Source: Clostridiaceae bacterium HFYG-1003 (lineage in GTDB: Bacteria > Bacillota > Clostridia > Clostridiales > Clostridiaceae). From it: a stretch of 64,000 bases of DNA. Every line of letters begins with the position of its first letter. Position 1 is the first letter of the stretch. A program made the position numbers and the translations under genes. The stretch spans positions 1,302,001-1,366,000 of the forward strand of contig CP102060.1 of the NCBI GenBank assembly GCA_024579835.1, in the 5' to 3' direction. Below, in pieces: positions 1-64,000 of the stretch. The notes beneath the pieces were generated by a model. That model saw nothing but the letters and a program-made list of their open reading frames with translations, had not been told where the DNA came from and made no database searches.

Positions 1-84
1 ACCCTTATTGTCGATGAAGTGCTCCATCCCGAGGATGATGATCACCCATTGACTGAACAGGCTCCTTCGCCACCTGAATCCTAA
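1..84 (+). CDS. C-terminal tail of an unidentified protein (partial)
   Basis: The first 84 bases read as one open frame of 27 codons ending in TAA, starting before the window. The tail is acidic and proline-rich (it ends PSPPES) and carries no recognisable motif. Because it enters open from the left edge it may be the end of a real gene, but a chance open frame cannot be excluded. Confidence 0.35.
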   Translation, partial: TLIVDEVLHPEDDDHPLTEQAPSPPES

Positions 85-613
85 GACATCAACCATAAGC
101 AGCCCCTGGTTTTTGAGGTTTATGTTTCCCGGTTTGTCATTTCCTCGCTTTCGGCTCGTAAACCCACATAAATGCTGTTACGATTCATTATCACCTCGCT
201 CTGAGCGATAACGACTTATTGGGAGCACATTCTTTATAAAACCGCAAGAATTCGCATTCCCAAGACAAAGATTGTTAGTTGAATGAAACAAAGATTAAGC
301 ATCAATCGTTTGATTAATATCCAGTCAAGTCGTTTGATGCTTGTTATGTTTCAAAGAAAAAAAGTCTCGCACGTCGATCCGTCGCATGTGCCTGAAAATC
401 CTGGCAGCGTATTAGCTCGACCCGGTCTTCCCAAGGGATGCTAGTCTCGAGTTGGGAACTCTCCTCTCTCGGTGTACTGGCGGTGACATGCCGTTTCACA
501 CTCTCTGACGACTGCAGTTCCCTAGCCAAACCCAGCAAAAATTTATATTGAAAGTGCCCCAGGCATGTGGTTTCATCACGAAGAAACTGAATAAGTCAGT
601 TTTTCCCTTATTT
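85..613. other. Intergenic stretch without a supported gene
   Basis: No convincing coding region was found on either strand. The only structure seen is the inverted repeat at 284-353. Two short minus-strand open frames here lack ribosome binding sites and family features. Confidence 0.5.
284..353. repeat. Imperfect inverted repeat (two-part hairpin)
   Basis: TGAAACA (284-290) and AAGCATCAA (297-305) are repeated in inverted order as TTGATGCTT (334-342) and TGTTTCA (347-353), giving a 16-bp interrupted stem around a 28-nt centre. It could be a terminator for the gene entering from the left or an old mobile-element end. No T-tract directly follows the stem. Confidence 0.5.
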
Positions 614-1495
614 TCATTTTCCGCAGCATTTTTTATATTTCTTACCGCTTCCGCATGGGCAGGGATCATTTCGCCCAATTTTTACATTAGGCAGCGCTTC
701 TTCTTTTTCTTTCGAGGCTGATTTCTTAATTATTTCTTTTGAAGCACGCTTAACCTCATTGTATCTACTCCGTAAAGCCTTAATGACCTCTGGCTTATTC
801 CCCTTTAGGAATGAAATGATCTCAGAAATCTGATTTTGTTCATTATTATTATACTCAACATTATATTTGAAATTTTTTAAATTCATTCTGACAGCAAACT
901 CTGGCTCCTGTGTTTGCTTAGATAAATTAATTTTATAGAATGACAGCACGACCTCATTGCATAGACATTTTGGATTTGAACAATACTGGTCATCAAAAGT
1001 CCACTTCTCCGTTTCATTCCATGCAAATTTAAAATTATCATAGTCTAAACCGCCAAAAATCTCAGCGTATGTTACCATATCTCCATCCAGGATCATCTTT
1101 ATCGTATTGCCAGAAATGTAATCTAAATAATTCTTTTTTCCATATTCTTTAGCTCGCACATAATGTGACAGCAACTTGGACTTCAGTTGGTCAATGTCAG
1201 CTTCAAATTCCTGAATCATTTGTTCAGCTTTTATCGTTTTGTTGAGAATTGTCTTCCCAGTAACTTTCCAGGTACTCATGTCCAACCTTAATAAAAACAA
1301 CTCATTAATGGGCTTTCCTTCGTCAGACATTTCAAAAAATCGGAGAACCACATCCGTACAACTGCAGCCAGGATTCACGCAGTATTCCTCTTGAACTGTA
1401 ATTATGGGGCTATATTCGGCGAATTTAATGGAAATAAAATCATCCTTTTCCCCGTCGTTTAATAGTCTGGAAAATGGGATTAGACTTTCAGGCAT
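614..1495 (-). CDS. SEC-C motif protein with two internal Cys modules
   Basis: The 293-residue protein ends in a SEC-C metal-binding motif (residues about 272-293, with C-P-C and a terminal K-K-C-C), as found at the C-terminus of SecA and in many proteins of unknown function. The body holds two copies of a C-x4-C-x-C module followed by VVL-x-F: C39/C44/C46 and C172/C177/C179, each followed by a similar predicted beta segment. This looks like an internal duplication. The start ATG has a GAGGAGG site about 8 bases upstream. The gene is visibly more AT-rich than the genes around it, which suggests acquisition by transfer. It stands alone and its function is unknown. Metal binding is an inference from the cysteines. 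Confidence 0.85.
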
Positions 1496-2218
1496 TTATC
1501 TTGTCCTCCTCAAATTTGTTGATACAAGCAGCACAATCACAACCTTGGCATGATTGACCGATTGAAAAAACATCGCTGTTCCGGCAACACAGACGGATAA
1601 TTCATTATATGATTCACAAGCTTCTCAGCATGATGAAAAATCATCTTTGCGAAATTATAAATCCAGGCGCGATATAGTCTTTGTATGAATTATACACGGA
1701 TTTTAAAGACTATTACAATCTCCCGAATCCACGGCTCTGCTATCGTCATCGCTCCTCTCCGGCTTCTGCCATACCGGAATCCACAATTTACATTTCCCAG
1801 ATTATCGAACTAATTGTCAGTAGGAATGGATCCTTTAAATCGCAATTCTGCTGTGAGAAGAATGATTGTACCGATTTCGCTAACTTGGCGGGTCGCGATA
1901 ATTTCACCGCCGAATAATCAGTCAACAGCCTCATTTCACCGGTAAGAAGTCCGCCAAGTAATCTGCACAGAACAGGAAAACCCTGGCTGGATTTGTGATC
2001 CGGAGGATAAAACCAGATAAATTAAGTATTGCTGAGTTGTCTCGCCTCAATTCGAGAGTTCATTCGATTATATACTCATTCGCACCTGATCAGATGGTAT
2101 TCCTGATTTTCAACAGCTGTCCCTATCTTCCTCCACCGTTCCATTCATTGATATCTCTGTTGGAAGAACTGAACTTTTTCACTTCATCCGACCGATTCAT
2201 CCACCTTATTGTTTTCCG
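1496..2218. other. Long intergenic stretch before the pheS promoter
   Basis: About 720 bases with no supported gene. Two short plus-strand open frames (1681-1917 and 1995-2222) have biased composition, no good ribosome binding site and no recognisable domain. The stretch is AT-rich like the SEC-C gene beside it and may be part of the same acquired segment. Confidence 0.5.
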
Positions 2219-2247
2219 TTGACTTAATTCACCCTTTTCTTTATGAT
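2219..2247 (+). promoter_or_regulatory. Promoter of the pheST T-box operon
   Basis: TTGACT (2219-2224) and TATGAT (2242-2247) are separated by exactly 17 bases, a strong sigma-A type match, and lie just upstream of the T-box leader. Transcription should begin near 2254. Confidence 0.8.
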
Positions 2248-2267
2248 AGATAGGTAAACACGTTTGA

Positions 2268-2490
2268 ATGGGAAGAGTAGATCCGCAGAAGAGCCGGACA
2301 GAGAAGGCAGGTCAGGGGCTGAAAGCCTGCCAGGCATCGAGCTGATTGAAGTTCATCCCAACAGTGGCACAGGTGATATGTAGTCTGTGACGGGAACCCG
2401 CCGTGAAAAGGGAATGAGTGGCAGAAAAGTTCTGCAACCAGGGTGGTACCGCGAAACTTCGTCCCATGGATTATTCCATGGGATTTTTAA
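2268..2490 (+). promoter_or_regulatory. T-box leader (tRNA-Phe), controls pheST
   Basis: The conserved T-box sequence AGGGTGGTACCGCG is at 2440-2453. The AGTA of the Stem I loop-E motif is at 2276-2279. On the 3' side of Stem I, GAA-G is followed by the triplet TTC (2352-2354), a Phe codon, as expected for a specifier. The terminator stem CCCATGGA/TCCATGGG (about 2463-2482) with a T-rich tail closes the leader. In T-box leaders uncharged tRNA pairs with specifier and T-box and prevents termination, so pheST should be induced when Phe-tRNA is scarce. Confidence 0.93.
2463..2490 (+). terminator. T-box attenuator terminator before pheS
   Basis: The 8-bp stem CCCATGGA/TCCATGGG is followed by TTTTTAATTTT. 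Its 5' arm lies directly after the T-box sequence, so it competes with the antiterminator. Confidence 0.85.
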
Positions 2491-2508
2491 TTTTGAAACG
2501 GAGGAAAA

Positions 2509-3549
2509 ATGATGCTGGAAAAATTAGAACAGTTAAAAGTGGAAGCACTGCAAAAGATCACTCAGGCCGCCAATGTGGATGAGCTGAATCTGGTGCGTCA
2601 GTCGGTATTAGGCAAGAAAGGCTCCCTGACGGGGATTCTGAAAGAACTGGGGAAATTATCCCCGGAAGAAAAGAAAACGGTCGGTCAGGCGGCAAACGTC
2701 GTAAAAACGGCATTGAGCGATGCGATTGCCAACCGGGAAGAAGAAATCATCGCGCAGGGATCCGTAATGGAGCACGAACTTGACCTGACGCTTCCGGGCA
2801 TTGCGCCGGTTCTGGGCGGACTGCACCCGATCACTCAGATGTGCTATGACCTCAATGATGCGTTCCTTTCCCTGGGATTCCATGTATATGAGGAAGTGGA
2901 AATTACCAGTGAGAAATTTGCCTTTGACCACATGAACTTCCCGCCCTCCCACCCTGCCCGTGAATCCATGGATACCTTCTGGCTGGAAGGGACAGAGGAT
3001 AAAGAAGCGGAACAGCGCCTGTGTCTGCGGCCACATCTGACCGGAGGTTCGGTACGCCATCTCCGGGAACACGGCGCGCCGGCCCGGTTTGTCTATCCCG
3101 GCCGGGTTTATCGCAACGAAAATACGGATGCGCGGCATGAACGGGCCTTCTTCCAGTACGAAGCCCTGATCGTGGATCGCGACTTCTCCTTCGCCTCTGG
3201 AAAACTGCTGGTAAAAACCATTTTGGAGAAAGTCTTCGGCCAGGAAGTTGATGTCCGCATGCGGGCTGGATTCTTCCCCTTCGTAGAGCCCGGCTTTGAA
3301 ATTGACATGAAATGCCTGGTTTGCGGCGGAAGTGGCTGCCGGGTCTGCAAGAACGTAGGCTGGATCGAAGTCATGCCGGGCGGCGTGCCCCACCCCAATG
3401 TACTGCGCAGTGCCGGACTGGATCCCACGGAGTGGACCGGATTCTATATTAATATCGGTCTGGACCGGCTCGTCATGATGCGTTACGGCGTGGACGACGT
3501 CCGCCTGTTCCATTCGGCTGATCTTCGCTTTCTGACTCAATTCAAGTAG
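2509..3549 (+). CDS. pheS: Phenylalanyl-tRNA synthetase alpha subunit
   Basis: PheS forms the (alpha-beta)2 enzyme with PheT and charges tRNA-Phe. The 346-residue protein has the N-terminal coiled-coil region (residues 1-90), then the class II catalytic core, with motif 2 around R-N-E-N-T-D and F-F-Q-Y-E and motif 3 at G-L-D-R. An insert with C-x2-C-x4-C-x2-C spacing precedes the P-H-P-N-V-L segment and may bind zinc. The usual G-A-G-M before H-P-N-V is replaced by P-G-G-V-P, so this is a divergent PheS. GGAGG lies 4 bases before the ATG at 2509 and 7 bases before the in-frame ATG at 2512, so the second ATG may be the true start. pheT follows after 11 bases. Confidence 0.95.
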   Translation: MMLEKLEQLKVEALQKITQAANVDELNLVRQSVLGKKGSLTGILKELGKLSPEEKKTVGQAANVVKTALSDAIANREEEIIAQGSVMEHELDLTLPGIAPVLGGLHPITQMCYDLNDAFLSLGFHVYEEVEITSEKFAFDHMNFPPSHPARESMDTFWLEGTEDKEAEQRLCLRPHLTGGSVRHLREHGAPARFVYPGRVYRNENTDARHERAFFQYEALIVDRDFSFASGKLLVKTILEKVFGQEVDVRMRAGFFPFVEPGFEIDMKCLVCGGSGCRVCKNVGWIEVMPGGVPHPNVLRSAGLDPTEWTGFYINIGLDRLVMMRYGVDDVRLFHSADLRFLTQFK

Positions 3550-3560
3550 GAGGAATCAAT

Positions 3561-5987
3561 ATGTTAGTATCATTAAACTGGATCCGGGAATATGTCGATC
3601 TGCCGGCTGACCTGACCATGGAGAAACTCTCCTACGACCTCACCATGCGGACCGTGGAAGTGGAGGGCACCTATAATCCGGCCGACGGCCTGGACCACAT
3701 CGTGGCCGGAAAAATTCTGGAAGTTAAACCTCACCCACAGGCTGACCGGCTGCGTCTGGTCCTGACCGACATCGGACGCGGGGAACCCGTTCAAATTGTC
3801 TGCGGCGGTTCAAACCTTGCCCCCGGCCAGATGATCGTCGCAGCCCTGCCCGGTTCCTTTGTGCGCTGGCACGGGGAAGGCGAACCGGTTGCCATTCAGA
3901 AAAGCAAGCTGCGCGGAGAGGAATCCTTCGGCATGATCTGCGGTGCTTCAGAAGTGGGCCGGCTGGAAGAACTGCTCCCCCCAAAAGCTGAGACCGAAAT
4001 CATGGACATTACCGCCTTTGACGCGGTTCCGGGACAGCCCATTGCTGACATCCTGGGATTGGATGACATCATCCTGGAAATTGATAACAAATCCATGACC
4101 AACCGCCCTGATCTGTGGGGGCATTATGGACTGGCCCGTGAGCTGGCTTCCATTTACCAGATGCCCCTCAAGACTCTCCCCCGGTTTGCCCCGTCCGAAG
4201 GAATTCCTTCCTTCCCTGTTGTGATCGAAGATCCCAGCCGCTGCATGCGCTACAGCGCGACCCACATCACGAATCTGGAAGTCGCCCCCTCTCCCTGGGA
4301 GCTCCAGCTCAAGCTCTGGAAGGTGGGAATGCGTCCCATCAACAACATCGTTGACATGACCAACTACGTCATGCTGGCCACCGGACAGCCCACCCACGGC
4401 TTTGACTATTCCCATGTCAAGGAAGGAATTCAGGTGCGCGCGGCTCGCCCCGGCGAAACCTTAGAACTGCTGGACGGGCGGATCCTGGATCTGAAGGAAC
4501 ACGATCTTTTGATCTGCGATTCCAAAGATCCTCTGGGGCTGGCCGGAATCATGGGCGGACTGAACGATTCCATCCTGCCCCAGACTACCGAAATGATTCT
4601 CGAAGTCGCCTCCTTCGAATCCACCGGCATTCGCAAAACCACCCAGGTTCACGGACTGCGGACGGAAGCTTCCATGCGCTTTGAAAAAGCCATCAACACT
4701 CAGCGGGTGGATGAAGCTCTGGGCGTGTTCCAGTCCATTCTCAGCCAGACTCTGCCTGAAGCCAGAATCGTGGCATACCATGATGAATACCCCAATCCAA
4801 CCCAAGCTCCGGTCATTGATGTTCAAAAATCCTTCCTGAATACCCGCCTGGGTCAGGAAATTTCTACAGCGCAGATGAGCGCCACCCTGGCTCCTCTCGG
4901 CTTCAGCGTTGAAGATGCCGGAGAATCCTTCCGGGTTCTGGTCCCACACTGGAGAGCAACCGGCGATGTCAGCCTGCGGGATGATGTTCTGGAAGAAGTG
5001 GCCCGGATGATCGGATATGAGAATTTTGAGTTTACTCCACCCACTATTTCTCTGGATGGGCCGGTCAACCAGAAGAAACCGGACCTGGAGCGTCAGACCC
5101 GGGAATACCTGGCTTTCCGCTGCGGTCTCCAGGAAGTCTTTACCTACCCCTGGATTGATGAAAGCTACGTCCGGGCAGCCGGAGAAGAACCGTCGGACTT
5201 GCTCCGTCTGTCAGCTCCACCCTCGCCGGAAACCGCCGGAATCCGCAACTCCCTGATTCCCGGGCTTCTGGAAGCCATCGAAAAAAACAGCCGCTACGTT
5301 GAGTCCTTCCAGATTTTTGAAATGACACAGGTCTTTCGCAAGGACAAGACATTCAGTCCGTCGGACCCCTCAGAGGTTCTCCCGGTGCATGAAAAGCATC
5401 TGGGCATTGCCCTGGTGGGAGATGATCCGGAACGGCTCTTCCGCAAGCTGAAAGGCATCCTTGAGAATCTGCCCCGGGTTGCCATGGCATTCCCGTTGTC
5501 CTTCAGCCGGGAAGCTCAGCCCGCCTGGGCCGACCGCAAAGCCTGGCTGAATCTGACCTGTGACGGCCAGACCATGGGCTCCATGGGACTTCTTTCCATG
5601 AAGTCCGCCCAAGCCGCCGGAATCAAACGGGTTTATGCCGCTCTGGCTGAACTGAACTTTGACATGATGATCCCTTATCCTTCCCGTGACAATACGTTCC
5701 GGCATCTTCCGACCTACCCGCTCGTTGAACAGGACCTCTCCATGCTCCTCGATGAGCAGGTCACCTGGCATCAGATTGAGCAGGCGATCAAGGATCAGGT
5801 TCGGGATCTGAAGTTTATTGAAGAATACCGCGGAACCCAGATTCCTGAAGCGAAAAAGTCTCTGACCCTGCGCCTGTGGATCGGATCGGACGAGAAAACG
5901 CTGTCTGCTTCCGACATTGAAGCCATGATGAACCAGATCATCAGCACGCTGCGGACTGCTGCGGGTGCCGAGATCCGGGATAAGTAA
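3561..5987 (+). CDS. pheT: Phenylalanyl-tRNA synthetase beta subunit
   Basis: PheT is the large subunit; it carries the tRNA-anticodon-binding and editing domains of phenylalanyl-tRNA synthetase. At 808 residues it has the usual bacterial length. The order is an N-terminal EMAP/OB tRNA-binding domain (about 40-150, with V-K-P-H-P-Q-A-D-R-L), the B3/B4 editing region (about 200-400, P-T-H-G-F-D), B5, the class II-like core, and the C-terminal ferredoxin-fold anticodon-binding domain. GGAGG lies upstream of the ATG. It is co-transcribed with pheS under the Phe T-box. Confidence 0.97.
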   Translation: MLVSLNWIREYVDLPADLTMEKLSYDLTMRTVEVEGTYNPADGLDHIVAGKILEVKPHPQADRLRLVLTDIGRGEPVQIVCGGSNLAPGQMIVAALPGSFVRWHGEGEPVAIQKSKLRGEESFGMICGASEVGRLEELLPPKAETEIMDITAFDAVPGQPIADILGLDDIILEIDNKSMTNRPDLWGHYGLARELASIYQMPLKTLPRFAPSEGIPSFPVVIEDPSRCMRYSATHITNLEVAPSPWELQLKLWKVGMRPINNIVDMTNYVMLATGQPTHGFDYSHVKEGIQVRAARPGETLELLDGRILDLKEHDLLICDSKDPLGLAGIMGGLNDSILPQTTEMILEVASFESTGIRKTTQVHGLRTEASMRFEKAINTQRVDEALGVFQSILSQTLPEARIVAYHDEYPNPTQAPVIDVQKSFLNTRLGQEISTAQMSATLAPLGFSVEDAGESFRVLVPHWRATGDVSLRDDVLEEVARMIGYENFEFTPPTISLDGPVNQKKPDLERQTREYLAFRCGLQEVFTYPWIDESYVRAAGEEPSDLLRLSAPPSPETAGIRNSLIPGLLEAIEKNSRYVESFQIFEMTQVFRKDKTFSPSDPSEVLPVHEKHLGIALVGDDPERLFRKLKGILENLPRVAMAFPLSFSREAQPAWADRKAWLNLTCDGQTMGSMGLLSMKSAQAAGIKRVYAALAELNFDMMIPYPSRDNTFRHLPTYPLVEQDLSMLLDEQVTWHQIEQAIKDQVRDLKFIEEYRGTQIPEAKKSLTLRLWIGSDEKTLSASDIEAMMNQIISTLRTAAGAEIRDK

Positions 5988-6091
5988 TTCCGTTATCTGT
6001 ACTGAACCAGACCTTCGCTTACTCGAGGTCTTTCCAACAGCAATGTCCTGTCTGTAATTCCTCCGGGTGTCAAGAATATTTCGAAAGTCAA

Positions 6092-6126
6092 ACAGCGATG
6101 CCGCAATCGGCATCGCTGTCTTTGTT
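6092..6126 (+). terminator. Terminator of the pheST operon
   Basis: A perfect 12-bp stem, ACAGCGATGCCG (6092-6103) and CGGCATCGCTGT (6108-6119), with a 4-nt loop, is followed by CTTTGTT. It lies about 100 bases after the pheT stop codon. Confidence 0.75.
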
Positions 6127-6202
6127 ACCAAAATAAGCTTGAAGATCTTTCATGCTGGTATAAAATTAAGTCAATGGCTCGATGAAGGATCCAGAAGGAC
6201 TC

Positions 6203-6258
6203 CTGCCAGTCAAGAATCTGCCAGTCAAGAATCTGCCAGTCAAGAATCTGCCAGTCAA
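6203..6258 (+). repeat. Tandem repeat, 15-bp unit, about 3.7 copies
   Basis: The unit CTGCCAGTCAAGAAT is repeated without change at 6203-6217, 6218-6232 and 6233-6247, followed by a partial fourth copy. It lies between the pheT terminator and the lipoprotein gene. Confidence 0.95.
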
Positions 6259-6323
6259 TCCGTAAAAAGATCTCAATTTTGTCAGCATAATTCTACCTGC
6301 GATGCAACAAGGAGACAACCATT

Positions 6324-7019
6324 ATGTTAAAGAAAATCAATAGCCTGAACCATCCCGCAATCCGATTCCTGTCGATCCTGCTGCTCACGTCCCTTGGCTT
6401 GACTGCCTGTGCTCAACCCTCTCCGTCAACGACCGGCAGCACGCAGCCCGCCGGCACGACAGCGCCGGCCAGCGGACAGAATACCATTACAATCCAGGGC
6501 GTCATCCTGACAAATGGCACTGTATTTGTAACAGAGGCTCCTGCACTGTACCGCCTGACCAATGACATGCTGAGCATCCAACTGACTGCCGGGTCTTTGT
6601 CTTACAAACCCGGCGCACTGGTGGAGTTCACCATTCAGGATGCCATCCGGGAATCCTATCCGCCCCAGGCAACTGCAATCTCCAGCCGCTTGATCAAAGA
6701 AACCTCATCAACCATTTTAGCCCCCATTAACCTGGGTCCTAATCTTCAGATGCATCTGGGCGACGCGGCTGTGCTCATCGATGTGCGGACACCCCAGGAA
6801 TATGCAGAAGGCCATCTGGCTGGAGCATTAAATATCCCACTCAATGACATCCAGAAAGTCATTAATTCCCAGGTCCCGGACAAGAACAAGACCATTCTCC
6901 TCTACTGCCGGAGCGGCAATCGTTCGGCGGCTGCTGCCCAGCAGCTCAAGAAACTACAGTATGTGGTGGTTTTCGACCTGGGTGGAGTCAATTCGTTTAC
7001 CGGAGACCTTGTCAAGTAG
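6324..7019 (+). CDS. Rhodanese-domain lipoprotein
   Basis: The 231-residue protein begins with a basic and hydrophobic signal peptide ending in the lipobox L-T-A-C (C29), so it is predicted to be lipid-anchored on the outer face of the membrane. A Thr/Ser/Ala/Pro/Gly-rich linker (about 31-52) is followed by a region of unknown fold (53-135) and a C-terminal rhodanese domain (about 140-231). That domain has D-V-R-T-P-x-E-Y and the active-site loop Y-C-R-S-G-N-R-S (C195), the signature of single-domain rhodaneses that carry sulfur as a persulfide. The sulfur donor and acceptor are unknown. AAGGAG precedes the ATG. The gene stands alone. Confidence 0.9.
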   Translation: MLKKINSLNHPAIRFLSILLLTSLGLTACAQPSPSTTGSTQPAGTTAPASGQNTITIQGVILTNGTVFVTEAPALYRLTNDMLSIQLTAGSLSYKPGALVEFTIQDAIRESYPPQATAISSRLIKETSSTILAPINLGPNLQMHLGDAAVLIDVRTPQEYAEGHLAGALNIPLNDIQKVINSQVPDKNKTILLYCRSGNRSAAAAQQLKKLQYVVVFDLGGVNSFTGDLVK

Positions 7020-7114
7020 GTTGCTCAAAGGATCAAGGTTTGATGGGAGACAGATACACCATAGGGATTCCGGCAGACGGGAAGCCAAAGGACATGATGA
7101 ATCGGACAACGATG

Positions 7115-7163
7115 CATCAAAACAGCCTGGATCGTCAAAATGACGATCCAGGCTGTTTTGATG
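7115..7163. repeat. Perfect 23-bp hairpin with a 3-nt loop
   Basis: Bases 7115-7137 are the exact reverse complement of 7141-7163, leaving AAA as the loop. It lies about 95 bases after the lipoprotein stop and between convergent genes. A bidirectional terminator is the simplest role, although neither side has a real T-tract. A small inverted-repeat element is an alternative. Confidence 0.9.
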
Positions 7164-7170
7164 ACAATAA

Positions 7171-7206
7171 TCCATTTGATCCATTTGATCCATTTGATCC
7201 ATTTGA
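7171..7206. repeat. Tandem repeat, 9-bp unit, 4 exact copies
   Basis: TCCATTTGA is repeated four times in a row, starting eight bases after the 23-bp hairpin. It lies in non-coding DNA between convergent genes. Confidence 0.95.
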
Positions 7207-7340
7207 TTCGATTCGGATCTCCAATATAGCATGTCAAGCCGAGCTTGGCTGATGTTGTCCACAGATCTATGATTTCCACCATACCAAGGCCGTTTGAATG
7301 CAATGTATCCACTAGAAATCACTTCATCCCACCCACTGGC

Positions 7341-8108
7341 TCAGCGGATTTTCAGATCGTACATCATCAGAGCAGCAGCCACCGCCGCGTTCAGGCTCTC
7401 AGCGCCGCCAGGCATGGGAATTCGGACGGTAACGTGAGGCAGCGCGCGAATGGTGTCGCTGACGCCATGAGCCTCATTTCCAATAACCACAATGCTGGCG
7501 CCGGATGGATCTACCGCCGGAAGTTCAACCGCATCCTGAAAGTCAGCCAGATAGAGCGTCGCTCCCTGGGTCAGGCGCTGATTCAGCCATGCTGTATCCT
7601 GATTCAGCATGAGGGGCACCTGAAAGATGCTGCCCATGGTGCTGCGCAATACTTTTTCCTGATAAGGGTCCGCACAGCCCTTGGACAGAATCAGACCATC
7701 CAGGCCGAACGCATGAGCAGTTCGGATAATCGTGCCAAGATTCCCCGGATCTCGAATCTCGTCCAGATACAGCCACAGGCCGCTGGTTTTCTCAAATGCG
7801 TCTGAGGATGGAGCGGGAATTCGGGTCTGAGCGAGGATCCCCTGGGGCGTCACCGTGCCTGCCAGGTCCTTCATCAGGTCCGGCGGAACGATCAGGATCT
7901 CACATTCCGACTTGAGATTCAGTCCCTCCAGCAGTATTTCATCCTGAACGATAACGCAGTCAATTTCAACCTGCTGGCGCAGCGCTTCCTTAAGAAACCG
8001 CTGTCCTTCAATCAGAAATGTACCCGTCCGCTCCCGGTATTTTCGCTCCTTGAGCTTTCGCAGCTCTCTCAGTCTGGGATTCTGAAGACTTGTAATGTTA
8101 GTCTTCAT
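7341..8108 (-). CDS. TrmH/SpoU-family RNA 2'-O-methyltransferase
   Basis: The 255-residue protein has an N-terminal L30e-like substrate-binding domain (about 1-90, F-L-I-E-G at about 30) and a C-terminal SpoU methyltransferase domain. The domain shows the trefoil-knot motifs D-x-I-R-D-P-G-N-L-G-T-I-I-R-T-A, G-N-E-A-H-G and I-P-M-P-G-G-A-E-S-L-N-A-A-V-A. These enzymes methylate ribose 2'-OH groups of 23S rRNA or tRNA from S-adenosylmethionine, and the target here is not known. The start is taken at the ATG ending at 8108, which overlaps the 3' end of ktrA by 11 bases; a longer frame upstream only shadows ktrA. Co-transcription with ktrA is likely. Confidence 0.92.
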   Translation of the reverse strand: MKTNITSLQNPRLRELRKLKERKYRERTGTFLIEGQRFLKEALRQQVEIDCVIVQDEILLEGLNLKSECEILIVPPDLMKDLAGTVTPQGILAQTRIPAPSSDAFEKTSGLWLYLDEIRDPGNLGTIIRTAHAFGLDGLILSKGCADPYQEKVLRSTMGSIFQVPLMLNQDTAWLNQRLTQGATLYLADFQDAVELPAVDPSGASIVVIGNEAHGVSDTIRALPHVTVRIPMPGGAESLNAAVAAALMMYDLKIR

Positions 8109-8769
8109 CGGCAAGAACCGTGTGCTCCAGATGAAGCAGGTCTTCATTGGTTCCGACCGCAATAATGACAGATTCCGGCGGGATGACCACATCCGCTGTC
8201 GGAGAAATATTAATATCATCCGTTTTGCTGCGCAGAGCCAAAATCGTAATGCCATAGTTTGCCCGAACATCCAGATCCTTAATGGTTCTGCCAATCCAGC
8301 TGTCTGGTGCATTCATCTCAATGATCTGGTAATCATCGGACAGTTCAATCAGGTCCACCAGGTTGGATGAAACCAGATTGTGGGCAACCCGGTAACCCAT
8401 ATCCTTCTCCGGAAGCACGACCCGGTCTGCCCCGATTTTCAAAAGAACCTTCTTATGGAGTTCTGACTGGCCTTTGCATATGACGTATTTTACACCCGCT
8501 TCCTTAAGCAGCAAGGTAATCATAATGGATGCCTGGATATTGGAACCAATCGTGACGACGGCAACGTCAAAATTACGGACTCCCAACGTGCGCAGGGCAT
8601 ATTCATCCGTTGCATCCAGCTGGACCGCATGGGTCACTTTATCGGCAATATCCTGAATGACATTTTCATCCTTGTCGATGGCCAGAACATCATGTCCCAG
8701 TTCTGAGAGCGTTTCTGCTACGGAAATGCCAAAACGGCCCAATCCGACGACGATAAATTGCTTTGCCAT
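8098..8769 (-). CDS. ktrA: Ktr potassium uptake regulatory subunit (KtrA)
   Basis: KtrA-type proteins are cytoplasmic RCK rings that gate the KtrB membrane subunit. The 223-residue protein begins with a Rossmann RCK-N domain (G-L-G-R-F-G at about 8-13, with acidic D at the end of strand 2 in A-I-D-K-D). It ends in an RCK-C domain (about 140-223), the known site of c-di-AMP binding in Firmicutes homologues. The adjacent upstream gene encodes the KtrB/TrkH subunit, and both read on the minus strand with a 158-bp gap. A TrkA name is possible, but one RCK module and the KtrB partner fit KtrA. Confidence 0.93.
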   Translation of the reverse strand: MAKQFIVVGLGRFGISVAETLSELGHDVLAIDKDENVIQDIADKVTHAVQLDATDEYALRTLGVRNFDVAVVTIGSNIQASIMITLLLKEAGVKYVICKGQSELHKKVLLKIGADRVVLPEKDMGYRVAHNLVSSNLVDLIELSDDYQIIEMNAPDSWIGRTIKDLDVRANYGITILALRSKTDDINISPTADVVIPPESVIIAVGTNEDLLHLEHTVLADED

Positions 8770-8862
8770 AATTCTTTAACACCTTTCTCATCCCGCATGA
8801 TGGCGGGTTGCTTTTCTCGATCCCCGATCGGGTTTTTTTGATCTGTTATACTTTCCTTCAAT

Positions 8863-8890
8863 ATCTCCCGTTTCATATCTCCCGTTTCAT
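8863..8890. repeat. Tandem duplication, 14-bp unit, 2 copies
   Basis: ATCTCCCGTTTCAT occurs twice back to back between ktrB and ktrA. Confidence 0.85.
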
Positions 8891-8927
8891 GTCTGACCGG
8901 GACACACGATGCTCTGCCTGAGTACTC

Positions 8928-10298
8928 TTACCCGATCAGAATCTTCCCTTCCGGGTAAGCGATCTGAGCCGGCGTCTTCTGCCGGGATAGTGCCAGGAGG
9001 ACTGTGATGGGGCCGACCCGTCCAAAGTACATTCCGGCAATCAGAGCTGCTTTGGAGGTAAATTGAACATCTGGAGTAATCCCCTCGCTCAGCCCGACCG
9101 TAGCAAACGCGGAGGTGGCTTCGAAGATCAGCGCTTCCATCGACGTTCCCTGAGCGGACTCAAAGAAGCTCATGACCAGCGTCACGCCGAATACTATGCC
9201 CAAGCCAATGACTACCACGGCAAAGGCTTTGAACACACTGTCCTTATCAATCCGGCGGCCAAAGGCTTCCGGGTCATGGCGGCCCTTGAGGACGCAAAGC
9301 ACGGTCAGGAACAGAATACTGATGGCGGTTGTTTTGATACCACCGGCTGTGGATCCGGGTGATCCGCCGATAAACATCAGGATGATGGTCAGCAGGCGGG
9401 ATGCCATGGACATATCCGGGATGGAGATTGCATTGAAACCTGCTGTTCTCGGGGTAATCGACGCAAACATGGAATTGGTCACCTTGTCGAGGAAGCTCAT
9501 GGAACCTATGGTGGCGGGATTGGAATATTCGAAGACAAAGAACAGCAATGCCCCGCCGAAAATCAGGAACAGCGTTGTCGATAGGACAAGCTTGGCGTGG
9601 AGTGACAACCGAGTAATGGACTTGAAGTTCCAGATTTCCATCCAGACTGAGAATCCAAGACCGGACACCGCGATGAGGGTCATGATCGTTGTCAGGATGA
9701 TCTTGTTGGTATTGACGCCAGTCAGCGAGGCAAAGTTCCCCATCAGATCGAAACCGGCGTTGCAGAAGGCTGAAATTGAATGGAAAATGCCGTAATAGAT
9801 CCCCTCTGCCCATCCGACCATGGGAATGAACTGCGTCATCAGAATCAGTGCTCCCGCCAGCTCGACACCAAACGTGAATCCAACCACATACCGGACCATC
9901 TTAATGATTCCCTGCAGGTTCATGGCGTTGTACGCTTCCTGCATCAGCAGGCGCTCCTTGAGTCCCAGTTTTTTGCCCATGAAGACAGCAGTTAATGTGG
10001 CAAAGGTCATAAAACCCAGCCCGCCGATCTGTATCAGGCTGATGATCACGGTTTTTCCAAAATAGGTCCAGTGGGTTCCTGTATCCACTGTAACCAAGCC
10101 GGTTACACAAACCGCACTGGTGGAAACAAACAAGGAGTCAATGAATGGGGTCACTGTTCCAGTCTGGCTGGAAATGGGCAGCATGAGCAGAAGTCCTCCC
10201 AGCAGTATGACCAGGGCAAAGCCCATAGCCAGAACCCGGACTGGATTCATTTCTATCTTCAGCATTTTAGGCAATGAAACTTTCTTTGGTAAAGTCAT
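8928..10298 (-). CDS. ktrB: Ktr/Trk potassium transporter membrane subunit (KtrB)
   Basis: This is the potassium-translocating membrane subunit of the TrkH/KtrB superfamily, 456 residues. Four filter-like repeats are visible: T-S-A-V-C-V-T-G-L, I-S-A-F-C-N-A-G-F, I-T-P-R-T-A-G-F-N and T-S-A-F-A-T-V-G-L. Each follows the membrane-pore-membrane pattern and has the single Gly that limits K+ affinity. Hydrophobic segments fill the rest. The gene is followed on the same strand by ktrA and so forms the usual ktrBA pair. Confidence 0.94.
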   Translation of the reverse strand: MTLPKKVSLPKMLKIEMNPVRVLAMGFALVILLGGLLLMLPISSQTGTVTPFIDSLFVSTSAVCVTGLVTVDTGTHWTYFGKTVIISLIQIGGLGFMTFATLTAVFMGKKLGLKERLLMQEAYNAMNLQGIIKMVRYVVGFTFGVELAGALILMTQFIPMVGWAEGIYYGIFHSISAFCNAGFDLMGNFASLTGVNTNKIILTTIMTLIAVSGLGFSVWMEIWNFKSITRLSLHAKLVLSTTLFLIFGGALLFFVFEYSNPATIGSMSFLDKVTNSMFASITPRTAGFNAISIPDMSMASRLLTIILMFIGGSPGSTAGGIKTTAISILFLTVLCVLKGRHDPEAFGRRIDKDSVFKAFAVVVIGLGIVFGVTLVMSFFESAQGTSMEALIFEATSAFATVGLSEGITPDVQFTSKAALIAGMYFGRVGPITVLLALSRQKTPAQIAYPEGKILIG

Positions 10299-10338
10299 AG
10301 TGATTCCTCAATTCAAGTCTAATCTGTGCCGTTCAATA

Positions 10339-10362
10339 GACCGCTGCCGCAAGGCAGCGGTC
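10339..10362 (-). terminator. GC-rich hairpin between the M16 gene and ktrB
   Basis: The 10-bp stem GACCGCTGCC/GGCAGCGGTC with a GCAA (TTGC on the minus strand) loop lies between the M16 peptidase stop and the ktrB start, both read on the minus strand. No strong T-tract follows, so it may be a weak terminator or a leader hairpin of ktrB. Confidence 0.4.
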
Positions 10363-10543
10363 CAACGGGCCAACCTGGTTCTATAAGTTATTGTTCTGAT
10401 TCGTCTCTTAACAAAGGATACTCCGACTTTATCAGAAGTTCAACTGTTCTCTTGAAGATTGATTGTTAAATATACGTTGCGTGTCATTCTTCGGATCAGG
10501 ATCTTCCCCTGCCCCGATCGGACTCGTCCTTTCAGTCTTTCTG

Positions 10544-13465
10544 TTACTGGTTTATTTTGATGGGGCGAATCACACTGAACAGATCTTTTTCCTGGTTAAT
10601 CTTGTCCTGGCTGCCCAGTACGCACAGATAATCCTGTTTCATCAGCTCATCCATCAGCTGGGCTTTGGCCATGATGCTGTCTTTTGTCGTATCAATGGCC
10701 TGGCTCATCCGCTTCTCGATTTCCGCTTCTGATGATCCAGAGAATCGCCGGGCCAGCACCAGAGTGTTGATGTCCGAGGCGGTTAGAGGTGGATTAAACC
10801 GCGGCATGGTACCGATGATATAGTTTTTGACATCATCCTCATCCAGTGCGAAATTGCGCAGGAAGTCACTCATTCCGTCATAAACATTGACCGTATTTCT
10901 CAGATTGGGATCCCGATAGGAATACGTAACGGCATTGCCGAACGGATCGATGGAAATTCCGGCTCCGTAAGCCCCGCCGCGGGCACGGATCGCGTTGTGG
11001 AGATAATCCATTGATAGAATCGACGCCAGAACAACCATTTCTCCCGTATACTCAAAACCAAGCTTTTTCAGATTGTACCCCTTCGCCGCATACTGCACTC
11101 CGGAGGCGGAGGTCAGTCCTTCCTTGCGATGTCCCAGTTCAAAGACAAGCGGCACCGCTGGCCGGGCACTTCCCTGGGGCAGTCTCCGGATAAAGTCGGC
11201 AGCTGCATCCATCAGTTCTGACTTGCGTTCCGGTTCTCCCGTCAGACTCAGCACCAGGTCCTGAGAACCGAACAGGCGCTTGGCGACGCGGCGAAGATTC
11301 GTCTGGATCAGATCCGAGTTGCCGTCAAAGTCCTTCAGCAGAAGATTCAGGTGATCGTAAAAATCAATGCCCGAGAGTTCTTCCAGATAGCGGGATGCCT
11401 GATTGAAGAATGAGGCAACGCGCTGCATGACGATGGTATGACCCTGGAAGTCGAAGCTGGACTCCAAATTGGACCGCAGCATCAGGAAAATTTCCTTCAG
11501 GCGCTTATTATCGGAAAAGCCCGTCCGGAAAAGGACTTCATCCAGGAATTCAAACATCTTGGGGTAGTAGTCACCCATTGCGGAGCTGTAGACATTGAAT
11601 CGTGCTTCGTATTCATCCGGACCGCTCAGTTTTTTAAATACGCTGGGAGAGAAATGCAGTCCTGAGGTATAGATGTTGATTTCATTATTGAGTTCAGAGT
11701 ACGTATATTTGTCAGTTCCGATGATTCCCAGCACAGCAGCCAGATAGCCGGCCCAGACAATGTCTTCCCGTTCCAGGGGTGCCATGGAGAACGCAGCGGT
11801 CAGATAACTGATATCCGATGAGTTCCAGGGATGGAACAGCAGATCGGCATTGCCCAGACGGACACTCTCCTCCTCGATATGGGGGATGTGTCGGTCGATG
11901 TCTGACAGGTCAAGATGAGGGATCGTTGCCTTGTCTTCCTTGGAATCCTCCGTTGTCTGGAATTTCAGCAGCTTCTCATTTTCTGCAATCAGATCTGCCA
12001 ATGCTTCCTGGGACAGGCCCGCCTTGAGCTCAGCCAGGTCTTCTTCCACCTTGCGGTCCAGTTCGCCGAACAGGTTCGCTTTGGGACGATGGATCGCCAG
12101 GATCTTCACCGGATTGTTGAGAATCCGCACCTGGATGATGCGTTCAAACAATCCTTCTTTCATGCCAAGACGCATCCGGGCAAACACATCATCGAAGTTG
12201 AGGTAGCTGGCTGCATCATTGCCATAGCGCCATGCACTCATGACATTGATGAAGTAGATGATGCCTTTCAGGGTTCCGCGGGCTTCCCGCAGCTTGAATT
12301 CCGTCCGGTTCAAAGCGGCCAGCAGCAATTTCTCATCAATCCCCTGCTCCGTCATGTGCTTCAGGGTTGATTCGATCACACCGACAAACTCATCGAGCCG
12401 GCCATCTGCCGTGTGCTTCGCTGCCAGTCCAAAGTCAAGGTAATAGGTATCCCCGGACAGGCTCATGAAATCTTCGCCGAGGCCCTTCTCCAACAGAGCT
12501 TGTTTGAGCGGTGAGGACTCAGACTGGATCAGCACTTCGTTGAGAATGGTATTGATAAAATAGTCATCCACCGAATCAGCGTGCCCCAGGGATACAGCAT
12601 AGGACAGGTAAGAGTGCTCCTTCGCCGTTTGATTCTCATCGGCGGGATACTCAAAGTCAAAGCGTTTGATCCCAGGCTCCTGTTCTTTTAAAACCAGGTC
12701 AGAGTCCGGATTCTTCCGCTGGAAATGGCAGAGGTATTCTTCATCCAGAAGCCGCAGCAGATCCTCCCGGTCAATGTCGCCATACAGATAAATCATGCTG
12801 TTGGATGGGTGATAATATTTCGTATGGAATTCCTTCAGGCCCTCATAGCTTAACCCGGGGATTTCATAGGGGTACCCGCCGGATTCGTGGTCATACGTTG
12901 TCCCCTGGTTCAATGCGCGTGCTACCTGGATGGCTACATTGGCCTCCGGGGAAGAATACGCCCCCTTCATTTCATTGTAGACTACGCCATTGTAAGTAAT
13001 GGGTTCATCCGGTGAGAGAATATGATGATGCCAGCCTTCCTGCAGGAAGATCTCTTTCATTTCATGAATTCTGGGGAACAGGACAGCATCCATGTAGACA
13101 TCGATCAGATTGCGCAGATCCTTGCGATTCTGGGAGGAAATGGGATAAATCGTCATATCCGGAAACGTCATCGCATTCAGGAATGTATTCATGGATCCTT
13201 TCAGCAGTTCCATGAATGGTTCCCTGGTCTTGAACTTTCGGGATCCGGACAGCACTGAGTGCTCCAGAATATGGGCTACACCGGTAGAATCCTCCGGCGG
13301 CGTCCGGAAACCAATGCCAAAAGCCATGTGGGGATCTTCGTTCTGAAGATGCACCAGGTGGGCACCGGAGGTTTCATGTTCGTAATACACAATGGTCGAA
13401 CCTGTTTCCTTGGAGGGTTGCTCTCCCACCCGACGGAAACCGTGCAAAATGTCATTATTGGTCAT
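10544..13465 (-). CDS. M16C zinc metallopeptidase (presequence protease-like)
   Basis: The 973-residue protein is a full-length member of the M16C insulinase subfamily related to mitochondrial presequence protease PreP/Cym1 and clostridial homologues. The inverted zinc motif H-I-L-E-H is at residues 65-69, with the downstream acidic ligand region G-V-V-Y-N-E-M-K-G. Four tandem M16-type alpha/beta domains are expected at this length. Relatives degrade unstructured peptides inside a closed chamber. No signal peptide is visible, so a cytoplasmic location is inferred. The start at 13465 has AAAGGAG 8 bases upstream; an upstream in-frame extension of 31 codons lacks such a site. A second, shorter M16 enzyme is at 35577-36845. 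Confidence 0.93.
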   Translation of the reverse strand: MTNNDILHGFRRVGEQPSKETGSTIVYYEHETSGAHLVHLQNEDPHMAFGIGFRTPPEDSTGVAHILEHSVLSGSRKFKTREPFMELLKGSMNTFLNAMTFPDMTIYPISSQNRKDLRNLIDVYMDAVLFPRIHEMKEIFLQEGWHHHILSPDEPITYNGVVYNEMKGAYSSPEANVAIQVARALNQGTTYDHESGGYPYEIPGLSYEGLKEFHTKYYHPSNSMIYLYGDIDREDLLRLLDEEYLCHFQRKNPDSDLVLKEQEPGIKRFDFEYPADENQTAKEHSYLSYAVSLGHADSVDDYFINTILNEVLIQSESSPLKQALLEKGLGEDFMSLSGDTYYLDFGLAAKHTADGRLDEFVGVIESTLKHMTEQGIDEKLLLAALNRTEFKLREARGTLKGIIYFINVMSAWRYGNDAASYLNFDDVFARMRLGMKEGLFERIIQVRILNNPVKILAIHRPKANLFGELDRKVEEDLAELKAGLSQEALADLIAENEKLLKFQTTEDSKEDKATIPHLDLSDIDRHIPHIEEESVRLGNADLLFHPWNSSDISYLTAAFSMAPLEREDIVWAGYLAAVLGIIGTDKYTYSELNNEINIYTSGLHFSPSVFKKLSGPDEYEARFNVYSSAMGDYYPKMFEFLDEVLFRTGFSDNKRLKEIFLMLRSNLESSFDFQGHTIVMQRVASFFNQASRYLEELSGIDFYDHLNLLLKDFDGNSDLIQTNLRRVAKRLFGSQDLVLSLTGEPERKSELMDAAADFIRRLPQGSARPAVPLVFELGHRKEGLTSASGVQYAAKGYNLKKLGFEYTGEMVVLASILSMDYLHNAIRARGGAYGAGISIDPFGNAVTYSYRDPNLRNTVNVYDGMSDFLRNFALDEDDVKNYIIGTMPRFNPPLTASDINTLVLARRFSGSSEAEIEKRMSQAIDTTKDSIMAKAQLMDELMKQDYLCVLGSQDKINQEKDLFSVIRPIKINQ

Positions 13466-13552
13466 AATATGCTCCTTTGAAACAATCTGCTTACATTTTA
13501 TCATATTCCGATCACTTCTTCTTGTTCGACAACTGTCTAACTTAAAAAATCC

Positions 13553-13583
13553 TCCCAAAAAACAGAAAAAGCCCGGATGGGCT
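13553..13583 (-). terminator. Terminator after rplT
   Basis: Read on the minus strand, AGCCC/GGGCT with a 4-nt loop (13570-13583) is followed by TTTTCTGTTTTTT, a typical intrinsic terminator just after the rplT stop. Confidence 0.8.
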
Positions 13584-13598
13584 CTTCTGAAAAAAGTA

Positions 13599-13958
13599 TT
13601 ATGCTTCTCTTACGCTCTTTGCCTGAGCAATGAGGTTTGCAAATCCTTGAGGATCGTGGATTGCAATCTCAGACAGCATCTTGCGGTTGATTTCGATTCC
13701 CGCTCTCTTCAGTCCGTTCATGAACGTGGAATAGGTCATTCCGTTCAATCTGGCCGCTGCGTTGATACGAGCGATCCAGAGCTTTCTGAAATCTCTCTTT
13801 TTCAGTCTTCTGCCGACATAGGCGTTTCTCAGGGCCCGGATGACGGTTTCATTCGCTGTACGGAACAGCTTGGATTTTCCGGCGTAGTAGCCCTTTGCAA
13901 GCTTCAGGACTTTTCTATGATTCTTCTTTGCGTTGACCGCTCTTTTTACTCTTGCCAT
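13599..13958 (-). CDS. rplT: Ribosomal protein L20
   Basis: The 119-residue protein matches L20 along its whole length (start [24 protein letters not shown], basic N-terminal tail). L20 binds 23S rRNA early in 50S assembly. In Bacillota it also represses its own operon by binding the infC leader. It is third in infC-rpmI-rplT, 17 bases after rpmI. Confidence 0.98.
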
Positions 13959-13975
13959 TTATCTTGATCCTCCTT

Positions 13976-14173
13976 CTAAATGTAAGGAAGTAATCTTCTG
14001 ATTACTTTTTCCTGGGCAGTGGAGACATATCCTGTCTTTCTTAAGTTTCTCTTTCTCTTAGCTGACTTCTTGGTCAGAATATGGCTCTTGAAGGCCTTGG
14101 ATCTTTTGAATTTTCCAGTTCCGGTTTTGCCAAAGCGCTTGGCAGCCCCTCTGTGAGTTTTCATTTTTGGCAT
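13976..14173 (-). CDS. rpmI: Ribosomal protein L35
   Basis: This is a 65-residue, very basic protein with the L35 signature ([22 protein letters not shown], a G-Y-V segment, and a C-terminal R-R-L-L-P-Y). It is a 50S subunit component. It lies between infC and rplT in the conserved order. Confidence 0.98.
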
Positions 14174-14197
14174 GATAAGGTTCCTCCTGTGAATTGA

Positions 14198-14710
14198 TTA
14201 TTTTACGTTGGATGTGATCACCATTGTCATATTTCTGCCTTCCATGGTGGCTGGCTTTTCAATGGTTCCGAATTCTTCGACTTTGGCAAAAAACTCTTTC
14301 ATGAGATCGTAGCCTTTATGGCTGTGATCTGCTTCCCGCCCACGGAATCGGATTGTTACCTTGACCTTGTCACCGTCTTTCAGGAACTTGAGTGCGTTGT
14401 TGGCCTTGGTGGTCATATCATGTTCTTCAATGTTTGGTGAGAATCTGATTTCCTTGATCTCTACCGTGCGCTGCTTCTTTTTTGCCTCTTTTTCTTTCTT
14501 GGTTTGTTCATAGATAAACTTGCCGTAATCCATGATGCGACAGACAGGAGGAGTGGCGGTAGGAGCGATCATGACTAAATCCATTTCTTTTTCATCAGCG
14601 ATCCGCTGAGCTTCCTTCGAAGACATAATTCCAAGCTGTTCTCCGTCGTAGGTCACAACTCTGACTTCTTTCTCTCTGATCTCGTTGTTGGTCGGGTAAT
14701 TCTTGCTTAT
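14198..14710 (-). CDS. infC: Translation initiation factor IF-3
   Basis: IF-3 binds the 30S subunit, keeps it apart from 50S and rejects non-standard start codons. The protein of about 170 residues has the N-domain (N-E-I-R-x-K-E-V-R-V-V, G-E-Q-L-G-I-M), the linker helix rich in K/E, and the C-domain ending G-R-N-M-T-M-V-I. No ATG fits. A GTG at 14719 overlaps the Shine-Dalgarno itself, while ATA at 14710-14708 lies 8 bases after GGAGG and gives an N-terminus S-K-N that aligns with the S-K-D start of Bacillus IF-3. I therefore place the start at ATA, as infC is known in other bacteria for AUU starts. Confidence 0.95.
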   Translation of the reverse strand: MSKNYPTNNEIREKEVRVVTYDGEQLGIMSSKEAQRIADEKEMDLVMIAPTATPPVCRIMDYGKFIYEQTKKEKEAKKKQRTVEIKEIRFSPNIEEHDMTTKANNALKFLKDGDKVKVTIRFRGREADHSHKGYDLMKEFFAKVEEFGTIEKPATMEGRNMTMVITSNVK

Positions 14711-14723
14711 ATTTTTCACCTCC
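14708..14723 (-). promoter_or_regulatory. infC ribosome binding site and probable AUA start
   Basis: On the minus strand GGAGG occupies 14723-14719 and is followed by eight bases and then ATA (14710-14708). The in-frame GTG at 14719-14717 shares bases with the Shine-Dalgarno, so it is an unlikely start. A rare start codon allows IF-3 to limit its own synthesis, as shown for the AUU start of E. coli infC. Confidence 0.6.
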
Positions 14724-14830
14724 GGGGATAATAAATAAGGACGGCATCACGCCGTCCTTCGTAAACTCTAACAGTTATGCGTTCATCGGTTGACCGACGA
14801 TCGCATGCTTGATTTCCAGTTTAGCATGAC
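14724..14830 (-). promoter_or_regulatory. L20-type leader and attenuator of infC-rpmI-rplT
   Basis: On the minus strand two hairpins precede infC. The first (14806-14777) pairs ATGCG with CGCAT and TCGGT with ACCGA around an internal loop. The second pairs AAGGACGGC with GCCGTCCTT and is followed by ATTTATTA, like an attenuator. In Bacillus subtilis L20 binds a structured leader here and causes premature termination, and the position and gene order match. The exact L20 binding site was not verified. Confidence 0.65.
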
Positions 14831-15189
14831 CTGACAAAACAATATCCGGCAGGTGAGAAACGGCAGTTTCTGCTTCGTACTTTTCTATGATAAAGGAATG
14901 CAGCTCTGTTGTCAAGAAAATATTGGAACTTCGCAAAATTCTTTCGCCGCTGCAGGATATGAGTCCAACAATCGCTTGATTTTTAGCGGTGACGCGAGAA
15001 TCAACCATCCAAACGATAGGATGGCAGAGGATGATCAGCCGTCGGCCGAATCATCTGGCGAAAAAAAGAGAGGAACGCATTCCTCCCCCATCGAGAAAAT
15101 ATATCTGAAATTTTTACTCAAATATTTTGAACAGCTGATTACGTGAATTCCCAGTTATATGAAAGATCAGAGCTGGGGGTATTAACCTC

Positions 15190-15585
15190 TTACAGACGAA
15201 TGCGTTCAAGGAACATAGGATTGGCATAATCATGACGGTAAATGTTTCCACCCATCAGGAAGAAGATGATATCATTGCGCTCATAGCCTTCTTTGTGCAG
15301 ACGGTTGGTCTTCATGAATTTTTTCATGTTGGAATTGCTCAATTGACTGATCGAACGGATTTCCATGGCAGAATAATACCGATTGGAGAAAATGCTCTCC
15401 AGGTTCTTCTGCATTTCCAGTTTGAATGCCAGGTCTGTCTCCGAATTTTGATGCGGGCCTAGCCCACCCCGGTGATGTTCCGGACATAGATAAATGTAAT
15501 TAAGCGGTGTTTCCAATCCGCCCTCTGATTTATGAATTACATGGTGCTTATCCCCTGGCTGGCCGCATACGATACAATGTGACAA
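15190..15585 (-). CDS. Small HNH-type zinc-motif protein
   Basis: The 131-residue protein has a C-x2-C pair (C4, C7), H14-H15, then C34-x2-H37-H38 and H45. This arrangement matches the HNH nuclease fold in its zinc-stabilised form (C-x2-C ... H-H ... C-P-x-H-H-x-G). The C-terminal half is basic and has no known domain. Start TTG (15585-15583) follows GGAGG by 9 bases, and this start places the first Cys at residue 4. Nuclease activity is an inference. It lies between the infC leader and IS copy 1, whose target repeat is 64 bases upstream. Confidence 0.8.
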   Translation of the reverse strand: MSHCIVCGQPGDKHHVIHKSEGGLETPLNYIYLCPEHHRGGLGPHQNSETDLAFKLEMQKNLESIFSNRYYSAMEIRSISQLSNSNMKKFMKTNRLHKEGYERNDIIFFLMGGNIYRHDYANPMFLERIRL

Positions 15586-15648
15586 TAAGCAAAACCTCCT
15601 TCCTTTTCTTTATTATACCACAAACCGAAACTTATTCGAACATCTGTT

Positions 15649-15657
15649 ACCAAGCGA
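15649..15657. repeat. Target-site duplication of IS copy 1, left
   Basis: ACCAAGCGA here is repeated at 17204-17212 on the other side of the element. The boundary is uncertain by 1 nt. Confidence 0.85.
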
Positions 15658-17203
15658 GATAGTGTCAACTTACTTTCGGTTCAAAAATTGAATAGGCCTG
15701 CCGTGCGGATTCCAAGTAGCCCGGGTTTTACGATTTATACCACCCAAAATGAGGCGTTGCATAGCTGATTGAACCTTGTTTTACCGGGTAGACCCGGCTA
15801 TTCTTCACGATCCGTTTTTCCAGCCTCAAAAGTCGGGCTTCCTTCTTCTTTTCTTTCTCTTTGGCAGCGAAGTAGCCCATGAGATCCCCGCCATTGAGGA
15901 CGAAAACTCGCATGCGCGCTATATTCTCAGCACCTACTGTGCTCCACCCCATCGGGCGTGATGATAACCGTGAGGAAAGCACATGACTGACATGCCCTTC
16001 CGCACTGCAGCCCTGATAGCCCGACTTGGCCGCGTTCTGGATCGATTCCCAGTTGGACAAAAGATAGGTTTTCATCTCGCCTAACTTCTTTTCCTGGGTC
16101 TTTTTAAGCGGCAATCCCGCCGCTGATTCGAAGAATGTGTTGATGTCCTCAAGGGAGTCCATGCTGATGGCGTCTTTGAGGTACCAGTAATATTCATCCT
16201 TTGTCCCTTTGTAGGAATCAATCGGCGTTGCCGCCTGGCGCAGGGCCTTTTCCAGGTGGAACTTATCCAGATAGAGCTTGCATCGAGGCAGAATCTGGGC
16301 ACCCATCTTGATCCAGGACGCCCCATCCCCTGATAAGGAGATTTCCTCGATCTTATCCACTTCATAAGCCGAGTTCAGGTAATCGAACACTTCGTACCAC
16401 AGTTCATCCGAGTTGCCCTTGTAGAAGCCTGCAAATCGACGTACACCCATTAAGGCCTTGCGTCTCTTCCCGACACTCTGCTGCCCCTCATGGACGTAGA
16501 TCAGCCGCATCTGCTGATTGGAACCGTCCTGCATAGCTACATGATCCTCATCGGCCTCAATATAGATCCGAGATACCACTTTTTTCTGAGGCAGGGGTCC
16601 CTCAGAAGACTCAATGTTCCCCAGTCGATGGACCAGATTCATTACCGTAGTGCGGCTGGTAATTCCGCTGCTTGCATAGCGCTCCACCGTCCCCTGGTAA
16701 GAAATATCTTTAGCACTGGAGAGAAGACACGAGGCTAGTTCCCGGCTGATTCTCTGATGGGGCTCAAGGCCCAGAAGACGATCCACCAGACACACATGGT
16801 GATTAGTCTTTTTATCCCGAAAGTACGTCCGGTCAAAGACCACAGGTCCGGCTGTAGTAGCGATGGTTTTTGTTTGATTACGCCGTTCGATGGAGTAATC
16901 CTTTTTGCGTAACTGTGAGTTCCTCAGGCGCTCATCGAGTACCTGAACATAATCCTGGATCTGCTCACGGGCAATCCGATCCGTCAGCTCGTGAGTCTCC
17001 TGGACCACCTGATCCATGGTGAGGGTACCGCTTGCCATTCTTGAATCAAAACCTTGTCTGAGAGAGGTGAACATTGAGTTGAAATCTGTTAAGATAGGCA
17101 TGAGAATAAGTCCTTTCGTGTAGTTTGTTTGTTGTTGTTACTAACATTCTAGCACTTGGGCTTATTCTCTTTCATTTTCGACCTACAGTAACTTTACACT
17201 AAG
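15658..17203 (-). mobile_element. ISLre2-family insertion sequence, copy 1
   Basis: The 1546-bp element encodes one transposase and has imperfect terminal inverted repeats: the left end TAGTGTCAACTTACT and the inverted right end TAGTGTAAAGTTACT differ at two positions. It is flanked by a 9-bp direct repeat, the duplication size known for ISLre2. The second copy at 36912-38457 has the same length and differs at about a dozen bases. Confidence 0.92.
15728..17101 (-). CDS. ISLre2-family (UPF0236) transposase, copy 1
   Basis: The 457-residue protein belongs to the ISLre2 transposase family, formerly UPF0236. Visible features are the N-terminal region ending in R-N-Q-T-K-T-I-A-T-T-A-G, the block F-D-R-T-Y-F-R-D-K, the acidic segment I-E-A-D-E-D-H-V-A (about 180-190) and S-L-S-G-D-G-A-S-W-I-K (about 260-270), which hold candidate catalytic acidic residues. 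The start ATG follows AAAGGA by about 9 bases. It is intact and differs from copy 2 at four residues (S/T, K/Q, L/V, N/K). Confidence 0.93.
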   Translation of the reverse strand: MPILTDFNSMFTSLRQGFDSRMASGTLTMDQVVQETHELTDRIAREQIQDYVQVLDERLRNSQLRKKDYSIERRNQTKTIATTAGPVVFDRTYFRDKKTNHHVCLVDRLLGLEPHQRISRELASCLLSSAKDISYQGTVERYASSGITSRTTVMNLVHRLGNIESSEGPLPQKKVVSRIYIEADEDHVAMQDGSNQQMRLIYVHEGQQSVGKRRKALMGVRRFAGFYKGNSDELWYEVFDYLNSAYEVDKIEEISLSGDGASWIKMGAQILPRCKLYLDKFHLEKALRQAATPIDSYKGTKDEYYWYLKDAISMDSLEDINTFFESAAGLPLKKTQEKKLGEMKTYLLSNWESIQNAAKSGYQGCSAEGHVSHVLSSRLSSRPMGWSTVGAENIARMRVFVLNGGDLMGYFAAKEKEKKKEARLLRLEKRIVKNSRVYPVKQGSISYATPHFGWYKS

Positions 17204-17212
17204 ACCAAGCGA
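17204..17212. repeat. Target-site duplication of IS copy 1, right
   Basis: ACCAAGCGA matches 15649-15657 exactly. Intact duplications show this copy has not recombined since insertion. Confidence 0.85.
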
Positions 17213-17379
17213 GCAGTGCTGAACGGTGCTGCGCATTCCTGTGCGGTACTGCGCGATACTGTCTGTGTCCTATCCAAATCGAAAGGTGAATCTTACCGGA
17301 GTAAGACAGGATCTGAGTATCACTGCAATCACCGAATTATAATTTGTCACCGTTATAATTTGTAGTTTATTACAACGTT

Positions 17380-17412
17380 ACAAAAAAGAAAGAAGAATGG
17401 CAAAGCCATTCT
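17380..17412 (-). terminator. Terminator of the HU gene
   Basis: On the minus strand AGAATGGC/GCCATTCT (17412-17394) with a 3-nt loop is followed by TCTTTCTTTTTT. The hairpin overlaps the stop codon of the HU gene. Confidence 0.85.
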
Positions 17413-17686
17413 ACTTATTGATCCGTTCTTTTAGTGTTTGACTTGGTCTGAACACAGGTTTCCTGAAGGCGTCAATTTTGACTTCTTCATTCGTTTTCGG
17501 GTTCCTTCCAATGCGTGGTGCACGGTCCTTCACCTCAAACGTGCCAAATCCTGTGATTTGGACCTTTTCTCCATCGATCAGTGCGACTTTCATCGTGTCG
17601 ATGATCAGCCGAACGATCTCCTCTGCTTTCTTTTTTGTCATCGATTCTTCTTCAGCGATGAGTGCTATTACATCTGTCCTGTTCAA
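17411..17686 (-). CDS. hup: HU-family histone-like DNA-binding protein
   Basis: HU proteins are dimeric and bend DNA in the nucleoid. The 91-residue protein matches HU throughout: N-R-T-D-V at the start, the helix with M-T-K-K-K-A-E, G-F-G-T-F-E-V, then R-x-G-R-N-P-K-T and the DNA-contacting arm, then F-R-P-S-Q-T-L-K. The start is taken at TTG (17686-17684), which follows AGGGGG by 8 bases and gives the standard HU length. An in-frame ATG upstream would add 14 unsupported residues. Confidence 0.95.
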   Translation of the reverse strand: MNRTDVIALIAEEESMTKKKAEEIVRLIIDTMKVALIDGEKVQITGFGTFEVKDRAPRIGRNPKTNEEVKIDAFRKPVFRPSQTLKERINK

Positions 17687-17784
17687 AACCAAATCCCCCT
17701 CGAAAAATGTTTTATATATATATCTCAATTAAAATTATAAATTTGGTTTTATATTTAGTGATTACGAAATGGTGACATTATCAG

Positions 17785-18669
17785 CTAATTTTTTGAAATC
17801 TCAGTGATAATTTTGCCAATATCCTCCTTCGAGAATAAGTAACGCTTATTACAGAACTGACATACCAGTTCCTCCGTTCGTCCTTCTTCATGAAGCTGCT
17901 TCAGTTCTCTTAAGCCGATGGAAATAAATGCCCGCTCCACCCGCTCTCTGGAGCAATCGCAGAAATAACGAGGCTGAGCTTCCGCATTAATGATCAAATC
18001 CATGTCGTCAAAGAGCATGTTCAGGATTTCGTGAATTGAATTTCCATCGCACAGCAGACTGGACAGCGGTGGAATTTCTTCCAGCCGGAAAGTAATCAGA
18101 TCTGCCAGCATGGGATCATGTCCGGGCATCATCTGAACCATCAGTCCGCCCGCTGCCTGAACCGTCAGATCCGGATTCAGGCTTTCGCCAAGCAGCACTG
18201 CCGTAGGCAGTTGTTCTGATACCGTGTAATAATAGGCGATATCTTCCGCAATCTCGCCGGTATAGATTGGAACACTGGAGACATAAGGCTCCTTTAATCC
18301 CATATCCATAATCACCGTAAATTTTCCTTCCCTGCCGACGGCTCCGGCTACATCAAAGCGGCCGTGCTCATTCAGCGGAAGCTCCATCTCCGGATTGCCT
18401 AGATAGCCTTTAACCTCAAGGTTCATGCCTGATGTGACAAGGCAGCCCATGGATGGTCCATCTCCCTTGATCTGAACCGTCAGGCGATCCGATTCATTCT
18501 TCAGGACCGCGCCCATCATCAGTCCGCCGGTGAGCATGCGCCCCAGGAGGACCGTACCGGTCGCCGGGAGCTCATGAAGGCGCCTGGCTTCATCAACTAT
18601 CTCTCTCGTATCCGCGGCAATTATCCGTACCATGCCATTCATGGCGGTTGCTCGAATCAGTTTATCCAT
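17785..18669 (-). CDS. hslO: Redox-regulated chaperone Hsp33
   Basis: Hsp33 is a cytosolic holdase chaperone that is activated by oxidation. The 294-residue protein has the full N-terminal domain (I-R-A-T-A near the start, G-R-x-L-T-G-G-L/M-M) and the C-terminal zinc redox switch with C237-x-C239 and C270-x2-C273. All four cysteines are present, so the switch should work. The gene overlaps the upstream methyltransferase by 8 bases and is probably translated with it. Confidence 0.96.
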   Translation of the reverse strand: MDKLIRATAMNGMVRIIAADTREIVDEARRLHELPATGTVLLGRMLTGGLMMGAVLKNESDRLTVQIKGDGPSMGCLVTSGMNLEVKGYLGNPEMELPLNEHGRFDVAGAVGREGKFTVIMDMGLKEPYVSSVPIYTGEIAEDIAYYYTVSEQLPTAVLLGESLNPDLTVQAAGGLMVQMMPGHDPMLADLITFRLEEIPPLSSLLCDGNSIHEILNMLFDDMDLIINAEAQPRYFCDCSRERVERAFISIGLRELKQLHEEGRTEELVCQFCNKRYLFSKEDIGKIITEISKN

Positions 18670-19432
18670 TTATCGTAACTCCTTTTGTAAGCACATAGAC
18701 GATTCTCTCAGAACCCGGAGAAGCGGGTTTTTCTGTATAACCGTCGTATTTCCCGGCAATCATAAATCCGGCAGTTTGTGCTGTTTCATCAATTTCTTCT
18801 TCTGTATGCAGATGCATGACCTGCTCTTCCGTAACCCGGTGATAAAGCGGTGGATTGTATCGTCCAGCACTCTTTCCCCTGGTCCGGATAAACGCATTAA
18901 TAGTCAGCTCGAGGGTTTTCCCTACCAGCTGATTCTCCCAAACATGAAAATAATCCTCGTCATCATAGACGAACACTCCGGTCATTGCTGCTTTGGTCAG
19001 CTTATGGACGCTGGAGATATCAAAGATCAAAATCCCTGTATGTTCAAGGTTCCGGTAGCTGTTGTGCAGAAATGCCTCCAGTTCCAGTGAGTCCAAGTAA
19101 TTCGGAATATCAAGAACTGAAATAATAAGGTCAAACCGATCCGGATACAGAAATGTGGGAGCCTCCCCTTTTAAAAAAGTGGCCTGCCCGGAACCGGAGT
19201 ATTTATTTCTGGCCAGGGTCAGCATCTCTTCAGATGGATCGCACAGAATCATCCGTTCCAGACTGGGCAGGATCATCAAACCAGCATTGCCAGTCCCGCA
19301 TCCCATATCCAGGGCGTACTTCCCCTTCACGTGAAATTGACGCATCTGACCCAGAATGAAATCAGCCATAGCCTGATAATCAAAATCCTCTTTGATCTTC
19401 TCTTCGTAGATAGCTGAAAAATCCTGATACAT
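18662..19432 (-). CDS. Class I SAM-dependent methyltransferase
   Basis: The 256-residue protein has a Rossmann-type methyltransferase core with motif I L-D-M-G-C-G-T-G-N-A-G (about 42-52), the acidic C-D-P-S-E-E-M at the end of strand 2, and post-motif L-I-I-S-V-L-D. It resembles the ubiquinone/cyclopropane/rRNA-type family of small-molecule methyltransferases commonly seen in Clostridia, and the substrate is unknown. Its end overlaps the start of hslO by 8 bases, so the two genes form a unit. Confidence 0.9.
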   Translation of the reverse strand: MYQDFSAIYEEKIKEDFDYQAMADFILGQMRQFHVKGKYALDMGCGTGNAGLMILPSLERMILCDPSEEMLTLARNKYSGSGQATFLKGEAPTFLYPDRFDLIISVLDIPNYLDSLELEAFLHNSYRNLEHTGILIFDISSVHKLTKAAMTGVFVYDDEDYFHVWENQLVGKTLELTINAFIRTRGKSAGRYNPPLYHRVTEEQVMHLHTEEEIDETAQTAGFMIAGKYDGYTEKPASPGSERIVYVLTKGVTING

Positions 19433-20021
19433 AATGAGTTCCTTTCCATGTTCGACAGCGCTGATTGTGATTGAAAATAAGCGCTATTCCTATTATAACT
19501 CATTCATTCACTCAGGGAAATGACTTAACGGAGATGTTTGTTGATGGTGTGTGATAATGTCACCTTGTATTTGTGCCGTAATTAGTTAACCACGTCGAAG
19601 TTCAAAAATATGTCACCCCAAACTTATAAGTTGGAGGATAATGGATCGGGAAGATTCATCGACTGCTTCCTTCGGTTGAATCCTCGAGAGGATTCATCTG
19701 AATTAATCCTTTGGATCGGTCTTCGAGAAAATTCATCGGACTGCTTCCTCCGGATCATTCTTCGGGATCGTTGTGATTCACTTAAATGTGACTGCTTGGA
19801 TGTCATTCCGACCGAATGATTTTTCCAGTTTTTTGATCATGACGGATCAGCCACTGGCCTGCAAATATTTGAGCAAGCACTCCTTGGGATTGCTCCGGAG
19901 TGCTTGCTCAATTGCTTTTTGGCCCAGCCCCTCTTCAGGTTCTGAACGGTCTGAATGATTTTGATATCTTTCCCGTTCCGATCACTGCTTAATCAGGGGG
20001 TGATCGGATCAGGCGTCTGTT
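19433..20021. other. Intergenic stretch with degenerate repeats
   Basis: No gene is supported. A segment around TTCATCG-ACTGCTTCCT at about 19655 recurs in diverged form at about 19732, and TGAATCCTC/GAGGATTCA forms a small palindrome at 19677-19696. The hairpin at 19871-19910 closes the stretch. Short open frames here follow the repeats and are not protein-like. Confidence 0.5.
19871..19918 (+). terminator. Strong hairpin, probable terminator
   Basis: A perfect 13-bp stem, GAGCAAGCACTCC and GGAGTGCTTGCTC, with a 14-nt loop is followed on the plus strand by AATTGCTTTTTGG. No plus-strand gene is seen before it. On the minus strand it lies about 110 bases after the stress-protein gene and may end that transcript. 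Confidence 0.55.
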
Positions 20022-20360
20022 TTACAGTTCATCATTGGCAATGATCAGAAGCAGTTTGCCAGACTCAATCGCATTCGTAAAGATTTCAATCTCGTCGTCC
20101 TCTACTCCGAGGCGGGTAAACGCATTTTCAAATTCTTCCTGTGCGCCAACCAGATTCCTGAACTTATCCCACAAGCTCACATCAGTGGATTTCGACTCAT
20201 CCGCCAGTGTTTCCAGGCGGCCTTTGATATTGTCGATCCGATGCTCCCCCTTGGCAATGACATACATGTCCGTGTCATGGTATCCTGTTTGCTTCAATTC
20301 ATGGATGCGTTTTGTCACTTCATCCTGATTATTATATATTTCAATTTTGTTCTTCAGCAT
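20022..20360 (-). CDS. YflT-like general stress protein domain
   Basis: The roughly 112-residue protein matches the general stress protein 17M-like (YflT) domain: K-I-E-I-Y-N-N-Q-D-E at the start, then H-E-L-K-Q-T-G-Y and D-M-Y-V-I-A-K, and an acidic C-terminal half. Its biochemical role is not known; in Bacillus relatives are sigma-B induced. The start is set at the ATG ending at 20360, where homologues begin. The ribosome binding site is weak and two upstream in-frame ATGs exist, so the start is uncertain. Confidence 0.8.
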   Translation of the reverse strand: MLKNKIEIYNNQDEVTKRIHELKQTGYHDTDMYVIAKGEHRIDNIKGRLETLADESKSTDVSLWDKFRNLVGAQEEFENAFTRLGVEDDEIEIFTNAIESGKLLLIIANDEL

Positions 20361-20492
20361 AACCCGCTTCGCCAGCCTCCTGAGCATTGACTGATTTACA
20401 ATCATTATAGCCCGAAAAGACTGCCGCAAGACTCGTTATCCTTCGGTCATTTCTGGTTAATTTTTTGTGTCCATGCCTGGTCGCCGCTGCTG

Positions 20493-21164
20493 CTAGGCCA
20501 TTGAAGACATCGTTTCTTCGCAGTCCATGGCAGTGTCTTCGTCACTTTTCTCCAAATGTTCCAGACGGCCGATCGAAACTTCATAGGCCGTGCAGATTTC
20601 ACGCTCGTTTGTGCCGAAACATTTCTGGTATTGGCGGCTTTGGAATCTTCCTTCCAGTCGAATTTTGTCCCCGACATTGAGATGTTCCGCAAACCGGGCA
20701 TTTCTGCCCCAGGCGATTGCCGGAATATAATCGGATTTTTTGTATGCCCGATTAACAGCAACCAGCAGATCTGCGATCTCCCTGCCAAAGGGAGTGGTCC
20801 GAAAAACAGGCTTCTTGCAGACATACCCCTCCAGCTCGATGTGGTTTGGATCCGGTGTTCCTTCAGCGACTTCTCCAAGTGACCGCGCAAACACTGTCAG
20901 AATGAGCTTGTTCCTGCCGCCTTCCATTTTGTTGTAGCTTCGCAGCTGGCCCTGAACCATTATTTTCTGGCCAAGAGTCAGAATTTGCCCATTCAGGCTT
21001 TTTTCAGCGATTGTGACTTGAATGTCATCTGTTTTATCGCTGAGGCGCTGCACCGATAGGGTGAACACATTGAATTTTTCGTCATACAGCTCGTGCGAAA
21101 ACGCCAGTTCACTGCAGACGGTCCCTTCCAGTTTGATCAAATTGCAATTTTCCTTATGTTCCAT
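20493..21164 (-). CDS. SSB-like protein with two OB folds
   Basis: The 223-residue protein contains two successive single-strand-binding-type OB domains. The second (about 115-210) is clearly SSB-like (N-H-I-E-L-E-G-Y-V, V-N-R, I-P-A-I-A-W-G-R-N-A, L-E-G-R-F-Q-S-R). The first (about 8-105) is a diverged copy (N-L-I-K-L-E-G-T-V, V-Q-G-Q-L-R-S-Y). It lacks the D-D-I-P-F acidic tail of replicative SSB; the end is acidic but different. Start ATG at 21164 follows GGGGGAG. A role in DNA metabolism distinct from the main SSB is inferred. Confidence 0.88.
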   Translation of the reverse strand: MEHKENCNLIKLEGTVCSELAFSHELYDEKFNVFTLSVQRLSDKTDDIQVTIAEKSLNGQILTLGQKIMVQGQLRSYNKMEGGRNKLILTVFARSLGEVAEGTPDPNHIELEGYVCKKPVFRTTPFGREIADLLVAVNRAYKKSDYIPAIAWGRNARFAEHLNVGDKIRLEGRFQSRQYQKCFGTNEREICTAYEVSIGRLEHLEKSDEDTAMDCEETMSSMA

Positions 21165-21501
21165 GGTCTCCCCCAAAATGTTTATCTCTTTTTTTACTAT
21201 CGCATGGACCCAGTTATACTTCCTAATAATAACAAAATGTGTATTCGATTTCAATATTCTTTCAGTTTTGACTGTACTGGTTTTTTTAAATCAGTGTTCG
21301 ATTCCTTCGGTTATGCACTTCTTGTCCGGGCGCATTCTGCCTGACTATCACAGAAATGCACTTGATCATTTCTTCCGGGTCAGGCTGCATGCTCTGCCCA
21401 AGGAATTTGCTGAAATTATTCTCTCATTTCAGAGTTCCCTGCCCTGGGATTCGTGTTTGATGTGATATTATAGGATATATGATTGTTTTTTGGAGGACAT
21501 T

Positions 21502-22059
21502 ATGCAGGACAATAGAAACATTGCTGAAAATAAAATATTGATCTTGTACGCCCTGGTTAACGCCCGGTATGCCATGACCAAGCATGACTTGTCCATGATT
21601 ATGCTGGATAATCTCCTGATGAGCTATTATAACTTCCAGGATTCCATTTACGGATTGAAAGACGGACGCTTCATTCTCCTGGACAAGGATGGTCTGGATG
21701 AGTACGTTGAGATTACAGATTCTGGCCGTTCCATGCTGGAACTCTTCTCCTCGAATCTGGATGTCCATAAGCGTTCCATGATCGATGTCTATATGGAAGA
21801 AATGAAGAATGAGCTCATTGAGAAGAACACGATCCATGCTTCATACTCCCCGGTTGAGGACGGCCGCTGTCTGGTTGAGATTCATGCCAAGGAAGGCCGG
21901 CGGATGATTTTCAATCTGGGTATTGAAGTGCCCAGTCAGGCAGATGCCGAATATATCTGCGATAACTGGAAACGCAATCCGGAAGTAATTTACTATCAAT
22001 TCCTTAACCTTCTGACCGCCAATCGCGATACCGAAACTTCCCCTTCCCGGGAAGAATAA
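21502..22059 (+). CDS. DUF4364 family protein
   Basis: The roughly 185-residue protein matches the DUF4364 family, widespread in Clostridia and without a known function. The N-terminal part (I-L-Y-A-L-V-N-A, M-T-K-H-D-L, L-M-S-Y-Y-N-F-Q-D-S-I) resembles a winged-helix domain, so a DNA-binding role has been suggested for such proteins. The ATG at 21502 follows TTGGAGGA by 5 bases. It is transcribed away from the SSB-like gene and has its own terminator. Confidence 0.9.
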   Translation: MQDNRNIAENKILILYALVNARYAMTKHDLSMIMLDNLLMSYYNFQDSIYGLKDGRFILLDKDGLDEYVEITDSGRSMLELFSSNLDVHKRSMIDVYMEEMKNELIEKNTIHASYSPVEDGRCLVEIHAKEGRRMIFNLGIEVPSQADAEYICDNWKRNPEVIYYQFLNLLTANRDTETSPSREE

Positions 22060-22113
22060 ATACCAGTCGGTCCCTGATAATCAAAGACTGGCTGGCATAG
22101 AGAAAATATTGTA

Positions 22114-22145
22114 GAACAGGTTTGAATGCAAACCTGTTCTTTTTT
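22114..22145 (+). terminator. Terminator after the DUF4364 gene
   Basis: The 11-bp stem GAACAGGTTTG/CAAACCTGTTC with a 4-nt loop is followed by six T residues, a textbook intrinsic terminator. Confidence 0.93.
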
Positions 22146-22219
22146 AATCCTGAGACACAAATGAGAGTTCCTGTGGATCGCACCTGCGCCGCCTTTGGCG
22201 AAGCAAATATCACGGTTCT

Positions 22220-22819
22220 TTATGTGGGAAGTTTGAAGCCATCCGGGAGGGCGGCTCTTTCATACCTGCCTTGAAATGCCTGTCTGGCATCCTGGGTATG
22301 CCTTGCGATGAATTCGTGCTTAGCATTGGTGTAGCCGTCCCGATCATGCTCATACTGTTTCCAGAGTGCCAGTTTCAGTTGTTCATACTCCGCGGCAATT
22401 TCCGGGTACGTCAGTAGATAGTCGCGGAAATACAGCTCATCATGGTCTCCCTCCCGACGCAGATGCAAGTGAAATACGCGCTGGGCAAATCCGTTCTCCG
22501 AGTATCCCTTATTGAATGACACTCGGGTTTCACTCTCTGACATGCAGGCATAGCCTGCCGCTGCCAGGCAATGCCTGATCTCTTCCTGATGATCCCGGGC
22601 TTCAACCAGAATATCAATAATCGGCTTTGCCCAGATTGAATCAACTGCTGTACTGCCAATGTGACTGATCCGAGAAATAGAACCCAATGGCAGGACAGAC
22701 CTCAAGAGATTCAGTTCCTCTTCATACCAGTCCGACCAGCAGGATTGGTGTTTCGTCAGGTAAATCGGAAATAACTGCCAGAGTTCTTCCAATGTCATTT
22801 CACTCAATTTCTTACTCAT
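22220..22819 (-). CDS. GrpB-family (UPF0157) nucleotidyltransferase-like protein
   Basis: The 199-residue protein belongs to the GrpB/UPF0157 family, which has a nucleotidyltransferase-like fold (I-S-H-I-G-S-T-A-V near 58, then the acidic P-I-I-D-I-L-V, and H-L-H-L and D-Y-L-L-T motifs). Some members are fused to dephospho-CoA kinases, but the reaction is unknown. The start at 22819 follows GAGGTGG; an in-frame extension upstream is unsupported. Confidence 0.85.
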   Translation of the reverse strand: MSKKLSEMTLEELWQLFPIYLTKHQSCWSDWYEEELNLLRSVLPLGSISRISHIGSTAVDSIWAKPIIDILVEARDHQEEIRHCLAAAGYACMSESETRVSFNKGYSENGFAQRVFHLHLRREGDHDELYFRDYLLTYPEIAAEYEQLKLALWKQYEHDRDGYTNAKHEFIARHTQDARQAFQGRYERAALPDGFKLPT

Positions 22820-22964
22820 CCCGCACCACCTCGATTCTGCAGAGTCGTTCCCATGATCTGTTCCCGGCAACCCTCGGTGAGAATTGAAGGCGTCTCCCTG
22901 AAATTCGGCATGACCAAAGAGTTGGATTCAGGTTGGACTTTCCTTATTTTCCCGTCATCAGCAA

Positions 22965-22994
22965 GAGCTATCCTGTCAAATGGCAGAATAGCTC
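22965..22994 (-). terminator. Hairpin after serS, possible terminator
   Basis: GAGCTATCCTG and CAGAATAGCTC form an 11-bp stem with one mispair (G-T on the minus strand) about 35 bases after the serS stop. No strong T-tract follows, so termination is plausible but not certain. Confidence 0.5.
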
Positions 22995-23028
22995 CTGTTC
23001 TTTCCCTATGGGCGGGTGCCCGACTGGC

Positions 23029-24312
23029 TTACGGCTTTACGATTCTTGTCTTATTGCCCATGTAAGGCTGAAGAACTGCGGGAATCAGGACTGTGCCGTC
23101 TTCCTGGTAGTTGTTTTCGAGGAAAGCTATGAGCATGCGGGGCGGGGCCACCACGGTATTGTTCAGGGTATGGGGGAAGTATGTTCCGTCCGATCCCTTG
23201 GCTCGAATGGAAAGCCGGCGCGATTGAGCGTCCCCCAGATTCGAGCAGGAACCGACCTCGAAGAATTTCTGCTGACGGGGAGACCAGGCTTCCACGTCTA
23301 CGGATTTGACCTTCAGATCAGCCAGGTCGCCGGAACAGCATTCGAGCTTGCGAACCGGAATATCCAGCGTCCTGAAGAACTCCACCGTAATGTCTGCCAT
23401 TTTATGGAACCAGTCCATGGATTCGGCGGGTTCGCAGATCACGATCATTTCCTGTTTTTCAAATTGATGTACCCGGTATAATCCGCGTTCCTCAATGCCG
23501 TGGGCGCCGACTTCCTTGCGGAAGCAGGGGGAAGAGGATGTCAGGGTCAGGGGCAGTTCCTCCGGCCGGATGATGCTGTCGATATACTGGCCGATCATGG
23601 AATGTTCGGACGTACCGATCAGGTAGAGATCTTCCCCATCGACTTTGTACATCATGTTGTCGCGTTCGGTGAAGCTCATGACGCCTTCTACTACGTTGGC
23701 GCGAATCATGTAAGGCGGAATGCAGTAGGTAAATCCCTTGTCAATCATGAAATCCCGAGCATAGCTCATGATGGCGGAATGAAGCCGCGCCATGTCGCCT
23801 TTCAGGAACCAGAAGCCATTGCCTGAGGTTCTGCGGGCCGTATCCATGCTGGCTCCGTCGAGGGCTTCGACGATATCCATGTGATAAGGAATTTCAAAGT
23901 CCGGGACGAGGGCTTCGCCAAATCGTTCCACTTCGACATTCTCGGAATCATCGCGGCCGATGGGCACTGAATCATCAATGATATTCGGAATCACCATCAT
24001 ACGAACCCGGATTTCTTCCGCCAGGCGTTTCGCTTCGACATCCAGCTCCGCCAGACGATCGGCTTCCTGCTGTACTTTCACCTTAATCGCTTCCGCCTCG
24101 TCGCGTTTGCCCTGCCCCATCAGCTTGCCGATTTCTTTGGACAGCGCATTGCGCTGACTCTTCAGGGTTTCTGCTTCCGTCAGTGCGGCCCGGTAATTGA
24201 TGTCGAGTTCCAGTACCTCATCCACCAGCGGCAGCTTGGCCTCCTGGAATTTCTTTTTTAAATTCTCCCGGACCAGATCCGGCTGATTTCTGAGCAATTT
24301 GATATCTATCAT
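23029..24312 (-). CDS. serS: Seryl-tRNA synthetase
   Basis: SerS charges tRNA-Ser and, where present, tRNA-Sec. At 427 residues it has the usual length, with an N-terminal tRNA-binding coiled coil (about 25-110) and a class II core. Motif 2 is in G-L-Y-R-V-H-Q-F-E-K-Q-E and motif 3 is near L-N-N-T-V-V-A-P-P-R. The TSEH serine-binding segment is present as G-T-S-E-H-S. It follows folC by 42 bases on the same strand. No T-box was seen directly before it. Confidence 0.97.
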   Translation of the reverse strand: MIDIKLLRNQPDLVRENLKKKFQEAKLPLVDEVLELDINYRAALTEAETLKSQRNALSKEIGKLMGQGKRDEAEAIKVKVQQEADRLAELDVEAKRLAEEIRVRMMVIPNIIDDSVPIGRDDSENVEVERFGEALVPDFEIPYHMDIVEALDGASMDTARRTSGNGFWFLKGDMARLHSAIMSYARDFMIDKGFTYCIPPYMIRANVVEGVMSFTERDNMMYKVDGEDLYLIGTSEHSMIGQYIDSIIRPEELPLTLTSSSPCFRKEVGAHGIEERGLYRVHQFEKQEMIVICEPAESMDWFHKMADITVEFFRTLDIPVRKLECCSGDLADLKVKSVDVEAWSPRQQKFFEVGSCSNLGDAQSRRLSIRAKGSDGTYFPHTLNNTVVAPPRMLIAFLENNYQEDGTVLIPAVLQPYMGNKTRIVKP

Positions 24313-24354
24313 AATTTCCTCCCGTTTATTGTGCGTCCCGTTTGTTAAAACCGA

Positions 24355-25671
24355 TTAGTGCTCATAGGGCAGACCGAATCTCTGCCGCATGGTGCGCCGC
24401 ATGTCACCCACCATATAGAGGGAACCGGACGCGATGACATAACCGTCATCCGGACATTGCCGCAGCGCGCTGGACAGCGCCGTGTCGTATTCCTCTTCCC
24501 AGGTTACGTGGTCATTGAATGTATGAATGTATTGATAGAGATCCTGTGCCAGAGAAGCCCGGGTAGAATTGGGGGTCACGCAGATCACAGCGTTCGCGTC
24601 GCGGGCAATCAGATCCGCCATCTGATGGGTATCCTTATCGGCCAGAATTCCAAGGATCAGAATATAAGGGCGGTCCGGATAGTAAAAATTCAGCGAATTC
24701 TTGAGCTGCCGGATGCCATCGACATTATGAGCTCCGTCAATGATCACCAGCGGATCATGGTTCATGATCTCAAAGCGCCCCATCCAATGGACCGTCTCCA
24801 CTGCTTCGGCGACCAGATCCGGCAACAAATTCAGGCCCGCGACCTGAGAAAGCCGATACAGAGCCGACACCGCCAGCAGGGAATTGACCTGCTGATGCAC
24901 GCCCAGGAGGCGCAGGTTCGCTTCAAAGTCCCAGGTTCCGGCTTCATAACGCACTCGCTGAACCCCTGTTTCCTCGGCAAAGCCAAGGAATGAGACGTGA
25001 TTTGGATCGACAAATTCAATCGGGCTCTCCATGAGCCGGGCCCGTTCCATAATCACCCGCTCCGCTTCAGGCAGCTGCGGATAGGCCACCACCGGCACCC
25101 CGCGTTTGATGATGCCGGCCTTGGCCTGAGCGATTTCGCCAATGGTGTTTCCCAGCACATTCATGTGGTCAAAGCTGATGGAAGTTATTATCGACAGCAG
25201 CGGTGAAACCACGTTGGTGGAATCCAGATCGCCGCCCAAACCGACTTCGATCACGCAGAAATCCGGCTGCTTTGCCTGAAAATACAGAAACATGACCGTG
25301 GTGATGATCTCAAATTCCGTCGGATGCTCCAAGCCTTCCGCAACGCACTCGGCCACGGCTCCCGCGACTTTTTCCGTATAGAAGGCCAGATCGGCATCGT
25401 CAATATTCTTCCGGTTAATCTGGATTCGTTCATTAAATTCTTCGATATAGGGCGAGATATACAATCCAACGGTATACCCGTGCTTCATCAGCACTTCCGA
25501 GGTGATGGCAGCCACCGACCCCTTTCCGTTGGTTCCGGCGATATGGATCACTCGCAGATCCAGATGCGGATTTCCCAACTTGCTGAGCATACATTCCATG
25601 CGGGACAGTCCCAGGTTCTGGCCAAATTTCTGGGTCCCGGTGATGAAGGCCATTGCTTCTTTAATATCCAT
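24355..25671 (-). CDS. folC: Folylpolyglutamate/dihydrofolate synthase
   Basis: FolC adds glutamate to folates and in many bacteria also makes dihydrofolate. The protein of about 438 residues has the P-loop I-A-G-T-N-G-K-G-S-V-A, S-P-Y-I-E-E-F-N-E-R-I, the Mg-binding E-V-G-L-G-G-D-L-D-S-T-N-V and the C-terminal Mur-ligase domain (D-G-A-H-N-V-D-G). Of two in-frame ATGs, the one ending at 25671 sits 10 bases after GGAG; the first (25680) is too close. It links functionally to pabABC in this window and is probably co-transcribed with serS. Confidence 0.96.
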   Translation of the reverse strand: MDIKEAMAFITGTQKFGQNLGLSRMECMLSKLGNPHLDLRVIHIAGTNGKGSVAAITSEVLMKHGYTVGLYISPYIEEFNERIQINRKNIDDADLAFYTEKVAGAVAECVAEGLEHPTEFEIITTVMFLYFQAKQPDFCVIEVGLGGDLDSTNVVSPLLSIITSISFDHMNVLGNTIGEIAQAKAGIIKRGVPVVAYPQLPEAERVIMERARLMESPIEFVDPNHVSFLGFAEETGVQRVRYEAGTWDFEANLRLLGVHQQVNSLLAVSALYRLSQVAGLNLLPDLVAEAVETVHWMGRFEIMNHDPLVIIDGAHNVDGIRQLKNSLNFYYPDRPYILILGILADKDTHQMADLIARDANAVICVTPNSTRASLAQDLYQYIHTFNDHVTWEEEYDTALSSALRQCPDDGYVIASGSLYMVGDMRRTMRQRFGLPYEH

Positions 25672-25734
25672 AGTACTCATACTCCGAATGCACGATCCGA
25701 TTTTCTGATTCGGTTCGTTTGATATAGTCTATTT

Positions 25735-25782
25735 TAGCATAGAAAGAGCCGGAAGGGGTCCGTGGGTTCCCCTTCCGGTTCT
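25735..25782 (-). terminator. Terminator after the GNAT gene
   Basis: A 14-bp stem (25745-25758 with 25769-25782, one G-T pair) around a 10-nt loop is followed on the minus strand by TTTCT. It separates the T-box/valS transcript from folC-serS. Confidence 0.75.
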
Positions 25783-25797
25783 GATTGCCGGCAGGTC

Positions 25798-26370
25798 CTA
25801 CCGGGCGCTGTAATCACCCTGACGATCGCGTCCCGGGGAGACTCTGACTTCATTCTTCAGGATGCCATAGCAGACGAGATCCAGATATGCCCCGTCCTTT
25901 TTCACAGCCTGCCGGAGCACGCCCTCCTGCTTCATCCCCGCCTTCTCCATCACCCGGCCGGAAGCCTTGTTCCAAGAGAAATGCCTGGCAATGACGCGGT
26001 GAACACCCTGGGTCAGAGCAAACTCGATCACCCGCTTCAGGCTTTCCGTCATATAGCCCTGCCCCCAGTAAGTTCGATCCAGCCAGTAGCCGGCTTCTGT
26101 TTCATCATGCCGGTTGAACGGCGACAGGCCGATCACTCCGATAAACTTCCCCGATTCCTTCAGACAGATCGCGAAATCATGTCCGGCCCGCCCTTCGCGG
26201 CGGCTGGTTTCAATCGTTCCCAGCCACGCCAGGGCATGATCTCTGGTATAGGGCCGGGGGATCAGCAAGGTGTTCTGATAGATCTGCGGGTCCTGGCAAA
26301 TTCTGGTGATTTCCTCGATGTCGCCCTCGCATACGGGGCGGAGCAGCAGACGTTCCGTCATCAGCTCCAT
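25798..26370 (-). CDS. GNAT acetyltransferase (RimJ/RimL type)
   Basis: The 190-residue protein begins with E-L-M-T-E-R-L-L-L-R-P-V and has the acyl-CoA-binding region and G-Y-W-L-D-R-x-Y-W-G-Q-G-Y-M-T-E core typical of N-acetyltransferases related to ribosomal-protein and antibiotic acetylases. The substrate is unknown. Its start lies 1 base after the valS stop, so it is the last gene of the valS unit. Confidence 0.9.
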   Translation of the reverse strand: MELMTERLLLRPVCEGDIEEITRICQDPQIYQNTLLIPRPYTRDHALAWLGTIETSRREGRAGHDFAICLKESGKFIGVIGLSPFNRHDETEAGYWLDRTYWGQGYMTESLKRVIEFALTQGVHRVIARHFSWNKASGRVMEKAGMKQEGVLRQAVKKDGAYLDLVCYGILKNEVRVSPGRDRQGDYSAR

Positions 26371-26371
26371 G

Positions 26372-29026
26372 TTACAGCACCAGCGTTTCGTCGTAACTCT
26401 TCTGGGTTTTCGCCAGCAGATCGCGATACTGCTCCAATTTGACCCGTTCCTCGGTAATTACTTTCTCCGGCGCTTTGGCCACAAATTTCTCATTGGAGAG
26501 CTTGCCTTCAATCCGGCTGACTTCTCCCTGATATTTTTTAATTTCCTTGCCCAGACGCTCCAGTTCCTTTTCCTTGTCGATCAGATCAAGCAGGGGCAGG
26601 AAGATTTCTCCGCCCGGGGTGACCAGAGTGACCGTATCGGCCAGTCCTTCCTTGGACTCCACTAAAATCACTTCACTGGCAAAACCCAGCCGTTCCAGGT
26701 AGGCACCGCTCTGCCCAAAGGCTTCTCTGGCGTCTGCTGCCGGTAGAATGTAGGTCTTGGCTTTGCGGCCGGGATGAACGTTCATTTCCTGCCGAATCGT
26801 CCGGATTGACTTGATGGCAGCAATGATATGGTCCATATGACGGGCTTCCTCCCCGAAGGAGAAGCGATCTTCATAAATGGGCCAGGCTGCCAGCGTGATG
26901 GTTTCCTCTCCGGTCAGATGGGTATAGATTTCCTCGGTGATAAAGGGCATGACCGGATGGAGCAGCTTTAATCCATCCGACAGCACCTTGACCAGAACGT
27001 TCATGGTGACGCCTTTGGCCTTTTCATCGGCTCCGGTGAACGCAGTCTTGCTCAGTTCGATGTACCAGTCACAGAATTCAGTCCACAGGAAGTCATAAAC
27101 TTTCTGGAGTGCGATTCCGATTTCAAAGCGTTCCAGGTTTTCGCTGACTTCGCGGATCACTTCATTGTTGCGATGCAGAATCCACTGATCCGCCAGAGAA
27201 TATTCCTCACAGTCCTCATACCGCTTCATCAGGTCGGCATCCAGGTTCATCATGGCGAACCGTGATGCGTTCCAGATCTTATTGGCAAAGTTACGGGCTG
27301 ATTCCACCTTGTCGTCGTTGTAGCGAATGTCATTGCCCGGAGCATTGCCGGTAACGAGCATGTAGCGCAGCGCATCCGCGCCGTACTGGTCAATGACATC
27401 CAGCGGATCAATGCCGTTGCCCAACGACTTGCTCATCTTGCGGCCCTGCTCGTCACGGACGATGCCATGGAACAGAACGGTATCAAAGGGCTTTTTGCCC
27501 ATGTTGTGCAGTCCGGAGAAGATCATGCGGGCCACCCAGAAGAAGATGATGTCATAGCCAGTCACCAGGGTGCTGGTGGGATAGAAGTAATCCAGATCCG
27601 GAGTCTGTTCCGGCCAGCCTAAGGTTGAGAACGGCCACAGAGCGGATGAGAACCAGGTATCCAGGACATCCTCATCCTGACGCAGGCGCTCGCTCCGGCA
27701 GGAAGGACAGTAGTCCGGAGTTTCCTCCGCGGCAATGACCTCACCGCAGGTCTCGCAGTACCAGACGGGAATCTGATGTCCCCACCACAGCTGACGCGAG
27801 ATGCACCAGTCCTGAATGTTTTCCATCCAGTTGTAATAGGTCTTCTCCATTCGTTCGGGAATGAACTGAATCTCCTTGGTGCGAACCGCGTCGATGGCCG
27901 GCTGGGCCAGCGGTTCCATTTTGACGTACCACTGGTTGGAAATCATGGGTTCAATGGTCGTGCCGCAACGGTCGTGGGTTGATACATTGTGCACGATGTC
28001 CCGGGTTTTGAGCAGCAGTCCCCGCGCCTGCAAATCGTTCAAAATGGCTTCTCTGGCCGCATAGCGGTCCAGTCCCTGATAAGCGTAGCCCTTTTCGTTG
28101 ATCCGGCCTTCCTCATCCATCATGACGATCTCCTGAAGACCATGGCGCAGCCCGACCTGGTAGTCATTGGGATCGTGGGCCGGCGTGATCTTGACGCAGC
28201 CCGTACCAAAGTCCATGTCCACATAGGAATCCGCGATGACCGGAATCTCCCGGTCCGTCAGCGGCAGCCGGATCGTCTTTCCGACCAGGTGACGGAACCG
28301 TTCATCTTCCGGATGAACCGCCACGGCCGTATCCCCCAGCATCGTCTCAGGACGCGTGGTGGCAATTTCCAGATAGCCGGAGCCATCGGTGAATGGGTAC
28401 TTGATGTGCCAGAAATGGCCGTTTCTTTCCTCATACTGCATTTCTGCATCGGAAATCGCGGTCAGGCACTTGGGGCACCAGTTGGTTATCCGCTGGCCGC
28501 GGTAGATCAGTCCCTCGTTGTACAGCTTGACAAAGGTGTGCCGCACGGCCCGGGACAGATTTTCATCCATGGTAAAGGCTTCTCTGGAATAATCCACCGA
28601 GCAGCCCAGCCGGTCCAGCTGACCCTTAATCTTTTCGCGGTATTCTTTCGCCCAGTCCCAGGTGTACTCCAGGAACTTCTCCCGGCCGATTTCTGATTTC
28701 ACAATCCCTTTGGCCAGAAGTTCATTCTCGACTTTCACTTCGGTAGCGATGGACGCATGATCCTGGCCTGGCAGCCACAGCGTGGAGTATCCCTGCATCC
28801 GGCGGAACCGGATCAGTATATCCTGCAGTGCATTGTCCAGGGCATGGCCCATATGAAGCTTGCCGGTAATATTAGGCGGCGGCATGACAATGGTATATGG
28901 TTTCTTCTCCGGGTCAACGGTCGGGGTAAAATAGCCCGCCTCCAGCCAGGTTTTGGTCAGTCGTTCTTCAAATTGCCTGGGATCATAGGTTGTTGCCAGA
29001 TCCGTTTTCATGCGTTTGTCTTCCAT
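26372..29026 (-). CDS. valS: Valyl-tRNA synthetase
   Basis: ValS charges tRNA-Val and edits mischarged Thr. The 884-residue protein is full length, with the class I motifs H-M-G-H (after P-P-P-N-I-T-G-K-L) and K-M-S-K-S, the CP1 editing domain, a zinc-type C-x2-C ... C-x2-C segment (C-E-T-C, C-P-S-C), the anticodon-binding domain, and the C-terminal coiled coil (about 820-880). The start follows GGAAGG. It lies 162 bases after a small hydrolase that carries the Val T-box, so its control is inferred to pass through that gene. Confidence 0.97.
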   Translation of the reverse strand: MEDKRMKTDLATTYDPRQFEERLTKTWLEAGYFTPTVDPEKKPYTIVMPPPNITGKLHMGHALDNALQDILIRFRRMQGYSTLWLPGQDHASIATEVKVENELLAKGIVKSEIGREKFLEYTWDWAKEYREKIKGQLDRLGCSVDYSREAFTMDENLSRAVRHTFVKLYNEGLIYRGQRITNWCPKCLTAISDAEMQYEERNGHFWHIKYPFTDGSGYLEIATTRPETMLGDTAVAVHPEDERFRHLVGKTIRLPLTDREIPVIADSYVDMDFGTGCVKITPAHDPNDYQVGLRHGLQEIVMMDEEGRINEKGYAYQGLDRYAAREAILNDLQARGLLLKTRDIVHNVSTHDRCGTTIEPMISNQWYVKMEPLAQPAIDAVRTKEIQFIPERMEKTYYNWMENIQDWCISRQLWWGHQIPVWYCETCGEVIAAEETPDYCPSCRSERLRQDEDVLDTWFSSALWPFSTLGWPEQTPDLDYFYPTSTLVTGYDIIFFWVARMIFSGLHNMGKKPFDTVLFHGIVRDEQGRKMSKSLGNGIDPLDVIDQYGADALRYMLVTGNAPGNDIRYNDDKVESARNFANKIWNASRFAMMNLDADLMKRYEDCEEYSLADQWILHRNNEVIREVSENLERFEIGIALQKVYDFLWTEFCDWYIELSKTAFTGADEKAKGVTMNVLVKVLSDGLKLLHPVMPFITEEIYTHLTGEETITLAAWPIYEDRFSFGEEARHMDHIIAAIKSIRTIRQEMNVHPGRKAKTYILPAADAREAFGQSGAYLERLGFASEVILVESKEGLADTVTLVTPGGEIFLPLLDLIDKEKELERLGKEIKKYQGEVSRIEGKLSNEKFVAKAPEKVITEERVKLEQYRDLLAKTQKSYDETLVL

Positions 29027-29188
29027 CTTTTATCATCCTTCCTTCAGGCAATCTGTTCGAACCGCCCCGATTCAGCAGAATCCTGCTGAATTGACGGCTT
29101 CGCGACTCCTGTTTCAAAAATTTGTACTTTAAAACCAGTTGCAGTGTCTTGGGTTCATGGTTCGCTGATGCCTCATCAGCCAGGCCGC

Positions 29189-29821
29189 TTATTCGATAAA
29201 CCGGCCAATCTCTTCCAGTACATCTGAAAGAATCCGAACTGATTCCGAAATGGTGCCGGCGTTGAGGCTGTGGTCAGCTCCCGGATAAACCTTGAGCCTG
29301 GAAGCCGCCTCGCCGAGGGTTTCCAGGGCCTTCTCATGATCGAGCAGGTGGTCTTCGCTGCCGGTGAAGGCCATGAAGTTGATGATCCCGATCTGAAGGG
29401 CCATGGTGTCCACCATCTGGTCAATGGGCGTCAGATAGACGCAGCGGACCGGCTGATTCTGGCGCTGCGCGGCGTCCGAGGCAAACAGTGCTCCCACGCT
29501 TTTCCCCAGAAAGACCAGGTCGCCGCTTCGATCTTCTCCGGTCAGAACCTCGTCCACGACACCTGACACCAGATTTCCCATAGCATGCCTGGTGCGCTCA
29601 TTCAGACTGAATTCGCCGTAGGACAGAATCAGCAGATTGTATCCTTTTTGCATCGCCAGACGGGTGGCATAATACAGCAGCGGTTTGTCAACTGTATAAC
29701 CCTTCCCCGGGAAAAGGACACACAGGCCTCTTGAGTCTGGATTTTCCAGCAAGGTGCAGTTGATCTTCAAATCCTGGTATTCTGATTGGATAATCCGCCG
29801 TTCGACTTTTTCTTCTTTCAT
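29189..29821 (-). CDS. Small alpha/beta hydrolase under a Val T-box
   Basis: The 210-residue protein shows an alpha/beta-hydrolase pattern: G-L-C-V-L-F-P-G-K-G-Y early, the nucleophile elbow G-K-S-V-G (Ser108), acidic G-S-E-D (Asp157) and G-A-D-H-S (His184). No signal peptide or lid is visible, so it is a small cytoplasmic member and the substrate is unknown. ATG at 29821 follows GGGGAGGAG. It is the first gene after a T-box leader whose specifier reads GUA (Val) and lies ahead of valS. A role linked to valine status, for example on Val-derived or misacylated molecules, is only a guess. Confidence 0.82.
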   Translation of the reverse strand: MKEEKVERRIIQSEYQDLKINCTLLENPDSRGLCVLFPGKGYTVDKPLLYYATRLAMQKGYNLLILSYGEFSLNERTRHAMGNLVSGVVDEVLTGEDRSGDLVFLGKSVGALFASDAAQRQNQPVRCVYLTPIDQMVDTMALQIGIINFMAFTGSEDHLLDHEKALETLGEAASRLKVYPGADHSLNAGTISESVRILSDVLEEIGRFIE

Positions 29822-29850
29822 CGGTTGCTCCTCCCCAAAAAAATTAAAAT

Positions 29851-29885
29851 AAAAAAGGGCCTTCGTCACATAAGGACGAAGACCC
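29851..29885 (-). terminator. Attenuator terminator of the Val T-box
   Basis: GGGTCTTCGTC/GACGAAGGCCC (11 bp, one G-T pair) with a 7-nt loop is followed by TTTTTTATTTT on the minus strand. Confidence 0.85.
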
Positions 29886-30075
29886 GCGGTACCACCTTAA
29901 TTCCCACCTGAGATGGGCTCTCATCAGATAACGGTCATCCGGACCGTTCCCGGTTACTAAGTTTTCTCCGGGACAGCTCGAAAAGCTACCTTCCGTTCCT
30001 TTCCCCTGTCGATCTTTCAGCCTTGGATCGATTCTCTGCAAAGGGTCCCCGAACATACTCCTCTTTTCTATATGC
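29857..30075 (-). promoter_or_regulatory. T-box leader, predicted tRNA-Val specifier GUA
   Basis: On the minus strand the T-box AAGGTGGTACCGCG lies at 29898-29885 and the AGTA motif at 30059-30056. After the 3' Stem I arm GAAC comes GAA-G and then GTA (29989-29987), in the same position as UUC in the pheS leader of this window. GTA is a Val codon. The terminator stem (29885-29875 with 29867-29857) ends in TTTTTT. The leader precedes the hydrolase gene and, 633 codon bases plus 162 bases later, valS. Confidence 0.9.
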
Positions 30076-30216
30076 GCTTTTGCTATTCAGTTCATGGAGC
30101 CGTCTGCTTCATGGAATAAAGATCCCTGCATCACTGGGTTTCACGAATCAGAATCTCAATGATTCAGAGCCGCAATGAATCAGAATCGCAAAGGATCCGT
30201 CATCATCGGTGATGGA

Positions 30217-33200
30217 TTAGTTATCTTCAATGAGGCTATTATAGCCTTCTTTGGCTAAAACTTCAACCAGGCGGCTGCCGACTTTTTGGGTCAGGCTCGG
30301 ATTGAGTTCAATGATTTCCTTCCCCGCCAGGTTCTTAAACGCTACCGACAGCATCAGCTTAATCCGATTGAGCTGGTTGACCTCCGACGCGCCTGGATCA
30401 TAGTCGATGGCCGCGATATTGGCTTCGGGGTGAATTTCCCGCAGCTTCTTGATCATGCCCTTTCCTGTAACATGATTCGGGAGGCAGGCAAAGGGCTGCA
30501 TGCAGATAATATTGTGGACGCCTTCATGCAGCAGTTCCAGCATTTCACCGGTCAGGAACCAGCCTTCTCCGGTCATGTTGCCCAGCTGCAGGATTGGTTC
30601 GGTCTTTTTCGCCAGATCATAGATTGAGGCCGGCGGGTAAAACCGATTGGACGTTTTCAGGGCCTTCTTCATCGCCTTGCGGAAGAACTCAATACCGGCA
30701 ATGCCGGCATGTCCGCCCAGGGCCGAAGTCATGGAGCCTCCCAGGTACTTATGCTTGTAGTCGGAATCCAGTGCGGAATAGAGGAAGAAATCCATCAGAT
30801 CCGGCATTACGGCTTCCGCCCCTTCGCTTTCGATAATGTCTACCACTGAATTATTCGCCGTCGGGTGGAACTTGACAAGGATTTCCCCTACCAGTCCAAC
30901 CTTTGGCTTCACCAGATTTTCATGGATCGGGAATTCATCGAAGTCTTTTACGATGGCCTTGCAGTTGCGTTCGTATTCCAGGAAACTGCCCTTTTTCAGG
31001 CTCCGGATGCAGCGGTTGACCCAGTGGTCATAGAGGGCGTTGGCTGAACCGGCGACCTTCTCATAAGGCCGGACCTTATACAGCACCCGCATCAGCAGAT
31101 CGCCGTAGATCAGTCCCTGAGCGGCTCGGGACAGCGTGGGCAGATCAAACGCCATGCCCGGATGGCTTTCAAATCCCTGAACCGAGAGTGGAACGCAGGG
31201 TACATTGGCAAACCCGGCATCGCGCAGCGCTTTGCGGATGAAGGCCACATAGTTGGTGGCACGGCAGCCGCCGCCGGTCTGGGTGATGACCACTGTCGTG
31301 TTGTCCAGGTCATATTCACCGGACTGCAGCGCATTGATCAGCTGGCCCGTGACCAGGATGCTGGGATAACAGGCGTCATTATTGACATACTTCAGACCCG
31401 CTTCGACCGCACCTTTGTCGACTTCAGGCAGCAGAACGACCCGGAATCCGGAATACTGGAGAGCAGCCTCGACAAACTGGAGGTGTATGGGTGAAAGCTG
31501 AGGTGAAATAATGGTATGCTGCCTTTTCATTTCTTTGGTGAACGTGATGGGGGTACAGTCAATCGCTTCGGGTACCGGTACGTACTGATTGCGCTGACGC
31601 TCTTCCATGGCTGCCTTGAGCGACCGGATCCGAATGCGGGCCGCGCCCAGATTGTTGCCTTCATCGATTTTCAGGCAGGTGTAGATCTTGCCGACGCCGG
31701 AGAGGATCTCCTGAACCTGGTCGGTCGTCACTGCATCCAGCCCGCAGCCGAAGGAGTTGAGCTGAACCAGTTCCAGGTCCTCCCGGGCGCTGACCACAGA
31801 GGCGGCGTGGTAGAGCCGGGAATGGTAGGTCCACTGATCCACGACCCGAAGCTGCCGCTCCTCGGTCTGGTCCAGATGGCAGATGGAATCTTCGCTCAGC
31901 ACCGCCATGCCAAAGGAGGTAATCACCTCCGGGATGCCGTGGTGCACTTCCGGATCAACATGGTAAGGCCGTCCGCCCAGAACAATGCCTTTGATCTGGT
32001 GTTTGCGGAGATATTCCAGGGTTTCTTCGCCAAACCGGCGAATGTCGGCCTTATACGCATCGCGTTCGGCAAAGCCTTTGCGGCAGGCCGCTTCCCATTC
32101 TGACAGGGAGATATCGCACCGGTTCTTGAAGATCTGATACAGCCGGCGAGCCAGTTTGTCGCGGTCACCAATGTTCAGGAACGGGTTCAGGAAGGGAATG
32201 GAGCTTTCCTTGAGATTGTCCACGTTGTTCTTAATGACTTCCGGATAGGAGGTCACAATGGGGCAGTTGTAGAAATTGTCAGCTCCCTTGAATTCCTTTT
32301 CCTCAAAGGGAATGCAGGGATAGAAGATGAGATCCGGCTTTTTTCGAATCAGCCACTCAATGTGACCATGCACCAGTTTCCCGGGATAGCAGACCGATTC
32401 CGAAGGAATGGTCTCAATGCCCATCTCATAGAGCTGTTTGGACGACTGGGGCGAGAGCAGCACCGAAAAGCCCAGATCCGTCAGAACCGTATGCCAGAAG
32501 GGATAATTCTCGTACAGGTTCAGCACCCGTGGAATGCCGATGACGCCGCGTCGGGCCTCCTCTTTCTTCAATGGCTTATAGTATTTGAAGGTTCGTTCAA
32601 ATTTATAGGCAAAGGCGTTGGGAATGGTGGATTTCTCCAGGTTTCCCAACGGACGCTCACACCGGTTGCCCGAAATGAACTGCTTCCCGCCGGTAAATTT
32701 ATTGATCGTAAGCTGACAGTTGTTGGCACACAGGCCGCAGCGGCGAAGATCCGTTTCATAGCTGAACTGTTCGATATCGGACCGGCTCCGCAGGGTCGAT
32801 TGGTGGCCTTCCTCAAACCGTTCCCGGGCAATCAAAGCAGCTCCATAGGCGCCCATGAGGCCGGCAATGTCCGGGCGCACGGCCTGCACACCCGAAACCA
32901 GTTCAAAGGCCCGCAGTACGGCATCATTATGGAATGTACCGCCCTGAACGATGATCTTCTCCCCCATTTCTTTGGGGTTGCGAATCTTAATAACTTTATA
33001 CAGGGCATTCTTAATAACCGAGTAGGACAGTCCTGCGGAGATGTCGCCCACGCTGGCTCCCTCTTTCTGGGCCTGTTTGACCCGGGAGTTCATGAACACC
33101 GTGCAGCGCGTTCCCAGATCCACCGGGGCGCGGCTGGTCAAAGCTTCCCCTGCGAAGCCCTGCGGCGTGGTATTGAGTCCCCGGGCAAAGGTCTCGATGA

Positions 33201-34554
33201 ACGAGCCGCAGCCGGAGGAACAGGCTTCATTGAGCAAAATGGAATCAATGACGCCGTTTTTAATGCGCAGGCATTTCATGTCCTGCCCGCCAATATCCAG
33301 GATAAAGTCCACGCCATGGAGGAAGTGATCGGAAGCCTTGTAATGGGCAATGGTCTCAATCTCGCCGATGTCGACGCCAAGGGCCTCGCGGATCAGCGAT
33401 TCGCCATAACCGGTTACGCAGGAGTTGGCAATCCAGACCTTGTCATGGAGTGCTTCATATACTTTCTTGACCTCTTCGACGACTTTATCCAGCGGTTTGC
33501 CTTCATTGGAACCGTAGAAGGAATAGACCAGATTCCGATCCCGGTCCACCAGGGCAACCTTGGAGGTGGTGGAACCGGCATCAATCCCAAGGAAGAGCGG
33601 TCCTTCCACCTCATCGATGGCTACCCGGTTCACCCGTTCGCGATCGTGGCGCGCCCGGAACTCTGTCAGCTCCGCCTCCGTTTCAAACAGTGGCCGCAGG
33701 CGCTCGACTTCATTCAGTGTGATTTCCCGCTTCCTGCGCAGTCGCTCGACCACGGTGTAGAAGTTCACCGCATCGGATTCTTCCGAGATCAGCGCCGCAC
33801 CGATGGCGACGAACAGATTGGAGTGTTCCGGACTGATGACAGCCTCATCGGAAAGGTTCAGCGTCTCAATGAAACGCTGTCTCAGTTCCGACAAGAAGAA
33901 CAGCGGACCGCCTAAGAAGGCGATGTTGCCCCGAATCGGACGGCCGCAGGCCAGACCGGAAATGGTCTGATTCACTACCGCCTGGAACACGGAGGCTGCA
34001 ATGTCCTCCGGCCGAGCGCCCTCATTGATCAGGGGCTGCACGTCGGTCTTGGCAAATACACCGCAGCGGGCTGCGATGGGATAAATGGTCGTATGATTTT
34101 TTGCCAGGTCATTGAGACCCTGAGCATCCGTCTTCAGGAGACTGGCCATTTGATCGATGAACGCTCCCGTGCCCCCGGCACAAGTGCCGTTCATGCGCTG
34201 ATCCATGGCTTTGCCAAAGAATGTGATCTTGGCATCTTCACCGCCCAGCTCAATGGCAACATCCGTCTGCGGAATATAGGTCTCCACCGCCCGGGTACAG
34301 GCGATCACTTCCTGAGAAAACGGGATGTTCAACAGTGCAGCGACGCCAAATCCGCCGGAGCCGGCTGCATTGATGGTCACCGGAACATCACCCAATAATT
34401 CATAAACCTCTTCCACGATGCCCCGGACTGTACTTCTCACATCGGAGAAATGGCGGCGGTAGGTGGAATAAATCATGTCGTGTTCATCATTGAGAACAAT
34501 GATTTTAACTGTGGTGGAACCGACATCCAGGCCAATACTGTATTTTAATGACAT
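30217..34554 (-). CDS. Giant 2-hydroxyacyl-CoA dehydratase activase-type protein
   Basis: The 1445-residue protein fuses two activator-type ATPase domains and C-terminal dehydratase-like modules. Domain 1 (about 5-265) has [20 protein letters not shown] and A-R-C-G-V-F. Domain 2 (about 325-590) has [18 protein letters not shown] and T-R-C-T-V-F. The Cys in each pair resemble those that hold a [4Fe-4S] cluster between activator subunits in HgdC. A Cys-rich segment (C-G-L-C-A-N-N-C) follows, then a DUF2229-like region and an HgdB-like end. HgdC drives ATP-dependent electron transfer to the dehydratase; the substrate of this fused form is unknown. ATG at 34554 is preferred, 6 bases after GAGGGG. 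Confidence 0.9.
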
Positions 34555-34752
34555 GTACATCCCCTCTTTGATGGTCTGCCAGCCAGACCCGGGTCCGGTG
34601 CAGAAAACAGAGATTTGTTATAAATTTTTTATCGTTTGTTTCATTCGGCTAGTTGGCGGCGCGGGCGCTCCCGCGGCACAGCGGCCGGATGGCGGATATT
34701 ATTATCTCATCATAGCAGGCAAGTGGAGCCGGATGGTTAAATTGAGGTTAAA

Positions 34753-35445
34753 TCATTCTTCCTCAGCCTGTTCTAAAGTCATATTATAAACCTTTTTGAT
34801 CAAATTGTAATCATAGCCCCGTGAGAGGAGAAACCGATAAACTTTTTCCCGAATTTTGTTCTCTTCCAATCCTCGGTTTTTCAGACTCAGAACCTTTTTC
34901 CGGCAGGCCGCCAGTGCGTGGGATTCTTCCGCATCGCTCATGTCCTCGAGCAGGTCTTGGGCGATCTCGCGATCTACGCCCTTCTGGGCCAGTTCCTGTT
35001 CGATAGCTCTGGAGCCGCGCTGACGGATCCGTTCTTTCAGATAAGCCTGCGCGAATTTTTCGTCATCCAGAAAACCATACGAAGCAAGGCTCTCCAGGGT
35101 CGCCTCAATGGCTCGGTCGGAAAAATCTTTCTCCTTCAGCTTGTCGCGGACCTCTTTACGAGTTCGCATACGTATATCAAGCAGGTGAAGTCCCGCTTCC
35201 CGGGCTTTCACCAGTTCATCTTCCACAATCAGTTCGCGCAGCTCCGGCAACTCGATGCGGGATTCCGGACGCAGACTTCTTCGGAATGCGACTTCCTGAG
35301 ATAAAAGGAATTCGGGAGATTCGGGGTCCTCCATCAGATCGCTCCAGTCCTGGGGCGTCAGATTCGCTTCATGATCTTCCCAGGCTGCTGAGACCTTGAC
35401 ATACCCTTTTTTTCCGGTCGCCGGTTCAATTCGTTTAATATGCAT
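34753..35445 (-). CDS. recX: RecX regulatory protein
   Basis: RecX binds RecA filaments and limits their activity. The roughly 230-residue protein has the RecX three-helix repeats (R-x-R-T-R-K-E-V-R-D-K-L, Y-G-F-L-D-D-E-K-F-A, the R-Q-R-G-S-R-A-I-E-Q-E-L segment). It has a longer, acidic N-terminal part than many homologues. AGGAGGTG lies 6 bases before the ATG at 35445. recA is not in this window. Confidence 0.9.
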   Translation of the reverse strand: MHIKRIEPATGKKGYVKVSAAWEDHEANLTPQDWSDLMEDPESPEFLLSQEVAFRRSLRPESRIELPELRELIVEDELVKAREAGLHLLDIRMRTRKEVRDKLKEKDFSDRAIEATLESLASYGFLDDEKFAQAYLKERIRQRGSRAIEQELAQKGVDREIAQDLLEDMSDAEESHALAACRKKVLSLKNRGLEENKIREKVYRFLLSRGYDYNLIKKVYNMTLEQAEEE

Positions 35446-35576
35446 CAATGCCACCTCCTGGTCGTGGATTGCAGCCGGCCCCAACCCCTGGGCCAGCCAG
35501 CTTGCTGTATCCCCTGTGCCGCTGACAGCCGCGGGCGGGTCCGGTGAGCTGACTGGCTACCTGAGTGACTGCCACT

Positions 35577-36845
35577 CTAAGCGAAAGAATCAGCCTCTTC
35601 TTCGTCATGCTGTGGTATAAGCAGAGAGATCGTCGGAGTAGAAAACACCAGCTGGGCTACCTGACGCAGTTCATCCACCGACAGGTTTTCCATCTCCCGG
35701 AGCTCTTCCTCATAATGAAGCAGCGCCCTGTCATCCAGCGCGTTGGCCGCCACATAGCTGCACAGTGCCGGGGTATCGTCCAGCAGTGCTGCGATATGAG
35801 TTCGATGCATTTTCTGGGACAGCTGGAGATCTTTCTCCGTCAGGGGAATTCGCCCCGCTTTGAGATCCGCGATGATGTTCATAATGATCTGAAGGACCGT
35901 CTGAACATTTTCCGGTTCCGTGGCACAATAAACTTCCAGTGTCCGTACGTGGGGGGTCAGATCCAGCCCCGAATAAATATCATAGGACAGGCCCCGCTTT
36001 AACCGGATTTCCCGGAACAGCAGAGAGTTGTCGGAGTCGCCCAGCCGGCGGTTCAACACTTTCAGGGCAGTTTCCTGAGCCGGATCCAGATCCGGAAAAT
36101 GATAAAGCAGCGTCACCGTCGCCATTTCCGAAGAGTCTGTGGGGGTTTCCCATTCTCCGGTATGGTTTGGCGAATCATGGAAATAAAATGACTGAACGCC
36201 TCTGGCAGGCCAGCTCTCGAAATAGCGACGGACCCTTTCCTGCATTACTTCATGGGGCTCATGGGAAGCCAGCACCAGGGTCGCCTGATCCGGTGTCAGG
36301 TACTGAAGCCGGTGGCGTTTCAGATCTGCCAGCGTCACCGCCGCGATGGATGCTTCATCACCGATCACATCGTACCGGAGCGGCTCCTCCGGCCAGGCCC
36401 TGGCATAAAGCAGATCATAGGAAATGGTCTCCAGATCCTCCAGCCCTTCTTTATATTCACTGAGTATGACGGACCGTTCCCGGTCCAGCTCCGACTGAGT
36501 CAGGTCGGTGTTTTGAACCAGATCGGACACCAGGTCCAGAGCCGCTTCCATTTCACCGGACAAGGCGGATACCGAAAGGATCAATTGCGTCAGATCCGTA
36601 AAAGCGTTGACGTCGCCGCCCAGAAACTCAAACTCTTCGTTAATGGCATCATGGCTGCGCCGGGTCGTTCCGGTGAACAGCATATGTTCCAGAACGTGGG
36701 TCATTCCTTTCTGCTTGGGGGGATCCATCATGGAGCCAACCCGGAACCCCAGGTTCAGCGCCATGATCTGGCTGTCTTTTTTTATAGTTATCAAACGCAG
36801 ACCGTTTGTTAGGTAAAGTTCTTTAATATCAGGCATATGTTCCAT
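35577..36845 (-). CDS. M16B zinc metallopeptidase (processing peptidase-like)
   Basis: The 422-residue protein is a single-chain M16B peptidase, as in Bacillus YmfF/YmfH or mitochondrial processing peptidase. The inverted zinc motif H-V-L-E-H is at residues 50-54, with the third ligand expected in D-R-E-R-S-V-I-L-S-E-Y. The C-terminal half has the second M16 domain (G-L-S-Y-D-I-Y-S-G). No signal peptide is seen. Two ATGs (36845, 36836) are possible after AAAAAGG. Its end is 131 bases before recX. Confidence 0.9.
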   Translation of the reverse strand: MEHMPDIKELYLTNGLRLITIKKDSQIMALNLGFRVGSMMDPPKQKGMTHVLEHMLFTGTTRRSHDAINEEFEFLGGDVNAFTDLTQLILSVSALSGEMEAALDLVSDLVQNTDLTQSELDRERSVILSEYKEGLEDLETISYDLLYARAWPEEPLRYDVIGDEASIAAVTLADLKRHRLQYLTPDQATLVLASHEPHEVMQERVRRYFESWPARGVQSFYFHDSPNHTGEWETPTDSSEMATVTLLYHFPDLDPAQETALKVLNRRLGDSDNSLLFREIRLKRGLSYDIYSGLDLTPHVRTLEVYCATEPENVQTVLQIIMNIIADLKAGRIPLTEKDLQLSQKMHRTHIAALLDDTPALCSYVAANALDDRALLHYEEELREMENLSVDELRQVAQLVFSTPTISLLIPQHDEEEADSFA

Positions 36846-36902
36846 CCTTTTTCACAATCTAGCCTCCATTATAAGTCAGCCAAAGAATTATTACTATCTT
36901 TC

Positions 36903-36911
36903 CCGTTCACA
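36903..36911. repeat. Target-site duplication of IS copy 2, left
   Basis: CCGTTCACA is repeated at 38458-38466 on the other side of the element; the match extends one base further, so the exact boundary is ambiguous by 1 nt. Confidence 0.85.
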
Positions 36912-38457
36912 AGATAGTGTCAACTTACTTTCGGTTCAAAAACTGAATAAGCCTGCCGTGCGGATTCCAAGTAGCCCGGGTTTTACGATTTATACCACCC
37001 AAAATGAGGCGTTGCATAGCTGATTGAACCTTGTTTTACCGGGTAGACCCGGCTCTTCTTCACGATCCGTTTTTCCAGCCTCAAAAGTCGGGCTTCCTTC
37101 TTCTTTTCTTTCTCTTTGGCAGCGAAGTAGCCCATGAGATCCCCGCCATTGAGGACGAAAACTCGCATGCGCGCTATATTCTCAGCACCTACTGTGCTCC
37201 ACCCCATCGGGCGTGAAGATAACCGTGAGGAAAGCACATGACTGACATGCCCTTCCGCACTGCAGCCCTGATAGCCCGACTTGGCCGCGTTCTGGATCGA
37301 TTCCCAGTTGGACACAAGATAGGTTTGCATCTCGCCTAACTTCTTTTCCTGGGTCTTTTTAAGCGGCAATCCCGCCGCTGATTCGAAGAATGTGTTGATG
37401 TCCTCAAGGGAGTCCATGCTGATGGCGTCTTTGAGGTACCAGTAATATTCATCCTTTGTCCCTTTGTAGGAATCAATCGGCGTTGCCGCCTGGCGCAGGG
37501 CCTTTTCCAGGTGGAACTTATCCAGATAGAGCTTGCATCGAGGCAGAATCTGGGCACCCATCTTGATCCAGGTCGCCCCATCCCCTGATAAGGAGATTTC
37601 CTCGATCTTATCTACCTCATAAGCCGAGTTCAGGTAATCGAACACTTCGTACCACAGTTCATCCGAGTTGCCCTTGTAGAAGCCTGCAAATCGACGTACA
37701 CCCATTAAGGCCTTGCGTCTCTTCCCGACACTCTGCTGCCCCTCATGGACGTAGATCAGCCGCATCTGCTGATTGGAACCGTCCTGCATAGCTACATGAT
37801 CCTCATCGGCCTCAATATAGATCCGAGATACCACTTTTTTCTGAGGCAGGGGTCCCTCAGAAGACTCAATGTTCCCCAGTCGATGGACCAGATTCATTAC
37901 CGTAGTGCGGCTGGTAATTCCGCTGCTTGCATAGCGCTCCACCGTCCCCTGGTAAGAAATATCTTTAGCACTGGAGAGAAGACACGAGGCTAGTTCCCGG
38001 CTGATTCTCTGATGGGGCTCAAGGCCCAGAAGACGATCCACCAGACACACATGGTGATTAGTCTTTTTATCCCGAAAGTACGTCCGGTCAAAGACCACAG
38101 GTCCGGCTGTAGTAGCGATGGTTTTTGTTTGATTACGCCGTTCGATGGAGTAATCCTTTTTCCGTAACTGTGAGTTCCTCAGGCGCTCATCGAGTACCTG
38201 AACATAATCCTGGATCTGCTCACGGGCAATCCGATCCGTCAGCTCGTGAGTCTCCTGGACCACTTGATCCATGGTGAGGGTACCGCTTGCCATTCTTGAA
38301 TCAAAACCTTGTCTGAGAGAGGTGAACATTGAGTTGAAATCTGTTAAGATAGGCATGAGAATAAGTCCTTTCGTGTAGTTTGTTTGTTGTTGTTACTAAC
38401 ATTCTAGCACTTGGGCTTATTCTCTTTCATTTTCGACCTACAGTAACTTTACACTAA
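36912..38457 (-). mobile_element. ISLre2-family insertion sequence, copy 2
   Basis: Same 1546-bp length, orientation and terminal repeats as the element at 15658-17203. The two copies differ at about a dozen visible positions and four residues. The flanking target sequences are unrelated between copies, so they moved independently. Confidence 0.92.
36983..38356 (-). CDS. ISLre2-family (UPF0236) transposase, copy 2
   Basis: This is an intact 457-residue transposase, near-identical to copy 1. The differences are T for S in S-L-S-G-D-G-A-x-W, Q for K and V for L in E-M-x-T-Y-L-x-S-N-W, and K for N in I-V-K-x-S-R. No stop or frameshift is present, so it may be active. It lies between the M16B gene and the iorA promoter. 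Confidence 0.93.
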   Translation of the reverse strand: MPILTDFNSMFTSLRQGFDSRMASGTLTMDQVVQETHELTDRIAREQIQDYVQVLDERLRNSQLRKKDYSIERRNQTKTIATTAGPVVFDRTYFRDKKTNHHVCLVDRLLGLEPHQRISRELASCLLSSAKDISYQGTVERYASSGITSRTTVMNLVHRLGNIESSEGPLPQKKVVSRIYIEADEDHVAMQDGSNQQMRLIYVHEGQQSVGKRRKALMGVRRFAGFYKGNSDELWYEVFDYLNSAYEVDKIEEISLSGDGATWIKMGAQILPRCKLYLDKFHLEKALRQAATPIDSYKGTKDEYYWYLKDAISMDSLEDINTFFESAAGLPLKKTQEKKLGEMQTYLVSNWESIQNAAKSGYQGCSAEGHVSHVLSSRLSSRPMGWSTVGAENIARMRVFVLNGGDLMGYFAAKEKEKKKEARLLRLEKRIVKKSRVYPVKQGSISYATPHFGWYKS

Positions 38458-38466
38458 CCGTTCACA
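38458..38466. repeat. Target-site duplication of IS copy 2, right
   Basis: CCGTTCACA matches 36903-36911. Confidence 0.85.
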
Positions 38467-38865
38467 AACAAAAGTTTGAGAATCATTCCGGTTCTTTCGG
38501 GGTGATTCTCATACTGCTCCATTTCCAAACCCACTCATACCAATCCTTAGCCTCTTACCCTTTCGGATCCTTTCGAACCCTTCCGAATCAATCCGAATCC
38601 TTCCGCGTGCTTCCGGCAATTCCCGGACTTCATTGGACTTTCCCGGCTTTCTCCTTTTCTTTTAAGATCATTGCGATATCCTTTTCATCATGATTCCTTT
38701 TCCCGGATTCTATCGTTTCTTGATTTTGATTCTTTCCGAGTCTTTCTATTTGATTTTGCACAATCAAATAAGGGAAGCCGACAAAACCGCAACGAAACGT
38801 TCTGATTTTTTCCATCCTGACGGGACAAGTACGTTATGGATGAACGGATCAAAGTTTTCGATTCA
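38467..38865. other. Pyrimidine-rich intergenic stretch
   Basis: Plus-strand sequence is rich in TTCC and TTTCG-type words with several diverged copies of TTCCGAATC. A 9-bp stem TATTTGATT/AATCAAATA occurs at 38747-38770. No supported coding region is seen. Confidence 0.5.
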
Positions 38866-38895
38866 TTGAAATTGTTTACTTAAAATGTTTATAAT
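38866..38895 (+). promoter_or_regulatory. Promoter of iorAB
   Basis: TTGAAA (38866-38871) and TATAAT (38890-38895) with an 18-bp spacer lie 47 bases before the iorA start. Confidence 0.7.
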
Positions 38896-38942
38896 TGGAG
38901 TAGACTGCACAATGCTACGAATACATGGAGGTGTTCTTTCGA

Positions 38943-40748
38943 ATGACTGAAAAAGTGGTTATCACCGGAAACGAGGCGGTCGCCCGGGGCTTCTGGGAGG
39001 CCGGCGGCAAGGTTTCCGCAGCCTATCCCGGCTCACCCACGGTATCGATCACCGATACGCTGATGAAGATGAAAGAAGTGGATGCCAACTGGGCAACCAA
39101 CGAAAAAGTAGCCCTGGAAATGGCCATCGGCTCATCCATTACCGGCGCCCGCAGCCTCTGCGTCATGAAACACGTGGGACTCAACATCGCCCTGGATCCC
39201 TTTATGACATTTACCCAGACCAGAACCAAAGGAGCCTTTGTTCTCGCCATTGGAGACGATCCAGGCCTGACCAGTTCCCAGAACGAGCAGGACTCGCGCA
39301 TGCTGGCTCAGTTTGCCAATATTCCCGTGCTTGATCCGGCAACCCCGCAGGAGGCACTGGATTATACCAGGGAAGCTATCAGGCTCTCTGAGCAGTTTGA
39401 GACCCCTGTGATGCTGCGCATTATGTCCCGGCTGTGCCATGCCCGCGGCGTAGTGGAGCTGAATGAGCGCAAGGATTCCCATATTGCAGGTTTTGAGGAA
39501 GATCCCTCCAACTTCTGCATGCTTCCGCCCTATTCCAATGCCCAGCAGTACTTCATGAAAGACCGCATGGAGAACCTGGCAAAGTTCAATGAAACGTATC
39601 ATCTGAATACCTGGGAACGCCAGGGACATGATACGCTGATCATTACCTCGGGGCTCGTATCCGGCGTTATCAAGGAAATTGCTCCCGCGGCAGACATCTA
39701 CAAACTGGCCATGGTCTGGCCATTGCCGGTGGAGAAGCTCCGGGAAGCTGCCAGCCATTACCGGAAGGTCCTGGTGGCCGAAGAAATGATGCCAGTGATG
39801 GAAAAGGAACTCAAAGCCGGCGGAATTGACTGTGAGGGGAAAAAATTCTTTTCCTTCACCGGGGAGCTGGATTTTGAAGCGGTCCGCCACGCCCTGGCAG
39901 AAGCCGGCGTCATCACCGCCACGGAACCCGATGTCATGGAGCCGCTGAAAACCGTTGACCGGACACCGATGCTCTGTGCCGGCTGCCCGCACCGTCCCGT
40001 ATTTGACAGCTTAAAGAAACTCAAAGCCACGGTGGTCGGTGATATTGGCTGCTACTCGCTGGGTATTCTCCCGCCCTTTCAGGTTCACAAAACCAACATT
40101 TCCATGGGCGCTTCCCTGGGCATGGTTCTGGGCATGGCGAAGGCCAACCGGCTGGCAGGCATCGATAAACCCTTGGTTGCAACCATCGGCGACGGCACGT
40201 TCTTCCATTCCGGGCTCTCCGGCATGGTCCAGCTCTCCGACATCAAGGAAAATATCACCGTTATCTGCATGGACAATCGAACCACCGCGATGACCGGCGG
40301 ACAGAAGACCATGACGACCAACGAATTGTTCTCGGATGATTCCAAGGAAGCTCCGGAGCATTATGTCTCGATCTACAACATTGTCAAAGCCATGGGACTC
40401 GAAGATGTCGAGGTGGTGGATCAGTTCCAGGTCAAGGAATTCCACAAGAAACTCAAAGACGCGATGAAGCGGCCCGGAATCTCAGTCATTATCACAACCC
40501 GGCCCTGTGCCCTCAACTTTAAGATAGTCAATCCGCCCTTCTATGTGGATGAAAAAATCTGCATCGGCTGCCGCAGCTGCGTCAATACCAACTGCCCGCC
40601 GATCAATATGCAGAAGTACGAAGGCATTGAAGCTCTGAAATCCCACATCCACGCTGACATGTGCGTGGGATGCTCCGTCTGTTCCCAGGTCTGCCCGGTC
40701 GGCGCGATCAAACCCCTGGCTCAGAAAAAAGAGGAGGTAAAGGCATAA
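38943..40748 (+). CDS. iorA: Indolepyruvate:ferredoxin oxidoreductase, alpha subunit
   Basis: IorA with IorB oxidatively decarboxylates aryl pyruvates from amino-acid breakdown to acyl-CoA, passing electrons to ferredoxin. The 601-residue protein has the N-terminal pyrimidine-binding domain ([19 protein letters not shown]), the TPP-binding part ([18 protein letters not shown]) and a C-terminal 2[4Fe-4S] ferredoxin domain (about 545-590) with C-I-G-C-R-S-C and [12 protein letters not shown]. The ATG at 38943 lies 11 bases after GGAGG; an earlier ATG overlaps that site. iorB overlaps by 1 base. Confidence 0.96.
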
Positions 40749-41656
40749 TGGAGATCGTAAACATCCTGATCGCCGGTGTCGGCGGACAAGGTCTGGTTCT
40801 GACAACGGATCTTATTGCGCAGGCAGCCTTCCTCGAAGGCTATGAAGTTGCAACCAATGACGTGATCGGACTGTCCCAGCGCGGCGGGAAAATCAACGGC
40901 TCGGTTCGATTCGGCAAAAAAGTTCCGACGCCAAATGTACCAAAAAATTCAGCCAGCGTCCTGCTGGGCCTTGAGAAACTGGAAACGCTGCGGTTTGTCG
41001 ATGAAGTTATCCCGGGCGGTCTGGTTCTCATGAACCAGAAGGAAATCTATCCCAATCCCGTCCTGATGGAAAAAGAAGTATATCCCGGCGACATTGAGAA
41101 TCAGATCCGCACCCGCAACGTCCGCCTCATTCCCATAGATTCAGAAGCAGAGGCGAAGAAGCTCGGGAACATCAAAGTGGCGAATACAATCCTCATCGGC
41201 GCCCTCAGCACAGTGGTTGACATCAAGGAAGAGAACTTCATCAAGGCAATCGAGATGAAAGTTCCGCCCAAAACCATACAGGCCAATCTGGCAGCCTTCG
41301 CCTACGGCCGCCAGTTCATGGGCGCCTCGGCCGCAGTACCGGTGACAAGGTCAACCGAGCAGCTGCCGGAAGAATTCCGGCCCGAGCAGGATGAATCCGC
41401 CAAAGCTGCCCATCCGATGGATCCGGCAGGTTACGAAGTCGTGCCGGAAGCGCCGTCGCCCATTCCCTCAGAATCGGCAACTCCGATGAACACAGAGATG
41501 CCAACGTATGTCTGCACCGTGTGCGGGTATGTCTATGACCCGGTGGCCGGTGATCCCGACAACGGCGTGGACCCAGGCACCCCGTGGGAAGAAGTCCCGT
41601 CCGACTGGACCTGTCCCCTCTGCGGAGTAGGAAAAGACCAGTTTGAGCAAAACTGA
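40748..41656 (+). CDS. iorB: IorB subunit fused to a C-terminal rubredoxin
   Basis: The N-terminal 195 residues match IorB, the gamma-domain subunit of indolepyruvate:ferredoxin oxidoreductase (G-V-G-G-Q-G at 11-15, [11 protein letters not shown]). The usual protein ends near here. A low-complexity Pro/Ser/Glu-rich linker (about 196-252) follows, and then a complete rubredoxin (about 253-302) with iron ligands C256-x2-C259 and C289-x2-C292, Y-V-Y-D-P, G-D-P-D-N-G-V-x-P-G-T and W-x-C-P-L-C-G-V-G-K. The frame is continuous with no stop. The start ATG shares the A of the iorA stop (TAATG). The fusion suggests direct electron delivery to rubredoxin partners. Confidence 0.94.
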
Positions 41657-41686
41657 TCCCCGAATTCGGCAGGTAATTCGAAACCT

Positions 41687-41750
41687 GAACTTATGAACCT
41701 TTGAACTTATGAACCTTTGAACGAATGAACCTTTGAACGAATGAACCTTT
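41687..41750 (+). repeat. Tandem repeat, 16-bp unit, 4 copies
   Basis: GAACTTATGAACCTTT occurs twice and GAACGAATGAACCTTT twice, in a row, starting 30 bases after the iorB stop codon. Copies differ only at two central bases. Confidence 0.95.
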
Positions 41751-41756
41751 GAATTT

Positions 41757-41795
41757 CAGAACCCCTGAAGGCGTGACCCGGCTTCAGGGGTTCTG
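41757..41795 (+). terminator. Hairpin after iorB, probable terminator
   Basis: A perfect 14-bp stem (CAGAACCCCTGAAG with CTTCAGGGGTTCTG) and 11-nt loop lies 100 bases after iorB. No T-tract follows, so the strength is uncertain. Confidence 0.6.
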
Positions 41796-41956
41796 CCTCG
41801 GAGCAGAGAGATCGAAGGCCAGCATCGTCGCTGTCAGGGCAGGAGCGGAATAAAAACTGACCCAACAATTGCATGAACTGTCCGATTCGTCACGCACTTG
41901 AAAAAAACGGATAGGATCCAATAATTCGGAGAATCCGGTAATTCGTACGGTTTGAC

Positions 41957-41985
41957 TTGCATCCCGGTCAGGCCTTTCATATAAT
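41957..41985 (+). promoter_or_regulatory. Promoter of pabABC
   Basis: TTGCAT (41957-41962) and TATAAT (41980-41985) with a 17-bp spacer. The transcript would have a leader of about 70 bases before pabA. Confidence 0.65.
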
Positions 41986-42061
41986 CAACATATACAGGTT
42001 ACGGACCTCAACCAGTTTAAGGATAACGACTGTAAATCGTTAAATTGGGGGAGGTTTTTTT

Positions 42062-42658
42062 GTGTTTTATTTGATTGATAATTACGATTCCTTTGTTTAC
42101 AATCTGGCGGCCGATCTGGAACATATGGGGCATGAAGTCTTGGTTGTGCGCTCAGACGACGTGACGACCGAGCAAATTCGAGCGTTGAATCCAAACGGTC
42201 TCATTCTTTCGCCGGGTCCGAAGCGGCCACAGGATGCAGCAGTCTGTCACAAGGTGTTAGCCGAATTTCAGGGATTAATTCCCATCCTGGGGGTTTGTCT
42301 GGGTCACCAGGTGATTGGGCAGGCCTTCGGGGGATGTGTGGAAAAAGGCCAGCGGCCGATGCATGGCAAACTGTCTTTCCTTACCCATGACGGAACCGGT
42401 CTGTTTCAGGGACTGCCGCCCCGCTTTCAAGTAACCCGGTACCATTCTCTGGTGGTTACAGAGAAAAATCTCCCTCCTCAGCTTCAGGTCACAGCCCGCA
42501 GTGAAGACGACGTGATCATGGCACTCAAGCATGCAACGCTGCCGATTTACGGCGTTCAGTTTCATCCCGAAGCCGTCCTGACAGAGTACGGAACTCAACT
42601 TCTTGCCAATTTCTGTCAAATCTGCCTCCAGGAGAAGCCAGACCATGCAGCTCATTAA
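42062..42658 (+). CDS. pabA: Aminodeoxychorismate/anthranilate synthase glutaminase
   Basis: PabA releases ammonia from glutamine for the chorismate-amination partner PabB. The 198-residue class I glutamine amidotransferase has S-P-G-P, the nucleophile G-V-C-L-G-H (C79) and the H-E pair Q-F-H-P-E-A (H168, E170). The start is GTG at 42062, 8 bases after GGGGGAGG. pabB and pabC follow with overlaps, so the role in folate rather than Trp synthesis is inferred from context. Confidence 0.94.
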   Translation: MFYLIDNYDSFVYNLAADLEHMGHEVLVVRSDDVTTEQIRALNPNGLILSPGPKRPQDAAVCHKVLAEFQGLIPILGVCLGHQVIGQAFGGCVEKGQRPMHGKLSFLTHDGTGLFQGLPPRFQVTRYHSLVVTEKNLPPQLQVTARSEDDVIMALKHATLPIYGVQFHPEAVLTEYGTQLLANFCQICLQEKPDHAAH

Positions 42659-44152
42659 CACACTAGACCACGATGTGGAGATTGCTTCAATTTTTGATCT
42701 GATTCACGAAGAAACAGATGCCGTTTTTCTGGATTCGTCCAAGACCGGCAAGCTGGCCGCTATTCGTTGATCGGTCGAAAGCCTTACTTGAAACTGGAGC
42801 AGGCGGATGGATTCCGTGTGAACGGAGTTCTTCAGGAGGAATCCTTTGAAGATTTTCTGTGCCGCTATCTGAAGGACCACTATGAAGCAACCCCTGCCGG
42901 ACTTCCCCTGGCATCGGGAGCGATCGGCTATTTCTCCTATGATTACGGCAGAAAAAAACAGGGCATCGCCTCTTCCATGGATCAGGAGCTTGCGATTCCC
43001 GATGCTCTGCTGGTTTTTTACCATCAGTTCATCATCGCCGATCATGAAGAGCATAAACTGCATCTGATTGTTACTGACCCTCAAACTGCAACGATTCCAC
43101 AAGCTGCAGCGGATACCCCAGTCACTGACTCCCCAGCGGCGCATGCGAAAGCGCCTGAACTCTCTTGGCCCGCCATGAGCACAGCGGAACCCTCAGCCCA
43201 ACAGAAATCCCAGGAATGGCTGTTGGAACAGATGCGGGAACTGGAACTCCTGGCCGCCGAGGCAGCCCGCAGAAGCGCTTTCGAATCCGAAGCAGCCGTC
43301 CGGCTTGGACCGGGCAGTCTCACAGCCAATTTCACCCACAGGGACTATTTGACCGCCCTGGGCCGGATGATCGACTACATTGTGGAGGGGGATATCTATA
43401 TTGCCAATATGACCCAGCAGCTGCTGGTTGAATCCTCGATGGATCCCTATGAATTATTCCGCCGGCTTCGTCGAAGCAATCCCTCTCCTTTTGGTGGGTA
43501 TTTTCAGTATGGAGATTTTCAGATCATCAGCGCTTCTCCGGAGCGGTTTCTGCAGATGAAGCAGCGTCAGGTGTCAACCCGTCCGATCAAGGGCACGAGA
43601 AAGCGCGGCCAGACCGCAAAGGAAGACGAAGCATTGATAAAAGAGCTGGAGCAATCGGAGAAAGACCGCAGCGAGCTGCTCATGATTGTCGATCTGGAAC
43701 GGAATGATCTGAACCGCGTATGCGTTCCCGGCAGCGTCATCGTTGATGAACTGTTTGCAGTAGAAACCCACGCCACAGTCTTCCATCTTGTTTCCAATAT
43801 CAACGGCCGTCTGAGAGATCATCTGACGGTTGTGGATCTTTTGGAGTCCGCGTTTCCCGGAGGATCCATCACTGGTGCGCCCAAATACCGGGCCATGGAA
43901 ATCATTGATGAACTGGAGCACTCCAGGCGGAATGTGTATACCGGTTCCATGGGCTGGATTTCCCTGAGCGGTGACTGTGACTTCAACATTGTGATCCGCA
44001 CGGCTGTGCATCAGCAAGGCCGGTATCACATCGGTGTCGGCGGCGGCATTACCTGCGAATCGGAACTGGAATTTGAGTATGAGGAAACTATGCTGAAAGC
44101 CAGGGCGCTTTTGAAGGAACTGGGGGTACCAAATGAAACTCCTCTTGGATGA
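42645..44152 (+). pseudogene. pabB: Aminodeoxychorismate synthase component I, frameshifted
   Basis: The chorismate-binding region (PabB/TrpE family) is full length from about 42755: P-I-K-G-T-R-K-R-G with the Lys typical of PabB rather than TrpE, S-N-I-N-G-R-L, F-P-G-G-S-I-T-G-A-P-K and G-x-C-D-F-N-I-V-I-R-T-A. The N-terminus, from ATG 42645 (after GGAG, overlapping pabA by 14 bases), reads V-F-L-D-S-S in one frame and then stops at TGA 42768-42770, while G-R-Y-S-L-I-G-R-K-P continues in another frame from 42755. One base is missing in a G run after CTG. This is a disabling mutation, a sequencing error or, less likely, recoding. Internal initiation at TTG 42767 is possible. Confidence 0.85.
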
Positions 44153-44894
44153 AGGCTTTCAGTTCGGTCTGGGCGTCTTTGAAACCATTGCTGTGGAAGA
44201 TGGCCGGCCCGTGTTGCTGAACTGGCATCTGGAGCGGCTGAATCATTCTATGAAAGAACTGGGGATTCCGCGGAGCATCTCCCCTGATGACTTTACTCTT
44301 TGCCTCACGCAGCACCTGGAATCAAACGGCATCAGTACGGATCTGCTCCCTCATCATGCGGTAAAACTCATGGTTTCCGAGCACAATACAGTACTTACCA
44401 TTCGTCCGAATCCCTACACGGAGGAATCCCGAAGAAAGGGCTTCCAATTGGGATACAGTAAGGTCCGTCGCAATGAAACCTCCCCTCTGACCCGTCATAA
44501 AACCCTGAATTACGGAGACAATATTCTGGAGAAGCGGGCAGCGGCCTCCTGCGGACTCGATGATCTGATTTTTTTGAACAGTCGGGAGGAAATCTGCGAA
44601 GGCTCGGTTTCCAATATCTTCTTTGTCTCAAAGGGCAGAATCTACACACCTCCTGTCTTCTGCGGACTCCTGCCCGGCATCATGAGACGGTTTGTGCTGC
44701 AGCATGCGGAGGTCACCGAGATCGTTCTGACCAGGGCGTCCGTTGACGAAATGCAGGAATGCTTCGTCACCAATTCCCTGATGGGAATCATGCCGGTCCG
44801 TCGCCTGGGCAGCAAACTCTTTGACGAAACCGGTACAGCGCTAAAACTGCAGCGACTGGTTTTGGAACAGGTTAAAACCGAACAGCAGATATAA
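44133..44894 (+). CDS. pabC: 4-amino-4-deoxychorismate lyase
   Basis: PabC is a fold-type IV PLP enzyme that splits aminodeoxychorismate to p-aminobenzoate and pyruvate. The 253-residue protein has the aminotransferase class IV pattern: F-E-T-I-A near the start, H-L-E-R-L, catalytic Lys K123 in R-H-K-T-L-N-Y, and E-G-S-V-S-N-I-F. The start overlaps the end of pabB by 20 bases. Branched-chain or D-amino-acid transaminases share the fold, but the pab context decides. Confidence 0.93.
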   Translation: MKLLLDEGFQFGLGVFETIAVEDGRPVLLNWHLERLNHSMKELGIPRSISPDDFTLCLTQHLESNGISTDLLPHHAVKLMVSEHNTVLTIRPNPYTEESRRKGFQLGYSKVRRNETSPLTRHKTLNYGDNILEKRAAASCGLDDLIFLNSREEICEGSVSNIFFVSKGRIYTPPVFCGLLPGIMRRFVLQHAEVTEIVLTRASVDEMQECFVTNSLMGIMPVRRLGSKLFDETGTALKLQRLVLEQVKTEQQI

Positions 44895-44907
44895 TCATTT
44901 GTGCGGA

Positions 44908-44943
44908 TTGCCGGGTAATCAGAAATTACCCGGCAATTCCTAA
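44908..44943 (+). terminator. Terminator of pabABC
   Basis: A perfect 12-bp stem TTGCCGGGTAAT/ATTACCCGGCAA with a 5-nt loop is followed by TTCCTAATAATT, just after the pabC stop. Confidence 0.75.
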
Positions 44944-45034
44944 TAATTAACAGAAATTGCCGGTTGAGCAATGGGGAGAATGTCAATGATCTGTACCGCT
45001 TCAAATCAATCTGTTGTGTTCTGTAACCAATCAA

Positions 45035-45063
45035 TAAAAACTGTACTCCCTTTGTGCTATACT
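45035..45063 (+). promoter_or_regulatory. Probable promoter of the MocR-type gene
   Basis: An extended -10 TGTGCTATACT (TATACT at 45058-45063) lies about 26 bases before the start codon. The -35 is weak. Two short direct repeats, CTGTAACC and CTGTACTCC (near 45021 and 45041), overlap it and could be operator half-sites, as MocR proteins often bind direct repeats at their own promoters. Confidence 0.5.
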
Positions 45064-45088
45064 TTAACCATAGCAAACGGAGGGTCAA

Positions 45089-46405
45089 ATGATGAATTTC
45101 AAGTACACAGAAATCATGGATTATGTCAAAAATGAAATTTCGAAGGGAACGTACCAATCCAAACTGCCGTCAATTCGGGGAATGGCGATCCGATTTTCCT
45201 GCTCCAACTCCACGGTGATTAAAGCCTATTCTGAACTGGAGGATCAGGGAGTCATATACTCCGCCCCGAAATCCGGGTATTTCATCAACCACCGGCGCAA
45301 GGACGGCGGCTGGGATTTTGACTTTTACTCCGGAATCCCCCTCTCATCCTACCTGCCCTTCGACTCCATGGAAAAAGCCTATGCGTCGTCTTTCCGGGAG
45401 AACAACATGTCCATCATCAACTACAGTTACTCCCGAGGCTATGGCAAACTGAGAGAGCACCTGGGTCTGACGCAGAATCCGCCGGTATCCAGCGAGAACA
45501 TCTTTATTCTGTCAGGAACTCAGAATTTTCTGAGTCTGATTATTGCCATGACCATCCGCAACGGCCAGAAAATCCTCGTGGAAAATCCGACCTACAACCT
45601 TCTGGTTGGGGCCATGGATGTCTTTGGCCAAAATATCCTGTCCGTGGAACGGACCTTGCAAGGGCTGGATTTGGACACCCTGGAAGAGAAGGCAAAAAAT
45701 CACGAGTTCCGGTATTTTTTTACGATGACCCGGAACCACAATCCACTAGGCACCACCCTGTCCAAAGAACAGCGTAGCCGGCTGCTCAGCCTGGCCCGTG
45801 AATATGACTTCTATATCGTGGAAGATGATTATCTCATGGAGCTTTCCGATGAAAACAGCTTGTTTCATCAGGCTCCTGACCGCGTGATCTACATTCGTAG
45901 CTTCTCCAAGACCATCAGCCCGTCCCTTCGTCTGTGTGCCATTATCGTGCCGGACACGCTGGTCGAGGACATCTCCCACACCAATAATTACATGAACACC
46001 GGGGCTTCCCTGATCAGTCAGGATGTGCTTCATCGCTATCTGACCAGTGACGCTTATCACAAACACATCCGCACCCTGAAAGAGCGGATCGAAGAAAAGT
46101 GCACGCTGCTCAGCGAATGCCTCAAGGACTGCCCTTACCCCTTCCAGGTACCGCAATGCGGCATGTATGCCTACATCGAGCTGCCGCAGGATTTCCGCAC
46201 CATGGAATTGCTGGACAATCTGGATGCCAGGGGCTTCCGCTTCCGTTCTGATGTAGAATTCTCGGTGACCCGTGAAGTCCGGGGTCTGCGAATCTCCCTT
46301 TCCCGGGTCGAGAAGAAAGCCATTGAAAAAGGCATTCAGGAGCTTCTCATGGAAATGAAAGCAATCAGTACGGCCAAACCCGTAACCAAGGATATCTATT
46401 TATAG
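45089..46405 (+). CDS. MocR/PdxR-type regulator with aminotransferase domain
   Basis: The 438-residue protein has a GntR-type winged helix (about 1-70, L-P-S-I-R-G-M-A, S-T-V-I-K-A-Y-S-E-L) fused to a fold-type I aminotransferase domain with the PLP Lys K274 in S-F-S-K-T-I-S-P-S-L-R and N-H-N-P-L-G. This is the MocR layout, in which PLP or a PLP-aldimine acts as effector. Typical targets are pyridoxal or amino-acid metabolism genes, but none lie divergent here, and the pab operon ends just upstream. The target is therefore unknown. GGAGGG precedes the start. Confidence 0.92.
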   Translation: MMNFKYTEIMDYVKNEISKGTYQSKLPSIRGMAIRFSCSNSTVIKAYSELEDQGVIYSAPKSGYFINHRRKDGGWDFDFYSGIPLSSYLPFDSMEKAYASSFRENNMSIINYSYSRGYGKLREHLGLTQNPPVSSENIFILSGTQNFLSLIIAMTIRNGQKILVENPTYNLLVGAMDVFGQNILSVERTLQGLDLDTLEEKAKNHEFRYFFTMTRNHNPLGTTLSKEQRSRLLSLAREYDFYIVEDDYLMELSDENSLFHQAPDRVIYIRSFSKTISPSLRLCAIIVPDTLVEDISHTNNYMNTGASLISQDVLHRYLTSDAYHKHIRTLKERIEEKCTLLSECLKDCPYPFQVPQCGMYAYIELPQDFRTMELLDNLDARGFRFRSDVEFSVTREVRGLRISLSRVEKKAIEKGIQELLMEMKAISTAKPVTKDIYL

Positions 46406-46430
46406 CAATTCGAATCCTCAAAAAAACTAA

Positions 46431-46465
46431 GGCAGCGATTCCCCTCAGAGGGTTCGCTGCCTTTT
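46431..46465 (+). terminator. Terminator of the MocR-type gene
   Basis: GGCAGCGA/TCGCTGCC with an inner CCCT/AGGG stem is followed by TTTT and lies just after the stop codon. Confidence 0.9.
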
Positions 46466-46639
46466 CCGTTGCGATGATTGGTTCGGGTTGATCTTATCCA
46501 CTTCATCGTGTTGAATATCCACTCTGTCTGAGCTACTTTGTTTGAGTGTCTGCTCTGCTTGAGCTGCCCAGCTGGAGTGTCTGCCCTGCTTGTCTTTCGA
46601 TCAGCCGGTGCGTCTGAAATACCTGGATTGATTGAGGTG

Positions 46640-47167
46640 CTACTTCATCGTCCGGATTTCATCCATGACGAAATCCTTCAGCGGCTTGCCCGAGATCAGG
46701 ACGGTATCGGGATCCACAATATCCGTTTTCACGGAGAAGAAGTTGATAAAGAGCTTATTTTCCTTCTGCTGGGAGGTTTCAAACTGTCCGGGGTAGAACA
46801 CCACTTCGACCGTCTCATAGGGGAACGCCGCTCCGGCGGACTCCTTAACCTCATCAATGTTCAATGTCTTGATGGGTGTGAGCATCTGCTGTGTCATGGC
46901 CGGATCTTCCAGCATCCACATATTGTAATTCCAGAACCGGGATTCTTTTTTGGTCGGTCCGTTCAGCCGCTCGCGGTTGGAAATCGCCGAGAGAACCGTG
47001 CGAACGCTGCTTGCATTGAATTCACTGTCGTAGGCGGAGCCCATTTCCGGGGAGTGAGCCAGCTCATCCAGGAATCTCTCGTGGATCTTCTCGCGGTCCT
47101 TGATGGATGCCCAGATGAACAGCATGGTCTCCAGGGCTTTGGTGTTGATCTTAATTTCTTTCAGCAT
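46640..47167 (-). CDS. Protein of unknown function
   Basis: The 175-residue protein is not recognised. It is soluble, mixed alpha/beta in appearance and without signal peptide, cysteines or known catalytic motif. Features seen are I-K-D-R-E-K-I-H-E-R-F-L-D-E-L, N-R-E-R-L-N-G-P-T-K-K-E-S-R-F-W-N-Y-N-M-W and Y-P-G-Q-F. Start ATG at 47167 follows GGAGGG by 7 bases. Normal base composition and a good ribosome binding site support a real gene. It is convergent with the MocR-type gene and has no functional neighbour. Confidence 0.8.
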   Translation of the reverse strand: MLKEIKINTKALETMLFIWASIKDREKIHERFLDELAHSPEMGSAYDSEFNASSVRTVLSAISNRERLNGPTKKESRFWNYNMWMLEDPAMTQQMLTPIKTLNIDEVKESAGAAFPYETVEVVFYPGQFETSQQKENKLFINFFSVKTDIVDPDTVLISGKPLKDFVMDEIRTMK

Positions 47168-47303
47168 AGTTATTCCCTCCAAATTTTCTATCTATCCCTA
47201 TTTTACTCTTTCTCTGTTAATTTGGTGCCCGAATCGGCAATTTTCTTTTACCCGGCAGTGTGAATCTGCCTTCCGGCTCTAAATTCCTGCTTCTTGCTTC
47301 CCG

Positions 47304-48032
47304 TTACAGCAACCCGCCGTCAATGGTAATAATCTGGCCATTGATGTAGGCGGCTTCCTCCGACAGGAGAAACTGCGCGGTTTTTGCCACATCCAGTACA
47401 GTTCCCAGCCGGTTCGATGCCAGATAGCATACCATATTGTCCTTTTCTTCCTGAGTCAGGTTGTGATTCATCTCGGTATCAATGATTCCGGGCGCAATAC
47501 AGTTCACCCGGATTCCCATGGGGGCCATTTCCTTGGCCAGGGACTTGGTGAAGGCGTTGATGCCGGCCTTGGTCATGGAATATACGACTTCATTGGCTGC
47601 TCCGTGCTGGGACCATATACTGGAAATGTTCAAAATCGACCCCCTGCGTGCCAGAAGATGCGGCAGGGCGTGGCGAGTCACATTGAAGGTTCCTTTCAGG
47701 TTCGTGTCCATGAGACGGTCATACTGCCCTTCCGTGGTATCCATCAGCAGTCCGTGATGACTGACGCCGGCATTGTTCACGAGGATATCGAGCTGTCCGC
47801 ACAGATCAACGGTGTACTTTACCAGACGGGCTGCCTCCTCGTACTTTGAAACGTCTGCCTGGCAGATTGAACCATTTCCGCCCATTCGGCGGATTTCCTC
47901 CAGAACCTGCAAGGCCCGATCCTCATCGGTTCGATAATTGATGATGACAAATATACCCTGCAAGGCGAGTTCCCTTGCGATGCTTTTCCCGATCCCCCGC
48001 GAGGAACCGGTGATGATTGCTACTTTATTCAT
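47304..48032 (-). CDS. Short-chain dehydrogenase/reductase (FabG-like)
   Basis: The 242-residue SDR has the cofactor motif T-G-S-S-R-G-I-G, N-N-A-G, the catalytic S (N-I-S-S-I-W) and Y-S-M-T-K, and the C-terminal D-G-G. It resembles 3-oxoacyl-ACP reductases, but its isolated position leaves the substrate open. The start at 48032 follows AAGGA by 7 bases; a longer upstream frame has no such site. Confidence 0.9.
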   Translation of the reverse strand: MNKVAIITGSSRGIGKSIARELALQGIFVIINYRTDEDRALQVLEEIRRMGGNGSICQADVSKYEEAARLVKYTVDLCGQLDILVNNAGVSHHGLLMDTTEGQYDRLMDTNLKGTFNVTRHALPHLLARRGSILNISSIWSQHGAANEVVYSMTKAGINAFTKSLAKEMAPMGIRVNCIAPGIIDTEMNHNLTQEEKDNMVCYLASNRLGTVLDVAKTAQFLLSEEAAYINGQIITIDGGLL

Positions 48033-48130
48033 GATATATCCTTGTTTCGAAAATAGTGCAGTCCGCCGGATCGTTGATCTCCGGGAAACTGATTCGCTTA
48101 ACAGAACCATTATAGCGCAGTTGCAGGCAA

Positions 48131-48159
48131 AAGATAAGCCTTCCCATGGGGAAGGCTTA
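48131..48159 (-). terminator. Terminator of the NfeD-SPFH unit
   Basis: TAAGCCTTCCC/GGGAAGGCTTA (11 bp) with a 3-nt loop is followed on the minus strand by TCTTTT. Confidence 0.85.
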
Positions 48160-48231
48160 CTTTGTGTTCTCCAGGTCCGGCCGCCAGAGCGGTCTTGGGG
48201 GAGATGTCTTATTTTATTGTCTGGTACCGAC

Positions 48232-49212
48232 TTATGCCAGCGGCTGTGCCGGAGGCTGAACCGGGGCATTCTGCGGTGAGTTCTTGATGATATCCGTCAA
48301 CGCGGCGATGGATCCAAGGGAAGCCATGCCTTCTGCAGGCAGGATCAGCTTGTTGGCCGGGTTCTTGGAAAGTTCCTTCAGCGCTTCCACCTGTTTGAGC
48401 GCAATGACTCTGGCATCTGTGCCTGAATCAATGATGGAGCGGTTTACCCGCATAATGGCTGTTGCGTCTGCCTCTGCCAGGAGCTCGATGGCACGCGCGC
48501 GCCCCTGGGCTTCCAGAAGCTGGGATTCTTTCAGACCTTCTGCCCGGCGGATGTTGGCTTCTTTTTCAGCTTCGGCCCGCAGGATGTTAGACTGCTTTTC
48601 ACCTTCAGCTCTGGCAATCGAGGAATTCCGGTCACCTTCAGCAATCAGGATGGCGGCCCGTTTCTCACGTTCTGCCTTCATCTGTTTTTCCATGGCGTTC
48701 TGGATTTCTTCCGGCGGCACGATGTTCTTGATTTCGACGGATAAAATTTTGATGCCATAAGCATCGGTAATGGCGTCGACAATATCAAGCAGCTTCGAGT
48801 TGATCTTGTCACGGCCAGCCAGGACTTCATCCAGTGACATGTCACCAATGATGTTTCTCATATTGGTGATTGTCGAGTACATGATACCGTAGACATAGTT
48901 TTCAATGTTGTAGACAGCGTCCTTGGCATTGAGCACCTGATAGAAGATAACATTGTCCACGGAAATTTTGACGTTGTCCTTGGTAATTACATTCTGCGGC
49001 TCGATGTCCAGGATCTGCTGCTTCATGGAAATTTTCTTGCGGACAAAATCCATGAACGGGATAATGATGTGCAGTCCGGGCTGCAGGACACGATAGAACT
49101 GCCCCAGCCGTTCAACGACATAGACATATCCGGTGTTGACAACCTTGACCGACGAGAGAATGATGACAAGAACAAGCAGTGCGATAATTACTCCAATGAT
49201 CCATCCCCACAT
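48232..49212 (-). CDS. SPFH-domain (stomatin/prohibitin-like) membrane protein
   Basis: The 326-residue protein has an N-terminal membrane segment (about 3-24), an SPFH domain (about 28-190, V-V-E-R-L-G-Q-F-Y-R-V-L-Q-P-G-L-H-I-I-I-P-F) and a long Ala/Glu-rich coiled coil (about 185-270). It resembles QmcA/stomatin proteins, scaffold proteins at membrane microdomains. Its pairing with an NfeD-like protein 4 bases upstream is the classic stomatin operon. Confidence 0.94.
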   Translation of the reverse strand: MWGWIIGVIIALLVLVIILSSVKVVNTGYVYVVERLGQFYRVLQPGLHIIIPFMDFVRKKISMKQQILDIEPQNVITKDNVKISVDNVIFYQVLNAKDAVYNIENYVYGIMYSTITNMRNIIGDMSLDEVLAGRDKINSKLLDIVDAITDAYGIKILSVEIKNIVPPEEIQNAMEKQMKAEREKRAAILIAEGDRNSSIARAEGEKQSNILRAEAEKEANIRRAEGLKESQLLEAQGRARAIELLAEADATAIMRVNRSIIDSGTDARVIALKQVEALKELSKNPANKLILPAEGMASLGSIAALTDIIKNSPQNAPVQPPAQPLA

Positions 49213-49216
49213 AACT

Positions 49217-49636
49217 TTAATTCTCCTTTACGATATATAATCTATTGTTTTTAATTCCGACGATGCGGAATTGTTCCCCTGGATGAATGGTCAGTCCTTC
49301 ATTGCGCAGCAGCCAGTAGATTCCATTAATCTTGTACTGCGTTTCCTCTGTGATTTCACGGTCTGCCGTATGTACGGTCCCCACGATTTTATCGGTCAGG
49401 ATCGGTGTCTGGTCGATATTGCGCCGGACATACTTCCGGCTGATGTACGATCCAAAGACAAAAGAAACCGAACCGACCAGACAGGCAATTACGATCTGTC
49501 CCGGCAGGGAGACTCCGAAGCTTTCCGCAGCAATGGCTGCCAGAAAACCAAGCCCCATCCAGGAATAAAGTATATTGCTCGTGGTCATATCCAGGACTAC
49601 GACGATTACGATGAGCGCTGCCCATAGCCACATCAT
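49217..49636 (-). CDS. NfeD-family membrane protein
   Basis: The 139-residue protein has two or three membrane segments in the first 75 residues and a C-terminal OB-fold (about 80-139, V-G-T-V-H-T-A, W-x-x-R-N-E-G, G-E-Q-F-R-I-V-G-I). This is the short NfeD form without the ClpP-like protease domain. It partners SPFH proteins, and the stomatin-like gene follows after 4 bases. GGAGGG precedes the ATG. Confidence 0.92.
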   Translation of the reverse strand: MMWLWAALIVIVVVLDMTTSNILYSWMGLGFLAAIAAESFGVSLPGQIVIACLVGSVSFVFGSYISRKYVRRNIDQTPILTDKIVGTVHTADREITEETQYKINGIYWLLRNEGLTIHPGEQFRIVGIKNNRLYIVKEN

Positions 49637-49828
49637 TTGTTTTTCCCTCCAGTCCAGGTCAGCACCTGTCTGCTATTTCCTTCATCCTAACCGATGTTTA
49701 TTAAAAGCTGATTAACGGTTACAAAAAAAATGTCCCCAGACCGTGGCCTGGCGACGAGTGGTGAATGTTAAATCTATTTTCAGGCTATATGAGACTGCAT
49801 GTAAAGTGGCGGTTTTCGGAATGTGGGG

Positions 49829-51076
49829 CTATTTATGGCCTCCGATATCCCTGCGCCAGAAAATCGGCTGATCCCGGAACTGCTCCAGGAAATCCATGAT
49901 CCGGGATCTGGCTTCTTCCCGGCCGCCTCTGGCACAGGCACCAAAGATGCGGCCGCCGCTGGATCTTAATTCCCCATCCTGTTCTGTCGCTCCGGCGAGA
50001 AAGACCTTAATGTCCGGACTGGGATTGAACTTGAGAGGAATGCCTTTGGCATAGACGCCAGGATACCCCTGGGCCGCGCCAATCACGCACAGCGCCGTTT
50101 CATCCGCGATCTGAATATCCGCCGGAGTTAGCTGGCCATGGACAGCCTTGTCCAGGATCTGTGCCAGATCGGACTCCAGCACCATCAGAACCGACTGCGT
50201 TTCCGGATCACCAAAGCGCATATTGTATTCCAGGAGCTTCACCCCATCGGGGGTCAGCATCAGTCCGAAGAAGATGCAGGCCGGATCCTTCATCCCGGAA
50301 GCCTTGAGTCCCCGCTCCGTCGGCTTCAGGATATTCTCCAGAAAATCAGCCTGGGCCGCCGGACTGAAGAACGGGGCCGGAGCAATGGTGCCCATGCCGC
50401 CGGTATTTGGACCCAGATCGCCGTCGAAGGCGCGTTTGTGGTCCATGGCGGATCCCAGGATATGGATATTCTCGCCGTCATAAAGAGACAGGATTGATAC
50501 TTCCGGACCGGTGAGGAACTCCTCAATCACGACGGTAGATCCCGCCTCCTGGAAACAATGATTCTCCATCAGTTCAGCCAGTGCTTCCAGGGCCTGCGCC
50601 TCGTTCTGGCAAATGATGACTCCTTTGCCGGCACACAGCCCGGAGGCTTTGACCACCAGGGGAAAGGACTGAGTCCTGACATAATCTTTTGCCTGGACCG
50701 GATCCGTAAAACTCTGATAGCGGGCCGTCGCTGCCCCGTGCTTCATCATGAAGCGCTTGGCAAAATCCTTGGATCCTTCCAGCTGAGCTTCTGCCTGACC
50801 GGGTCCGAAAATGGCCAGTCCCCGGGACCGGAACAGATCCGCAATCCCTTCGACCAGGGGACCTTCAGGCCCGACAACCGTCAGATCTATCCCATGGGCG
50901 GTGGCAAACTCCGCCATCGCCGCGTGCTCCGACAGCTCCAGGCAGCGACATTTGGGTTCCCGCGCAATTCCTGGATTTCCCGGGATTGCCACTACTTCCT
51001 CCACCAGATCCGATTGAGCCAGTTTCCAGGCCAGAGCATGTTCCCGCCCGCCTGAACCGATCAACATGATTTTCAT
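49829..51076 (-). CDS. purD: Phosphoribosylamine-glycine ligase
   Basis: PurD joins glycine to phosphoribosylamine (step 2 of IMP synthesis). The 415-residue protein has the ATP-grasp layout with G-S-G-G-R-E-H-A at the start, P-L-V-V-K-A-S-G-L-C-A-G-K-G-V and R-F-G-D-P-E-T-Q. It is the last gene of the operon, 10 bases after purH. The start at 51076 follows TAGGAG. Confidence 0.97.
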   Translation of the reverse strand: MKIMLIGSGGREHALAWKLAQSDLVEEVVAIPGNPGIAREPKCRCLELSEHAAMAEFATAHGIDLTVVGPEGPLVEGIADLFRSRGLAIFGPGQAEAQLEGSKDFAKRFMMKHGAATARYQSFTDPVQAKDYVRTQSFPLVVKASGLCAGKGVIICQNEAQALEALAELMENHCFQEAGSTVVIEEFLTGPEVSILSLYDGENIHILGSAMDHKRAFDGDLGPNTGGMGTIAPAPFFSPAAQADFLENILKPTERGLKASGMKDPACIFFGLMLTPDGVKLLEYNMRFGDPETQSVLMVLESDLAQILDKAVHGQLTPADIQIADETALCVIGAAQGYPGVYAKGIPLKFNPSPDIKVFLAGATEQDGELRSSGGRIFGACARGGREEARSRIMDFLEQFRDQPIFWRRDIGGHK

Positions 51077-51086
51077 CGCAGTTCTC

Positions 51087-52616
51087 CTAATGTCTGAAGT
51101 GGCGCAGGCCCGTGAAGACCATGGCCAGTCCGAGTTCGTTGCAGCGCTGAATGGATGCTTCATCCTTCACGGATCCGCCCGGTTGAATGATGGCGCGGAT
51201 GCCATGGGCATGAGCCGCCTCGACAACGTCCGGGAATGGGAAGAAGGCATCAGAAGCCAGCGTAACCCCTTCCCCGGCATGCTCCAGCGCATAGCGGGCA
51301 GCGTCAATCCGATTGACGAACCCTCCGCCAATACCGATGGCCGCACGGTCGCGGGTGACAACAATGGCGTTGGATTTGACAAACTTCACCACCTTCATGG
51401 CGAATAAGAGTTCTTCCATTTCTTCCGGCGACGGTGCTTTCTCCGTTACTACCTTCAGATCGTCCACCAGCATCTGATCTTCCTCCTGCAGCAGGAGGCC
51501 GCCGTCCGTTGAAATGACCGACAGGGACCGGCTGGGCTGGTCATTCATCTGAATCACGATCAGGTTCTTGCGGGTGCGCAGGCGTTCCAGTGCTTCCTCG
51601 GTAAAACCGGGCGCGCAGACGATGTGGAGCATGGTTTCCAGCATTTTTTCTGCGGTTGGTCCGTCCACTTCGCGATTGACCGCGACAATGCCGCCGAAAA
51701 TGGAGACCGGATCACAGTCATGAGCCCGGGTATAGGCGCCCAGGGCATCGCTGCCCAGCGCGACGCCGCATGGAGTGTTGTGCTTGACCGCCGCGCAGCA
51801 CGGTTCGTCAAAATCACAGACAATGCGCCAGGCGGATTCCAGATCCTTGAAGTTGATATAACCCATGCTCTTTCCGTTCAGCTGAGTCAGGGTTGTCATG
51901 AAGCCCGACTGGTCCTCTATTCCGTAGAAAGCTCCCTTCTGGTGCGGGTTCTCCCCGTAGCGCAGATCCTGGAGTTTATGCAATTTGAGCGTGAGCGTTT
52001 CCGGGAACAGCTCTTCGGAGCCCGCATCCATTGCCTGATCGGTTTTTGACTGAGCTTCCAGCCATTGGCTGATGCTGTGATCATAGGCGCTGGTCCGGCG
52101 GAAGACTTCCAGAGCCAGCTGTCTCCGGTAAGATTCCAGTTCCTTGCCAGACTGCAGACGCTTCATGAACTCCGGATATTGTGCCGGATCCGACAGTACA
52201 TAGACGCCGCTGAAATTTTTGGCAGCCGAACGGAGCATGGAGGGACCGCCGATATCGATGAACTCGATCATTTCCTCGAAGGACAGACCCTCTTTCAGTT
52301 TCTCCTCAAATGGATAGAGATTGACGCAGACGACATCAATCGGCTCAATCTGCTCCCGGGCCAGGGTCTCCATGTGGGAAGCATCATCCCGGCGGGCCAG
52401 GATGCCCCCGTGGATGTTGGGATGGAGCGTTTTCACCCGGCCATCCAGAATTTCCGGAAACCCGGTGACGCTTTCCACGCCCCGTACCGGAATCCCCGCT
52501 TCCTTAAGATATCGGGCTGTGCCGCCCGACGAAAGAATGTCATAGCCCTGATCCATCAGAAACCGGGCCAGTTCAAGAACTCCTTCTTTATAAAAAACAG
52601 ATATCAATGCATTCAT
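51087..52616 (-). CDS. purH: Bifunctional AICAR transformylase/IMP cyclohydrolase
   Basis: PurH makes the last two steps to IMP using 10-formyl-THF. At 509 residues it has both domains: cyclohydrolase (about 1-195, S-G-G-T-A-R-Y-L, K-T-L-H-P-x-I-H-G-G-I) and transformylase (R-Y-G-E-N-P-H-Q, A-A-V-K-H-N-T-P-C-G). It lies 4 bases after purN. Confidence 0.97.
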   Translation of the reverse strand: MNALISVFYKEGVLELARFLMDQGYDILSSGGTARYLKEAGIPVRGVESVTGFPEILDGRVKTLHPNIHGGILARRDDASHMETLAREQIEPIDVVCVNLYPFEEKLKEGLSFEEMIEFIDIGGPSMLRSAAKNFSGVYVLSDPAQYPEFMKRLQSGKELESYRRQLALEVFRRTSAYDHSISQWLEAQSKTDQAMDAGSEELFPETLTLKLHKLQDLRYGENPHQKGAFYGIEDQSGFMTTLTQLNGKSMGYINFKDLESAWRIVCDFDEPCCAAVKHNTPCGVALGSDALGAYTRAHDCDPVSIFGGIVAVNREVDGPTAEKMLETMLHIVCAPGFTEEALERLRTRKNLIVIQMNDQPSRSLSVISTDGGLLLQEEDQMLVDDLKVVTEKAPSPEEMEELLFAMKVVKFVKSNAIVVTRDRAAIGIGGGFVNRIDAARYALEHAGEGVTLASDAFFPFPDVVEAAHAHGIRAIIQPGGSVKDEASIQRCNELGLAMVFTGLRHFRH

Positions 52617-52620
52617 CAGC

Positions 52621-53274
52621 TTATTTTTCCCCTTCTGTGTTCTGATTCACGATTCCCTGATTCTCTTCTTCCGTTGAACCGCCCGAGGAGGTTCCAAGAT
52701 TTCTGACAACCTGGAGCAGTCCTTCCACCAGGCACTGATGTTCCAATGGCAATATTCGAACCTGCAGGTCTCTGGGATTGTCCGTCGGCAAAACCGCGAC
52801 TTTCTTCTGGACCAGGATCGGTCCCTGATCCACGGCTTCACTGACCTGATGACAGGTGCAGCCGGATTCTGTCTCTTTGGCTTCCAGGACCGCTTCATGC
52901 ACATGGATGCCATACATGCCCCTCCCGCCAAACTTGGGCAGCAGGGAGGGATGGATATTGATCAGCCGGCCCTCAAACTGACGGACCAGATCTCTTCGCA
53001 TAATCGAGAGATAGCCGGCCAGTACGATGACATCGGCATCCGCCGTTTCCCGGGCTAAGCGATCATGGAACTCCGGTTCATGCCGGTTCAGCTCGGCTGT
53101 GGGAATCCCATAGCGACTGGCTTTCTCCAGCGCCGCGCAGGGCCGGTCCGACAGGACTTTGACCACTTCATAGGGTGCGTCAGGCTCCAGACTGAATTTC
53201 ACTACGGCTTCCATGTTCGTTCCGGAACCCGAAGTCAGGACCATAACCCGGGCGCGGGGCTTTACTGCAGGCAT
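52621..53274 (-). CDS. purN: Phosphoribosylglycinamide formyltransferase
   Basis: PurN transfers formyl from 10-formyl-THF to GAR. The 217-residue protein has S-G-S-G-T-N near the start and the catalytic N-x-H-P-S-L-L-P plus the D in E-A-V-D-Q-G-P-I. It is longer than usual by a Ser/Gly/Glu-rich C-terminal tail of about 25 residues. It overlaps purM by 13 bases. Confidence 0.96.
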   Translation of the reverse strand: MPAVKPRARVMVLTSGSGTNMEAVVKFSLEPDAPYEVVKVLSDRPCAALEKASRYGIPTAELNRHEPEFHDRLARETADADVIVLAGYLSIMRRDLVRQFEGRLINIHPSLLPKFGGRGMYGIHVHEAVLEAKETESGCTCHQVSEAVDQGPILVQKKVAVLPTDNPRDLQVRILPLEHQCLVEGLLQVVRNLGTSSGGSTEEENQGIVNQNTEGEK

Positions 53275-54272
53275 ATGGCTTCCTCCGCCTCACCGCGAAG
53301 CTCCACCCGGCCCAGAACGACCGGTGCTTCGCCCTGGGCGGACAGGATGGCCAGTGCTTCCTCCACGGCTTCCGGGGCGACGCACAGTGTAAAGCCGATG
53401 CCCATGTTGAACGTGTTGTAAATGGATTTTTCATCCGCCCCGCGGCGGATCGCCTCCATAAAGAGTTCTGGCACCTCATAGCTTTTGGTGTCAACCACTG
53501 CCTGGAAGCGATCGTCATGGAACATCCGGGGGATATTCTCAATGAAACCGCCGCCGGTAATATGGGCCATGCCATGGACTTTCACCTTTTCCAGGAGAGC
53601 TTGGACGGACTTGACATAAATCCGGGTTGGCGTCAGCAGAACCTCGCCCATGGTTTTGCCCTGGAATGGCTCGGACAGATCCGTAAAGAGCTTGCGTACC
53701 AGGGAATAGCCATTGGAGTGGAATCCGGATGAGGGCAGTCCGATCAGAACGTCCCCGGCCTGAATATCCCGGCCGTCAATGATCTCATCTTCTTCCACCA
53801 CGCCAACACAGAACCCGGCAATATCATATTCTCCCGGCTCGTAAAAGCCCGGCATTTCGGCGGTTTCACCGCCCACCAGAGCGAGATTGCCCATGAGGCA
53901 GCCATCCGACACGCCTTTGACAATATCCGCCGCTACATTGGAATCCAGCTTGCCGCATGCCAGGTAATCCAGGAAAAACATCGGCCGGGCGCCGTGGCAT
54001 AAAATGTCATTGACGCACATCGCCACCGCGTCGATGCCGATGGTATCATACCGATCCATGGCAAAGGCGATCTTGAGCTTGGTTCCTACCCCATCTGTCC
54101 CTGATACCAGCACGGGTTTTTTATATCCTGCCGGAATCCGCATAAACGCTCCGAAAGAACCTAACACGGACAGCACGTCCGGGTTAAGTGTCCGCTTGGC
54201 ATACGCCTTGATTTTCTCGACCGTCCGGTATCCCTCGTGAATATCCACGCCTGCTGATTTATAATCTGTCAT
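53262..54272 (-). CDS. purM: Phosphoribosylformylglycinamidine cyclo-ligase
   Basis: PurM closes the imidazole ring to AIR. The 336-residue protein has the PurM/ThiL layout with G-T-D-G-V-G-T-K, G-G-E-T-A-E-M-P and G-G-G-F-I-E-N. A 174-bp gap separates it from purF upstream, filled with CTGCCTG-like low-complexity sequence; no promoter was identified there. Confidence 0.97.
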   Translation of the reverse strand: MTDYKSAGVDIHEGYRTVEKIKAYAKRTLNPDVLSVLGSFGAFMRIPAGYKKPVLVSGTDGVGTKLKIAFAMDRYDTIGIDAVAMCVNDILCHGARPMFFLDYLACGKLDSNVAADIVKGVSDGCLMGNLALVGGETAEMPGFYEPGEYDIAGFCVGVVEEDEIIDGRDIQAGDVLIGLPSSGFHSNGYSLVRKLFTDLSEPFQGKTMGEVLLTPTRIYVKSVQALLEKVKVHGMAHITGGGFIENIPRMFHDDRFQAVVDTKSYEVPELFMEAIRRGADEKSIYNTFNMGIGFTLCVAPEAVEEALAILSAQGEAPVVLGRVELRGEAEEAICLQ

Positions 54273-54446
54273 AGTCTTCCCCTCTCATTTTTCAAATGGT
54301 TGCCCAGATGGCCCTTTATGATTCATACATTCGGTTGATCTGAGTGTTTTCCATACCTTAATGACTTCCTGTTTTCATCCCTGAATGACAGCCTGTCTGC
54401 CTGTTCCCTGCCTAATTCTCTGCCTGCCTTGACGACAGACTGCCGG

Positions 54447-55844
54447 CTACTCTTCTTCCTGCGGGATCGACATGGGATAAATACCGGAGAAACAGCCGGT
54501 GCAGTAGCCATTATCATGATCCAGCGCTTTAAGCAGCCCCGGTTCGGAGATAAATTCCAGGGAGTCAGCTCCGATTTCCTGACGAATCTCTTCCTTGGAC
54601 TTCACGGCGGCAATCAGGTGTTCGCGGTAGGGCGTATCGATGCCAAAGTAGCAGGGATGCTGCACCATGGGCGAGGATACCCGGAAATGGATCTCCCTGG
54701 CTCCGGCAAAGCGCAGGGTTTCAATGAGTTTGCGGCTGGTGGTTCCGCGCACGATGGAATCATCGATCAGCACCACTCGTTTGCCTTCCACGACACTACG
54801 CATGGCATTGAGCTTAATGTTGACTGCTTTCTCTCTCAATTCCTGAGAGGGGGCGATGAAGGTACGGCCGATGTATTTATTTTTGACAAATCCGGTGTCG
54901 AACGGAATGCCGGAATGTCTGGAAAAGCCGAGGGCGGCAGCTATGCCTGAGTCGGGCACGCCGATGACCAGATCCGCTTCCACGGGATGCTCATCATACA
55001 GGGTGGCACCCATGCGCAGTCGGGCATCGTAAACGCTGACGCCGTCCATAGTCGAATCGGGCCGGGCGAAATAGATGTATTCAAAGGAACACACGCGGTG
55101 CTGGGTCTTTTCGGAGTATTTGATGGATGTGACCTGATCCTTCTCAATAATGACCATTTCGCCCGGCTCAATGTCGCGAACGATCCGGGCACCAATGACG
55201 TCAAGGGCGCAGGATTCAGATGCCAGAACGTAATTGTCTTCCGTCTTTCCCAGAATCAGCGGGCGGATGCCGTAGGGATCCCGGATTCCGATCAGATATT
55301 CGCCCATCGTCATAGTCAGGGCAAACGCTCCTTTGATGACATTCAGCGTTTCCTTCAGGCTTCGGATCAGATCCTTGTTGCCGCTGCGGACAATCAGGTT
55401 CAGAATCACTTCGGAATCGATGGTGGTCTGGAACATGGTTCCGGAATCTTCGAGCAGTTCACGCAGAATTCCGGCATTTACCAGAGTTCCGTTATGGGCG
55501 ATGCACATCTGGCCCAGGCGGGATTTTCCCACCAGGGGCTGCGCGTTGATGACGCTGGATTCGCCGCTGGTGGAGTAGCGCACATGACCGATGGCGATAT
55601 CTCCGCGCAGTTCCTGGATGTCATGGTTGTTGAAAACATCCTGAACCAGGCCCATGCTTTTCTTTAAAAGAATTTCGCCGTTGAGATTGCTGGCGATTCC
55701 CGCCGACTCCTGACCGCGGTGCTGGAGGGCATACAGTCCGTAGTAAACTTTCTCCGCGACATCCCGGCCGGAAAAGGAATTGATTCCAAAGACGCCGCAC
55801 TCCTCGTGCAGTTTATCATCATCTTCTTTGTTGAGAAAAATCAT
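54447..55844 (-). CDS. purF: Amidophosphoribosyltransferase
   Basis: PurF commits PRPP to purine synthesis. The 465-residue protein starts with a 15-residue propeptide before the expected N-terminal nucleophile C16 (E-E-C-G-V-F-G). The PRTase domain has [11 protein letters not shown]. Cysteines near the end (C-T-G-C-F-S-G) with others upstream match the [4Fe-4S] form known from Bacillus, so it is likely oxygen-sensitive. It overlaps purC by 4 bases. Confidence 0.97.
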
Positions 55845-56563
55845 CTGGATACCTTCTTTGTAATGCGTCCGAGCATTTCCACATACGCTTCCCTGACGTT
55901 GCCCAGGTCGCGCCGGAACCGGTCTTTATCGAGCTTTTCGCGGGTAACGGCATCCCAGAACCGGCAGGTATCCGGAGAAATCTCGTCGGCGAGTATGATG
56001 TTGCCCTGGCTGTCCTTGCCGAATTCAAGCTTGAAATCGACCAGAATCACATTCTGTTCCAGGAAGAAAGCTTTCAGAATTTCATTGATTTTCGCGGTGA
56101 GGGCGTAGATGGCATCCAGCTCCTCGCGGGTAGCCGCTCCAATGGCAATGGCATGATAATCGTTGATCAGCGGATCGCCCAGGGAGTCATCCTTGTAGCT
56201 GAGCTCAAAGACCGTGGTCAGAAGTTCTCTGCCCTCGACCAGACCGAGGCGCTTGGCCATGGAGCCCGCCGCCAGATTGCGGACGATAACTTCCAGCGGG
56301 ATAATCCGGACTTTTTTACAAAGCTGTTCCCGTTCATTGAGCTGTTCCACAAAATGCGTCGGAATCCCACTTTCGTTCAGCATGGTGAAAATGGCTGAAG
56401 TAATGGAATTGTTCAACACTCCCTTGTCTTCAATCTGACCTTTCTTCTCGCCGTTGAATGCCGTCGCGTCATCTTTATAATGAATGACAACGAGATCTTC
56501 CTTGTCGCTTGCGTAAACCTTCTTGGCTTTTCCCTCGTAGAGCTGCTCCAGTTTCTTTGCCAT
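55841..56563 (-). CDS. purC: SAICAR synthetase
   Basis: PurC joins aspartate to CAIR. The 240-residue protein has [22 protein letters not shown] and [12 protein letters not shown]. It lies 2 bases after purE and overlaps purF by 4 bases. Confidence 0.97.
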
Positions 56564-56565
56564 GA

Positions 56566-57048
56566 TTAATATTCCACCTTTCCGTTATTTTCTTTTAAAA
56601 AGTTCTCTTTCATTGAACTGCGATAGTCATTCAGCCGCTGAGCGACCTCGGGGTACTTGACTCCCAGGATCTGAGCCGCCAGCATGCCGGCGTTGGCGGC
56701 ATTGTTAATGCCAACGGTCGCTACCGGAATCTGCTTCGGCATCTGGACGATGGACAGGAGAGCATCCAGTCCTTCCAGGGCTCCCTTGAGCGGGACTCCG
56801 ATGACCGGCTTGACCGTGAGCGATGCGATCACTCCCGGCAGATGGGCCGCCAGACCGGCTCCGGCGATAAATACTTCCGTCCCCTCTTCTTCCAGCCGCC
56901 GGATGGTGGCATGGAGCTGTTCAGGCACGCGATGGGCTGACAGCACGTAGCTTTCACTTTCGATCCCCAGGTCTGTGAGGATGTCATAGGCTTTTTTCAT
57001 GATGTCCTGATCGGACCGGCTTCCAAAAATGATTCCAACTTTCATCAA
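56566..57048 (-). CDS. purE: N5-CAIR mutase (PurE)
   Basis: The 160-residue protein has [15 protein letters not shown] and the [11 protein letters not shown] segment typical of class I PurE, which works with PurK. No purK is present in this operon, so PurK is elsewhere or the enzyme uses CO2/AIR directly. ATG 57048 and 57045 are both possible. Confidence 0.95.
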
Positions 57049-57134
57049 TTACCTCTCCTGTATGTTCTTTTTCGTCAATCCGATTCGGATCACAGCAGCT
57101 ATATTCCCCCGGTTTTCGTCTTCCGGGATAACTC

Positions 57135-60100
57135 TTACTTTCGTCTGAAATAATCCACACCGGCCTGGAACAGTTTCATGTCAAACTCTCCGGGATAGTT
57201 CCGGAACAGGCCTTCCTGCCAGCGTTCATTGTGCCCCATCTTACCCAGGACACGGCCATTGGGGGAAATAATGCCTTCGATGGCCAGCAGTGATCCGTTG
57301 GGATTGTGGGGCTGGGCCATGGTCGCATTTCCTGATGGATCGCAGTACTGAGTGATGATCTGACCGTTCTGTTTTAATTGCTCCAGTACGTCTGAGGGAG
57401 CCATGAACCGTCCTTCTCCGTGAGAGATCGGCACCGAGAACACTTCACCCGGCCGGACATAGGCAAGCCAGGGGGAAGCGTTGGAGGCAACGCGAACTCT
57501 GGAAATGGTGTCCATATGTCGTCCGATCTCGTTGGAAGCGAGCATCGGCATGTCTTCTCGCGGCTCGACGATGCGGCCGTACGGGAGCAGGCCCAGCCGG
57601 ACCAAAGCCTGGAATCCGTTGCAGATACCCAGAATCAGTCCCTGGCGAACCTCCAGCAGATCTTCAATGGCTGAGGCGATTTCCGGATTGCGCAGGACGT
57701 TGGCAATGAATTTGCCCGATCCGTCCGGTTCATCGCCTGCGGAGAAGCCGCCGGGAATCATGAGAATCTGGCTCCGGCGAATCTCGCGGGCCAGGTCCCC
57801 GACCGATTGCCGGATGTCTGCCTGATCGCGGTTGCGGAAGACAAACACTGACGGATCGGCTCCTGCCTTGCGGAATGCTCTGGCCAGGTCGTACTCGCAG
57901 TTGGACCCGGGGAACACGGTAATCAGAACCCTGGGGCACTCCATGGCTGCAGGTGCTGGATCCGAAGGAGCGACCTTCGGGCCGGCGAGGTTTTCGACCG
58001 CGTCGCCATCTTTGCGGCTGCGGCGGAAAACAGGACTCAGCCTCCGGTGAGCCGCTTCGCGGGTTTCAGCCGCGGTGAGTTCGATTCCGTTGAGGCACAG
58101 TCTGCCTGAAGGATTCGCAGTGCCCAGGCGCTGGGGCTGAATGTCATAAGAAGACGCCAGGACAAGCCATTGAGCTTCCAGAGCCGGGTCGATTTCCAGC
58201 AGGAAGTCGGCTGGCCGGCGTTCAAAGTACGGTTTAATCAAGGTGACGTCCATCCCGGCCTGGTTGCCCCAGGCCATGTTGAGCAGCGTCATCACGCTGC
58301 CGCGGGCGGTGGTGTCACAGGCCAGAATCATATTCTGTTCATTGGCTGCCTGAATCAGCCGGGAAGCTGCCAGCAACTGTGGCGCCTCGGGGTATCCATC
58401 GGCCCTGGTAGTCACCACCTGGTACAGGATGCCGCTGCCCTTCAGTGCGTTGGACAGAACCCGTTCTCCCGGCATCGTGTTTACCGCAAAGGAAATCAGC
58501 GTGGGCGGAACATGGATCTCACCAAAGGTGCCGCTCATGGAATCTTTTCCGCCAATCGCCGGCGTTCCGAAATCCAGCTGAGCCTTCAATGCCCCCAGCA
58601 GCGATTTCATGGGCTTGCCCCAAGTGACCGCCGAGTTGCCCAGCTTTTGGAAATATTCCTGAAAAGACAGTCTGGCGTTGTCAATTCCGGCTCCGGAAGC
58701 CGCCATCTTGCCCAATGATTCAACGACGGCCAGATAGGCTCCTTTGAACTGATCTGCCTGAGAAACGAAAGGATCAAAGCCGTAGGTCATGACGCTGGCA
58801 TCCCTGGATACGGCATCGCCGACCGGAATAAGCGCTGCCATGTGAGACGCTTCGGTCTCCTGATCACGTCCGCCATAAGGCAGAGTGACTGTGGCACATC
58901 CATTGGTGGAGTCGAACAGTTCGTGGAGGCTTTTCTGACTTTGGTTATTCAGCTGATCCAGTTCGGTCAGAATTCGTTCCCGGGTCAATTCACCCGAGGC
59001 TTCGCCGGGGAGCAGACCTGCCGGTTCAATGACAACCGCCTGATACTGACTGGCACCGGCCGAGTCAAGAAAACTGCGCTTGAGATCGACGACGGTCTGA
59101 CCACGCCAGTTCATCACCAGCCGGGCGTCGTCCGTCACCGTTGCAATGACGGCAGATTCGAGGTTTTCCTGGTCCAGATAGCCGGTGAATTCAGCAAGAT
59201 CAGCCGGTGTGATGACCATGGCCATTCGTTCCTGAGATTCTGAGACCGCTGTTTCGGTGGCGGTCAGTCCCTGATACTTCAATGGCACCTGATCCAGATC
59301 GATGGCCAGGCCTTCAGCCAGTTCGCCCACGGCAACGCTGACGCCGCCGGCACCAAAGTCATTGCAGCGCTTGATGAGACGGCGCGCTGCATCGTTGCGC
59401 AGCAGACGCTGGAGCTTGCGCTCGGTGGGAGCATTTCCCTTTTGGACTTCAGCTCCGGAGGTTTCCATGGAGGTCACGTCATGGCTCTTGGAAGAACCGG
59501 TGGCACCACCAACTCCGTCGCGTCCGGTCCGACCGCCGACCAGAAGAACGACATCGCCGGCCTGGGGCTGTTTGCGAACCACACTGTGAACGGGTGCGGA
59601 TCCAATGACAGCACCCACTTCCATGCGTTTCGCTACATACCCGGGATGGTAAATTTCATGAACTACCCCTGCTGCCAGACCGATCTGATTGCCATAGCTG
59701 GAGTAGCCGCGAGCCGCCTGAAGGGAAATGGTCTTCTGCGGCAGCTTGCCGGCCAATGTCTGAGCCGGATCCTGCGTCGGATCCATTGCCCCGGTGACGC
59801 GCATGGCCTGATAGACATAAGCCCGACCGGCCAGAGGATCCCGGATTGCTCCACCCAGGCAGGTTGCCGCCCCGCCGAAGGGTTCGATTTCAGTCGGATG
59901 ATTATGGGTTTCGTTCTTGAACTGAATAATGGTAGGTTCTGTACCTTCCTCTGTGCGGAGGGAGCGAATGATGCTGCAGGCGTTGATTTCTTCTGACTCA
60001 TCCAGATCCGTCACCTGGCCGGATGCTTTCAGCGCCTTTGTCCCGATGGTGGCCAGTTCCATCAGCGTCTGCGGCCGGCTGGCCCTGCCCAGTTTCTCAC

Positions 60101-60860
60101 GCAGAGCACAGTACATTTGATAGGCTGCCTCTTCCTGCTCGGTTCCCGGAAGGAACTCGACGCCGGTCAGTTCAGTCTGGAACGTCGTATGCCGGCAGTG
60201 ATCCGACCAGTAGGTATCCAGCACCTTAAGTTCCGTTTCGTTGGGATCGCGTCCTTCAGCCAGGAAGTATTCCTGAATGCAGGCCAGATCAGCCAGACTC
60301 ATGGCCAGCTGGCGGCTGTCATAAAATTCCTTCAGTCCGGACTCATCCAGTTTGCTGAAGCCGGCATAGACAGAGGGAAGATTGCGATCCGGCAGAGAAT
60401 CCTGGAATGCAGCAGCCAGACTGCCTTCCCGCATTTCCACTGGATTAATCAGCGTTTTTCGGATGGCTGCGCGCTGCTCGGCCGTCAGCTCTTCGCCAAA
60501 AACAATCAGAGTTTGAAATTTCACTTTCGCGTTGAAATTTCCATAAATCAGCTGCAGACATTCTTCTGCCGCATTGGCTCTCATGTCGAACTGACCCGGC
60601 AGCAGCTCGGTGATGAGATATGGATTGTTTTGTGCCGCTTCCTCCAAAGAGAAATAGATCTGATCGGCATTCTTGTCGGCAAAAACTTTATATATGGAAT
60701 CACGATACTCATCTTTTGAAAGGTTGGCCATTAAATATCGATTAATGACTCGAACCCGCCCGCGGCATAATCCGGAATCATTTAACTCCCTGGTCAGGGC
60801 GTCGCTTTGGATCTCCAGACCCGGTTTTTTTTCGACATACACCTCGAAATGCTCCTGCAT
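57135..60860 (-). CDS. purL: FGAM synthase, single-chain PurL with glutaminase domain
   Basis: PurL converts FGAR to FGAM with ammonia from its own glutaminase domain. The 1241-residue protein has the N-terminal PurS-like part, the linker with D-T-Y-W-S-D-H-C-R-H-T-T-F, two PurM-like halves, and a class I amidotransferase C-terminus (G-S-N-C-E-Y-D, G-I-C-N-G-F-Q-A-L, S-H-G-E-G-R-F). It is first in the operon, 86 bases before purE. AAGGAGG precedes the ATG at 60860. Confidence 0.97.
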   Translation of the reverse strand: MQEHFEVYVEKKPGLEIQSDALTRELNDSGLCRGRVRVINRYLMANLSKDEYRDSIYKVFADKNADQIYFSLEEAAQNNPYLITELLPGQFDMRANAAEECLQLIYGNFNAKVKFQTLIVFGEELTAEQRAAIRKTLINPVEMREGSLAAAFQDSLPDRNLPSVYAGFSKLDESGLKEFYDSRQLAMSLADLACIQEYFLAEGRDPNETELKVLDTYWSDHCRHTTFQTELTGVEFLPGTEQEEAAYQMYCALREKLGRASRPQTLMELATIGTKALKASGQVTDLDESEEINACSIIRSLRTEEGTEPTIIQFKNETHNHPTEIEPFGGAATCLGGAIRDPLAGRAYVYQAMRVTGAMDPTQDPAQTLAGKLPQKTISLQAARGYSSYGNQIGLAAGVVHEIYHPGYVAKRMEVGAVIGSAPVHSVVRKQPQAGDVVLLVGGRTGRDGVGGATGSSKSHDVTSMETSGAEVQKGNAPTERKLQRLLRNDAARRLIKRCNDFGAGGVSVAVGELAEGLAIDLDQVPLKYQGLTATETAVSESQERMAMVITPADLAEFTGYLDQENLESAVIATVTDDARLVMNWRGQTVVDLKRSFLDSAGASQYQAVVIEPAGLLPGEASGELTRERILTELDQLNNQSQKSLHELFDSTNGCATVTLPYGGRDQETEASHMAALIPVGDAVSRDASVMTYGFDPFVSQADQFKGAYLAVVESLGKMAASGAGIDNARLSFQEYFQKLGNSAVTWGKPMKSLLGALKAQLDFGTPAIGGKDSMSGTFGEIHVPPTLISFAVNTMPGERVLSNALKGSGILYQVVTTRADGYPEAPQLLAASRLIQAANEQNMILACDTTARGSVMTLLNMAWGNQAGMDVTLIKPYFERRPADFLLEIDPALEAQWLVLASSYDIQPQRLGTANPSGRLCLNGIELTAAETREAAHRRLSPVFRRSRKDGDAVENLAGPKVAPSDPAPAAMECPRVLITVFPGSNCEYDLARAFRKAGADPSVFVFRNRDQADIRQSVGDLAREIRRSQILMIPGGFSAGDEPDGSGKFIANVLRNPEIASAIEDLLEVRQGLILGICNGFQALVRLGLLPYGRIVEPREDMPMLASNEIGRHMDTISRVRVASNASPWLAYVRPGEVFSVPISHGEGRFMAPSDVLEQLKQNGQIITQYCDPSGNATMAQPHNPNGSLLAIEGIISPNGRVLGKMGHNERWQEGLFRNYPGEFDMKLFQAGVDYFRRK

Positions 60861-60897
60861 GATTTCCTCCTTAACATAGCGAACTATTAACACATTA

Positions 60898-60926
60898 ATC
60901 ATATTAAATAATCGTCTGTAGATCAA
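60898..60926 (-). promoter_or_regulatory. Promoter of the purine operon
   Basis: On the minus strand TTGATC (60926-60921) and TATGAT (60903-60898) are separated by 17 bases. The leader before purL would be only about 30 bases, leaving no room for a purine riboswitch. Confidence 0.75.
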
Positions 60927-60945
60927 CATTAAACCACTAATCTTC

Positions 60946-60963
60946 GTTAATCGTTCGGTACAT
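60946..60963 (-). promoter_or_regulatory. Candidate PurBox upstream of the pur promoter
   Basis: GTACCGAACGATTAA on the minus strand resembles the CCGAAC core of Bacillus PurR operators and lies about 25 bases upstream of the -35. A weak inverted partner, AATGTTGAT, overlaps the -35. Control by a PurR-like repressor is inferred. Confidence 0.45.
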
Positions 60964-61360
60964 ACCTTATTCTTTTCACATTTTGCCTGAATGACTGATT
61001 TTATCCAATAGATTCAGATCATAGAAAGCAACTTCCCCAACGACTCCATTTGAATCCGGATTCAGACCAAATCCCCGGATGGCCCAAGCCTTTCCCGTGA
61101 TACCATCAAGGTTCGTCAGGTTGTGCCGTCGGAAAAGCACAAGGAGCGAGCGAATGAGGCTGCAGGAACAGCCAGTCATCCGCCGTGATCTGCGGGTCAA
61201 GCTGTGAAATGCCGCGCTGAATCCAACCGTGATTCAGTAAATCACTCCTTCCCATCAGCTTTCCGACAGGCGCTTCGCTCCCCCTGGCCGCTTCATACCG
61301 TTCGGCGACGGTTTCGTTATGTTCAGAACCCTGCTTGCTTCCATCCAGCGCCTGCTACTT
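60964..61360. other. Intergenic stretch between purL and nadE
   Basis: No supported gene. Minus-strand frames in 60976-61202 look partly protein-like but switch frame and lack start signals, so they may be a decayed fragment. Confidence 0.4.
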
Positions 61361-61450
61361 TTTCGCCCAAAGACGGTTGTTTTCGTCCGAAGGCTGGTTC
61401 TTTTCGTCCGAAGGCTGGTTCTTTTCGTCCGAAGGCTGGTTCTTTTCGTC
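61361..61450 (+). repeat. Tandem repeat, 21-bp unit, about 4 copies
   Basis: Three identical 21-bp units starting TTCGTCCGAAGG (61382, 61403, 61424) are preceded by one diverged copy (61361-61381) and followed by a 6-base partial copy. It lies upstream of the nadE promoter. Confidence 0.95.
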
Positions 61451-61457
61451 TGGTGAG

Positions 61458-61487
61458 TGACCTAGTCAGAGCAGGATGCTATATAAT
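61458..61487 (+). promoter_or_regulatory. Probable promoter of nadE
   Basis: TATAAT at 61482-61487 with a weak -35 TGACCT at 61458-61463 (18-bp spacer), 52 bases before the start codon. Confidence 0.5.
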
Positions 61488-61539
61488 GAAATGGAGTAGG
61501 ATACACGGGCGGAAGGTTCCGCCGTAATCGAGGTGAACA

Positions 61540-63441
61540 ATGAATTTTTTAAAAGCAGCTGCTGTCTGTTCTAAAGTATCTGTGGCCAACCCGGCTGCCA
61601 ATGCAGCGGAAATTATAACCCTGCTGGAACAACTGAATGAGAAGAAAATATCGGTCGCAGTATTTCCTGAGCTCTGCGTCACGGGATACACCTGCGGAGA
61701 TTTGTTCTTACAGGATCAGCTCCTGGAGGAATCGGATCTGGCCTTGAACAAAATTCGGAAAGCCTCATCAGGGAGCAATCTGTTTTTTGCTGTCGGCGCT
61801 CCGATCCGGATTGGCAGTCGTCTCTACAACTGTGCCGTTGCCATGCAGAATGGCCGGATCCTGGGAATCGTCCCCAAAAGTTATCTGCCCAATTCCAATG
61901 AATTTTACGAAAAGCGCTGGTTTTCACCGGCTGAACTGGCTGAACCAATCCAGTCCATTTCCTGGGGTGCGGATGAGATTCCGTTTGGCCGCCTGTTGTT
62001 CCAGAGCCAGGGAGTCACCTTGGGCATCGAGCTGTGCGAGGATCTTTGGGCACCGTCTCCCCCATCGACGGATCTCGCGCTGGCCGGTGCCCAGGTGATT
62101 TTGAACCTGTCAGCGTCCAATGAACTCATTGCAAAGTCAGACTATCGCCGCAGCTTAATCCAGAATCAGAGTGCCCGGCTACTGGGAGCCTACCTTTATG
62201 CTTCCACCGGGGTTCATGAATCCTCGACGGATGTGGTGTTCTCAGGACACCTGCTTATTGCTGAAAACGGCGTGATTCTGGCGGAAAACGAGCGGTTTCA
62301 GCTGGACAGCGAATGGATTCATGGCTGGATTGATGCCGACCGGCTGAACAATGAACGTCGGCGCTCCACCAGCATGGCGGACAGCGTGGCCCGAACCACT
62401 TATCAGACGGTTTCCTTTGATCTGGTCCAACCGGACCTGACCGGGTTTGACCGCCCGGTGGATCCCACGCCGTTTATTCCGCGAGATGATTCCGATATGG
62501 TCCGGCGGTGCCGGGAGATCTTTGCCATTCAGGCCCATGGGCTGGCCAAGCGGCTTCGGGCCATCGGAACCAACCACTGCGTCATCGGCATTTCCGGCGG
62601 TCTGGATTCGACCCTCGCTCTTCTGGTCATCCAGAAAGCCCTGCGAATCAACGGAGCGGACCCATCTGCCATCCTTACCGTTACCATGCCGGGCTTCGGG
62701 ACCACGGACCGGACGTATCAGAATGCCATCAGCCTGTGCCGGGAAATGGGAACCGATCTGAGGGAGATCAACATTGTGGAGGCCTCTCTGCAGCACTTCC
62801 GGGATATCGGACATGATCCGGCCCAGCACGACGCCACCTATGAAAATACCCAGGCACGCGAGCGGACTCAGATTCTGATGGATCTGGCAAACAAGGAAGG
62901 CGGGATTGTGGTGGGAACCGGTGATTTATCCGAACTGGCCCTGGGCTGGGCAACCTACAATGGCGACCACATGAGCATGTATGGTGTCAATGCCTCCGTT
63001 CCCAAGACTCTGGTTCGCTATCTGGTACGCTACGCGGCCGTCCATGAATCCCCTGAATCGGTTCGCCGGATTCTGGAAGACATCCTGGATACTCCGATAT
63101 CACCGGAACTGCTGCCGAAAGCTCAGAATGGTGAAATCGCTCAGAAAACCGAAGATCTGATCGGACCATATGAGCTGCATGATTTCTTCCTGTACCATAT
63201 GATGCGCTACGGGGCAACCCCGGAAAAAATCGCCTTTCTGGCTGGCCACGCATTCCGGGACCGCTATTCCAGCGACATCATCCATCACTGGCTGAACGTG
63301 TTCATCCGACGGTTTTTCACCAATCAGTTCAAGCGCTCCGCATTGCCCGATGGTCCCAAGGTCGGTTCCGTCGCGCTGTCCCCCCGAGGAGACTGGAAAA
63401 TGCCCTCCGATGTCACCTGGAGGGCCTGGATGAAGGATTGA
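61540..63441 (+). CDS. nadE: Glutamine-dependent NAD+ synthetase
   Basis: NadE amidates nicotinic acid adenine dinucleotide to NAD+. The 633-residue protein has an N-terminal nitrilase-type glutaminase (about 1-290, F-P-E-L-C-V-T-G-Y, K-S-Y-L-P-N, E-L-C-E-D-L-W with the Cys nucleophile) and a C-terminal synthetase with the PP-loop I-S-G-G-L-D-S-T and G-T-G-D-L-S-E-L-A-L-G-W. GAGGTG precedes the ATG. It is a monocistronic gene between two operons. Confidence 0.97.
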   Translation: MNFLKAAAVCSKVSVANPAANAAEIITLLEQLNEKKISVAVFPELCVTGYTCGDLFLQDQLLEESDLALNKIRKASSGSNLFFAVGAPIRIGSRLYNCAVAMQNGRILGIVPKSYLPNSNEFYEKRWFSPAELAEPIQSISWGADEIPFGRLLFQSQGVTLGIELCEDLWAPSPPSTDLALAGAQVILNLSASNELIAKSDYRRSLIQNQSARLLGAYLYASTGVHESSTDVVFSGHLLIAENGVILAENERFQLDSEWIHGWIDADRLNNERRRSTSMADSVARTTYQTVSFDLVQPDLTGFDRPVDPTPFIPRDDSDMVRRCREIFAIQAHGLAKRLRAIGTNHCVIGISGGLDSTLALLVIQKALRINGADPSAILTVTMPGFGTTDRTYQNAISLCREMGTDLREINIVEASLQHFRDIGHDPAQHDATYENTQARERTQILMDLANKEGGIVVGTGDLSELALGWATYNGDHMSMYGVNASVPKTLVRYLVRYAAVHESPESVRRILEDILDTPISPELLPKAQNGEIAQKTEDLIGPYELHDFFLYHMMRYGATPEKIAFLAGHAFRDRYSSDIIHHWLNVFIRRFFTNQFKRSALPDGPKVGSVALSPRGDWKMPSDVTWRAWMKD

Positions 63442-63574
63442 GAGCCCTTCGCCGCCCCGAATGTTGATGATAAAAATTACACTTTAATATGGTATTAATT
63501 ACTACATCGTGTTAAAATACAGTTATTGTGTTTTCAGATGAGTCACAAATCAGTTGAAAGAGGTGAAGAACAGC

Positions 63575-64000
63575 ATGTGGTTTAACAAATCCACAGAACA
63601 GGTCCTGTCGGAGCTGAATGTCGACCTTGAACAAGGTCTCTCCAGCGAAGAAGTGGCCAAACGGCTTGAACAGTACGGTTACAACCGTCTGCCCGAGCAG
63701 AAGCGGAAATCGATCCTGTCGATGTTCCTCGCGCAGCTTCAGGATACGATGATCTATATCCTGCTTGCCGCCACGGTTTTATCCGCCTTCATGGGCGACT
63801 ATGCCGAAGCCGTCATTATTATCGTCGTCGTACTCCTGAATGCTGTCATCGGCGTTTTCCAGGAAAACAAGGCCGAGCAGGCCATGGAAGCCCTCAAGAA
63901 GCTCACCACGCCGCGGGCTTATGTTCGCCGCAACGGGCAGGTCGTTGAAGTCGACTCACAGGAAATTGTACCCGGCGATATCGTCGAAATCGATGCCGGC
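63575..64000 (+). CDS. P-type cation-transporting ATPase, N-terminal part
   Basis: 142 codons are visible before the window edge. They show the N-terminal cation-ATPase domain (G-L-S-S-E-E-V-A-K-R-L-x-x-Y-G-Y-N-R-L), two membrane segments (about 55-90) with F-Q-E-N-K-A-E-Q-A-M-E-A-L, and the start of the actuator domain with P-G-D-I-V. The pattern fits the P2A calcium ATPases (SERCA/PMCA type), but ion specificity cannot be decided without the rest. GAGGTG lies 9 bases before the ATG. Confidence 0.9.
   Translation, partial: MWFNKSTEQVLSELNVDLEQGLSSEEVAKRLEQYGYNRLPEQKRKSILSMFLAQLQDTMIYILLAATVLSAFMGDYAEAVIIIVVVLLNAVIGVFQENKAEQAMEALKKLTTPRAYVRRNGQVVEVDSQEIVPGDIVEIDAG

Follow-up and report, generated by a model that had tools for sequence, protein, structure and literature searches.

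Why does the first gene behind a Val T-box encode a small hydrolase, with valS only in second place? The question is raised by the window analyzed here, a stretch of 64,000 nucleotides from Clostridiaceae bacterium HFYG-1003 (G000:C1:1302001-1366000; the source genome is a single contig of 3.4 Mb), in which the features of the locus lie on the minus strand. As far as sequence comparison can tell, the T-box probably controls a common hydrolase-valS message, and the hydrolase was probably gained in the ancestor of the genus and kept there by selection, presumably as a cytosolic serine esterase or thioesterase that shares the control of valS.

The original prediction had placed a T-box leader upstream of the hydrolase gene, and a covariance-model search supports this. 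The T-box model RF00230 is matched by cmscan over its full length (1-219) with 106.9 bits (E 1.2e-22), which is above the gathering cut-off of 93, and no second Rfam match was obtained between 25000 and 36000 (E<=1). The leader spans 29869..30081, so that its start had wrongly been put at 30075 instead of 30081. cmscan aligns GAAGGUAG as the final eight unpaired bases of the specifier loop, which ends in GAA-G-GUA-G. By the rule given for TBDB, the specifier is formed by bases 2-4 counted from the loop end, and the codon is therefore GUA (Val) at 29989-29987 (29987..29989), in agreement with the earlier reading; the structure-based alignment did not yield a specifier for another amino acid. 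The antiterminator bulge UGGU (29891..29894) is complementary to the ACCA end of tRNA-Val(UAC), a tRNA that the source genome encodes with discriminator A according to ARAGORN (which covered 22 of 30 fetched tRNA loci; the genome holds 52 tRNA matches). By its score, its Val specifier, and the fit of the UGGN bulge to the tRNA 3' end, the element is a Val T-box. The terminator scan places its intrinsic terminator, a strong one of 11 pairs and then a T run, at 29857..29885, and a Shine-Dalgarno-like GGGGAGGAG (29828..29836) is located ahead of the hydrolase ATG. Some 150 nt upstream of the leader, a promoter-like TTGAAG-17-TATAAT (30238..30266; 10/12 in a consensus scan) overlaps the final coding part of the previous ORF. 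That ORF is separated from the T-box by about 135 nt (30082-30216) with short GATTCTGATTC-like repeats, a stretch that is almost missing in one of the congeners introduced below (G002).

The GAA-G context had also been noted for the pheS leader of the window, and it is indeed found there (GAAGUUCA, with UUC as codon; 2254-2469, 88.0 bits, under the RF00230 cut-off). In the leaders of trpP-like, leuS-like, and asnA-like genes (named by eye), the codon is shifted from the GAA-N-codon position; this shortcut is thus not universal in the source genome, which is why the structure-based specifier reading matters. One leader (L020), read as GUU by the naive rule, was rejected as a second Val T-box, as its downstream gene is asnA-like and AAC fits. 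Further T-boxes of this genome precede a tryptophanase/tyrosine phenol-lyase-like gene (named by eye; G000:C1:2142637-2142919; possibly UAC, Tyr), an amidinotransferase-like gene (named by eye; G000:C1:2728583-2728827; possibly AGA, Arg), and, as two tandem elements that both read AUG by eye, a metN-like ABC transporter gene (G000:C1:2906083-2906607). Behind another T-box match (G000:C1:2115983-2116242), the next ORF of at least 70 aa is nucleoside-deaminase-like and starts about 550 nt on.

As had been predicted, the first gene behind the Val T-box encodes a small α/β hydrolase (29189..29821; ATG at 29821, stop ending at 29189; 210 aa), and the translation confirms the triad Ser108/Asp157/His184, with S108 in a GKSVG nucleophile elbow. 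All three residues are kept in the three congeners; among 21 aligned homologues, the Ser is found in 19, the Asp in all 21, and the His in 20. The nucleophile is replaced in two of these homologues, once by Cys (GKCLG) and once by Gly (SKGIG; loci L074 and L076), and the Gly homologue also carries Arg for His; the genome of L074 has three hydrolase copies with equal scores. The homologue alignment further reveals motifs of the hydrolase's own, an N-terminal PGxxYxxDKPLLYY and the elbow KSxG. Pfam returned only sub-threshold α/β hydrolase matches for the window's protein (for example, a partial and weak one to serine aminopeptidase S33, PF12146, with 21.2 bits against a cut-off of 27), and NCBIfam returned none. 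An AlphaFold model built from a three-sequence alignment (pLDDT 71.9, pTM 0.71) gave 233 PDB matches at E<=0.001, and those among the matches listed are hydrolases of the same fold, mostly esterases, dienelactone hydrolases, and lipases, together with peptidases such as acylaminoacyl-peptidase and dipeptidyl peptidase IV. The best Z scores, all to PDB α/β hydrolases, lie close together at about 11-12, with a maximum of 12.4, and the model resembles small lidless serine hydrolases, feruloyl esterases, and dienelactone hydrolases. Triad, elbow, and predicted fold thus assign the protein to the α/β hydrolase superfamily, the modeled fold being that of a generic lidless esterase. No hydrophobic segment fit for a signal or a membrane helix is present, and none of the families matched in Pfam, NCBIfam, and the PDB ties the protein to aminoacyl-tRNA.

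valS (26372..29026) starts 162 nt after the hydrolase stop, and its identity is borne out by the NCBIfam valine--tRNA ligase models (TIGR00422 with 1151 bits and NF004349 with 1240 bits). A GNAT acetyltransferase gene (25798..26370; PF13302, E 5e-37) adjoins the end of valS, and folC (24355..25680; TIGR01499, 369 bits) lies further downstream; the GNAT gene follows valS in G002 and is absent from G001. The order T-box, hydrolase, valS is kept in all three genomes of the genus that were examined, namely the source genome, G001 (matching LQGW01000052, Clostridiaceae bacterium JG1575), and G002 (matching JAAZGI010000045, Clostridium sp. MAG, with valS divided between two contigs), and a contig scan with the hydrolase alignment A1 returned only these two congeners. 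Their T-boxes score 83.6 bits (G001, below gathering) and 105.4 bits (G002), and both carry the specifier GUC, again Val, with a third base that differs from the GUA of the window. The gene ahead of the T-box is common to the congeners. By eye, G001 has a TTGACA-16-TATAAT directly ahead of the T-box, and G002 has a TTGATG-TATAAT pair inside the coding end of the same previous ORF. The hydrolases of the two congeners share 60% and 51% identity with the window's protein and their ValRS 84% and 76%, so the hydrolase diverges faster and is not under the same constraint. Its pN of 0.24-0.37 against a saturated pS of 0.75-0.82 indicates that it is under purifying selection in the genus.

Outside the genus, the arrangement was not found. 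A hydrolase search in 39 relatives gave matches in seven genomes. Three of these belong to the genus; the other four are distant, with matches of 26-29% identity whose neighboring genes look unrelated by eye. The hydrolase is missing ahead of valS in all 33 valS loci that were examined in other genera (19 from the same family, 12 and 2 from two other families of the order). The T-box core was detected by motif search upstream of valS in 28 of 30 loci of relatives (of the other two, L047 lies at a contig end and L056 has none), and cmscan found a T-box with a GUA specifier in 3/3 further relative valS loci; the regular expression for the core is imperfect, as one script missed L062, where cmscan finds a T-box. 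Relatives outside the genus thus have valS behind a T-box without the hydrolase. Across the class, a homologue of the hydrolase at E<=1e-8 is encoded in 17 of 391 genomes, one of which is the source genome. Hydrolase-synthetase pairs beyond the genus were looked for and discarded, since none of 18 distant homologue loci has a T-box and 16 loci have no synthetase gene beside the homologue (by eye, 1.5 kb flanks). The neighborhood check thus finds the hydrolase-valS pair in 3/3 genomes of the genus and at none of the other loci covered.

The position between T-box and valS is occupied by a different gene in many other Clostridia, one for a two-helix membrane protein that often stands behind a Val T-box. 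Ten of the 12 family f2 loci have a small ORF there, and when 80 further valS upstream regions across the class were fetched (113 in all), a profile search found an adjacent small membrane protein in 49 of them, 31 with a T-box core motif (44 of the ORFs are in the model and match by construction); in L114 and L146, beyond these 49, the distance to valS is somewhat greater. When whole genomes were searched with alignment A4 (many of its members stem from these genomes), the protein was located in 51 of 148 class genomes, once in each, and in 46 of the 48 genomes with a listed valS it is encoded directly upstream of valS on the same strand, at a distance of 29-188 nt. The proteins have about 50-97 aa (members include L093, L094, L100, L113, L135, and L139) and share an invariant K-x-x-G (30/30 aligned); two hydrophobic segments are present in 25 of the 30, and the other five look shortened by the choice of start. 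With cmscan, 19 of 20 valS-slot loci tested have a T-box, and the four alignments listed have the specifiers GUA, GUA, GUC, and GUC. The exception, L172, is not a member: there, a T-box core motif is followed by a NUDIX-like gene and then by valS, and this gene was dropped as a candidate, as cmscan finds no T-box. In L049 (G006), the slot holds a short ORF with a GNAT-like start and then an early stop, as if it were a decayed insert. Pfam and NCBIfam families each match at most three of the 30 small membrane proteins, and none of them matches well; there is no PDB sequence match either. In the 148-genome sample, the protein is absent from the window's genome and five others of its family.

The survey associates an unnamed family of small membrane proteins with valS in roughly one third of the clostridial genomes sampled, and the valS operon seems to carry exchangeable partner genes, the hydrolase in this genus and the small membrane protein in many other Clostridia. 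For cyanobacteria, a CAAD domain that has two transmembrane helices is described as keeping ValRS at the thylakoid (PMC4893482). By analogy, the slot might be a recurrent site for partners of ValRS, where the membrane protein would tether the enzyme like a detached CAAD anchor and the hydrolase of the genus would serve ValRS in another way, a reading to which we give a rather low probability. Should the small membrane protein bind ValRS, the attachment of a bacterial synthetase to the membrane, known from cyanobacteria, could be put to the test in anaerobes.

It had also been suggested that the hydrolase acts in the quality control of aminoacylation. In such a role, it might cleave aminoacyl esters or editing by-products (e.g., thiolactones) arising when ValRS acts on near-cognates. 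This would fit its position and shared control with valS in 3/3 congeners and its esterase-type triad, and valyl esters are known substrates of some α/β hydrolases (valacyclovirase/BPHL). However, the ValRS stretches TTRPET and KITPAHDPND, which we take to belong to the editing site or domain, are preserved without change in the three congeners, and the relatives compared keep them completely or almost so; defective ValRS editing as the reason for the hydrolase was therefore discarded as well. Moreover, the position is confined to one genus, no homologue occurs near valS or a T-box elsewhere in the class loci searched, and the Pfam, NCBIfam, and PDB searches match general esterases and hydrolases and no family with such a role. 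Quality control is therefore an unlikely function of the hydrolase.

Another possibility is that valS is mainly driven by a promoter of its own, while the T-box serves the hydrolase. The 162-nt gap between the two genes (29027..29188) would be long enough in the window's species and is longer than in the congeners, but scans of its minus strand for promoters, terminators, and Rfam elements found nothing promoter-like, terminator-like, or T-box-like; neither a separate promoter nor a T-box ahead of valS, either of which would have spoken against the predicted control, thus came to light. In the congeners, the gap is only about 40 and 70 nt long (by eye), too short to leave room for another T-box, and a Val T-box directly precedes valS in relatives. 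A separate valS promoter as the main driver is thus very unlikely. The gap can fold into a stable hairpin of about nine pairs without a T run, which might cut or separate the hydrolase-valS message. Because both congeners keep the order, a Val specifier, and short gaps, co-transcription of hydrolase and valS under control of the Val T-box is, judged from sequence, very likely.

A contribution to valine supply, the other role originally proposed (e.g., the cutting of peptides or esters that releases valine), is very improbable, as the common control of supply genes by T-boxes noted in PMC2494555 and the weak PF12146 match are set against the lack of a signal- or membrane-helix-like segment, an operon with neither transporter nor biosynthesis genes, mostly esterases, dienelactone hydrolases, and lipases besides some peptidases among the PDB matches listed, a position specific to one genus, and distant relatives of which 0/18 lie near T-boxes.

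We favor the hydrolase as a co-regulated accessory or passenger gene that represents a genus-level gain in a known kind of operon, because no matched family points to aminoacyl-tRNA and the ValRS editing stretches are intact. It is well known that T-boxes permit read-through upon binding of uncharged tRNA. Here, uncharged tRNA-Val would base-pair twice with the leader, through its anticodon at the GUA specifier and through its free ACCA end at the UGGU bulge, upon which the antiterminator would form and RNA polymerase would read through into the hydrolase gene and then valS. The transcriptional Val T-box would thus control a polycistronic hydrolase-valS unit, followed in the source genome by GNAT and folC. 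In the genus ancestor, the hydrolase gene would have come to lie downstream of the T-box terminator and ahead of valS, and selection would keep it for a presumed cytosolic serine esterase or thioesterase activity. T-box specifiers serve to guess the function of unknown genes; the hydrolase suggests that a gene may come first behind a Val T-box without having to concern valine, since a gene gained ahead of valS inherits the switch.

In fold and length, the hydrolase is comparable to ATU1826 (2i3d), XC6422 (2fuk), and 3trd (Z of 12.4, 11.4, and 12.0 over 178-183 residues), but the identity is only 13-14% and the window's protein has its own PGxxYxxDKPLLYY and KSxG motifs. Abhydrolase_11 (PF20408) is matched at E<=0.01 by three out of seven aligned homologues, whereas the window's protein itself stays below the cut-off (16 bits against 27). 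The literature searched (titles and beginnings of abstracts) contained no case of a hydrolase gene that separates valS from its Val T-box, and within that literature the hydrolase appears to be a new occupant of the slot. Table 2 of PMC2494555 lists the streptococcal genes spr0489 and str0474, of unknown function, behind a Val T-box as "Val-tRNA ligase related". Like the window's hydrolase, they are Val T-box-regulated genes, a likeness by description alone that gives no indication of a hydrolase, and this kind of arrangement is therefore, as far as that table goes, already known. The closest counterparts are the valS-folC T-box operons of Firmicutes (RF00230), which likewise consist of a transcriptional Val T-box, a terminator, valS, and then folC, and from which the window differs by the hydrolase gene inserted between terminator and valS.
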